A stretch of DNA of 64,000 nt, taken from positions 37,255,024 through 37,319,023 of the forward strand of contig OX638135.1 of NCBI GenBank assembly GCA_951804985.1. The letters are read 5' to 3'. Made by a program: the position numbers and the translations under genes. The notes beneath the pieces are model-generated. The model was not told where the DNA came from and did not search any database. It saw only the letters and a list, made by a program, of their open reading frames with translations. Positions 1 through 64,000 of this stretch are shown one piece after another; the first letter of the stretch is position 1; every line of letters starts with the position of its first letter. This DNA comes from Dryomyza anilis (taxonomy: Eukaryota > Arthropoda > Insecta > Diptera > Dryomyzidae).

Positions 1-230
1 CATTCCTTCCAGACCATACCGCCTATGTGGTAAAAATTTCAAGACAATTGTTATAAAACCGATAATGCTGTACACGCAACTCTCAAACCTAATTCAAACC
101 CTTATGCATTCTTTCTGGCGTAATTAAACAGCAAACGAAGTATCAATTTGCTGTATTATTTGGCTGTTGAAAAGCTCAATAAGACTTTATCAATAAGACT
201 TTATCAATAAGACTTTATTATATTGTATCA

Positions 231-296
231 ATAGCTCAGGTGGTAGAGTGTCTGACTCTTAACTTTTCTGTGCCGGTTCAAATCTCAGCGCTGCCA
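231..296 (+). other. tRNA-Lys-like sequence (degenerate), unit 1
   Basis: A box-like TAGCTCAGGTGGTAGAGTG, a CTCTTAA segment matching an anticodon loop with CTT (Lys), and a B box GGTTCAAATCT are present in tRNA order, followed by a run of T that could end Pol III transcription. The acceptor and anticodon stems do not pair properly, so this is a tRNA pseudogene or SINE head rather than a working tRNA. The same sequence recurs at 5080, 9868, 15113, 20012 and 25200. Confidence 0.6.
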
Positions 297-409
297 ATTT
301 TTTTTTTTCTTTTTAGGACAAATATGCAACTTCAACAATAAATATACAACCGTATAAATACAAACTATTAATTGTATTTTATTTATTTAAAAATCATTTC
401 TTAATTTTA

Positions 410-480
410 CCATTTTGCGGAATTGAACCTGGGTCTTTTTCATTTCATGAAATTGAAGGTGCTGCTTAGACCGATCACAT
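410..480 (-). other. Second tRNA-like sequence (B box on minus strand), unit 1
   Basis: The minus strand holds a canonical B box GGTTCAATTCC downstream of a GGTCTAAGCAGC segment, which resembles the D arm of Leu/Ser-type tRNAs. No cloverleaf can be completed by eye. It recurs in every unit about 115 bp after the Lys-like copy, in the opposite orientation. Probably a decayed tRNA-derived sequence. Confidence 0.35.
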
Positions 481-2576
481 CATATATTTTATTTCAGGGA
501 AAATGAAATATAGTTTCGTTTTTTTTAGTTTTCGTTTCGTGTATTGTGGAAGTTTTCATAAAAATATATGAAACGTCAACAGACAATGTTTAAAAATGTA
601 CGTCATTATTTAAACGAAGCAAGGGAACTATTATGATAGTTAATAATGCTATCGAAAAATGATTCGTGATGGATCAAAAGTTTCCAAGTCTTGTTGCATG
701 GCCTGTAGGAAGTAATCTTCATCTGACCACTCGCAACTACTTGACCGCAGAAGAGGGTTGCAAGGCGTCAGCACACAATTCATAACTCTACAATTATGGC
801 ATAGGCGTACACACAACACTACTTAAAACACACCCATCCTTACTGGATTACAATCATTATTTTCGTGAAAATCAAAAATGTTTCTTATTTTCTGAAAATT
901 ATGAAAATAAATTTATATTATGTCAAACACATTGTCATAAAGTTTTTTGACAATCATTCATTCTTTTCGTGAAAATCGAAAATGTTTCTTATTTTCTGAA
1001 AATTATGAAAATAAATTTATATTGTGTCAAACACATTGTCATAAAGTTTTTTGACGTTTTCGCATTAAAGCTCTATAATAGCATGTTGATAGCTCTATTC
1101 CAGCTAGCTGCCATTACGCTGTTGTTGTACTTGCTGGATAAGGGTTTGTAGGGTTTATATGATATAACAGTTTTCTTTACATCGGTTTAGAAAATGCTTT
1201 ATTATTAGCAAATGGCAGCTAACTGTTCTATAGATGTAAATAAGCTTTATTATAAGTAGAAAGGATATGGGCAGAGTAAGCATAATTGATAATGGTGGAT
1301 TGGAGTTGATAAAAGTGAGAAGGGGTTGTGTTACTCACTATAAATATTCATTGTGAATGATAATAGTGGGAAGAGTTTATTGATCTTACCAATATTCCAA
1401 CACATGTAGCGTGCTAACGCAACGCACCAAAACATTGTATGCAATAGAGTAGAAAGGATATTGGCAGAGTAAGCATAATTGATAATGGTGGGTGGAGTTG
1501 ATAAAAGTGAGAAGGGGTTGTGTTACTCACTATAAATATTCATTGTGAATGCTGAATAGCGATTTCGATAGATGGAGATGTCAATCGACACCACTAGATG
1601 GCCACAATGAAGGTTATAATTCAGTTATTGTAAATAGATAGCGTGGGATTGTATCACCGCTAAATGCATCGCTCGATGTAAGCAGATGTCAATAGACAAC
1701 ATTAGAAGGCGATGAGTACTGCTAGATGTCAAGGATCTCGATAGATGTAAATGTCGATAGACATCGCTAGATGGCGCTGAATGCAATGTAATACACGAAC
1801 AGTAAACTTGTTTAGTCAGAGCATGACTCATATATTTACGGGGACCATATACTTATGCAATGTAAAAATTTAATTTTAGATGATTTAATTTAAATGAAAA
1901 TATATTATTTCAACAATTTTGAGACAATCACACAGTACAAAGGAAATTATTTTTTAAACAACATGTCTCGATATTTATTAATTAGTATCATAAGGAATAT
2001 CTGAGAATCAATTAAATTGAAAAAGGTTAAATTAGGAATTCGGATCACAATTTTCGGTCATAAATACCGTACGTCCCATTGACTGGAATTTTTTAAACTA
2101 TATAATAAAAATACCACCCACTTAAAATATTCATTAACATTATATGTACAATTATGCTTTCGAAATATAATTCTGAAGCAATAAATTGCAATATTTACGA
2201 TTTACGATTAAAAGTATAAGTAGAACCGTTCGAATTTTAGTAACTAATATTCAAAAAATGTTTTCGTTAAAAATTAATAATGCAGGGGCTACCCTTTATA
2301 AATGTACCATACTATTTAAAATAGATGCAGGTAAAACACAATAGGATATTACTAAATGGAACTCTATTGCTTTTCATTTACTTTACCTCCATAAGATTTC
2401 ATCTACTGGGGCCAGTATAAAAATTTATCCCAACATCGGTTGACATAAAGTTGTTTTCTTCTTTCTTTAATTGTTTATAACATTTTGTTATTGTTTAAAG
2501 TAAATTTTCATTTTAAACTTTTTAATTAAATATAAAACAAAAAACGGCTGTTAATCAGAAACTTCTCCAAAATATT

Positions 2577-2987
2577 TGTCCAAATGGCCAAGACATTTAT
2601 AATGATTCAGAATATCTGGCTTATACCTCAACTCCGAATGAACGAGGAGGAGAGTTGTTTAAATCCTGGCTATCTGCCAACATTCCATACATTATTTGAG
2701 ACTCCAAATTTGAATCATGGCTTGACGATCCATTAACAGAAATTCTTTTTGATGGTAATGACACTATGTTATATGCAGCGATGGACAATATGGAAGCAGA
2801 ATTTCCTGATGAACGATGAAAAGAAAATCTGTTTGATGGAAATGATGATTTGTTGAACGAAGCAATGGATAATATGGAAGCATTACATCGAACAGAAGAA
2901 AAGCGAAAAGAATAAGAGCGGAAAGAAGAAGAGCGGAAAGAAGAAACGCGCAGGAGAACTGAAGTTATTGTTTTTATAGAATCTGAC

Positions 2988-2990
<3 letters not shown>
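2577..2990 (+). pseudogene. Decayed open frame with internal protein repeat, unit 1
   Basis: One plus-strand frame reads as coherent protein across about 138 codons with only three stops (two TGA, one TAA). It contains two related blocks of about 26 residues built on the pattern LFDGND-x5-AMDNMEA, then an acidic/basic EERKEE-type tail that runs up to the (TA)n tract. The opposite-strand open frame is its shadow extended into (TA)n. The same frame recurs at 7425, 12211, 17457, 22354 and 27545 with the same three stops, so the gene died before the array grew. I do not recognise the family. The stretch is an exon-like relic of unknown origin, possibly from the mobile element that founded the unit. 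Confidence 0.45.

Positions 2991-3080
<90 letters not shown>
2990..3080. repeat. (TA)n microsatellite, unit 1
   Basis: Pure TA dinucleotide run. The corresponding tracts in the other units range from about 80 bp (unit 2) to about 300 bp (unit 3) with a few point interruptions. The IYIYIY open frames over these tracts are artefacts. Confidence 0.97.
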
Positions 3081-3081
<1 letters not shown>

Positions 3082-3289
3082 TAGCTGGACCCGTGTACGA
3101 CTCGTGCCAAGATTTTCTGAATTCAAAGATATGGAGCGATTTTATTAATATAAAAAACATTTTATTATTTATATGAGGGGCCCGTGCTTAGCTGTTGAAA
3201 TTATTTTATTGGTTTTATAAATGTGGTAACCAAATAATTTTCCGCCAAAACAACTTTTCTCAAATACAATTTTTTCTCAGACTGCGCTT

Positions 3290-3442
3290 CTCCGCAGAAT
3301 TCTTCCCAGTAGAAATCTTCCCGTAAAATCCACATGGAACGCTTTCCCGTAGAATTCTCAACGTAGAATTCATCCCGGTAGAATTGTTCCCGGTAGAATT
3401 GTTCCCGGTAGAATTCTTTCCCGTAGAATTTTTCCCAGTAGA
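3290..3442. repeat. GAATTC-box minisatellite, unit 1
   Basis: Imperfect tandem repeat of about 15 bp on the pattern TTCCCGGTAGAATTG / TTCCCGTAGAATTC, with eight or more copies. It sits between the (TA)n-proximal segment and the 15-bp G/T minisatellite, and is present in all units. Confidence 0.8.
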
Positions 3443-4601
3443 AGTTTTAGTGTGGTGGGTTTTAATGTAGTAAGTTTCGGAGTGGTGAGTTTAGATGTGG
3501 TGAATTTTGGAGTGGTTTAGGGTGGTGAGTTTTAGTGTGGTTAATTATAGTGTGGTGGGTTTAAGTGTGGTGAATTTTAGTGCGGTGAGTTTTAGTGTGG
3601 TGAGTTTTAGTGTATCGAAATTTGAGTGTAGTGAGTTTTAATGTGGTGAGTTTAAAAGTGGTGAATTTTAATGTGGTGAAATTTTAGTGTAGTGAGTTTT
3701 AGTGTGGTGACTTTTAGTGTGGTGAAATTTTAGTGTGGTTAGTTTAAGTGTGGTGAATTTTAGTGCGTTGAATTTTTGTGTGGTGAGTTTTAGTGTTGTG
3801 TTTTAGTGTGGTGAGTTTTAGTGTGGTAAGTTTTAGTGTGGTGAGTTTTGGTATGGTGAGTTTAAGTGTGGTGAGTTTTAGTGTTGTGAATTTTAGTGCG
3901 GTGAGTTTTAGTGTGGCGACATTTGAGTGTAGTGAGTTTTAGTGTGGTGAGTTTTAGTGTGGTGAGTTTTAATGTGGTGAAATTTTAGTGTGGTGAGTTT
4001 TAGTGTGGTGAGTTTTAGTGTGGTGAGTTTTAGTGTGGTGAATTTTAGTGTGGTGAGTTTTAGTGTGGTGAATTATAGTGTGGAGGGTTTTAGTGTGGTT
4101 AATTTTTTTGTTGTTGAATTTTTGTGTTGAATTTGTGTGTGGTGAGTTTAAGTGTGGTGAGTTTTAGTGTGGTGAGTTTTAGTGTGGTGAGTTTTAGTGT
4201 GGTGAGTTTAAGTGTGGTGAGTTTTTGTGTGGTGAGTTTTAGTGTGGTGAGTTTTAGTGTGGTGAGTTTTAGTGTGGTGAATTTTAGTGTGGTGAGTTTT
4301 AGTGTGGTGAATTATAGTGTGGAGGGTTTAAGTGTGGTTAATTTTTTTTTTTGTTGAATTTTTGTGTGGTGAGTTTAAGTGTGGTGAGTTATTGTGTGGT
4401 GAGTTTTAGTGTGGTGAGTGTAAGTGTGGTGAGTTTAAGTGTGGTGAGTTTAAGTGTGGTGAGTTTTAGTGTGGTGAGTTTTAGTGTGGTGAGTTTTAGT
4501 GTGGTGAGTTTTAGTGTGGTGAGTTTTAGTGTGGGGAGTTTTAGTGTGGTGAGTTTTAGTGTGGTGAGTTTTAGTTTGGTTAGTTTTAGTGTGGTGAGTT
4601 T
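3443..4601. repeat. 15-bp G/T-rich minisatellite, unit 1
   Basis: Tandem repeat of TGTGGTGAGTTTTAG with point variants over about 1.16 kb. The plus strand is strongly G/T and the minus strand C/A. Because 15 is a multiple of three, it stays open in several frames on both strands (VVSFS and HHTKT repeats), but nothing else suggests coding. Confidence 0.95.
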
Positions 4602-4897
4602 GTTTTTCTTTTTCTTTCCTTTTTTTGTTTTTCATTTAGTTTGGATTGTGGTTTTATGTGATTGGTTTTGTTTTTGTATTTTTGCTTTTGTCTTGTGTTG
4701 TGCTTTTGCTTTTTTGTTTTTAATTTTTTTTTTTGTATTTGAATTTTTGTTTTATGTTCGTAGCTGGTGAAAGTGCCGAGTTATATCGTGTTTAGGTTGC
4801 ATGGGAGGTGCCACGGCTCTTTGTCGAATCCCGCCCATATATAGCCTATCATTCCTTCCAGACCATACCGCCTATGTGGTAAAAATTTCAAGACAAT

Positions 4898-7835
4898 TGT
4901 TATAAAACCGATAATGCTGTACACGCAACTCTCAAACCTAATTCAAACCCTTATGCATTCTTTCTGGCGTAATTAAACAGCAAACGAAGTATCAATTTGC
5001 TGTATTATTTGGCTGTTGAAAAGCTCAATAAGACTTTATCAATAAGACTTTATCAATAAGACTTTATTATATTGTATCAATAGCTCAGGTGGTAGAGTGT
5101 CTGACTCTTAACTTTTCTGTGCCGGTTCAAATCTCAGCGCTGCCAATTTTTTTTTTTCTTTTTAGGACAAATATGCAACTTCAACAATAAATATACAACC
5201 GTATAAATACAAACTATTAATTGTATTTTATTTATTTAAAAATCATTTCTTAATTTTACCATTTTGCGGAATTGAACCTGGGTCTTTTTCATTTCATGAA
5301 ATTGAAGGTGCTGCTTAGACCGATCACATCATATATTTTATTTCAGGGAAAATGAAATATAGTTTCGTTTTTTTTAGTTTTCGTTTCGTGTATTGTGGAA
5401 GTTTTCATAAAAATATATGAAACGTCAAACAGACAATGTTTAAAAATGTACGTCATTATTTAAACGAAGCAAGGGAACTATAATGATAGTTAATAATGCT
5501 ATCGAAAAATGATTCGTGATGGATCAAAAGTTTCCAAGTCTTGTTGCATAGCCTGTAGGAAGTAATCTTCATCTGACCACTCGCAACTACTTGACCGCAG
5601 AAGAGGGTTGCAAGGCGTCAGCACACAATTCATAACTCTACAATTATGGCATAGGCGTACACACAACACTACTTAAAACACACCCATCCTTACTGGATTA
5701 CAATCATTATTTTCGTGAAAATCAAAAATGTTTCTTATTTTCTGAAAATTATGAAAATAAATTTATATTATGTCAAACACATTGTCATAAAGTTTTTTGA
5801 CAATCATTCATTCTTTTCGTGAAAATCGAAAATGATTCTTATTTTCTGAAAATTATGAAAATAAATTTATATTATGTCAAACACATTGTCATAAAGTTTT
5901 TTGACGTTTTCGCATTAAAGCTCTATAATATCATGTTGATAGCTCTATTCCAGCTAGCTGCCATTACGCTGTAGTTGTACTTGCTGGATAAGGGTTTGTA
6001 GGGTTTATATGATATAACAGTTTTCTTTACATCGGTTTAGAAAATGCTTTATTATTAGCAATTGCAGCTAACTGGTCAATAGATGTAAATAAGCTTTATT
6101 ATAAGTAGAAAGGATATGGGCAGAGTAAGCATAATTGATAATGGTGGGTGGAGTTGATAAAAGTGAGAAGGGGTTGTGTTACTCACTATAAATATTCATT
6201 GTGAATGATAATAGTGGGAAGAGTTTATTGATCTTACCAATATTCCAACACATGTAGCGTGCTAACGCAACGCACCAAAACATTGTATGCAATAGAGTAG
6301 AAAGGATATTGGCAGAGTAAGCATAATTGATAATGGTGGGTGGAGTTGATAAAAGTGAGAAGGGGTTGTGTTACTCACTATTAATATTCATTTTGAATGC
6401 TGAATAGCGATTTCGATAGATGGAGATGTCAATCGACACCACTAGATGGCCACAATGAAGGTTATAATTCAGTTATTGTAAATAGATAGCGTGGGATTGT
6501 ATCACCGCTAAATGCATCGCTCGATGTAAGCAGATGTCAATAGACAACATTAGAAGGCGATGAGTACTGCTAGATGTCAAGGATCTCGATAGATGTAAAT
6601 GTCGATAGACATCGCTAGATGGCGCTGAATGCAATGTAATACACGAACCGTAAACTTGTTTAGTCAGAGCATGACTCATATATTTACGGGGACCATATAC
6701 TTATGCAATGTAAAAATTAAATTTTAGATGATTTAATTTAAATGAAAATATATTATTTCAACAATTTTGAGACAATCACACAGTACAAAGGAAATTATTT
6801 TTTAAACAACATGTTTCGATATTTATTAATTAGTATCATAAGGAATATCTGAGAATCAATTAAATTGAAAAAGGTTAAATTAGGAATTCGGATCACAATT
6901 TTCGGTCATAAATACCGTACGTCCCATTGACTGGAATTTTTTAAACTATATAATAAAAATACCACCCACTTAAAATATTCATTAACATTATATGTACAAT
7001 TATGCTTTCGAAATATAATTCTGAAGCAATAAATTGCAATATTTACGATTTACGATTAAAAGTATAAGTAGAACCGTTCGAATTTTAGTAACTAATATTC
7101 AAAAAATGTTTTCGTTAAAAATTAATAATGCAGGGGCTACCCTTTATAAATGTACCATACTATTTAAAATAGATGCAGGTAAAACACAATAGGATATTAC
7201 TAAATGGAACTCTATTGCTTTTCATTTACTTTACCTCCATAAGATTTCATCTACTGGGGCCAGTATAAAAATTTATCCCAACATCGGTTGACATAAAGTT
7301 GTTTTCTTCTTTCTTTAATTGTTTATAACATTTTGTTATTGTTTAAAGTAAATTTTCATTTTAAACTTTTTAATTAAATATAAAACAAAAAACGGCTGTT
7401 AATCAGAAACTTCTCCAAAATATTTGTCCAAATGGCCAAGACATTTATAATGATTCAGAATATCTGGCTTATACCTCAACTCCGAATGAACGAGGAGGAG
7501 AGTTGTTTAAATCCTGGCTATCTGCCAACATTCCATACATTATTTGAGACTCCAAATTTGAATCATGGCTTGACGATCCATTAACAGAAATTCTTTTTGA
7601 TGGTAATGACACTATGTTATATGCAGCGATGGACAATATGGAAGCAGAATTTCCTGATGAACGATGAAAAGAAAATCTGTTTGATGGAAATGATGATTTG
7701 TTGAACGAAGCAATGGATAATATGGAAGCATTACATCGAACAGAAGAAAAGCGAAAAGAATAAGAGCGGAAAGAAGAAGAGCGGAAAGAAGAAACGCGCA
7801 GGAGAACTGAAGTTATTGTTTTTATAGAATCTGAC

Positions 7836-7917
<82 letters not shown>

Positions 7918-9685
7918 TAGCTGGACCCGTGTACGACTCGTGCCAAGATTTTCTGAATTCAAAGATATGGAGCGATTTTATTAATATAAAAAACATTTTA
8001 TTATTTATATGAGGGGCCCGTGCTTAGCTGTTGAAATTATTTTATTGGTTTTATAAATGTGGTAACCAAATAATTTTCCGCCAAAACAACTTTTCTCAAA
8101 TACAATTTTTTCTCAGACTGCGCTTCTCCGCAGAATTCTTCCCAGTAGAAATCTTCCCCGTAAAATCCACATGGAACGCTTTCCCGTAGAATTCTCAACG
8201 TAGAATTCATCCCGGTAGAATTGTTCCCGGTAGAATTGTTCCCGGTAGAATTCTTTCCCGTAGAATTTTTCCCAGTAGAAGTTTTAGTGTGGTGGGTTTT
8301 AATGTAGTAAGTTTCGGAGTGGTGAGTTTAGATGTGGTGAATTTTGGAGTGGTTTAGGGTGGTGAGTTTTAGTGTGGTTAATTATAGTGTGGTGGGTTTA
8401 AGTGTGGTGAATTTTAGTGCGGTGAGTTTTAGTGTGGTGAGTTTTAGTGTATCGAAATTTGAGTGTAGTGAGTTTTAATGTGGTGAGTTTAAAAGTGGTG
8501 AATTTTAATGTGGTGAAATTTTAGTGTAGTGAGTTTTAGTGTGGTGACTTTTAGTGTGGTGAAATTTTAGTGTGGTTAGTTTAAGTGTGGTGAATTTTAG
8601 TGCGTTGAATTTTTGTGTGGTGAGTTTTAGTGTTGTGTTTTAGTGTGGTGAGTTTTAGTGTGGTGAGTTTTGGTATGGTGAGTTTAAGTGTGGTGAGTTT
8701 TAGTGTTGTGAATTTTAGTGCGGTGAGTTTTAGTGTGGCGACATTTGAGTGTAGTGAGTTTTAGTGTGGTGAGTTTTAGTGTGGTGAGTTTTAATGTGGT
8801 GAAATTTTAGTGTGGTGAGTTTTAGTGTGGTGAGTTTTAGTGTGGTGAATTATAGTGTGGAGGGTTTTGTGTGGTTAATTTTTTTGTTGTTGAATTTTTG
8901 TGTTGAATTTGTGTGTGGTGAGTTTAAGTGTGGTGAGTTTTAGTGTGGTGAGTTTTAGTGTGGTGAGTTTTAGTGTGGTGAGTTTAAGTGTGGTGAGTTT
9001 TTGTGTGGTGAGTTTTAGTGTGGTGAGTTTTAGTGTGGTGAGTTTTAGTGTGGTGAATTTTAGTGTGGTGAGTTTTAGTGTGGTGAATTATAGTGTGGAG
9101 GGTTTAAGTGTGGTTAATTTTTTTTTTTGTTGAATTTTTGTGTTGAATTTTAGTGTGGTGAGTTTAAGTGTGGTGAGTTTTTGTGTGGTGAGTTTTAGTG
9201 TGGTGAGTTTAAGTGTGGTGAGTTTTTGTGTGGTGAGTTTTAGTGTGGTGAGTTTTAGTGTGGTGAGTTTTAGTGTGGTGAGTTTTAGTGTGGGGAGTTT
9301 TAGTGTGGTGAGTTTTAGTGTGGTGAGTTTTAGTGTGGTGAATTATAGTGTGGTGAGTTTTAGTTTGGTTAGTTTTAGTGTGGTGAGTTTGTTTTTCTTT
9401 TTCTTTCCTTTTTTTGTTTTTCATTTAGTTTGGATTGTGGTTTTATGTGATTGGTTTTGTTTTTGTATTTTTGCTTTTGTTTTGTGTTGTGCTTTTGCTT
9501 TTTTGTTTTAAATTTTTTTTTTGTATTTGAATTTTTGTTTCATGTTCGTAGCTGGTGAAAGTGCCGAGTTATATCGTGTTTAGGTTGCATGGGAGGTGCC
9601 ACGGCTCTTTGTCGAATCCCGCCCATATATAGCCTATCATTCCTTCCAGACCATACCGCCTATGTGGTAAAAATTTCAAGACAAT
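4898..9685 (+). repeat. Macrosatellite unit 2 (about 4.8 kb)
   Basis: Nearly identical to unit 1 across the whole length. Landmarks: tRNA-like 5080-5145, decayed open frame 7425-7836, short (TA)n tract 7837-7916, 15-bp minisatellite from 8281 to 9390. The minisatellite carries the GTGGGGAGT variant repeat also seen in units 1, 4 and 6. It is the shortest unit in the array. Confidence 0.93.
8281..9390. repeat. 15-bp G/T-rich minisatellite, unit 2
   Basis: Same repeat as in unit 1, about 1.11 kb, with the GTGGGGAGT variant near its 3' end. Confidence 0.95.
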
Positions 9686-25017
<15,332 letters not shown>

Positions 25018-27944
25018 TGTTATAAAACCGATAATGCTGTACACGCAACTCTCAAACCTAATTCAAACCCTTATGCAATCTTTCTGGCGTAATTAAACAG
25101 CAAACGAAGTATCAATTTGCTGTATTATTTGGCTGTTGAAAAGCTCAATAAGACTTTATCAATAAGACTTTATCAATAAGACTTTATTATATTGTATCAA
25201 TAGCTCAGGTGGTAGAGTGTCTGACTCTTAACTTTTCTGTGCCGGTTCAAATCTCAGCGCTGCCAATTTTTTTTTTTCTTTTTAGGACAAATATGCAACT
25301 TCAACAATAAATATACAACCGTATAAATAAAAACTATTAATTGTATTTTATTTATTTAAAAATCATTTCTTAATTTTACCATTTTGCGGAATTGAACCTG
25401 GGTCTTTTTCATTTCATGAAATTGAAGGTGCTGCTTAGACCGATCACATCATATAATTTATTTCAGGGAAAATGAAATATAGTTTCGTTTTTTTTAGTTT
25501 TCGTTTCGTGTATTGTGGAAGTTTTCATAAAAATATATGAAACGTCAAACAGACAATGTTTAAAAATGTACGTCATTATTTAAACGAAGCAAGGGAACTA
25601 TTATGATAGTTAATAATGCTATCGAAAAATGATTCGTGATGGATCAAAAGTTTCCAAGTCTTGTTGCATGGCCTGTAGGAAGTAATCTTCATCTGACCAC
25701 TCGCAACTACTTGACCGCAGAAGAGGGTTGCAAGGCGTCAGCACACAATTCATAACTCTACAATTATGGCATAGGCGTACACACAACACTACTTAAAACA
25801 CACCCATCCTTACTGGATTACAATCATTATTTTCGTGAAAATCAAAAATGTTTCTTATTTTCTGAAAATTATTAAAATAAATTTATATTATGTCAAACAC
25901 ATTGTCATAAAGTTTTTTGACAATCATTCATTCTTTTCGTGAAAATCAAAAATGTTTCTTATTTTCTGAAAATTATGAAAATAAATTTATATTATGTCAA
26001 ACACATTGTCATAAAGTTTTTTGACGTTTTCGCATTAAAGCTCTATAATAGCATGTTGACAGCTCTATTCCAGCTAGCTGCCATTACGCTGTAGTTGTAC
26101 TTGCTGGATAAGGGTTTGTAGGGTTTATATGATATAACAGTTTTCTTTACATCGGTTTAGAAAATGCTTTATTATTAGCAATTGCAGCTAACTGTTCAAT
26201 AGATGTAAATAAGCTTTATTATAAGTAGAAAGGATATGGGCAGAGTAAGCATAATTGATAATGGTGGGTGGAGTTGATAAAAGTGAGAAGGGGTTGTGTT
26301 ACTCACTATAAATATTCATTGTGAATGATAATAGTGGGAAGAGTTTATTGATCTAACCAATATTCCAACACATGTAGCGTGCTAACGCAACGCACCAAAA
26401 CATTGTATGCAATAGAGTAGAAAGGATATTGGCAGAGTAAGCATAATTGATAATGGTGGGTGGATTTGATAAAAGTGAGAAGGGGTTGTGTTACTCACTA
26501 TTAATATTCATTGTGAATGCTGAATAGCGATTTCGATAGATGGAGATGTCAATCGACACCACTAGATGGCCACAATGAAGGTTATAATTCAGTTATTGTA
26601 AATAGATAGCGTGGGATTGTATCACCGCTTAATGCATCGCTCGATGTAAGCAGATGTCAATAGACAACATTAGAAGGCGATGAGTACTGCTAGATGTCAA
26701 GGATCTCGATAGATGTAAATGTCGATAGACATCGCTAGATGGCGCTGAATGCAATGTAATACACGAACCGTAAACTTGTTTAGTCAGAGCATGACTCATA
26801 TATTTACGGGGACCATATACTTATGCAATGTAAAAATAAAATTTTAGATGATTTAATTTAAATGAAAATATATTATTTCAACAATTTTGAGACAATCACA
26901 CAGTACAAAGGAAATTATTTTTTAAACAACATGTCTCGATATTTATTAATTAGTATCATAAGGAATATCTGAGAATCAATTAAATTGAAAAAGGTTAAAT
27001 TAGGAATTCGGATCACAATTTTCGGTCATAAATACCGTACGTCCCATTGACTGGAATTTTTTAAATTATATAATAAAAATACCACCCACTTAAAATATTC
27101 ATGAACATTATATGTACAATTATGCTTTCGAAATATAATTCTGAAGAAATAAATTGCAATATTTACGATTCACGATTAAAAGTATAAGTAGAACCGTTCG
27201 AATTTTAGTAATTAATATTCAAAAAATGTTTTCGTTAAAAATTAATAATGCAGGGGCTACCCTTTATAAATGTACCATACTATTTAAAATAGATGCAGGT
27301 AAAACACAATAGGATATTACTAAATGGAACTCTATTGCTTTTCATTTACTTTACCTCCATAAGATTTCATCTACTGGGGCCAGTATAAAAATTTATCCCA
27401 ACATCGGTTGACATAAAGTTGTTTTCTTCTTTCTTTAATTGTTTATAACATTTTGTTATTGTTTAAAGTAAATTTTCATTTTAAACTTTTTAATTAAATA
27501 TAAAACAAAAAACGGCTGTTAATCAGAAACTTCTCCAAAATATTTGTCCAAATGGCCAAGACATTTATAATGATTCAGAATATCTGGCTTATACCTCAAC
27601 TCCGAATGAACGAGGAGGAGAGTTGTTTAAATCCTGGCTATCTGCCAACATTCCATACATTATTTGAGACTCCAAATTTGAATCATGGCTTGACGATCCA
27701 TTAACAGAAATTCTTTTTGATGGTAATGACACTATGTTATATGCAGCGATGGACAATATGGAAGCAGAATTTCCTGATGAACGATGAAAAGAAAATCTGT
27801 TTGATGGAAATGATGATTTGTTGAACGAAGCAATGGATAATATGGAAGCATTACATCGAACAGAAGAAAAGCGAAAAGAATAAGAGCGGAAAGAAGAAGC
27901 GCACAGAAGAACTGAAGTTATTGTTTTTATAGAATCTGACGATG

Positions 27945-28087
<143 letters not shown>

Positions 28088-28101
28088 AAAGTTTAGTGTA
28101 T

Positions 28102-28212
28102 CGGGAAGAATTCTACGGGAAAGAATTCTACCGGGAACAATTCTACCGGGAACAATTCTACCGGGATGAATTCTACGTTGAGAATTCTACGGTAAAGCGT
28201 TCCATGTGACGA

Positions 28213-28293
<81 letters not shown>

Positions 28294-28407
28294 TCATCGT
28301 CACATGGAACGCTTTACCGTAGAATTCTCAACGTAGAATTCATCCCGGTAGAATTGTTCCCGGTAGAATTGTTCCCGGTAGAATTCTTTCCCGTAGAATT
28401 CTTCCCG
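28102..28407. repeat. Large palindrome with (TA)n centre in unit 6
   Basis: The left arm (about 28102-28212, GGGAAGAATTCTACGGG onward) is the reverse complement of the right arm (about 28294-28407), which contains the GAATTC-box block. They are separated by a (TA)n run of about 80 bp that is itself self-complementary. Each arm is about 110 bp and nearly perfect, including the GTGACGATGATATA / TATATCATCGTCAC inner boundary. Confidence 0.88.
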
Positions 28408-28427
28408 TAGAGTTTTTCCCAGTAGAA

Positions 28428-29582
28428 GTTTTAGTGTGGTGGGTTTTAATGTAGTAAGTTTCGGAGTGGTGAGTTTAGATGTGGTGAATTTGGAGTGGTT
28501 TAGGGTGGTGAGTTTTAGTGTGGTTAATTATAGTGTGGTGGGTTTAAGTGTGGTGAATTTTAGTGCGGTGAGTTTTAGTGTGGTGAGTTTTAGTGTATCG
28601 AAATTTGAGTGTAGTGAGTTTTAATGTGGTGAGTTTAAAAGTGGTGAATTTTAATGTGGTGAAATTTTAGTGTAGTGAGTTTTAGTGTGGTGACTTTTAG
28701 TGTGGTGAAATTTTAGTGTGGTTAGTTTAAGTGTGGTGAATTTTAGTGCGTTGAATTTTTGTGTGGTGAGTTTTAGTGTTGTGAGTTTAAGTGTGGTGAG
28801 TTTTAGTGTGCTAAGTTTTAGTGTGGTGAGTTTTGGTATGGTGAGTTTAAGTGTGGTGAGTTTTAGTGTTGTGAATTTTAGTGCGGTGAGTTTTAGTGTG
28901 GCGACATTTGAGTGTAGTGAGTTTTAGTGTGGTGAGTTTTAGTGTGGTGAGTTTTAATGTGGTGAAATTTTAGTGTGGTGAGTTTTAGTGTGGTGAGTTT
29001 TAGTGTGGTGAGTTTTAGTGTGGTGAATTTTAGTGTGGTGAGTTTTAGTGTGGTGAATTATAGTGTGGAGGGTTTTAGTGTGGTTAATTTTTTTGTTGTT
29101 GAATTTTTGTGTTGAATTTGTGTGTGGTGAGTTTTAGTGTGGTGAGTTTTAGTGTGGTGAGTTTTAGTGTCGTGAGTTTAAGTGTGGTGAGTTTTTGTGT
29201 GGTGAGTTTTAGTGTGGTGAGTTTTAGTGTAGTGAGTTTTAGTGTGGTGAATTTTAGTGTGGTGAGTTTTAGTGTGGTGAATTATAGTGTGGAGGGTTTA
29301 AGTGTGGTTAATTTTTTTTTTGTTGAATTTTTGTGTTGAATTTTAGTGTGGTGAGTTTAAGTGTGGTGAGTTTTTGTGTGGTGAGTTTTAGTGTGGTGAG
29401 TTTAAGTGTGGTGAGTTTTTGTGTGGTGAGTTTTAGTGTGGTGAGTTTTAGTGTGGTGAGTTTTAGTGTGGTGAGTTTTAGTGTGGGGAGTTTTAGTGTG
29501 GTGAGTTTTAGTGTGGTGAGTTTTAGTGTGGTGAATTATAGTGTGGTGAGTTTTAGTTTGGTTAGTTTTAGTGTGGTGAGTT
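28428..29582. repeat. 15-bp G/T-rich minisatellite, unit 6
   Basis: About 1.15 kb, unduplicated form with the GTGGGGAGT variant, followed by the T-rich tail shared by all units. Confidence 0.95.
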
Positions 29583-29878
29583 TGTTTTTCTTTTTCTTTC
29601 CTTTTTTTGTTTTTCATTTAGTTTGGATTGTGGTTTTATGTGATTGGTTTTGTTTTTGTATTTTTGCTTTTGTTTTGTGTTGTGCTTTTGCTTTTTTGTT
29701 TTTAATTTTTTTTTTGTATTTGAAGTTTTGTTTTATGTTCGTAGCTGGTGAAAGTGCCGAGTTATATCGTGTTTAGGTTGCATGGGAGGTGCCACGGCTC
29801 TTTGTCGAATCCCGCCCATATATAGCCTATCATTCCTTCCAGACCATACCGCCTATGTGGTAAAAATTTCAAGACAAT

Positions 29879-30395
<517 letters not shown>

Positions 30396-30662
30396 GTAAA
30401 ATATATTAATAAAAAAAGTAAATAAAATAAATTATGAAAAATATTTGTTATTTTTTTCATTGTTGTATGCCATCCAATGAGAGAATGCTGCTTTTATTGA
30501 ATTCTTCTTTCTCTTATATACAGACCTTTTTGTAATAAAAAAATATACATTGTTCTCTCGCAGTCATGGCATATTAGCTTTATGTCGTTTAATGAGAAAT
30601 TCATATAAAACACTTCCACAAAATAAAACTTTCAGATAGTATTGAATAAACTTCAACCAACA

Positions 30663-31341
30663 ATGTCGCTATTAAATCAATTAAACGAATGTACCAATAC
30701 TGTGGGTCTCGGATATACAAAAGTGGACTCTCTTAAAATAGGTGTTGAGTATTCCATAACGGGATGTAAAATTAAAGAAACTCAATAATAATAATAATAA
30801 TAATAATAATAGTTTGGCGCTACGGTCTTGTACAGAACTTCGGCCGAGCTCTCTCACCATTTTGAGCTGTGCGTGTTATATTTGTACTCAAAGTGGTGGG
30901 ACCTACAGTTTATTGCCAAATCCGAACGGCGGGTGAGAGCTTTTCATAGGCAATGTTTTATTCTCGTAGGTTTGCCATTTACTGACGAGAGGTAGCGCGG
31001 TATAGAAAAATGTTTCTATGAAAAGATGTTGTTAGCCCCAGTCCAGGCTTGAACCGGGGACCTTTCGACTCGCAGTCCAACGCACTAACCACTGAGCTAC
31101 CGCGGCTACAGAAACTCAATACGGAGAGTAAATTTCACTTCATTTAATGGATGAAGATGATACGTCATTGTGGATTTTACTGCGAAAAATAATTGGACAA
31201 GTTTTTCAAACGAAAAATCCTTACAAAAAACTAAAAGATAGCGGAATACAAGGAGTCATTTTCAAAGGTCGAGACAAAGCCATATATAACATGGCAGTAT
31301 TTGAATTTATAGCAAAGAAAATAAATTTTGATCATAATTAA
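30663..31341 (+). pseudogene. Polinton plus-strand small gene, split by a SINE
   Basis: The frame starts MSLLNQLNEC at 30663 and reads 42 codons to KETQ, where a SINE (30788-31109) is inserted. After the duplicated target AGAAACTCAATA (30776-30787 and 31110-31121) the same frame resumes, meets a TAA at 31129 and continues from 31147 to FDHN at 31341. Without the SINE the product would be about 115 residues. The layout resembles short hypothetical genes seen near one end of arthropod Polintons, but I cannot name a function. Two independent lesions (SINE and stop) show that it is dead. Confidence 0.6.
30788..31109 (-). mobile_element. tRNA-derived SINE, copy 1
   Basis: Read on the minus strand it begins with a tRNA-like head (GCCGCGGTAGCTCAGTGG A box; CCCCGGTTCAAGCC B box), continues with a body of about 220 bp and ends in an (ATT)n tail, seen on the plus strand as the (AAT)n run just after 30787. 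A 12-bp target duplication AGAAACTCAATA flanks it. The full body matches the copy at 44620-44932. Confidence 0.9.
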
Positions 31342-31417
31342 TAAAATATAAATAGTATATATAACAAATAAAAAATATTAAAAGAAAAAAAAAAACATTG
31401 TTTTAATTTATTTCAGT

Positions 31418-31816
31418 TTATTTTTTGCTTTTCTTATTTTTGAAGTTTTTCTTATACAATTTTAAAACATTTACATCATTATACTTATAATTAGTTTTAT
31501 TAAACAATTTAAGAAAATTTTGAAGGTTTTTTTTCTTGCTTTTGAATAAAGCAAATAAACAGCAGTAGTATCCACAAGTGTTGGAAAAATCACCTTGAAT
31601 TCGTTGTTTATTATAAATAAATTTTTTACTATTTTTGCAATTTTACTAAAATGCAATCCAATGAGAACCTGGAGCATAAGAAGGATCAGTATTTGCTATT
31701 ATAATAGCTGGTTTCGTTATTGTTTTTGGCAATTGATCTGACGCAAACACCCCCTTGAAATATCGTCTGATGAAAGTATTTTTACTCAGATCATTTCTTA
31801 TTTGCAAAGTATTCAT
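31418..31816 (-). pseudogene. PRO: Polinton adenain-like cysteine protease (PRO), degenerate
   Basis: The minus-strand start MNTLQIRNDL at 31816 overlaps the last codons of the capsid gene in another frame. It is followed by FKGVFASDQLPK and a GSHWIAF block, which in adenain/Ulp1-like proteases carries the catalytic His. Two consecutive stops follow (about 31645). The frame resumes with a NTCGYYCCLF block that matches the catalytic Cys region, and ends at TAA 31418. At about 130 codons it is far shorter than the usual 180-220, so the middle with the catalytic Asp/Glu is deleted. In Polintons this protease is inferred to mature the capsid proteins, and its place next to the capsid gene fits. 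Dead by deletion and stops. Confidence 0.75.
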
Positions 31817-33018
31817 ATTTATAAAGTAACTCGAACGTTTCGATTTCGGTCAATGTCAGCATAGAATCATATTCGCTATAAACAATGCAAGTTATAGCCT
31901 CTTCTAATGGTTTAGCAAATCTTCCTTCGATTCTAATGGTTCCTTGATTTAATAAGTTTGCACACATGTGGGTATTAGATTGATCAGCAGTAAGATTAAA
32001 TGCTAGAATGAAAAATCCATTATCAAACAAGTCCTTAGTTATATGATTTCCTTTATCGAAATATTTAGTTCCATTCCCCTTGAAAAGCAAATTGTATCCT
32101 CTTGTGCTCATACCATTGTTTTTTTTGATAATCAAATTCTAATAGTTGAGAAGGTACTTGGACTCCATTAATTGATAGATTAAATCGTTGTAAATTAAAA
32201 TGTTTAAATTCAAAAGGATTGAGTTTTCTATCTCCTGTATATGCTTTATTTGACACCATACAAAATTATAAATAGTTGGGTAGCTGTCCAATTACCACAT
32301 TATCAATTGATAGAGAGTGATTGCCTGGATAACGTGTGAATGACTTTACTTCTACTCTGCTGTATGGATATACAGCGTTTTTGTTTTGTAACACCTTATG
32401 ATGAGCGAGAAGTATTCCTGGATTAATTGTAACATGATTCATAAATAATTGAGCCTCCAAAATTTTAAGTGATGATTCGCCAGTTGTTTCTAGAATATAA
32501 AATGCAGATTTCTCTAAATTGAATGTAAGTCTCAAATCTACATTGTTCAGCAATAATTTTGTTTGATTTAAAATATCTCCATGCACTTTTCCATATAGTT
32601 CAACTTTATTACTTTTTTGGAAAATGATTTTTAGGGTGTCTAATGCAGTGTTACTGGCCGAATCAACAGCAGTATCTGGATACCAACCTGAGTTGGTTAA
32701 ATGTGTTTTACTGGCATCCGTCCCATAGTTTAATAGAGTTTGTATATAGGATCGATAATGATAGTTATTATCGCTCTGCGAAATCAATACATTGTTTAAA
32801 TATACTGAAGAGCTCCTGAATATTGAGTGAAGAATATTATTAACTACTACACTAGACAAATCTCGATATGTTTCACCATTTCCTAGGCACACAAATTCAA
32901 TTGTCCCAGCATTATCTAAAGATGCAATCGGATTATATGCGACTTCTTCCGTACGCAAAATACAATTTTGAATTGGAAGAGATTCAAATAAATCAAGTTC
33001 ACTTTTCATGCACTCCAT
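31791..33018 (-). pseudogene. MCP: Polinton major capsid protein (double jelly-roll), with stop and frameshift
   Basis: The frame begins MECMKSELDLFESLPIQ at 33018. It has the arthropod Polinton capsid N-terminal pattern: SLPIQ, then a GTIEFVCLGNGETYRDL block, then NNVLISQSDNNYHYRSYIQTL. A TAA at 32266 interrupts it, the same frame resumes at 32259 (KAYTGDRKLNPFEFKHFNL, SINGVQVP), and a one-base-type frameshift near 32130 passes it into the last frame, which ends FANKK at 31791. Total length of about 409 residues is close to related capsid proteins. The product would form the icosahedral shell. Followed directly by the overlapping protease gene. Confidence 0.8.
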
Positions 33019-33034
33019 TTTTATGTTTTTATTT

Positions 33035-33292
33035 TTATGAGAAAATATCGTTTGTTAAGTTTTTCTTCCTTCCAAAGTCATTAATAATAGATTTTCCAGG
33101 TTCAATAGCTTGATTTTTTACAACATTGAAGCCCGAAAGAAATAAAGGTTTTAAATTTCTATACAATCCAGCAAAGAATGATCCAATTCCTCTACCTTGC
33201 TGAACTAATCTCGGGGTTATGTACAGTGTTCCAATATGACTTATTCCGGATACAGATTGATTAAGATAGTACTGAGTATATAGTTGCTCCAT
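33035..33292 (-). CDS. Polinton small virion protein with GIGSF motif (minor capsid, pX-like)
   Basis: Uninterrupted 85-residue frame lying 16 bases upstream of the capsid gene on the same strand. Residues 30-50 (VQQGRGIGSFFAGLYRNLKP) match the G-x-GIGSF-x-GL-[FY]-R hallmark of a small Polinton structural protein compared with adenovirus minor core/capsid polypeptides. It also ends in DIFS, like related proteins. It is shorter than usual (110-150), and the lysine-rich C-terminal half seems to have lost a segment, so it may be an internally deleted remnant despite the open frame. Role inferred: virion assembly or membrane interaction. Confidence 0.6.
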   Translation of the reverse strand: MEQLYTQYYLNQSVSGISHIGTLYITPRLVQQGRGIGSFFAGLYRNLKPLFLSGFNVVKNQAIEPGKSIINDFGRKKNLTNDIFS

Positions 33293-33338
33293 GACTTGTT
33301 GTTTTAAATATGAGTATATTATTAGAGTTCATCGTCAT

Positions 33339-33800
33339 TTATAGTCTTTTATTTATTTTTCGGAAGTGAAGAGTAAGATATATTGGTACACTGCTTGGTT
33401 TAAAATGAGTTTTACGTCCATTTAGATCAGTTATTAGAATAGAAACATCCTTAATTGTTAATATTTCAAGTGGTTAGTATTTTACCAATGAAAATCCTAG
33501 TAGTTGTCTAATTCCATTGTAAACTATCACCTTCAAACATCTTAAATTTGTGTCACCAACACATCTAGGTTTAATTATATCAGTATACACCAGTAAAATG
33601 TCTGGTACTAAAACTTCTGCTACACTCGTATCTATATGTCGATGATTTACAAATATTTCAGTAAGTCCAACTTCCCAATCTTCGGTTATTTGCGTAGAAA
33701 TATTTATTATGTTGGTGAATGCAGATTGTACATTTTTAGTGTATACACTCATAGAGTTATTACTCATAAGCGTAACAAAAAATTCGCATAAGTTGTTCAT
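33339..33800 (-). pseudogene. Polinton penton-like minor capsid protein, one in-frame stop
   Basis: The likely start is MNNLCEFFVTLMS at 33800; an upstream in-frame extension to 33839 looks non-native. Blocks typical of the Polinton penton protein follow in order: ITEDWEVGLTEI, a VYTDIIKPRCVGD block and a C-terminal YLTLHFRKI block ending at 33339. A single TAA at 33474 cuts the frame after GFSLVKY, but the reading frame is otherwise preserved. About 153 codons are visible against roughly 220-250 expected, so some sequence is also missing between the blocks. It would occupy the capsid vertices. Confidence 0.68.
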
Positions 33801-33855
33801 TATGGCGTATATCAACATGTAATAAATCTTTTTACTCAATGTTGTATTTTATATT

Positions 33856-34546
33856 CTATAATGTTATCCACTCAACGTCGTTTTCACCATATTGCACCGA
33901 TTTCATAGTCTGCTTAACTTTATATGGTTGACTTAAAACTCGATATTTTTTATCTTTTTTCTTTAATGTAGCTCTAGTTAGTTTCAAATACTGTTTTTTT
34001 CTAGGATTGTCCACAGTACTATTTAAATTTGGTGTCATATCCAAAAACGTTTCGTTTTACTTTTTTGGGAGTTGGTGTAGTCGGAACATCAGCTTTATTT
34101 TTCTTGTATTTATTAAGTGTTGCGGAGACTTGAGTTTTTTTAGGGTTAACCGTTTTACTACTATATATAATTTCTTCATTTTCATTATTTCGGTCCAAAG
34201 ATTTCTGATCATCACTATGTGACAATGGTATCGAATTTATATTATCTGAACTGTGCTCATTAGTAAAATCACTTGTCTGAGTTCCAATGTCTTTTCTGTC
34301 GTATACTTGTTCACCTTCATTATTTACTTCTAATTGTTAAGGAAGTTTCAAATTGCGTTTTAAATGAAAATATTTGTTTAGTTCTTGTTGAATACTTAAC
34401 CATTTATAAAAGTCAGTTACATTTTTATTTGAAAATATTGGTAAAAGTTTTCGATTTAAAAATATTGATGCAGAAGAGTCATTTAAAATCATATTATATG
34501 TATTTGGATGTATTAATAAAATTTTATTTAATTTCAATTTAGACAT
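33856..34546 (-). pseudogene. Polinton basic protein of unknown function, stop plus frameshift
   Basis: Starts MSKLKLNKILLIHPNTY at 34546. The segment up to LKRNLKLP includes FLNRKLLPIF and DFYKWLSIQQELNKYF. A TAA at 34337 interrupts it, but the same frame continues without another stop through an acidic stretch and a Lys/Pro-rich stretch (TPTPKKVKRN). A frameshift near 34035 shifts to the last frame, rich in Lys/Arg, ending NDVEWITL at 33856. This makes one gene of about 230 residues. Position between penton and ATPase suggests a structural or DNA-binding virion component. The function is not established; the basic tail is my only direct clue. Confidence 0.5.
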
Positions 34547-34803
34547 TTTCAATTAATTTTCCAATTACTCCGGACAGCAGTGAAGAAATAAGCACTGTTA
34601 AGAATCCTTCTTTCTGAATAAGAACTTTTCGTTTCGAGCTCAGTGATCACTTTGAGCAGGCCAGACATCTAATTCCTTTTTTATACTTTTCTAAATATTG
34701 CTTATCATAATTTTTAACTTATTATTTCCTCTGAGGGTATTATGAGAAATTTCTGCTATGGTGTTAATCAGATCAGGAGATTCGTTTTTCAATATAGCTT
34801 TTC

Positions 34804-35502
34804 TCAATTTTGTATCAGCATTTTTGATCGTACAAAATATGCATGTTTTCCTTCAATCGCTTTAGATTCTTTTTGTAAACCATTTTCACTGGTATCGCAG
34901 TAACAATAACAAAAATCTTTATCAAAAATATTTGTTCGATATCTTAATAGATCATTTACACTTTGAGTAAGATCAATTAGTAAATAGCCATGTGGTTCAT
35001 CGGTAACCTCTTTATATATCCTCATCAACTCTTTTGAATTTTCAGGACAAATTTGTCTGGCCAAGTGCTGAAATTTTAGTTTATCCCGAGGATTCTTAAA
35101 TACAACAATATATTTTGTATTTAATGAAATGTCTCGAGTATGGGAAGATTTATGAAAAATATTTTGAGTTACAACAATTATAGACAAATTTCGATGATGT
35201 GATCCTTTTGTAAAAAGTTCACATATTTCTTTATTGAATGCTCCCATCATTAGATCATCCAAAATAATAAGAACTGGTTCATTTAATTCATTTTCGAAAT
35301 TATCAGGTATTCCTTTAAAATATTCAATATTTTTAAACGACGGCTTTGCATGTTCTTCTCCATAACACCAAATGACTCTATTAATATGCTTGCTAATCAA
35401 TATATCTCTGTTTTCTAATAAATTCTTCAAAAATGTAGTTTTTCCTGAACCTGATGGTCCGCTAATTAGCATTGTGAATGGATGAAAAAATTGATAAAAC
35501 AT
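34804..35502 (-). CDS. ATP: Polinton packaging ATPase (FtsK/HerA, A32-like)
   Basis: Uninterrupted 232-residue frame, normal length for the family. Walker A is at residues 15-22 (GPSGSGKT), Walker B at 78-83 (LIILDD), and a TQN sensor at 112-114. A conserved RDISLNTKYIVVFKNPRD block follows at 123-140, all as in A32-like DNA-packaging ATPases of Polintons and related viruses. It would pump the element's DNA into the capsid. The ATG start is at 35502, with the Walker A close to the N-terminus as usual. This is the only clearly recognisable Polinton enzyme here without a lesion. Confidence 0.9.
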   Translation of the reverse strand: MFYQFFHPFTMLISGPSGSGKTTFLKNLLENRDILISKHINRVIWCYGEEHAKPSFKNIEYFKGIPDNFENELNEPVLIILDDLMMGAFNKEICELFTKGSHHRNLSIIVVTQNIFHKSSHTRDISLNTKYIVVFKNPRDKLKFQHLARQICPENSKELMRIYKEVTDEPHGYLLIDLTQSVNDLLRYRTNIFDKDFCYCYCDTSENGLQKESKAIEGKHAYFVRSKMLIQN

Positions 35503-35548
35503 TTTATATGATTGAACTATATAATACGAATGAAAGACATTTTTGATT

Positions 35549-35902
35549 TCATATTTTATATATATTAATTAAATTAATGTGTGTACTAAACCTAATTCTT
35601 AAATATAACTTCATAAGTTTTTCAATCTTTTCACAGGTATACTTGAAGTATGAACATTCGCAGGTATCTGGTCCGCATGTTGTTTCATTTTTAGACCAAG
35701 AACAACATACATATTGTTTTTCATTAGTTGAATTCACCTTTTCCATATACTGATATAGCTTTAAAGATTCGATGTGATCTAAAATATCCAATTTAGGATC
35801 CTCAAATAAGACATTTTCAAACTCATTTAAAAAACGTTTAACAGTCAATAGATCCATGTCCGGAGTGTAAAATATTTTACGTGTATCTTCGCTAAAATTC
35901 AA
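35549..35902 (-). CDS. Unnamed Polinton-region ORF, Cys-rich C-terminal half
   Basis: Open frame upstream of the ATPase on the same strand with a 46-base gap. The first codon at 35902 is TTG and the first ATG gives MDLLTVKRFL at about 35857, so the start is uncertain. The C-terminal half has six cysteines (CCSW, TCGPDTCECSYFKYTC), which could bind metal or form disulfides. I do not recognise it. Its position among virion genes suggests a Polinton gene, but it might be an extended remnant. Confidence 0.4.
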   Translation of the reverse strand: MNFSEDTRKIFYTPDMDLLTVKRFLNEFENVLFEDPKLDILDHIESLKLYQYMEKVNSTNEKQYVCCSWSKNETTCGPDTCECSYFKYTCEKIEKLMKLYLRIRFSTHINLINIYKI

Positions 35903-36026
35903 AACTTTACTAAAATTAATCGACTATACATTCAGAACTTAATTATATAAAATAAAAGACGAATGATATTTAGTATACATATATATATATATATTATATA
36001 ATGTTTTCATACTATTATATAATGAT

Positions 36027-36542
36027 TTAGACAACAATTTCACAATATTCATTATAGCAAAAGTAGTTTTTTTCCAAGTGCACAAAAATTTTTAAAACAT
36101 TATTAAGAGCGCATTTGTATCTAAAATCCGTATGTAACTGACAATTTGTAAAATAGTTTGGTAAATTAACTAAACTCGTATCAAGTTTAACAATAATTAT
36201 TTTAGATGATACAAATCTCTCTAGGAAATCTTTTTTGTGCTGTCCTACAACAAAAATTGTAGTATATTTCTTGAGCGGTTCCAGAATATCTGCAACATTT
36301 AAATATTCGATGAATCCCTCTGACCAATCCAGTCCGTTAATATGTCGTTTGCAGAACAAATGTCTCCGTTTCGATGCGATATCTAATTCATTATATGAAT
36401 ATGGTGATTTAAAAAGGTAGTAGTTAGGTATTACTGAAACTCCACTCATATACGCCAACTCTTTAATGAATACTTGATTGCCGTTTCCAGTTATATATTG
36501 GAAATCTACAAATACAACCTTTCCTTTATCAACTGCGTTCAT
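36027..36542 (-). CDS. Unnamed Polinton-region protein, possible RNase H-fold
   Basis: Intact 171-residue frame from ATG at 36542 (MNAVDKGKVVFVDFQYITGN). The N-terminal KGKVVFVDFQYI looks like a first beta strand with an acidic residue, as in RNase H-fold or DEDD exonuclease-like proteins. Later hydrophobic strands (TTIFVVGQHKKDFL, KIIIVKLDTSLVNLP) and a Cys/His-rich C-terminus fit a small alpha/beta domain. This fold assignment is inference; I see no full catalytic set. It is divergently oriented to the plus-strand gene at 36651, and its good preservation beside broken neighbours is notable. Confidence 0.5.
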   Translation of the reverse strand: MNAVDKGKVVFVDFQYITGNGNQVFIKELAYMSGVSVIPNYYLFKSPYSYNELDIASKRRHLFCKRHINGLDWSEGFIEYLNVADILEPLKKYTTIFVVGQHKKDFLERFVSSKIIIVKLDTSLVNLPNYFTNCQLHTDFRYKCALNNVLKIFVHLEKNYFCYNEYCEIVV

Positions 36543-36650
36543 TTTAAATTTGACGATATTTATTAAATAAAGTATTTTTAAATTTTTGAACTGCTTATAT
36601 AGCGAGCATGCCCCAAGAAAAAATTAGTGTTTCTTAGTTTGTTTTTAAAG

Positions 36651-37268
36651 ATGGATCAACAGACAGAAAACAAAAACATCAATCGTAATGTAAGAAAGAG
36701 ACAGGAGCATGAAATTATATTTGGATTGGATCACTATATCAGCGCCAATATTAAAATTAAGTGTGGATTTTCCATTACGCGGAACTTTAAACCAATGATA
36801 TAGCTTCAATGTAACAAGAAGAATTTCATTGGATTAGAGCGAGATGAATGGATACATCTTATGGCCTATAATGAATACATACAACTAAAACTTGATCATC
36901 ATAAGTTTCTTTCTCCAGACACTCTATTAGATCATCCCACATTACATAATTTAAATTGTGACTTTAAATATCGAAAAGGCGATGGAAAATGTACATTTTT
37001 TTTGAAGCAAAATGGTCATATTGCTGAAATAGACAATGAAGCCTGGAAGAATATAATACGTATTGGGATTTTTGTGTCATCATTTCTTTGTTGGAATTCA
37101 ATGCATCAAATTTATGTTTTTTATCATAATAACTTTATTCCGAAATGCTTTGAACTTAAAAAATTTGATGTACAGTTAAATGAATTGAATGGTATATATG
37201 ATAAAGATATAAAAATAGAATTAACTAGATTATGTTTTGAAATTACAAAAAAATGCAAAAACAAATAA
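36651..37268 (+). pseudogene. Unnamed Polinton-region plus-strand gene with one in-frame stop
   Basis: Starts MDQQTENKNINRNVRKRQ at 36651 and reads 50 codons to a TAG at 36801. The same frame continues with LQCNKKNFIGLERDEWIHLM through to the stop at 37268, about 205 residues in all. There is no frameshift. A hydrophobic stretch near IGIFVSSFLCW and several paired Cys/His residues can be seen. I do not recognise the family; it sits just upstream of the integrase in the same direction and may share its promoter region. Confidence 0.5.
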
Positions 37269-37379
37269 AAAATGATGTAAAACAATATCAACTAATCATA
37301 AAAGCAAAAGAGACAACTCTATAAATACAAATATTATATCTTTTTATTTTTAATATATAATTTTACATATTTTTTAAAA

Positions 37380-38264
37380 ATGTCCAAAGAAATAGTAGTA
37401 AATGAAATTCACAGATCTGCTAGGAAACATTTTCCTAGAAGAAGATTTATACAAAAAGGTTTAAATGATACATGGCAAATTGATTTGGTAGAAATGATTC
37501 CGTATCATTCCCTAAACAATGGATACAAATACTTACTAACAGTCATCGATATTTTTTCTAAATTTGCATATGCCATACCAGTTAAAACTAAAAATGCCAA
37601 AGATGTGTCTACCGCAATGTTAAAAATATTAAATAATTCTAAAGTTTAACCAAAAAATATTCAATCAGATCAGGGAAAAGAGTTTTTTAATAAAGACTTT
37701 AAAAGTCTAATGAAACAATACGATATTAATCACTATCATACATATACACATATGAAAGCATCTATATGTGAAATATTTAATCGAACGTTAAAAAGTAAAA
37801 TGTGGAAAATGTTTAGTATGCAAGGGGATTACAAATGGATTAATTCATTAGATCGATTGATAAATGAATATAATAAAACCTAGCATAGAACTATTAGAAT
37901 GAAACCCGCTGAAATAACTAAAAGAAATGAAAAATTATTGTTAAAAACAATATATAATTTCCCCAAAGTATTTCCTATGCCGAAATATAATGTAGGCGAT
38001 CATGTTCGAATAAGTAAATATAAAGGTATATTTTTTAAGGGATATGAACCAAATTGGTCATATCCCTATATATTTTCTATTCAGCGGGTGAAAATAAGTA
38101 AACCAGTGACTTACATTCTATAGGATTATAAGGAAAATATAATTCAAGGGGCTTTTTATGGATTTGAACATCAAAGAGTGAGAGATAAAGATGCATATCT
38201 TATTGAAAAAAGGGGTATAAAGTGCTGGTTAAATGGTTGGGATTTAATTTTATTGCTAAACTAA
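37380..38264 (+). pseudogene. INT: Polinton retroviral-type integrase, three in-frame stops
   Basis: A single frame of 295 codons from MSKEIVVNEIHR at 37380 to LILLLN at 38264, with stops at 37647 (TAA), 37881 (TAG) and 38121 (TAG) but no frameshift. The DDE triad can be followed: Asp in WQIDLVEM (about residue 39), Asp in IQSDQGKEF, and Glu in ICEIFNRTLKSKMW. The C-terminal part has a KYNVGDHVRISKYKGIF-KGYEPNWS block as in retroviral-like integrases. It would catalyse insertion of the element. The core residues survive, so decay looks recent, but the three stops rule out a full product. Confidence 0.85.
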
Positions 38265-38383
38265 AATTATATAAACAACTATAAAAAGAATTCGCATAAG
38301 ATTAACGACTCATATACGTATTAACCTTGTACAGTGCTTAACCTAAAAATATAACAAAATAGTTATAATTGTATTTGGACAGG

Positions 38384-38530
38384 ATGGATTGGTTTAATAA
38401 ATAAGGATATCAACGATTATATTATTGCACATATTGTGCTAGTGATGATCATAATGCTGAAAAATGTAGAAAGAAGAAATATGATGATCTTAAAAAAGAT
38501 AAAGAGAATATTAAACCCAAGAGTTCTTAA
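38384..38530 (+). pseudogene. Mini-protein with CCHC zinc knuckle, one in-frame stop
   Basis: A frame of 49 codons starting MDWFNK with a TAA at codon 7, then GYQRLYY and the sequence CTYCASDDHNAEKC, an exact C-x2-C-x4-H-x4-C zinc knuckle, followed by a Lys-rich tail. It lies 120 bases after the integrase on the same strand. Zinc knuckles of this form bind nucleic acid in retroviral nucleocapsids. Here it is a separate tiny frame, and whether it is a Polinton gene or a detached piece of something else cannot be told by eye. Confidence 0.45.
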
Positions 38531-38676
38531 CATATTTATTTTAGAGATTATCTAAAGAATTAAAATTAATGAAATTTTTATTTAATAAAGAAATAAAATT
38601 TATAAAAAATGTTTTTTATTTAATTTTTTAATTATATTTTTATTATTATACAGTTTATTTAATTACAATTATTATA

Positions 38677-38681
<5 letters not shown>

Positions 38682-38753
<72 letters not shown>
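38682..38753. repeat. (TA)n microsatellite
   Basis: TA dinucleotide run between the convergent mini-gene and polymerase gene. The rest of 38531-38793 is AT-rich spacer without a visible gene. Confidence 0.95.
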
Positions 38754-38758
<5 letters not shown>

Positions 38759-38793
38759 CTTATATCTTATTTTATATAATGTATTACAATATA

Positions 38794-41700
38794 TTATTGA
38801 AGAATATCTTCAACTATTTTATAATTCCCCCCTGCCAATGTAGATATTCGATCTGGTAATATATATATTTTATCGTCCATATAATTGAGACTTATTTTAT
38901 TAACTATCTCAGTATAAAGTTGATGGGACCTACTTCTTATAATTCGCTGTTGACCATGAAATATTTTTCTCTCTCTTATACACTCTAGATAATCATTATA
39001 TGAAATTGAAATTTTTACAACCGAATTCTTAACTCCTTTAATCTTTTTAAAAACCTTATCGTCTGCCCCATCAATATCCTTTTCAACAATATATGCGTAT
39101 GCCTTGGCCTTTAATCCTGCAAAAAATTTCATTATAAGACCTGCGTTTTCGTCCTTCATTAAACCTAAAACTTTTTTGTTTTGTGGTGTTATTAAAAACT
39201 GATTATTTTCATTATAATCTGATGTATCAAATTGGACTGGATTTATTTTAATAATGTTATAAATATCATCCTTAGACGACAATATAAAACTATCTGTATC
39301 CATATAAATAACATCAATATTTTTACTTTTCTTTTTCAAGAAATAATAATAAAAATCGTACATCAACCATTTGGATAATTCGAGTACTGTTGTTCCCACA
39401 TAAATTGGTTTGTCATACAATATTTCTAAATTGACTAGTTCAACTCCAACCAGAGAGTCACTAAAAATGTCTATACTATGGAAATTAGTTTTAGCTATAA
39501 GTGCTCGAAAGCCTTCTGAATTTCTTCGATTATTATAATGTTAGTAACCTAACGTCTCTTCTTTTTTCAACATTTTCCATGGTTAAACCATGTTATATAC
39601 TTGTCTTATTCATGAAGATCGGCTATTAATTTAACTCCTTTTCCACCAATTGGTATTTTGTTTTCAGGACAAAATGGAAGACAATTATGCTCGTCATGAA
39701 TAGAATCTGGATATTCTAAATCAACCTCAAGAATATATCCAAATACACCATCAGTAGTAATAGTAGAAAAATCTAGAATATTAAACTCAGCCTGTTATAA
39801 AAATTTAAAATCTGAGATTGGAAGATTTTGCGACATTGCCCATCCATACAAATTATTAGCTATGCTAAATAATTATCTTCTTTATTTGTATCATATCCAG
39901 ATTTTAAATATTTGTTGTCGGCTTCAGATATCCTATGAGTACATTGAGTTAATCATCCTCTTACGCTAACTTTAAGAAAGTTATGAACATCAGGATCGTT
40001 TATAAGTTCTAGATCTGTTTTGGTATACTTAAGCATTGCATCCCAAGATAAAGAAGGGGCAGTTATATAATTTATTGGATCTAAATTATAAATATTTAAA
40101 CAAATGCTTCGAAAATTTTCAAATACATCAGCTAAAATAAGAACATCGCTTTCTAAATAAAGTAACATATAATCACGTAGTGTATTACATTTGAATGTTT
40201 TCCATACCTCATTGGCAAATATATAGTCTTCAACTGAACATTCTTGGTCATCTAACGAATTCTCTACTGGGAAGGGAAGCTTCTTTAAGAACATTGAAGT
40301 GATTTACATAATCATAGGGGAACACTCCTTTCCTCCTCATTAAATTAAATTTGTCAACATTTTTATATCCATTGTTTAAAATATTGAAATTATTACTATC
40401 CATATAACTAGATAATTTTTCTAAGCTAGAGTTTAAAAATCTATTTTAATCTATAAAATTTATATTATATTTAAATGTTTTACCCTCCATAACAGTTTTA
40501 GTGAGTGATATATATAATTCCTTATTGCAGGGAATTGCTTTTAAATTTCCACTCAATTTATTTAAATATAAATGGATATCATATCTAGATAGATTATGAA
40601 ATACCACTGGCAAAAAGAATATTTTATTTTAAAAATGTTCTTACATTTCTCGTGGATCGGCACCATGAAAACTCCTGAAAAATAATAAAAAGATTTGTAT
40701 CGATTGCTGTCGGTAAAGTTTTCCTCACAAGCACAACATTTTCCAGTGGTATATATTTGTTGATCATTCTGCGTTAGATTTTTATGGGGAGCTGGGGACA
40801 TCCAATATTTTCGATGAAGTTCATCTAATTTCTCCTCCATAGAATCAATGAATTCCTCAACACAATTTGCACCTATAACAATATAAGAAAAAATTTAAAA
40901 ACAAAATAAAAAATAATTATAAAAAATTACTATCAAAAGTAAATATTTCATCCAAATCAGAATTAAATGTGTGCTTCACATAGTATTTGATCGCACATGC
41001 TTCATGTTTTTGAACTTGGGTTGTTGATGATATTTTTTCATTTGGAATTGTATATTGAATTGGTGTTAGAATTGCTTCCATATCTGCATACAAAATTATA
41101 GGCGGTGATAATTTCTTGCTGTGGCTCCTGCTTTAGGATATCTTGCAGTAACTTTTCCGCATTCCTATTCATTATGTCTTTTTGAATCGACGAAATAGTG
41201 ATTCTGACAAAAATCACAATTGTGACTAGTAGTAAATTGTGATTTTACCAGTCTCTTTAAATCTTTTATTAGACAATAATGATTGCTGTATGAATTCAAA
41301 TTTATTACAGATAATAAATTCACATGGAATGCTCGAACTTCTGATGTTGGTCTAGATGGTTCTATAATTTTGCTAGTTTCCGTATGTGTTTTTTTATCTT
41401 TTATATCGTACACATTGACGCTGAACTGTGGATTATTTTTTTCAAATATTTTTAAATCTTTAAATGGTGTTGGAAACATCATTTTTGAAAAATTTAAATT
41501 AATTCCACGAAAACGAATTTTTTCGGATCTAATATCCAAATTCTATAATAATTGGGATTTGTCAACTTATAAAGATTTTTTGACTCCAAATTATCATATT
41601 TACAAGCTATTGCAGCCAGAATACTCCATTTGAAGCAAAATTCATCCATATTTTTTATATTGATTGTTGCAGCTTTAGAGTTAATATCTCTAGACAGAGG

Positions 41701-41910
41701 CGTATATATTCCTGATGGTATATGTTCTAATTTGCATATGGTTATTTCCACATATGTAAATTCTACGATTGCCCATCCACTGTCTATCTCTTGGAATTCA
41801 CTTGAAATTCTAGTTATTTCATTTATCAATTCTTCTAATGAAGAATTTATATCATCCAGATTATATATACAAACAAATCGGGTTCCCAAGTGTTTTTTTG
41901 TTAGTACCAT
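38794..41910 (-). pseudogene. PolB: Polinton protein-primed DNA polymerase B, main part
   Basis: Minus-strand pieces in several frames give the polymerase in order from 41910 down. They are: an N-terminal domain with FCFKWSILAAIA; a HYCLIKDLKRLVKSQ block with a C-x2-C finger; exonuclease motif I as ADMEAIL near 41080; an exonuclease-side CCACEENF block (40562-40840); YLESDVLILADVFENFR with exonuclease motif III and APSLSWDAMLKYT (39953-40294); a NNLYGWAM motif A region (near 39850); PIGGKGVKLIADLHE (near 39640); and motif C YMDTDS in the last frame (38794-39420). Several frameshifts and stops separate them. It would replicate the element from a protein primer. Its N-terminus lies beyond the fold-back insertion, at 54418-54960. 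Confidence 0.85.
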
Positions 41911-41918
41911 CTCGGTTT
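41911..41918. other. Left target-site duplication of fold-back element
   Basis: CTCGGTTT directly before the terminal ACTGGTGTG. The same eight bases follow the other end at 54410-54417. Confidence 0.9.
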
Positions 41919-41960
41919 ACTGGTGTGAAGATAGCCCACTTTTTTATCCCACTTTTTGGT

Positions 41961-42001
41961 GAATTCGCCGCATTTTTTTGTTGAACATTTTGAATTCGCC
42001 G
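41961..42001. promoter_or_regulatory. Subterminal GAATTCGCCG boxes, left end
   Basis: GAATTCGCCG occurs at 41961 and again from 41992. Matching inverted boxes lie at 54329-54339 and 54378-54388 near the right end. Short repeats just inside a transposon's termini are often transposase-binding sites; that role is inference here. Confidence 0.4.
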
Positions 42002-42172
42002 TAACGAAAAATGTCCAAAAATAGGTAGTTAAAGGCAAAATTAGCAATATAAATCAAAAATACCATAAATTTTATCATTTCATTAACACAAATAAACACC
42101 TTTTGAAGTGCCATATGAAAAAAATGCATTTTTGGAAACTTGAAATAATCGATTAAAATGAAAGACCCCATT

Positions 42173-44060
42173 GCAATTTTTGGATATGTTAAAGATTATG
42201 GTCCAATCTAACTTTTATTTCGAAAAATCGTACAAGCCCACAAAAAAATCAGGATGGGTCATGGTGAAAAATGCATTTAAATATGAGACATTTTTCAGAT
42301 TCAATATGGAAAAAATTCATTTCTTGAAACTTGAAAAAAACGCTTAAAACAAAAAACCCCATCGCAATTTTTGGATATGTTAAAGATTATGGTCCAATCT
42401 AACTTTTATTTCGAAAAATCGTACCAGCCCACAAAAAAATCAGGATAGGTCATGGTGAAAAATGCATTTAAATATGAGACATTTTTCAGATTCAATATGG
42501 AAAAAATTCATTTCTTGAAACTTGAAAAAAACGCTTAAAACAAAAAACCCCATCGCAATTTTTGGATATGTTAAAGGCTATGGTCCAATCTAACTTTTAT
42601 TTCGAAAAATCGTACCAGCCCACAAAAAAATCAGGATAGGTCATGGTGAAAAATGCATTTAAATATGAGACATTTTTCAGATTCAATATGGAAAAAATTC
42701 ATTTCTTGAAACTTGAAAAAAACGCTTAAAACAAAAAACCCCATCGCAATTTTTGGATATGGTAAAGATTATGGTCCAATCTAACTTTTATTTCGAAAAA
42801 TCGTACCAGCCCACAAAAAAATCAGGATAGGTCATGGTGAAAAATGCATTTAAATATGAGACATTTTTCAGATTCAATATGGAAAAAATTCATTTCTTGA
42901 AACTTGAAAAAAACGCTTAAAACAAAAAACCCCATCGCAATTTTTGGATATGTTAAAGATTATGGTTCAATCTAACTTTTATTTTGAAAAATCGTACCAG
43001 CCCACAAAAAAATCAGGATAGGTCATGGTGAAAAATGCATTTAAATATGAGACATTTTTCAGATTCAATATGGAAAAAATTCATTTCTTGAAACTTGAAA
43101 AAAACGCTTAAAACAAAAAACCCCATCGCAATTTTTGGATATGTTAAAGATTATGGTCCAATCTAACTTTTATTTTGAAAAATCGTACCAGCCCACAAAA
43201 AAATCAGGATAGGTCATGGTGAAAAATGCATTTAAATATGAGACATTTTTCAGATTCAATATGGAAAAAATTCATTTCTTGAAACTTGAAAAAAACGCTT
43301 AAAACAAAAAACCCCATCGCAATTTTTGGATATGTTAAAGATTATGGTCCAATCTAACTTTTATTTCGAAAAATCGTACCAGCCCACAAAAAAATCAGGA
43401 TAGGTCATGGTGAAAAATGCATTTATATATGAGACATTTTTCAGATTCAATATGGAAAAAATTCATTTCTTGAAACTTGAAAAAAACGCTTAAAACAAAA
43501 AACCCCATCGCAATTTTTGGATATGTTAAAGATTATGGTCCAATCTAACTTTTATTTCGAAAAATCGTACCAGCCCACAAAAAAATCAGGATAGGTCATG
43601 GTGAAAAATGCATTTAAATATGAGACATTTTTCAGATTCAATATGGAAAAAATGCATTTTTTAAAAATTTAAAAAAACGCTTAAAACAAAAAACCCCATC
43701 GCAATTTTTGGATATGTTAAAGCTTATGGTCCAATCTAACTTTTATTTCGAAAAATCGTACCATCCCACAAAAAATTCAGGATAGGTCATGGTAAAAAAT
43801 GCATTTAAATATAAGACATTTTTCAGATTCAATATGGAAAAAATTCATTTCTTGAAACTTGAAAAAAACGCTTAAAACAAAAAACCCCATCGCAATTTTT
43901 GGATATGTTAAAGCTTATGGTCCAATCTAATTTTTATTTCGAAAAATCGTACCAGCCCACAAAAAAATCAGGATAGGTCATGGTGGAAAGTGCATTCAAA
44001 TACCAGCCATTTTTCAGATTCCATAAGGAAAAAATGCATTAAAAAAAACGCTTGAAATGT
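42173..44060. repeat. Left fold-back arm: 191-bp tandem repeat, about 10 copies
   Basis: Landmark ATGGTGAAAA recurs at 42261, 42452, 42643 and 42834, an exact 191-bp step. Copies are near identical in the middle, and the last copies toward 44060 diverge. The right arm has the same repeat in reverse orientation. Confidence 0.95.
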
Positions 44061-44563
44061 AATCCCCATCGCAATTTTTGGGTATTTGAAAAAAAAAGCT
44101 AAACAAGCTTTTATTTTTAAAAATTTTACTAGCCCACTCTTAATATATAATAGGTCCATGATAAATATTAGTTAAAAAATTGTAATAACTATGTGCAAAA
44201 AATTATTAATTTACTGAAAAATTTAGACTTTATAGTTTTAGTTGTAATTTTATGACTTTTAATGACAATTGACCATTCAAAATTATTAATTTAGTTTATA
44301 CTATATATTTTTTTGATAATGATTTTTACAAATATGTTTTTACATATATGTATCAAAAATGTTAGCAAATGTCGCAACCATATATCCAAATCCTTTGTTA
44401 ATATCACAACCATAAAAATATAAGATAGGTGAGGATAAGTGTCAAATATTTTAGCAAATGTCGCAACCTTTTTTTTCCAAATCCGTTGTCAATATCACTC
44501 CCATAAAAATACGTTACATTTGTAAAACTTATATGATCGTGATCTAAGATGGCGCTATTGGCG

Positions 44564-44619
<56 letters not shown>
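44564..44619. repeat. (TA)n microsatellite
   Basis: TA run directly before the SINE, at the inner edge of the left fold-back arm. Confidence 0.93.
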
Positions 44620-44620
<1 letters not shown>

Positions 44621-44932
44621 CCGCGGTAGCTCAGTGGTTAGTGCGTTGGACTGCGAGCCGAAAGGTCCCCGGTTCAAGCCTAGACTGGGGCTAACAACAT
44701 CTTTTCATAGAAACATTTTTCTATACCGCGATACCTCTCGTCAGTAAATGGCAAACCTACGAGAGTAAAACCATTGCCTATGAAAAAGCTCTCACCCGCC
44801 GTTCGGATTCGGCAATAAACTATAGGTCCCACCACTTTGAGTACAAATATAACACGCACAGCTCAAAATGGTGAGAGAGCTCGGCCTAAGTTCATTTAGA
44901 GCTGTAGTGCCAAACTATTATTATTATTATTA
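44620..44932 (+). mobile_element. tRNA-derived SINE, copy 2
   Basis: Begins GCCGCGGTAGCTCAGTGG (A box), has CCCCGGTTCAAGCC (B box) and the same body of about 220 bp as copy 1, and ends in (ATT)n at 44918-44932. Because a (TA)n run abuts its 5' end, no clear target duplication can be read. It lies just beyond the truncated 3' end of the envelope relic. Confidence 0.9.
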
Positions 44933-45032
44933 AATACTTTGAACAGCCATGTATTTTTCAATATACATATTTTGTTCTTTAATTTGTTCAAATTGACATT
45001 TACTTGTATGTGACTGGTGTAGTGCAGATGCC

Positions 45033-46080
45033 TCACATGTTTTTATAACACATGAAACTATCTTCGGTGCTTTCTTTGCAGCTCAGTAATTCGACACGAC
45101 TTATTGGTAAGTAACTGTTCCGTCCAAGATTAAAAACTATAATATCAAATCTTAGTTTTGGCATTAGAAGAATATTATCTTGGTGAAACGGTATACCAAT
45201 AACACTGTATACAGTTGATTTTTCTGACTCTATTAATGGAATTTTAATATCAATCATTAATCGGTTTTCGATTATTATTCCTGTCACCGACACCAAGCGA
45301 AATATTTCAACAAGTTCTTTGTCTTGACCTGGAAATTTTAATTTGAATGGGAGTTTAGATTTAATATCTGTAATTTCATTCATCATTGTAGACGTTTTAA
45401 TTAAAGCAGAATACGACCCTTGATCTTTTAGATTCGTGATCAGTTTAATAATAGATATTTGAATATCATTACAGTGTTGGATCATCATATCCAACTGCTT
45501 TTCCAAAAGTGTAAACATAACCACATTCAATCGAAAAATGTGTGTATTTTGCCATGTTTGTTATTTCATCAGATAACCTTTTAAATTCTATTGTTGTTTT
45601 TTTAATATACTAACAGTAAAGTCTACTAATAATGTTTGACGTTTTGTCAAATGGTCGATATCATGTTGAATTTCCAGTAAATTTTTCATATCAACTTCTA
45701 TTTTTCTCCGATCATCATTATCCATAATTCCAAATAATATGGGATATAAAGATCCCTCAGAATTAAACAATGCTCTTTTTTGTCTGTTTTTCACGTGGAT
45801 ATTCCATTATTATTATTATTTAAAATTTCATATTTATTTTCCATTGATTCTAACATCATGCACTGATTAGAAAATGTATCAAATTTAAGACATTGTACTT
45901 TTAAAAGTTCTATGTATTTTGGAATTTATGACAACTCCATGAAATATGAATCGAGGTCGTAATACAGAACAAGTCTCCATGTCGATGTAATCACATTGCC
46001 AATCGGATCTAGATACACATATGTTGTATCTTCTAATTTAGTTATATTTATTTCGATAGTTTGTCCATTTTGGGGCATGC
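45033..46080 (-). pseudogene. Envelope fusion protein relic, baculovirus-F / errantivirus type
   Basis: Read from 46080 down, a surface-subunit segment begins with a short N-terminal stretch (GMPQNGQTIEIN, STWRLVLYYDL). It continues through a Cys-containing block (QCMML) to a furin-like site RQKR followed by a hydrophobic glycine-containing start (ALFNSEGSLYPILFG). A heptad-like helix and a transmembrane-subunit ectodomain with LPFKLKFP and EIFRLVSVTGII blocks follow, ending near 45033. The order and cleavage site are those of F-like class I fusion proteins of baculoviruses and errantiviruses. It is broken by at least two stops and frameshifts, and the C-terminal anchor is missing. No LTR, gag or pol accompanies it. 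It lies inside the fold-back core. Confidence 0.72.
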
Positions 46081-46277
46081 CGTAACTTACGATAAATATA
46101 ATTAATTACGGTAAATATAATTAAGTATAAATATAGTTGATTTATTCTTTTTTATATAATATTTTCTGAAAATAATTAAATAAAAAAAATAATTGTAATA
46201 ATGTGAATATAAATATACACGAATTTGTCTTTAATCGGAAAATTATAAAATTATATCATCAGTTCAATCTGTAAAAT

Positions 46278-46562
46278 TTACCTGTAGAAACAATTGCTGT
46301 CTATATAATATTTATGGAATTTAATATAAATATGTTTTTTTCTTTTATATTTCCATTTAAGTTCTTTTCGCTTCCCTAAAAATTTGAAGTGATATTTATT
46401 ACCGAAAATATCGAGAAATACTGATTTTCGACAATTTTGTCGAACTTCAAAATATTCGAAGTTATAACATCTTGCCATTTTGCTATTGCCACAGAAATAA
46501 ATTTGTTGGTTGTTACATTTGATTAATGTGTTGTCGTTGATAATAGCAAATGTTTCAACCAT
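46278..46562 (-). CDS. Hypothetical 94-residue open frame
   Basis: Uninterrupted frame starting MVETFAIINDNTLIKC, with six cysteines in the first two thirds and a Lys/Tyr-rich end. It lies upstream of the envelope relic on the same strand. I do not recognise it. A Cys-bearing ectodomain fragment related to the envelope is conceivable but unsupported. Confidence 0.2.
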   Translation of the reverse strand: MVETFAIINDNTLIKCNNQQIYFCGNSKMARCYNFEYFEVRQNCRKSVFLDIFGNKYHFKFLGKRKELKWKYKRKKHIYIKFHKYYIDSNCFYR

Positions 46563-46848
46563 TTCCTAAAATACATTATTTTATAGTTTCGTGATTTTTC
46601 ACTAGATGGTATTATTTGTTGAGTAAGTTAAAAATACTGATAAAAAACATTTAAAAAAATATTGAATTTATGTATTTATTTATATTAATATTAGGTGCAG
46701 TAAAGATTATTTTAAAAATATACAAAATTTTAAGAATTTATTTTATATATCGACGTTTTAAATAAAAAAACTAATCATAATGGATATAATTCGCAAAATG
46801 GCGGGAAAATTACGTCATATGGTTCGTTGTAGTCCATTGTGAATGTCA

Positions 46849-46856
46849 ATTTAAAA
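46849..46856. other. Left target-site duplication of hAT-like element
   Basis: ATTTAAAA before the terminal CAAGG; repeated at 49669-49676. Confidence 0.85.
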
Positions 46857-48072
46857 CAAGGATTGAAACCTAAACGAATAACGGTTTTGATTTCGGTTTT
46901 TTCCGAGTTTCGGTTTTGGTTACGGTTTCGGTTTTAAGTTTTTATAACGAAACGGTTTCGGATGATACTGGGGTAAAGTGGGAAACGTAATTTAAACAAT
47001 GTTTGTTGTTATTTTAGTAAAAATATTGTGTTATATGAATTATTTAATTGATTACGTCAAGAAAAAAATTATTTTAAAATTTCGTGACCACAAACCAATG
47101 AAAAGCAACATTTTGACTTCACTTGATATATGATCTGAATTTAAAAGAAGAAGAATATTGTACAATTTTCATCCATAAAAGCCAAAGAAATTAAATTTCA
47201 ACAATTCTGTGAACTACAATATATGTAAACTAGTGATGATCATTTGCAAGAGCAAGGCAAGAAATGTTAATCGTAATCTTTTAAATTTTAAATAAAGATC
47301 GAAGACAAATATCTTAAACCACATATTAATTATGAAAACGAATAGAATTTGAACACTAATTGTATTTAAGTTACTTATTTTCCATTTTTTCAATTTCTTC
47401 AACATTTTACTAACAAAAAAAATCCAATAACATAAAAATTTGAATTATATTTTAACAAGAATTAACAAATAAAAATAATTGTATAAAACAAGTGATGTTG
47501 ACAAGACAATTCAAAATCTCAAGGCCATAATAAAATGAACGAAAAGTCACCAAATACATTTTCAAAATGCTAAATATTTTTAACAAACATCTTTATGTAT
47601 CTGTCAATTTTTAATCGATGATCTCCATTTTTTTTACCACATGATAAGAAAATGTAAATCTATCAATTGATATTTCAACTTTAAAAATGCATCGATTACT
47701 TTTTATAATATTAATCAACAAACTCGAAAATTAAGTTTTTCATAAAAATGTATTTGATGACTTTTCGTTCTACAACGACGATATACAGTATACGATATAC
47801 ATATACAATAAATATAAGGAATATTTCGTATAAGCATATTTCTGTTTTCGTCACAGATTAAAAAAATCCGTATGGTACACGTACCGTATGTCAAGAGAAC
47901 TCAAATAATATCTTGCAGAGTAATATTTTTCTTTGCGAACACAAACTCAAAAGCTACAAAGCGAATTCTAACAGAAAGAAGAGAATATAACAATAACGAT
48001 TACGATTCGTATACACACACTTTCACAACGAAAACTCTTCGTTGCTTTCCTGTATCATCGCATGGCAACAAA

Positions 48073-48150
48073 TAGACGCATGACAACAGACAGACGTATG
48101 ACAACGGACAGACGCATGACAACAGACAGTCGCATGACAACGGACAGACG
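48073..48150. repeat. Short tandem repeat, about 19-bp unit
   Basis: About four copies of a GACGCATGACAACAGACAG-like unit with point variants, inside the hAT-like element. Stretches on either side are AT-rich without recognisable genes. Confidence 0.75.
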
Positions 48151-48660
48151 CACGGCACCACACTACATGTATGTATCTAGTACAGCTCTCTAGTTGGCAA
48201 CAACAACGAGTTCTCTTTGTGGTACAAAAAATTTCCCGCCAAAAATTCTATCAAAAGCTTGGATGCTGCTTTATTCGCATTTTTGTTGTTGTTGCACTTT
48301 CAAACGAATCAGCGGATTTGTGAAAAAAGAAAAACACAAAAAGCAATATATCAGCTAAATATATCACACTGTGAAAATGTTCATATATTATTTTTTATTA
48401 CTTCAGATTTTACAATAAACTAAAAAACTATATATAAAAGTAAAACAAAAATAATAATGTGCATAGCACAGTGCATATGCACAATCGATGTACGAACTTG
48501 CGTAGCGAAGAAAAGAGAAAAAAAACATTGTTTTGTCTATTTTATCTTTTGAAGCGACTTTTGAAGCACTTTTAAAGCTATTTACCGCTTCAAAAGTGCT
48601 TCACAGGCCTTATTTTTAAGATGCTTATATTCTTTAGAATTCGACATAAACAAAAAAAAA

Positions 48661-49150
48661 CCAGTTGGGAAGGTTAGATCACATTGGAAATTTTAAAGTA
48701 GGTGTAATTATGATAGTTAGGATTATCAAAATTATAGTCGGTCTAAGCCGACTATAAATACCCTACACATATGTGTGGTTACCATTCAATGTGATATATA
48801 GGTCACCAGGATATACGAATCCTGAAAATAACTAAAAACATTCAATCGCTGAAGAATTTCCATTTATTTAATACCCATATTTACATATGGGTAGGTGTAC
48901 CGAATTTTGATTTTTTTTTTTTTTTTGGTGAACCACAAGTCTTTTCGCCGGAAAACATTATTATCATGTATTTGAGCATGATGTCAATATATATTTGACC
49001 AAAAAAGTTTACCTAAGCACGTATACATAAAAATTGATCTTTATATGTACATTTTATATGAGGTATTTGAACATAAGTGGTCGGATCATAGGTCACAATG
49101 GACCGATCTCGCCAATTTTTTCGCACATACAGCGTAGGTATATTAGAAGA
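48661..49150 (+). mobile_element. DINE-1/mini-me-like repeat, copy 1
   Basis: Contains CCAGTTGGGAAGGTTAGATC at its start, a hairpin TATAGTCGGTCTAAGCCGACTATA-type palindrome (about 48736-48760), AATACCCTACACA and a GTGTACCGAATTT block. The same order is found inverted at 62497-63232. Such hairpin-bearing non-coding repeats are common in higher flies and are usually classed with Helitron-like DINE elements; that class assignment is by resemblance. Confidence 0.6.
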
Positions 49151-50339
49151 CTTATAAATGGTATTCTATTGAATAGATCCTTTAAAAGAATTTAAAAAAT
49201 ATTCAAATGAAATATATATTTTACTAATAAAATAAATAAAAAACCAATATTATTAAAATTTTAATCATTTTTTAACGTAAAAATTTTGCTTGGAGTTGCT
49301 GGGGTTTTGTTGTTAATTCGATTAATAAAACAAAAAACAAATTTTAGACCAAATACCGTTGTTTTGGAAATATTGGTTCTCAAAAAACAACATGTGAATT
49401 TTTGTACAACCAAAAATGTTTATTTTGGGAACTCCAAATTTTAATTAATGAAATTTTACTTAAGATCTTCTATATAAAATAATATATGTTTTTCTGGTTT
49501 TTTGTATACTTTTTTAAAAACCGTTTTAAACCGATATAAAACCGAAACCGTTTATATCGGTTTTGGATATCGGTTTATTTCTGATTTTCGTATAATGGTT
49601 TCGGTTACGGTTTTGGTTTTAAAAACGAAACGGTCTTAAACGGATATCGGTTACGGTTTCAATCCTTGATTTAAAATATTATTATTATTTTTATTATTAT
49701 TATTATAGAATTGCAGTAATTCTTGAATACAGTTATTGATAATGTATTTGCCATTTTAATTTTCCTTGAGTGCACTTTAACTATTACTGAGACAAATTAG
49801 TTTTTTTTTTTAATTAAAATGTGGTCATATAATATATTTTTTTAAATTTTGAATTAAAAGTGAAATTTCTAATGTTTATTATATTTTTAAATAACCAATA
49901 GTGCCATCTTAGATCACGATCATATAAGTTATACAAATGCAACGTATATTTTTTAATGGTTGTGATATTGACAACGGATTTGAAAAAACGGTTGCGACAT
50001 TTGCTAAAATATTTGACACTTATCCTCACCAATCTTATGGTTGTGATATTAACAAAGGATTTGAATATATGGTTGCGACATTTGCTAATATTTTTGACAC
50101 TTGTAAAAATATGTGCTATCAAAAATATATAGTATAAACTAAATTAATAATTTTGAATGGTCAATTGCCATTAAAAGTCATTAAATTACAACTAAAACTA
50201 TAATATCTAAATTTTTCATTAAATTAATAATTTTTTGCACAGAGTAATTACAATTTTTTAACTAATATTTATCATGGACCCATTAAATATTAAAAGTGGG
50301 CTAGTAAAATTTTTAAAAATAAAAGCTAGTTTAGCCTGT

Positions 50340-53300
50340 AATTTTTCAAATACCCAAAAATTGCGATGGGGTTTAACATTTTAAGCGTTTTTTTTAATTT
50401 TAAAAAATGCATTTTTTCCTTATGGAATCTGAAAAATGGCTGGTATTTAAACCATGACCTATCCTGATTTTTTTGTGGGCTGGTACGATTTTTCAAAATA
50501 AAAGTTAGATTAAACCATAATCTTTAACATATCCAAAAATTGCGATGGGGTTTTTTGTTTTAAGCGTTTTTTTCAAGTTTCAAGAAATGCATTTTTTCCA
50601 TATTGAATCTGAAAAATGTCTCATATTTAAATGCATTTTTCACCATGACCTATCCTGATTTTTTTGTGGGCTGGTACGATTTTTCGAAATAAAAGTTAGA
50701 TAGGAGCATAATCTTTAACATATCCAAAAATTGCGATGGGGTTTTTTGTTTTAAGCGTTTTTTTCAAGTTTCAAGAAATGAATTTTTTCCATATTGAATC
50801 TGAAAAATGTCTCATATATAAATGCATTTTTCACCATGACCTATCCTGATTTTTTTGTGGGCTGGTACGATTTTTCGAAATAAAAGTTAGATTGGACCAT
50901 AATCTTTAACATATCCAAAAATTGCGATGGCGTTTTTTGTTTTAAGCGTTTTTTTCAAGTTTCAAGAAATGAATTTTTTCCATATTGAATCTGAAAAATT
51001 TCTCATATTTAAATGCATTTTTCACCATGACCTATCCTGATTTTTTTGTGGGCTGGTACGATTTTTCGAAATAAAAGTTAGATTGGACCATAATCTTTAA
51101 CATATCCAAAAATTGCGATGGGGTTTTTTGTTTTAAGCGTTTTTTTTCAAGTTTCAAGAAATGAATTTTTTCCATATTGAATCTGAAAAATGTCTCATAT
51201 TTAAATGCATTTTTCACCATGACCTATCCTGATTTTTTTGTGGACTGGTACGATTTTTCGAAATAAAAGTTAGATTGGACCATAATCTTTAACATATCCA
51301 AAAATTGCGATGGGGTTTTTTGTTTTAAGCGTTTTTTTCAAGTTTCAAGAAATGAATTTTTTCCATATTGAATCTGAAAAATGTCTCATATTTAAATGCA
51401 TTTTTCACCATGACCTATCCTGATTTTTTTGTGGGCTGGTACGATTTTTCGAAATAAAAGTTAGATTGGACCATAATCTTTAACATATCCAAAAATTGCG
51501 ATGGGGTTTTTTGTTTTAAGCGTTTTTTTCAAGTTTCAAGAAATGAATTTTTTCCATATTGAATCTGAAAAATGTCTCATATATAAATGCATTTTTCACC
51601 ATGACCTATCCTGATTTTTTTGTGGGCTGGTACGATTTTTCGAAATAAAAGTTAGATTGGACCATAATCTTTAACATATCCAAAAATTGCGATGGGGTTT
51701 TTTGTTTTAAGCGTTTTTTTCAAGTTTCAAGAAATGAATTTTTTCCATATTGAATCTGAAAAATTTCTCATATTTAAATGCATTTTTCACCATGACCTAT
51801 CCTGATTTTTTTGTGGGCTGGTACGATTTTTCGAAATAAAAGTTAGATTGGACCATAATCTTTAACATATCCAAAAATTGCGATGGGGTTTTTTGTTTTA
51901 AGCGTTTTTTTTCAAGTTTCAAGAAATGAATTTTTTCCATATTGAATCTGAAAAATGTCTCATATTTAAATGCATTTTTCACCATGACCTATCCTGATTT
52001 TTTTGTGGACTGGTACGATTTTTCGAAATAAAAGTTAGATTGGACCATAATCTTTAACATATCCAAAAATTGCGATGGGGTTTTTTGTTTTAAGCGTTTT
52101 TTTCAAGTTTCAAGAAATGAATTTTTTCCATATTGAATCTGAAAAATGTCTCATATTTAAATGCATTTTTCACCATGACCTATCCTGATTTTTTTGTGGG
52201 CTGGTACGATTTTTCGAAATAAAAGTTAGATTGGACCATAATCTTTAACATATCCAAAAATTGCGATGGGGTTTTTTGTTTTAAGCGTTTTTTTCAAGTT
52301 TCAAGAAATGAATTTTTGTCATATTGAATCTGAAAATTTTCTCATATTTAAATGCATTTTTCACCATGACCTATCCTGATTTTTTTGTGGGCTGGTACAA
52401 TTTTTCGAAATAAAAGTTAGATTGGACCATAATTTTTAACATATCCAAAAATTGCGATGGGGTTTTTTGTTTTAAGCGTTTTTTTCAAGTTTCAAGAAAT
52501 GAATTTTTTCCATATTGAATCTGAAAAATGTCTCATATTTAAATGCATTTTTCACCATGACCTATCCTGATTTTTTTGTGGGCTGGTACGATTTTTCGAA
52601 ATAAAAGTTAGATTGAACCATAAGCTTTAACATATCCAAAAATTGCGATGGGGTTTTTTGTTTGAAGCGTTTTTTTAAATTTTTAAAAAATGCATTTTTT
52701 CCATATTGAATCTGAAAAATGTCTCATATTTAAATGCATTTTTCACCATGACCTATCCTGATTTTTTTGTGGGCTGGTACGATTTTTCAAAATAAAAGTT
52801 AGATTGGACCATAGCCTTTAACATATCCAAAAATTGCGATGGGGTTGTTTGTTTTAAGCGTTTTTTTCAAGTTTCAAGAAATGAATTTTTTCCATATTGA
52901 ATCTGAAAAATGTCTCATATTTAAATGCATTTTTCACCATGACCTATCCTGATTTTTTTGTGGGCTGGTACGATTTTTCAAAATAAAAGTTAGATTGGAC
53001 CATAATCTTTAACATATCCAAAAATTGCGATGGGGTTTTTTGTTTTAAGCGTTTTTTTCAAGTTTCAAGAAATGAATTTTTTCCATATTGAATCTGAAAA
53101 ATGTCTCATATTTAAATGCATTTTTCACCATGACCTATCCTGATTTTTTTGTGGGCTGGTACGATTTTTCGAAATAAAAGTGAGATTGGACCATAATCTT
53201 TAACATATCCAAAAATTGCGATGGGGTTTTTTGTTTTAAGCGTTTTTTTCAAGTTTCAAGAAATGAATTTTTGTCATATTGAATCTAAAAATTTTCTCAT

Positions 53301-54010
53301 ATTTAAATGCATTTTTCACCATGATCTATCCTGATTTTTTTGTGGGCTGGTACGATTTTTCGAAATAAAAGTGAGATTGGACCATAAGCTTTAACATATC
53401 CAAAAATTGCGATGGGGTTTTTTGTTTTAAGCGTTTTTTTTAAGTTTCAAGAAATGCATTTTTTCCATATTGAATCTGAAAAATGTCTCATATTTAAATG
53501 CATTTTTCACCGTGACCTATCCTGATTTTTTTGTGGGCTGGTACGATTTTTCGAAATAAAAGTTAGATTGGACCATAAGCTTTAACATATCCAAAAATTG
53601 CGATGGGGTTTTTGTTTTAAGCGTTTTTTTCAAGTTTCAAGAAATGCATTTTTTCCATATAGAATCTGAAAAATGTCTCATATTTAAATGCATTTTTCAC
53701 CATGACCTATCCTGATTTTTTTGTGGGCTGGTACGATTTTTCGAAATAAAAGTGAGATTGGACCATAAGCTTTAACATATCCAAAAATTGCGATGGGGTT
53801 TTTTGTTTTAAGCGTTTTTTTCAAGTTTCAAGAAATGAATTTTTGTCATATTGAATCTGAAAATTTTCTCATATTTAAATGCATTTTTCACCATGACCTA
53901 TCCTGATTTTTTTGTGGGCTGGTACGATTTTTCGAAATAAAAGTTAGATTGGACCATAATCTTTAACATATCTAAAAATTGCGATGGGGTTTTTTGTTTT
54001 TAGCGTTTTT
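50340..54010. repeat. Right fold-back arm: 191-bp tandem repeat, about 20 copies
   Basis: Reverse-complement copies of the left-arm repeat; the CACCATGACC landmark at 50641 and 50832 gives the same 191-bp step. The array is about twice as long as the left. Pairs of distant copies share variants (the 62-residue open frames at 51032 and 51797 are identical, four units apart), which points to block duplication inside the arm. Confidence 0.95.
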
Positions 54011-54409
54011 TTCAAGTTCCAAAAAATGCATATTTACATTTAAAGTTGAGATAAGTACCCCTTTTAAAAACGGCATTTTTACCATGATTTGGGGTTATAT
54101 TGGTTAAATATTTGAATAATGAAATTAGCTAGATCTATTTTATTTAACATACATTCAAAATTTATGGCGCTCTTTTTATTTTAAGCGTCTTGTTATTATT
54201 TTAAAATATATTCATTTTTCGTAATTATAAAAATATATGACTTTATATCGGTTTTAGTAGATTATTGATTATATTACATGGAAATGCAAAAAATAAGAAG
54301 ATTTTAATATATAATATGGAAAAAAAAAGCGGCGAATTCAAATTGTACGCTAACTTCACAAATTCTGGGATAACTCCAATTCGCCGCGATGCGCTATCTT
54401 CACACCAGT

Positions 54410-54417
54410 CTCGGTTT
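54410..54417. other. Right target-site duplication of fold-back element
   Basis: CTCGGTTT directly after the terminal CACACCAGT. Confidence 0.9.
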
Positions 54418-54960
54418 CCTGTTGTTTTACATAATCACCATGTAGAACTATATTATATTTAACGAAATCATGTTCTCCAATATTCGTTAACAGAAGTTCT
54501 TTTAAATATGGATTTATATTAGTAAAAAAGTTTTCAATCAATATCTCATTCTTCGATGAGCTTAAAACACGATATTTTTTTACAATATTGGTTTGGAAGG
54601 TTTATAGTTGGAGAACGTTTTCCCGTAGTGTTATTGCAGATCTTTCCTTGTGCATGTCGGTTCTAAAATGCATTTTATACCTATTTATGGGAATATGTAT
54701 CCCACAAATCTCACATACTTTCGTTTCCATGTCAATTTTTGGTCGTCTAGTTGAGATCTATGAGATGAGGAGGGGATGGGTTCAGCTATGATCGGTTCAC
54801 CATCACAATTCTCTAAATGATTCTCGACATATTGAATGCCTTTAATGAGTAAACCGCAGCCACATTGAAAATATTTTTCTTTACAATCATTTAAATGAAT
54901 TGACTAATTTTCTAACGATGAGAATGTTGCTGTACAATTTTCACACGCGAACATATTTAA
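54418..54960 (-). pseudogene. PolB: Polinton DNA polymerase B, N-terminal part cut off by the fold-back element
   Basis: From MFACENCTATFSSLEN at 54960 the minus strand reads a first zinc-finger-like segment (C-x2-C, then HLNDC after one stop) and a second Cys-rich block (QCGCGLLIKG). A clear finger follows: CEICGIHIPINRYKMHFR with C-x2-C and two downstream His. A segment NPYLKELLLTNIGEHDFV then leads to KYNIVLHGDYV. This is the normal N-terminus of arthropod Polinton polymerases, which carry zinc fingers ahead of the exonuclease domain. The frame stops at the target duplication and continues on the far side at 41910. Stops and at least one frameshift are present. Confidence 0.75.
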
Positions 54961-55019
54961 TTTTTTACTAATATGTTTATTGTTTAAAAAGTAAAATAAA
55001 ATTGTCTTTAGTAAGTAAA

Positions 55020-56499
55020 TTTAAAATGAAAATTTACTTTAAACAATAACAAAATGTTATAAACAATTAAAGAAAGAAGAAAACAACTTTATGTCAACCG
55101 ATGTTGGGATAAATTTTTATACTGGCCCCAGTAGATGAAATCTTATGGAGGTAAAGTAAATGAAAAGCCATAGGATGTATTCCAATGCAGTTATGGTAAT
55201 AGAGTTTCATTTAGTAGTATCCTATTGTGTTTACCTGCATCGATTTTAAATCGTATGGTATATTTATAAAGGGTAGCCCCTGCATTATTAATTTTTAACG
55301 AACACATTTTTTGAATATTAATTACTAAAATTCGAACGGTTCTACTTATACTTTTAATCGTAAATCGTAAATATTGCAATTTATTGCTTCAGAATTATAT
55401 TTCGAAATCATAATTGTACATATAATGTTCATGAATATTTTAAGTGGGTGGTGTTTTTATTATATATTTAAAAAAATTCCAGTCAATGGGACGTACGGTA
55501 TTTATGACCGAAAATTGTGATCCGAATTCCTAATTTAACCTTTTTCAATTTAATTGATTCTCAGATATTCCTTATGATACTAATAAATAAATATCGAGAC
55601 TTGTTGTTTAAAAAATAATTTCCTTTGTACTGTGTGATTGTCTCAAAATAGTTGAAATAATATATTTTCATTTAAATTAAATCATCTAAAATTTAATTTT
55701 TACATTGCATAAGTATATGGTCCCCGTAAATATATGAGTCATGCTCTGACTAAACATGATTACGGTTCGTGTATTACATTGCATTCAGCGCCATTTAGCG
55801 ATGTCTATCGACATTTACATCTATCGAGATCCTTGACATCTAGCAGTACTCATCGCCTTCTAATGTTGTCTATTGACATCTGCTTACATCGAGCGATGCA
55901 TTTAGCGGTGATACAATCCCACGCTAACTATTTACAATAACTGAATTCTAACCTTCATTGTGGCCATCTAGTGGTGGCGATTGACATCTCCATCTATCGA
56001 AATCGCTATTCAGCATTCACAATGAATATTTATAGTGAGTAACACAACCCCTTCTCACTTTTATCAACTCCACCCACAATTATCAATTATGCTTACTCTG
56101 CCCATATCCTTTCTACTCTATTGCATACAATGTTTTGGTGCGTTGCGTTAGCACGCTACATGTGTTGGAATATTAGTAAGATCAATAAACTCTTCCCACT
56201 ATTATCATTCACAATGAATATTTATAGTGAGTAACACAACCCCTTCTCACTTTTATGAACTCCACCCACCATTATCAATTATGCTTACTCTGCCCATATC
56301 CTTTCTACTCTATTGCATGCAATGTTTTGGTGCGTTGCGTTAGCACGCTACATGTGTTGGAATATTAGTAAGATCAATAAACACTTCCCACTATTATCAT
56401 TCACAATGAATATTTATAGTGAGTAACACAACCCCTTCTCACTTTTATCAACTCCACCCACCATTATCAATTATGCTTACTCTGCCCATATCCTTTCTT
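55020..56499 (-). repeat. Inverted partial copy of the macrosatellite unit
   Basis: Reverse complement of roughly positions 1250-2515 of unit 1, with more differences than the array units show among themselves. The block of about 193 bp containing TGTGTTACTCACTATAAATA occurs about two and a half times here (from about 56016), against two in array units. The segment starts right after the polymerase N-terminus and ends at CCTTTCT before unrelated sequence. It is therefore an older or separately evolving copy. Confidence 0.9.
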
Positions 56500-57246
56500 C
56501 AATTATAGCAGGATAAGGTATTTAAAAACTTTTTATATAGCAAGCTTTATAATAGTTGTAATTTTAATTAAAACTGCTATACTACAGATAGCTATATCAA
56601 ATGACATTGTAATAGTTTTATCAAGTCTTTTTATCCAGCTAATGTTTACTTGGGTTATCCCGTTCAATGTCATCCAACGAATATCGTAGACTTCGACCAA
56701 GACCGAGCGTCAAGACAGCTTCAGGAAGTCGATATCAGCAGCCAAAATTTGGTAGACGTGCTTTTTTTGTAATCTTGTATGTTTAAAGCTCTCGAATACC
56801 ATTCTGGGGCTTAATCAAGGTTGGCGGGGGCGATCGGTATATTGTTTTAAAGATTCACAGAAGTCCAAACACTAATATATTTCGGTAAGCTCTTAGATAT
56901 GGACGAGCGTTGTTATGTTATATTTTTTGTCAAGAGTTGTTTCTAATTTTCACTGCCAATTTTTGGTAATATTATTATCAAATAATTTTCAAATACAGAG
57001 TAAGCTCTAAAAATAGCACTTATTTTATATTTGAAACTGATTTGACACACTAGATCTTAAAGGCAATTATGATTATTTTTTCAAACGCCTACCCAGTGGC
57101 AGATTGGGTACAGATAAAAAAAATATTATCAAAACCGAAATAAAATTACCATCTTACGAAGCCAAAAAATGTACCAAAAATGGTATAAATTACTAAACTG
57201 GCAACACTAGGTGTAATATTGCTACACATAAAAAAATCCTATGGTG
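56500..57246. other. Unassigned AT-rich stretch
   Basis: No convincing frame, tRNA or repeat structure is seen between the inverted macrosatellite copy and the LTR retrotransposon. A short G-rich segment occurs near 56820. Confidence 0.5.
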
Positions 57247-57250
57247 ATAT

Positions 57251-57795
57251 TGTTACGAAAAGAGGTAATTTGCTCCACTGTGTAAGCAATCAACAATAAT
57301 AAATGAGACGCAAGACAATTCAGCGCATTTAGCAATGCGTTAGAAAGAGACGGAAGATCATTCAGCGCACTATGCAATGTGCGAGAAAGAGATGGAAGAT
57401 CCGCACATTAAAACACATGAGTGCGAATGAGATGCCAATAGCATGCGTCATTCACGAAACGAGTAGACGATTCTCGAAACAAGTCAAAGCTTGTCGAAAC
57501 ATGTCGAACTGATGCCTGCAGTATATAAGGCCGCGCATCTGAGGCACTGTACTTCAGTTGTGATTTAATAGTGAACTAGTGCGTCTCGTGAGTGAACATT
57601 GTAAAGATAAATTGTAGTAATTCAGCAGTTGATATAAGTGATTATTCTTTAAGTTGTTATTTAAATTAATAAAGTTAATTAATACTAGTTGAAATAATAC
57701 TAGTTAAAACCAAATATAAGTGCGTTTTTATTGTGTACACAATCCAGCGATACGAACTCGTAGAACAGTTTTCCGTAGACTGAATTTTCGTAACA
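57251..57795 (+). repeat. 5' LTR (545 bp)
   Basis: Begins TGTTACGAAAAGAGG and ends ATTTTCGTAACA. It has a TATA box in GTATATAAGG (57521-57530) and an AATAAA at 57668-57673. It is about 106 bp longer than the 3' LTR. Confidence 0.93.
57521..57530 (+). promoter_or_regulatory. LTR TATA box
   Basis: GTATATAAGG within CTGCAGTATATAAGGCCGCG. A GAGGCACTGTACTTCAGTT segment about 20 bases further on is a plausible initiator. The 3' LTR keeps the same box at 62046-62055. Confidence 0.7.
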
Positions 57796-57813
57796 TTGGT
57801 CTCAGAAGTGGGA
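57796..57813 (+). other. Primer-binding-site region
   Basis: TTGGTCTCAGAAGTGGGA follows the 5' LTR directly, where the tRNA primer anneals. The TGG start fits the complement of a CCA tail; I cannot assign the tRNA. Confidence 0.55.
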
Positions 57814-57825
57814 TTGTGATACAAA

Positions 57826-59063
57826 ATGGTTAAATTCGAACAACTTAAAGTCGACCAGCTAAAGAAGGAGCTGGCGATTCATAATCTTCCAACTGTAGGT
57901 ACGAAAGTAGAACTACAAAAGCGTCTAATGGAAGAATTAGAGAACCAAGGCATTGACCTCGCAGAGCACGAGTTTGAAGTAGAAGCTGCAACAGCGTCAT
58001 CAAAAAATGTGGACGCGGAGCAATAAGTACAGTCCCAAAGTTTTGATATGAGCCAGTTGCTCGGAGCAATACAACAACAGCTTCAAGAAAATTTCAGCAA
58101 AATGGAACAGAAACTTCTAGAAAATTCAAAACAGCTCCAAGAAAATTCGACCAGAATGGAACAGAAACTTCAAAAAAATTCAAATCAACTAAAAACAGAA
58201 CTTCTAGAAAATTCAAAACAATTTCAAGAAATTCCAACAAACATCAAATAATAATGGAGGAAAAGATGCAGGAACATTCGAAGCAACTTCTGGAAGTTTC
58301 TAATACACTCCATCGCAAAGTAAACGAACTTGAGGCACATGTAAATGACATGGAAGGGAAATTTGAAAAATTAGAAAATGGCATCGACAAAAAGTTCCAG
58401 AAAATGCAAGAAGATTTCGGTGCGTTACAGCTAAGTGGACCTACACAGCATGTTCTTAGTGGTTCGAAGCTGAAATCGCCGATTTACGATGGAACCACAG
58501 CGTTCAACATTTTCAAGCTCCAATTTGAGACAACGGCTGTAAGTAATCGATGGAACAATGAAGATAGCGTAGCAGCGCTTATTGTGACCCTGAAAGGTGG
58601 AGCAGCCGAAGTATTGCAGACTGTTCCAGAAAGTGATAGAAACAGTTATTTAGCGGTTATGGCTGCACTGCAATGCAAATATGGCAGTGATCACAAGAAG
58701 CAGATCTACAGAATGGAACTAAAGGGCCGAATGTAAAGAAATGGTGAAACTTTGCAGGCGTATGCAGCGGACGTCGAGAGGCTTGCGCATTTGTCGTATT
58801 CAGATTCAGCAAGTGATTTCATAGTAAAGTGCAAAATCGAAGCGTTTGTTGATGGCATACGCGATCAGGAGACAAAACGTGCAACAGTGATTGCGCCCAA
58901 GGTAACATTTAAGGAAACGGTTACCATCGCTCTAACACAGGAGACAACAAATGCGTTGTGCCGATCGGCTCCAAAGGCGCGTAGAATTGATGTGGAGAAC
59001 GATGATTTATTTCAAGTAGTGTGCCAAGCAGTTAAAGCAACATGGAAAACTCGTCCAAATTAA
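57826..59063 (+). pseudogene. gag: Retrotransposon gag with N-terminal SAP-like domain, broken
   Basis: Starts MVKFEQLKVDQLKKELAIH at 57826. Residues 5-36 fit the SAP pattern (LKVDQLKKEL-x5-PTVGTKVELQKRL), a DNA-binding fold unusual at the start of gag. After a TAA at 58024 the frame goes on as a long coiled coil of KMEQKLLENSKQLQEN-type repeats to 58251, then a frameshift. The capsid part (58254-59063) has the gypsy signature SPIYDGTTAFNIFKLQFE, interrupted by a TAA near 58734 before NGETLQAYAADVERLAHL. It ends at 59063 without a zinc knuckle. The product would package the RNA. Confidence 0.75.
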
Positions 59064-59153
59064 TTATAAATTGTGAGTCAAATCCATCAATAAACAAACA
59101 TACAAATAAACAAACAATCTACTCACAGGTTTATAAATGAGTGGACGAAGGAT
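59064..59153 (+). other. Deletion site: missing zinc knuckle, protease and N-terminal pol
   Basis: Only about 90 bases of AT-rich sequence, with ACAAACAT-type repeats, separate the capsid from the reverse transcriptase. About 1 kb coding nucleocapsid and protease would be expected here. Confidence 0.65.
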
Positions 59154-59828
59154 TTGGCTGCCAAAGAAAAGAGTCAAGTGCAAAAGCTAATTGACAAATA
59201 TCGGTGTATATTTGCTGAAAAGGGCCAAAAGGATGGCAGAACTGCCATTGTAAAACATCGAATAGACACTGGTGATTCTAACCCAATTCGTCAAGCACCA
59301 AGAAGGGTACCACTTGCGAAAAGAGATGAAGTATCAAATTTGGTTGAAGAAATGCACACAAATGGCGTGGTGGAACCATCTGAGAGTCCATGGAGTTCAC
59401 CAGTAGTATTGGTGAAAAAGAAGGACGGTAGTACTCGGTTCTGCGTTGATTACCGAAAACTTAATGATGTCACCAAGAAAGATAGTTATCCGCTGCCTAG
59501 AATCGATGACACCTTGGATACACTATCTAATGCTAAGTGGTTTTCAACGTTGTACATGCAAAGCGGTTACTGGCAAGTGGAAATCGATAAGAAAGATCGA
59601 GAGAAGACTGCATTCAGTACTGGAGATGGACGATGGCAATTTTTGGTAATGCCGTTTGGACTATGCAATGCCCCAGCAACATTCGAGCGGTTAATGGAGC
59701 ACGTATTAAAATGTTTACACTGGAAAATATGCCTAGTATACCTTGATGACATAATTGTTATGCGCAAGGATTTCAACGAACATCTAAGAAATCTAGAGGA
59801 AGTATTCCTTCGATTGTCTACAACTTAG
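59154..59828 (+). pseudogene. pol: Reverse transcriptase domain of pol, motif A Asp lost
   Basis: Open frame of 224 residues with gypsy RT blocks in order: VVEPSESPWSSPVVLVKKKDGS (71-93), FCVDYRKLNDVT (97-108), TLYMQSGYWQVEI (132-144), FLVMPFGLCNAPATF (163-177) and VYLDDI (195-200). Motif A normally reads T-L-D; here residue 134 is Tyr, which removes one of the three catalytic aspartates. The YLDD pair is intact. A frameshift near 59826 moves the reading to the next frame, which continues with the thumb/connection region. The frame starts within RT, since the upstream part is deleted. Confidence 0.88.
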
Positions 59829-60691
59829 CCCAAAGAAATGCTCACTTTTCAAGAAAGAAGTAAAGTATCTGGGTCATCGAGTTACCACGGAAGGAGTGCA
59901 TACCGATGAAGATAAAATAGTTGCAGTAAAGGAGTGGCCAAGACTGCAAAACCTACATGACCTACGAAGTTTCTTGGGGCTATGTACATACTACAGGCGA
60001 TTTGTTCCAGGTTTTGCTAATGTTGCTAGCAGTCTTCACTAGTTGACAAGAAAGAACCGCGCATTTCAATGGGGCAATGATCAAGAAAGGGCGTTTTTGA
60101 AATTAAAAGGTCTGTTGTGCTCGGCACCAATTCTTGCGTATCCAATTCCAGGTGAGAAATTTATACTTGATACGGATGCGAGTGGATACGGAATCGACGG
60201 AGTTCTCTCTCAAGTGATCAATGGACAAGAAAAAGTGATCGCATACTACAGTAAAACCTTGTCCAAACCCGAGCGAAATTACTGTTTCACCAGGGGGGAG
60301 CTTCTTGCTGTAGTCGAAAGTGTGAAAAAAGGAGGTCATCATGGTGAAAAAAGAACATCGTAAAGGAGGTCATCATGGAAATACAGATGCTCTGTCACGA
60401 CGCTCATGTAAACTAGAATGCAGACATTGTTCAAGAGCGGAAGGTAAAGAAAACATAATTGACATTCGTTTGCTAAATGTTTTGCCCGAAGAAAAATGGA
60501 CTCCGGAACAAATTAAAATTGATCAAAGCAGTGATCCCGACCTCACAAAAATCATGATGTTCAAGGAACAGCAAAAAAAACCATCATGGGAAGATATAGC
60601 TGCCGACAGTGCCATAACTAAAGCTTACTGGGCACAGTGGCAGAGTTTAAAGCTACAAGATGGTTTCTTATATCGTGTATGCGGAAAATGA
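59829..60691 (+). pseudogene. pol: RNase H and linker region of pol, internally deleted
   Basis: After the frameshift the pol reads SPKKCSLFKKEVKYLGH and FLGLCTYYRRFVPGF, then a TAG near 60040. RNase H follows with FILDTDASGYGIDGVLSQ and YYSKTLSKPERNYCFTRGELLAVVES, which carries the first Asp and the Glu. Just after this an AAAGGAGGTCATCATGG direct repeat (60328-60344 and 60362-60378) marks a deletion of most of the C-terminal half. Reading resumes at NTDALSRR, the end of RNase H. The last open stretch (60341-60691) is the linker to integrase. Confidence 0.8.
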
Positions 60692-61738
60692 AAGAGATAT
60701 TAGCGGTATACCATGGTGGATCTAGTGGTGGTCATTTGGCCATTAATAAAACGGTCGAGAAGGTAAAGAAACGTTTTTATTGGATTGGGTGCCAATAGTC
60801 AGTCGCCGATTGGATTCGCAGTTGCCCGCAATGTGTACCAGCAAAAGGACCAACAGTCAGAAGTCGCGGCAGGATGTATCAGTACAACGTGGGAGCACCA
60901 TTCGAGGGTATTGCCATGGATGTCGCCGGGCCGTTTCCAATCAGTGATGCGGGGAATAAGTATGTGCTTGTCGTCATTGACTACTTCAGCAAGTGGCCTG
61001 AAGTGTATCCCATGCCGAATCAAGAAGCCACAACAGTTGCGGATGCATTATTAAGCCGTTTTGAAGTACCGTTGGAATTGCATTCAGATCAAGGAAGAAA
61101 TTTTGAGTTTGCTGTATTTAAAGAAGTATGCAAAGTCCTCAACATACACAAAACACGAACAACGCCTTTGCAGCCGCAATCAGACGGCATGGTGGAGAGA
61201 TTCAATCTGTCTTTGGAAGAGTATCTCAGAAAAGTGGTTGATAAAAATCAAAAAGATTGGGATACACACATACCACTATTCCTCATGGCTTATCGAACGG
61301 CGATTCATGATACCACAGCAGCTTCACCATCTAAAATTGTTTTTGGAACAGACTTAAGATTACCTGCGGATTTAAAGTCCGAGTCCTTCAAACGGAATTT
61401 CTGTACACAATAATGTTTTCAGAAAAAGTGAAGAAATGAACGAAGTGCATCAGTTTGTAAGACAGCGTACACAATTTGCGAGTGATAAGATGAAGGCCAG
61501 ATACGACTTGCGCACAAATTCAGAGGGATTTACGGAAGGACAACTTGTTTTGCTCTATAATCCACAAAGAAAGAAAGGCTTATCCCCTAAGTTACAAACA
61601 CACTGGGAAGGACCATACAAGATAATTAAAAGAATTAACGATGTCGTGTATCGGATTCGGAATAATGCAGGCGTTAGAAGAAAAATGAAAGTGGTACATT
61701 TAGAAAGGTCGGCGCCGTATAGAGAGAGAGAGGATTAA
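60692..61738 (+). pseudogene. pol: Integrase domain of pol (HHCC, DDE, GPY/F), broken
   Basis: The HHCC finger is seen as YHGGSSGGHLAINKT and CPQC, with a TAG between (near 60799). The core frame 60874-61413 has the full triad: Asp16 (IAMDVAGPF), Asp72 (LHSDQGRNF) and Glu108 (DGMVERFNL), the last two separated by 35 residues. A frameshift near 61410 precedes the C-terminal frame 61436-61738, which carries a GPY/F module (WEGPYKIIKRINDVVYRI) and ends close to the polypurine tract. The enzyme would insert the cDNA; catalytic residues are kept but the frame is cut. Confidence 0.88.
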
Positions 61739-61762
61739 CATCTGTTCGGGACGAACAGATTT

Positions 61763-61775
61763 AGAAGAAGGGCAG
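61763..61775 (+). other. Polypurine tract
   Basis: AGAAGAAGGGCAG directly before the 3' LTR, the expected plus-strand primer site. Confidence 0.7.
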
Positions 61776-62214
61776 TGTTACGAAAAGAGGTAATTTGCTC
61801 CACTGTGCAAGCAATCAACAATAATAAATGAGACGCAAGACAATTCAGCGTACTAAGCAATGTGTATGAAAGAGACGGATGATCATTCAGCGCACTATGC
61901 AATGTGCGAGAAAGAGATGGAAGATCCGCACATTAAAACACATGAGTGCTAATGAGATGCCAATAGCATGCGTCATTCACGAAACGAGTAGAAGGTTCTC
62001 GAAACAAGTCGAAGCTTGTCGAAACGTGTCGAAATGATGCCTGCAGTATATAAGGCCGCGCATCTGAGGCACTGTACTTCAGTTGTGATTTAATAGTTAA
62101 GTTAATTAATACTAGTTGAAATAATACTAGTTAAAACGTTGCGTTTTTATTTTGTACACAATCCAGCGATACGAACTCGTAGAACAGTTTTCCTTAGACT
62201 GAATTTTCGTAACA
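61776..62214 (+). repeat. 3' LTR (439 bp)
   Basis: Same ends as the 5' LTR but lacks about 100 bp corresponding to roughly 57570-57673. That removes the AATAAA and the region between TATA box and polyadenylation site. Point differences are scattered along the rest. Confidence 0.93.
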
Positions 62215-62496
62215 ATATTAACAAAAATCTGGTATAAATTAACAAATTATTTGTTGATATACGGTCAACAAGAAATATTTGTTTTATTTACAAATATATA
62301 CAATTCCCATTTTTCATTGTTATATTAACAAATGGTCTTGTTCAATTAATAAATTACTTTTGTCCTATTAACACAGTAAAATGGATAAAATTTGTTGGTT
62401 GAACAAATTTCTGTTGTTCGACGAACAAATTTATTTTGTTCTATAAACAAATTTGTTTTTTTCTATAAACAAATTTATTTTGTACTATAAACAAAT
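62215..62496. other. AT-rich stretch with short AACAAATTTATTTTGT repeats
   Basis: About three imperfect copies of TATAAACAAATTTATTTTGT lie between 62445 and 62505, in AT-rich sequence with no gene. Confidence 0.5.
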
Positions 62497-63232
62497 TTAT
62501 TTTGTTTGAAAAACATATTTTTTAAGTTCCTCCTGTGCCTTTATAATAAGGAGAAAAAATTGGGTGTCAATTTCCCTTCTTATTATAAAGTCACATGTAG
62601 ACAAAAGAAATCCGGAAGCATCTCCGGTATGGAAAAGTATATATATTCTTGATCGGCATGACCTCCTGAGTCGATTTAGCGATGTCCGTCTGTCTGTCCG
62701 TCTGTTCTTCTGTCTGTCTGTTGAAATCACGATTACAGAAAAACTAGAGCTAGAGCAATGAAACTTTAGATTTAGATTACTTATATATCTAAACTGTCTG
62801 AACAAATTGGCATGATCGGACCACTTATGTTCATATACCTCATGTAAAACATACATCTACTAGTGAATTTTACTATATACGTGCTTAGGTAAACTTTTTA
62901 GGTCAAATATATTATCATGCTTAAATACATGAAAATAATGTTTTCCGTAGAAACGACTTGTGGTCCCAAAAAAAAAAATTTAAATTCGGTACACCTACCC
63001 ATTTGTAATTATGGGTATCAAATGAATGAAAATTCTTCAACGATGGAAAGTTTGTATTTATTTTCAGGATTCGTATACCCTTTTGACCTATAACCACTTT
63101 GAATGGTAACCACACATTTGTGTAGGGTATTTATAGTCGGCTTAGACCGATTATAATTTTGATAATTCTAACTACCATAATAACACCTTCTTTAAAATTT
63201 CCCATGTGATCTAACCTTCCCAACTGGTTTAT
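62497..63232 (-). mobile_element. DINE-1/mini-me-like repeat, copy 2
   Basis: Reverse-oriented relative of 48661-49150, and longer: it keeps the segment with GAGTCGATTTAGCGATGTCC followed by a (GTCY)n tract (62687-62721). It also keeps the TATAGTCGG hairpin (about 63130-63155) and the CCTTCCCAACTGG end (63214-63227). A (GTCY)n tract plus a conserved core is the mini-me/DINE pattern of dipterans. Confidence 0.6.
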
Positions 63233-64000
63233 ATTATAATACTCTGAAACTGCATTACATTTTAATAATGCAGTGCAAACGCTAACACAGCAGAATATAA
63301 TGGAATGAATCGAAGCGTCATGACGCGTTATTTTTTTTTCTCAAAATAAACAAATAGTCCGTTCAGGCAACAAATTAGTTTTTAAGTATAACAGAGCATT
63401 ATTTAGATTTTAACATAAACCATTGTAATTTTAACAAAATGCTAAATAATAATGATTTTGTTTTATTAACAAGTACACGCTGCAAAAAAAAGGGCAGCCC
63501 CTTAAAATGGTGTATGTTCTAATGGAAACATAATAATTACTACACCCAATCAAAATAAATATTTAAACCGAAACATAAATATGTTCAAAATAGAACATGA
63601 TTTTGAATGACCTGAATAAAAATGTGTTTCCAGTGAAACATATCAGTTGTTTCAGTTCAAAAAGTAGTATGTTTGCATAGAAACAAATTTAAGTATTTTT
63701 GGAAAAAAATCCTCAAAATAAAATAAAAATAAAATATTGTTTATTTTTTAATTATTTTTATTAAAAATCTTTAAACATGCAGAGTGGAAAATTATAATAA
63801 TATAATTCATATACAAATTTTTAAATGCATAAATAAATAATTGGTTTAAAACTGCAAGTCAAGTGACAGCATCAATGAATGCACAATTGCACCAGCAGAC
63901 GCTAAACCAGACGATCCAGGCTCGCTTTATATTTGGTACAGTTACAGTTGATCTCAGTACAGCACATAGCGTAGGAGAGGAACCATGCCAAATTCTGTTT
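63233..64000. other. Unassigned sequence to the end of the window
   Basis: AT-rich, with no frame, RNA gene or repeat that I can support. Repeated short words such as GAAACATA and GTTTCA occur between 63520 and 63700, without clear periodicity. Confidence 0.4.

What the first reader, a model, noticed from the sequence alone, without database searches (positions are those of the whole stretch)
41919..54409. A 12.5-kb fold-back transposon with satellite arms has split a Polinton polymerase gene
The ends (17-bp inverted repeat), the 8-bp target duplication and the two halves of one polymerase gene on either side fix the element exactly. Its arms are inverted arrays of a 191-bp repeat, about 10 copies on one side and 20 on the other, so the element is also a vehicle that spreads satellite DNA. 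No transposase is visible. Its family may be new.
Basis: partly seen in the sequence, partly recalled or inferred. Interest (0 to 1): 0.75.

Follow-up and report, generated by a model that had tools for sequence, protein, structure and literature searches.

The report
Fold-back transposon with satellite-like arms
A 12.5-kb jumping element without a recognisable gene for jumping, whose two arms are mirrored stacks of a 191-base repeat, landed inside a gene of another mobile element, and it is one copy of a large family in this genome of a kind already known from fruit flies.

Summary
Two other Polinton copies in the same genome carry the uninterrupted site, which proves the insertion. The 229 ends that could be listed form 71 convergent pairs, and 32 of 44 pairs examined have perfect 8- or 9-bp target duplications. 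It is a non-autonomous fold-back transposon, built like Tetris of Drosophila virilis. None of 30 MULE hits or 150 scored hAT hits lies within 25 kb inward of a listed end. Mixed 8/9-bp duplications in a sister family point to a Mutator-like transposase acting in trans; that step is inferred. The core is captured debris and lies in both orientations relative to the tips, as arm-to-arm recombination would cause. The 191-bp repeat seems bound to the elements: 97 of 100 listed units (C1-C3) lie within 10 kb of an end. No free satellite was seen in what could be listed, so "spreads satellite DNA" holds only as dispersal inside elements. New family, known kind.

The parts
41911..41918 (.). left target-site duplication CTCGGTTT
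   Evidence: single copy at the same place in two paralogous Polinton copies
41919..41935 (+). left 17-bp terminal inverted repeat
   Evidence: 270 near-exact copies genome-wide
41919..42112 (+). left tip (L-type), with two GAATTCGCCG motifs
   Evidence: 40 scored copies of its first 101 bp in the genome (76 candidates)
42113..44040 (+). left-arm array, 191-bp unit, 10.1 copies
44041..44563 (+). inner, mostly non-tandem part of the left arm (counterpart in the right arm)
44564..44619 (.). (AT)n microsatellite at the arm/core border
44620..44935 (+). tRNA-derived SINE in the core; second window copy at 30795-31106
45033..46105 (-). broken fragment of a retroviral envelope gene (Baculo_F type), in pieces; extent beyond 45806 inferred
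   Evidence: PF12259 E 3.7e-8 (45033-45560) and 7.7e-5, under its cut-off (45588-45806); no hit for 45926-46105
46849..49676 (.). nested hAT-like non-autonomous element 46857-49668, ends CAAGGATTGAAACC, with its own 8-bp duplication ATTTAAAA at 46849-46856 and 49669-49676
   Evidence: duplication read from the sequence
49896..50450 (-). inner part of the right arm
50451..54035 (-). right-arm array, 191-bp unit, 18.8 copies
54036..54409 (-). right tip (R-type); 54045-54409 contains a strongly diverged 191-bp-like unit; subterminal GTGAAG(A/T)TAGCG and GAATTCGCCG motifs seen by eye
   Evidence: score 115, 0 of 300 shuffles reach it (maximum 95); motifs read
54393..54409 (-). right 17-bp terminal inverted repeat
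54410..54417 (.). right target-site duplication CTCGGTTT
41494..41916 (-). Polinton gene piece downstream of the insertion (same frame as the upstream piece at the duplication)
54410..54900 (-). upstream piece of the interrupted Polinton gene (stretch tested; the first 296 and 344 bp align in one piece in the two uninterrupted copies)

Best explanation
A non-autonomous fold-back (long terminal inverted repeat) DNA transposon. Shown: copies share the same 17-bp ends at many sites with perfect target duplications, no transposase is recognised in it, and this copy inserted into one member of a multicopy Polinton. Inferred: a transposase encoded elsewhere, most likely Mutator-like (MULE), recognises the ends and perhaps the repeated subterminal motifs (GTGAAGATAGCSCA, GAATTCGCCG) and cuts and pastes the element. 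The 191-bp arrays grow, shrink and are homogenised by unequal exchange within and between arms. Pairing of the two inverted arms lets homologous recombination flip the core, so the core is found in both orientations between fixed tips. The core is captured debris (SINE, retroviral env fragment, hAT-like element) that has since travelled with the element.
For: Copies: 131 + 139 ends, control 0. Of 229 listed ends (98 S, 91 R, 40 L), 71 adjacent convergent pairs lie within 30 kb: 34 SS, 26 LR, 9 RR, 1 LL, 1 RS; median length 11.0 kb. Target duplications perfect in 32 of 44 pairs examined: L/R 15 of 19, S/S 16 of 21, R/R 1 of 3, S/R 0 of 1. Empty sites in two paralogs. Recent movement: the 4,955-bp core has 12 mismatches (plus 6-7 gap positions) to the copies at C3:53733546 and C6:32065561, which have different duplications. 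Core orientation against the tips: 4 as in the window and 3 inverted among 7 copies with this core, one of the three with only a piece of it; two orientation groups, 2 and 2, among four copies with a second core type. Array turnover: right-arm units R10-R13 against R14-R17 differ by 0, 0, 1, 0, and some left- and right-arm units are identical. Duplications of 8 or 9 bp, as Muta1, an active Aedes MULE, makes (passages of PMC5225508). A 1,053-bp copy with only tips plus about four units has a perfect duplication, which suggests that the tips suffice.
Against: No MULE coding copy with these ends was found: 0 of 30 MULE hits lie within 25 kb inward of a listed end, and three MULE loci read over 6.0-6.3 kb lack the ends. 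In the window's own family all 15 intact duplications are 8 bp, which alone would also suit hAT or P. Twelve of 44 pairs lack a perfect duplication (two of them one mismatch short). The flipped cores were not checked against reads.
Confidence: 0.82

Rival explanations
1. The same non-autonomous fold-back transposon, but moved by a hAT or P-superfamily transposase (8-bp duplications), Galileo-like.
For: 15 of 15 intact duplications in the window's own family are exactly 8 bp. hAT elements are common in this genome: 150 hits among 150 scored of 495 candidates. Galileo, a P-superfamily element, has long internally repeated arms (passages of PMC3573991).
Against: The sister family with related tips has 9-bp duplications in 9 of 16 intact pairs; chance extension of 8-bp ones has P 0.007 to 0.026. 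0 of 150 scored hAT hits lie within 25 kb inward of a listed end; 345 candidates were not scored. The ends ACTGGTG do not resemble the usual hAT start as I recall it. P-superfamily transposase was not searched for.
Confidence: 0.18
2. A satellite DNA that merely became flanked by inverted repeats through segmental inversion or duplication; not a transposon.
For: Inverted duplications that include flanking DNA do occur in this family: at C1:27946891-27962623 the flanks are inverted copies, 98.5% over 1,459 bp.
Against: Exact shared ends in many unlinked places, perfect 8/9-bp duplications in 32 of 44 pairs, two empty sites, and listed arrays at elements.
Confidence: 0.01
3. The arm arrays serve as many extra binding sites for the transposase, so that array growth is selected for transposition; the satellite is functional rather than a by-product. 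(Compatible with the best explanation.)
For: The right tip contains a diverged 191-bp-like unit, so unit and tip may share an origin, as the Tetris authors argue for TIR-220. Galileo arms carry multiple binding sites (title and abstract start of PMC3688188; cited so in PMC4079207).
Against: The left tip shows no such similarity (43 and 273 of 300 shuffles as high). The arrays do not repeat the terminal 17-mer: it occurs once per end in the window. A copy with about four units and copies with about 25 to 29 units are all found with perfect duplications. Binding cannot be tested here.
Confidence: 0.25

Closest known systems
Tetris / DAIBAM of Drosophila virilis and D. americana (PMC4079207; parts 1-4 of 6 of the text read)
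   Same: Non-autonomous fold-back element; three-part arms with an outer flank, about 220-bp tandem repeats and an inner part; variable core without apparent coding capacity; 8-10-bp duplications; repeat unit related to the arm flank; highest density in particular chromosome regions.
   Different: The repeat here is 191 bp and the elements are larger (16-17 kb for several pairs). The core is traced to named debris and is found in both orientations. A sister family with related tips carries other arm repeats. Tetris repeats also form long satellite arrays; none was seen here in what could be listed. No Tetris sequence was available for a direct comparison.
Mutator/Foldback elements: Tm1 of root-knot nematodes (search listing and abstract start of PMC3169594) and FB of D. 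melanogaster (named in PMC4079207; structure recalled)
   Same: Placed by their authors or reviewers with Mutator/Foldback; long inverted arms (recalled for FB).
   Different: Other hosts; their sequences, arm units and duplications were not compared here.
Galileo, P superfamily (passages of PMC3573991)
   Same: Long arms with internal tandem repeats that vary in number; chimeric copies without matching duplications, like C1:27935872-27937197 here.
   Different: 7-bp duplications and a P-type transposase; here 8 or 9 bp.
Muta1, active MULE of Aedes aegypti (passages of PMC5225508)
   Same: Duplications of 8 or 9 bp with no apparent sequence preference; variable numbers of subterminal repeats; over 300 putative non-autonomous derivatives.
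   Different: Muta1 codes for its transposase; satellite-like arm arrays are not mentioned in the passages seen.

Membership tests
Fold-back transposon (structural class) | long inverted arms, partly made of tandem repeats, around a middle | tested here: met
Fold-back transposon (structural class) | mobility: same ends at many sites with target duplications and empty sites | tested here: met
Tetris | three-domain arm with about 220-bp tandem unit | tested here: inconclusive
   three-part arm present, but the unit is 191 bp
Tetris | sequence similarity to Tetris or DAIBAM ends | not testable with these tools
   no Tetris sequence in the collections at hand
Tetris | unit also forms long free satellite arrays | tested here: inconclusive
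   none seen: 97 of 100 listed units (C1-C3) within 10 kb of an end, 3 singletons; 19 of 19 clusters at elements (31 of 227 candidates scored). Unlisted units, mostly beyond C3, remain open
Mutator (MULE) superfamily | target duplication of 8 or more bp that varies in length (as in Muta1) | tested here: met
   8 and 9 bp in the sister family; only 8 bp in the window's own family
Mutator (MULE) superfamily | MULE transposase in an element with the same ends | tested here: inconclusive
   not found: 0 of 30 MULE hits inward of 229 listed ends; L-type ends listed only in part; three MULE loci lack these ends
hAT superfamily | strict 8-bp duplication | tested here: not met
   met in the window's own family (15 of 15) but not in the sister family with related tips, 9 of 16 of 9 bp
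hAT superfamily | hAT transposase in an element with the same ends | tested here: inconclusive
   not found: 0 of 150 scored hits (of 495 candidates) inward of listed ends
P superfamily (Galileo) | P-type transposase and 7-8-bp duplication | not tested
   no P-family search was run
Polinton/Maverick (host of the insertion) | DNA polymerase B of viral type, rve integrase and A32-like ATPase together | tested here: met
   PF03175, PF00665, PF04665 in the flanking stretch

The most novel reading that the evidence does not exclude
In this genome the mobile unit is in effect the tip. One hidden transposase moves at least two related families whose S and R tips are alike (55 of 61 or 51 of 64 aligned positions) but whose arms are built from unrelated satellites (191 bp; about 525 bp and multiples) and whose cores are different captured debris. 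The mirrored satellite arms act as a recombination switch that keeps turning the core over between fixed tips. Fold-back arms would then be self-generated, replaceable satellite modules rather than inherited terminal repeats.
Probability: 0.4. Interest if true: 0.55.

Novelty: new member of a known kind. Interest (0 to 1): 0.42.

Why it matters
It gives a further, well-assembled example of the Tetris principle, with proven empty sites and recent copies (12 mismatches over a 4,955-bp core). Questions left open by Tetris become testable: how arm satellites start, how they are homogenised, whether arm pairing flips the core, and whether long arrays stop transposition (here two near-identical copies at unlinked sites both carry 10.1 + 14.8 units, which suggests that they moved with long arrays). 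It also suggests that a fold-back element can carry 5 kb of foreign debris, including a broken retroviral envelope fragment, around a genome.

Tried and rejected
Nothing useful came from: the 17-mer in viral and prokaryote collections (4 and 12 loci; none of these 16 aligns to the window at E 1e-3; chance matches); a 19-mer of the 191-bp unit in viral contigs (0); 42100-44600 against phage records (no match); protein relatives of the 140-aa Polinton piece (none at E 0.001). The RT search only shows a gypsy-type neighbour with animal relatives; one of the closest named hits is Rhagoletis zephyria (75% identity over 75% of the query).

Rejected: a MULE in the core (E 0.037, 14.9 bits against a cut-off of 27.6, on an envelope piece); the MULE family at L120-L122 as the autonomous partner (no match to the ends with up to 4 mismatches in the 6.0-6.3 kb read per locus); free satellite arrays (none seen).

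Limits: the genome search lists about 100 places per pattern, so the full S (98) and R (91) lists could be used, but of the L tips only the 40 scored of 76 candidates, and of the 952 repeat units only 100. The hAT search scored 150 of 495 candidates. Of 37 open stretches of 48 aa or more in the core, 11 were scanned against Pfam. The 12 of 44 pairs without a perfect duplication: L/R C6:45664347 (AT-rich, imperfect), C2:70940596, C6:16875393, C6:59150523; sister C5:35899669 and C5:30184762 (one mismatch each), C6:3930224, C6:32624158, C1:27946891; R/R C1:32988912 and C1:51068156; chimera C1:27935872. Alternative pairings of the same ends (four, and second ends at C2:70952863 and C6:59159988) were not counted. 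Adjacent convergent pairs are not all proven single elements. A P-element family search and the cores of more sister copies were not done.
Full report
What was checked. The element runs from 41919 to 54409 (12,491 bp). Its ends are ACTGGTGTGAAGATAGC and the exact reverse complement (17/17, 19/20 over 20 bp), flanked by CTCGGTTT at 41911-41918 and 54410-54417; neither the end nor the duplication occurs elsewhere in the window. The arms hold a 191-bp tandem repeat, 10.1 copies left and 18.8 copies right, in opposite orientation.

The target. On the minus strand the frame of the right flank ends in ACC GAG at the duplication, and the frame of the left flank starts with the same ACC GAG followed by ATG, so the interrupted reading frame is continuous across one copy of the duplication. 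The left flank (419 bp) has many close relatives in the host genome (44 matches). Two of them were read (L124, C6:76009665; L125, C6:37785122): in both the left-flank sequence runs straight into the right-flank sequence with a single CTCGGTTT. These empty sites prove insertion. The surroundings contain pieces of a viral-type DNA polymerase B, an rve integrase and an A32-like ATPase, the set expected of a Polinton. The interrupted stretch itself gives no Pfam hit, so its assignment to the polymerase rests on position. Stops in the flanking frames suggest that the gene is broken elsewhere too.

The family. The whole genome (656.6 Mb, 69 contigs) was searched. The 17-bp end with at most one mismatch occurs 131 + 139 times; the reversed control pattern occurs 0 + 0 times. 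Three main tip types are seen: L (the window's left tip), R (its right tip) and S (a sister type). S and R tips align at 55 of 61 positions for one R variant and 51 of 64 for another; the L tip shares mainly the first 20 bases and the GAATTCGCCG motif. I listed 98 S, 91 R and 40 L ends (L capped), 229 distinct ends, which form 71 adjacent convergent pairs within 30 kb: 34 SS, 26 LR, 9 RR, 1 LL, 1 RS; lengths 1.05 to 27.9 kb, median 11.0 kb. C6 holds 124 of the 229 listed ends on 82.3 Mb, C1-C5 together 88 on about 548 Mb, a roughly ninefold higher density on C6 (contig lengths).

Target duplications. Of 44 pairs examined, 32 have a perfect duplication: 15 of 19 L/R pairs (all 8 bp), 16 of 21 S/S pairs (seven of 8 bp, nine of 9 bp), 1 of 3 R/R pairs (8 bp) and 0 of 1 S/R pair. 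Two further S pairs miss by one base. Chance extension of 8-bp duplications to nine of 16 has P = 0.007 at 25% and 0.026 at 30% chance per base. The window's own family shows none of 9 bp in 15, so the two families differ in this or the sample is small. A 1,053-bp copy at C5:19377078 with only the two tips and about four repeat units also has a perfect duplication, GATTTTTC.

Age. The 4,955-bp core of the window copy has 12 mismatches to each of two copies, on C3 and C6, that have other duplications, so these copies presumably moved recently as units of about 12 kb. Two copies on C4 lie 13 bp apart with separate duplications.

Anatomy of the core. It contains an (AT)n tract, a tRNA-derived SINE (a second copy lies elsewhere in the window), pieces of a retroviral envelope gene of the Baculo_F type and a 2.8-kb hAT-like non-autonomous element with its own 8-bp duplication ATTTAAAA. 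Eleven of 37 open stretches of 48 aa or more were scanned against Pfam; none gave a transposase above its cut-off, and the only MULE hint (E 0.037) falls on an envelope piece.

Flipping. The two tips are unlike each other beyond the first 20 bp except for short motifs, so each copy can be oriented. Among 12 copies compared, seven have the window's core or part of it. In four (window, C3:53733546, C6:32065561, C4:89532078) the core has the window's orientation, in three (C3:36506577, C4:89543400 and, with about 0.5 kb of it only, C6:68764164) it is inverted between the same tips. Four other copies share a second core type, and there too two orientations occur, two and two, judged from the rows that were printed (its output was cut). 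The twelfth copy (C6:59150523) has neither core. Homologous recombination between the inverted arms would do exactly this. The alternative, misassembly, cannot be excluded without reads, though the inverted cores differ in sequence (92-99% identical to the window's) and hence are not copies of one error.

Array dynamics. Right-arm units R10-R13 and R14-R17 look like a duplicated block (differences 0, 0, 1, 0), and units L02, R10 and R14, and L07, R13 and R17, are identical across arms. Array sizes differ between near-identical copies (10.1 + 18.8 in the window; 10.1 + 14.8 in both C3:53733546 and C6:32065561). The right tip contains a strongly diverged 191-bp-like unit (score 115, 0 of 300 shuffles as high), while the left tip shows none (43 and 273 of 300 shuffles as high on the two strands). 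The repeat may thus have started from subterminal sequence, as proposed for Tetris.

Is the 191-bp repeat a satellite elsewhere? The 26-bp unit word with at most one mismatch occurs 595 + 357 times, control 0. Of the 100 places listed (exact matches, all on C1-C3), 97 are within 10 kb of a detected end and three are lone units. The scored 774-bp matches (31 of 227 candidates) form 19 clusters, all at elements. I saw no free array.

The sister family. Of its 98 ends, 66 have no mismatch over 33 bp. The one copy read in depth (L079 inside C1:27915815-27929569) has inner arms that are 99.2% identical inverted copies over 2,978 bp and contain direct repeats at offsets of about 525, 1,440 and 1,965 bp, with no 191-bp unit. 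Thus related tips carry unrelated arm repeats.

Who moves it? No coding relative was found. All 59 MULE candidates in the genome were scored, 30 passed, and none lies within 25 kb inward of a listed end; the same holds for 150 scored hAT hits out of 495 candidates. Three MULE loci (6.0-6.3 kb each) lack these ends. The mixture of 8- and 9-bp duplications is what the active Aedes MULE Muta1 produces (passages of PMC5225508), and the Tetris authors argue for Mutator on the same kind of ground. I take a MULE transposase acting in trans as most likely (about 0.6), hAT or P as the alternative.

Compared with what is known. Tetris of D. virilis (PMC4079207, parts 1-4 of 6 read) is the closest match: fold-back, non-autonomous, tandem repeats inside the arms, 8-10-bp duplications. 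The present family differs in repeat unit, size, the traced debris in the core, the two core orientations and the lack of free arrays in what could be listed. I did not see core flipping described in the parts of the Tetris paper that I read or in the Galileo passages; one search on it was read as a listing only.

Noticed in passing
46849-49676: A nested hAT-like non-autonomous element (46857-49668, ends CAAGGATTGAAACC) with a perfect 8-bp duplication ATTTAAAA sits inside the fold-back element's core.
   Followed up: partly
30795-31106 and 44620-44935: Two copies (95%) of a tRNA-derived SINE; the tRNA-Arg that ARAGORN reports at 31033-31107 overlaps the head of one of them and so is probably not a host tRNA gene.
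   Followed up: partly
1-31000: About six tandem copies of a roughly 5-kb unit, each with an (AT)n tract, a 15-bp minisatellite (AGTTTTAGTGTGGTG) of 74-89 copies and a 104-bp repeat of 1.9 copies.
   Followed up: no
56006-56498: A separate tandem repeat of 192 bp, 2.6 copies, 97% matches, close in length to the 191-bp unit but with a different sequence.
   Followed up: no
57305-57401 and 61830-61926: A 42-bp repeat present on both sides of a gypsy-type retrotransposon (RT at 59094-59828), probably in its long terminal repeats.
   Followed up: no
L055/L057 (G000 C1:27946891-27962623): Sister-family ends flanked by inverted copies of the surrounding DNA (98.5% over 1,459 bp) instead of a target duplication, as if the element sat at the centre of a larger palindromic duplication.
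   Followed up: partly
L076 (G000 C1:27935872-27937197): Chimeric 1.3-kb copy with an S-type tip on one side, 191-bp-like repeat sequence and an R-like tip on the other, without target duplication.
   Followed up: partly
L120-L122: A MULE family with open frames of 376-487 aa; short inverted repeats made of small repeated units lie on both sides of the gene, and the three copies are 96-98% identical.
   Followed up: partly
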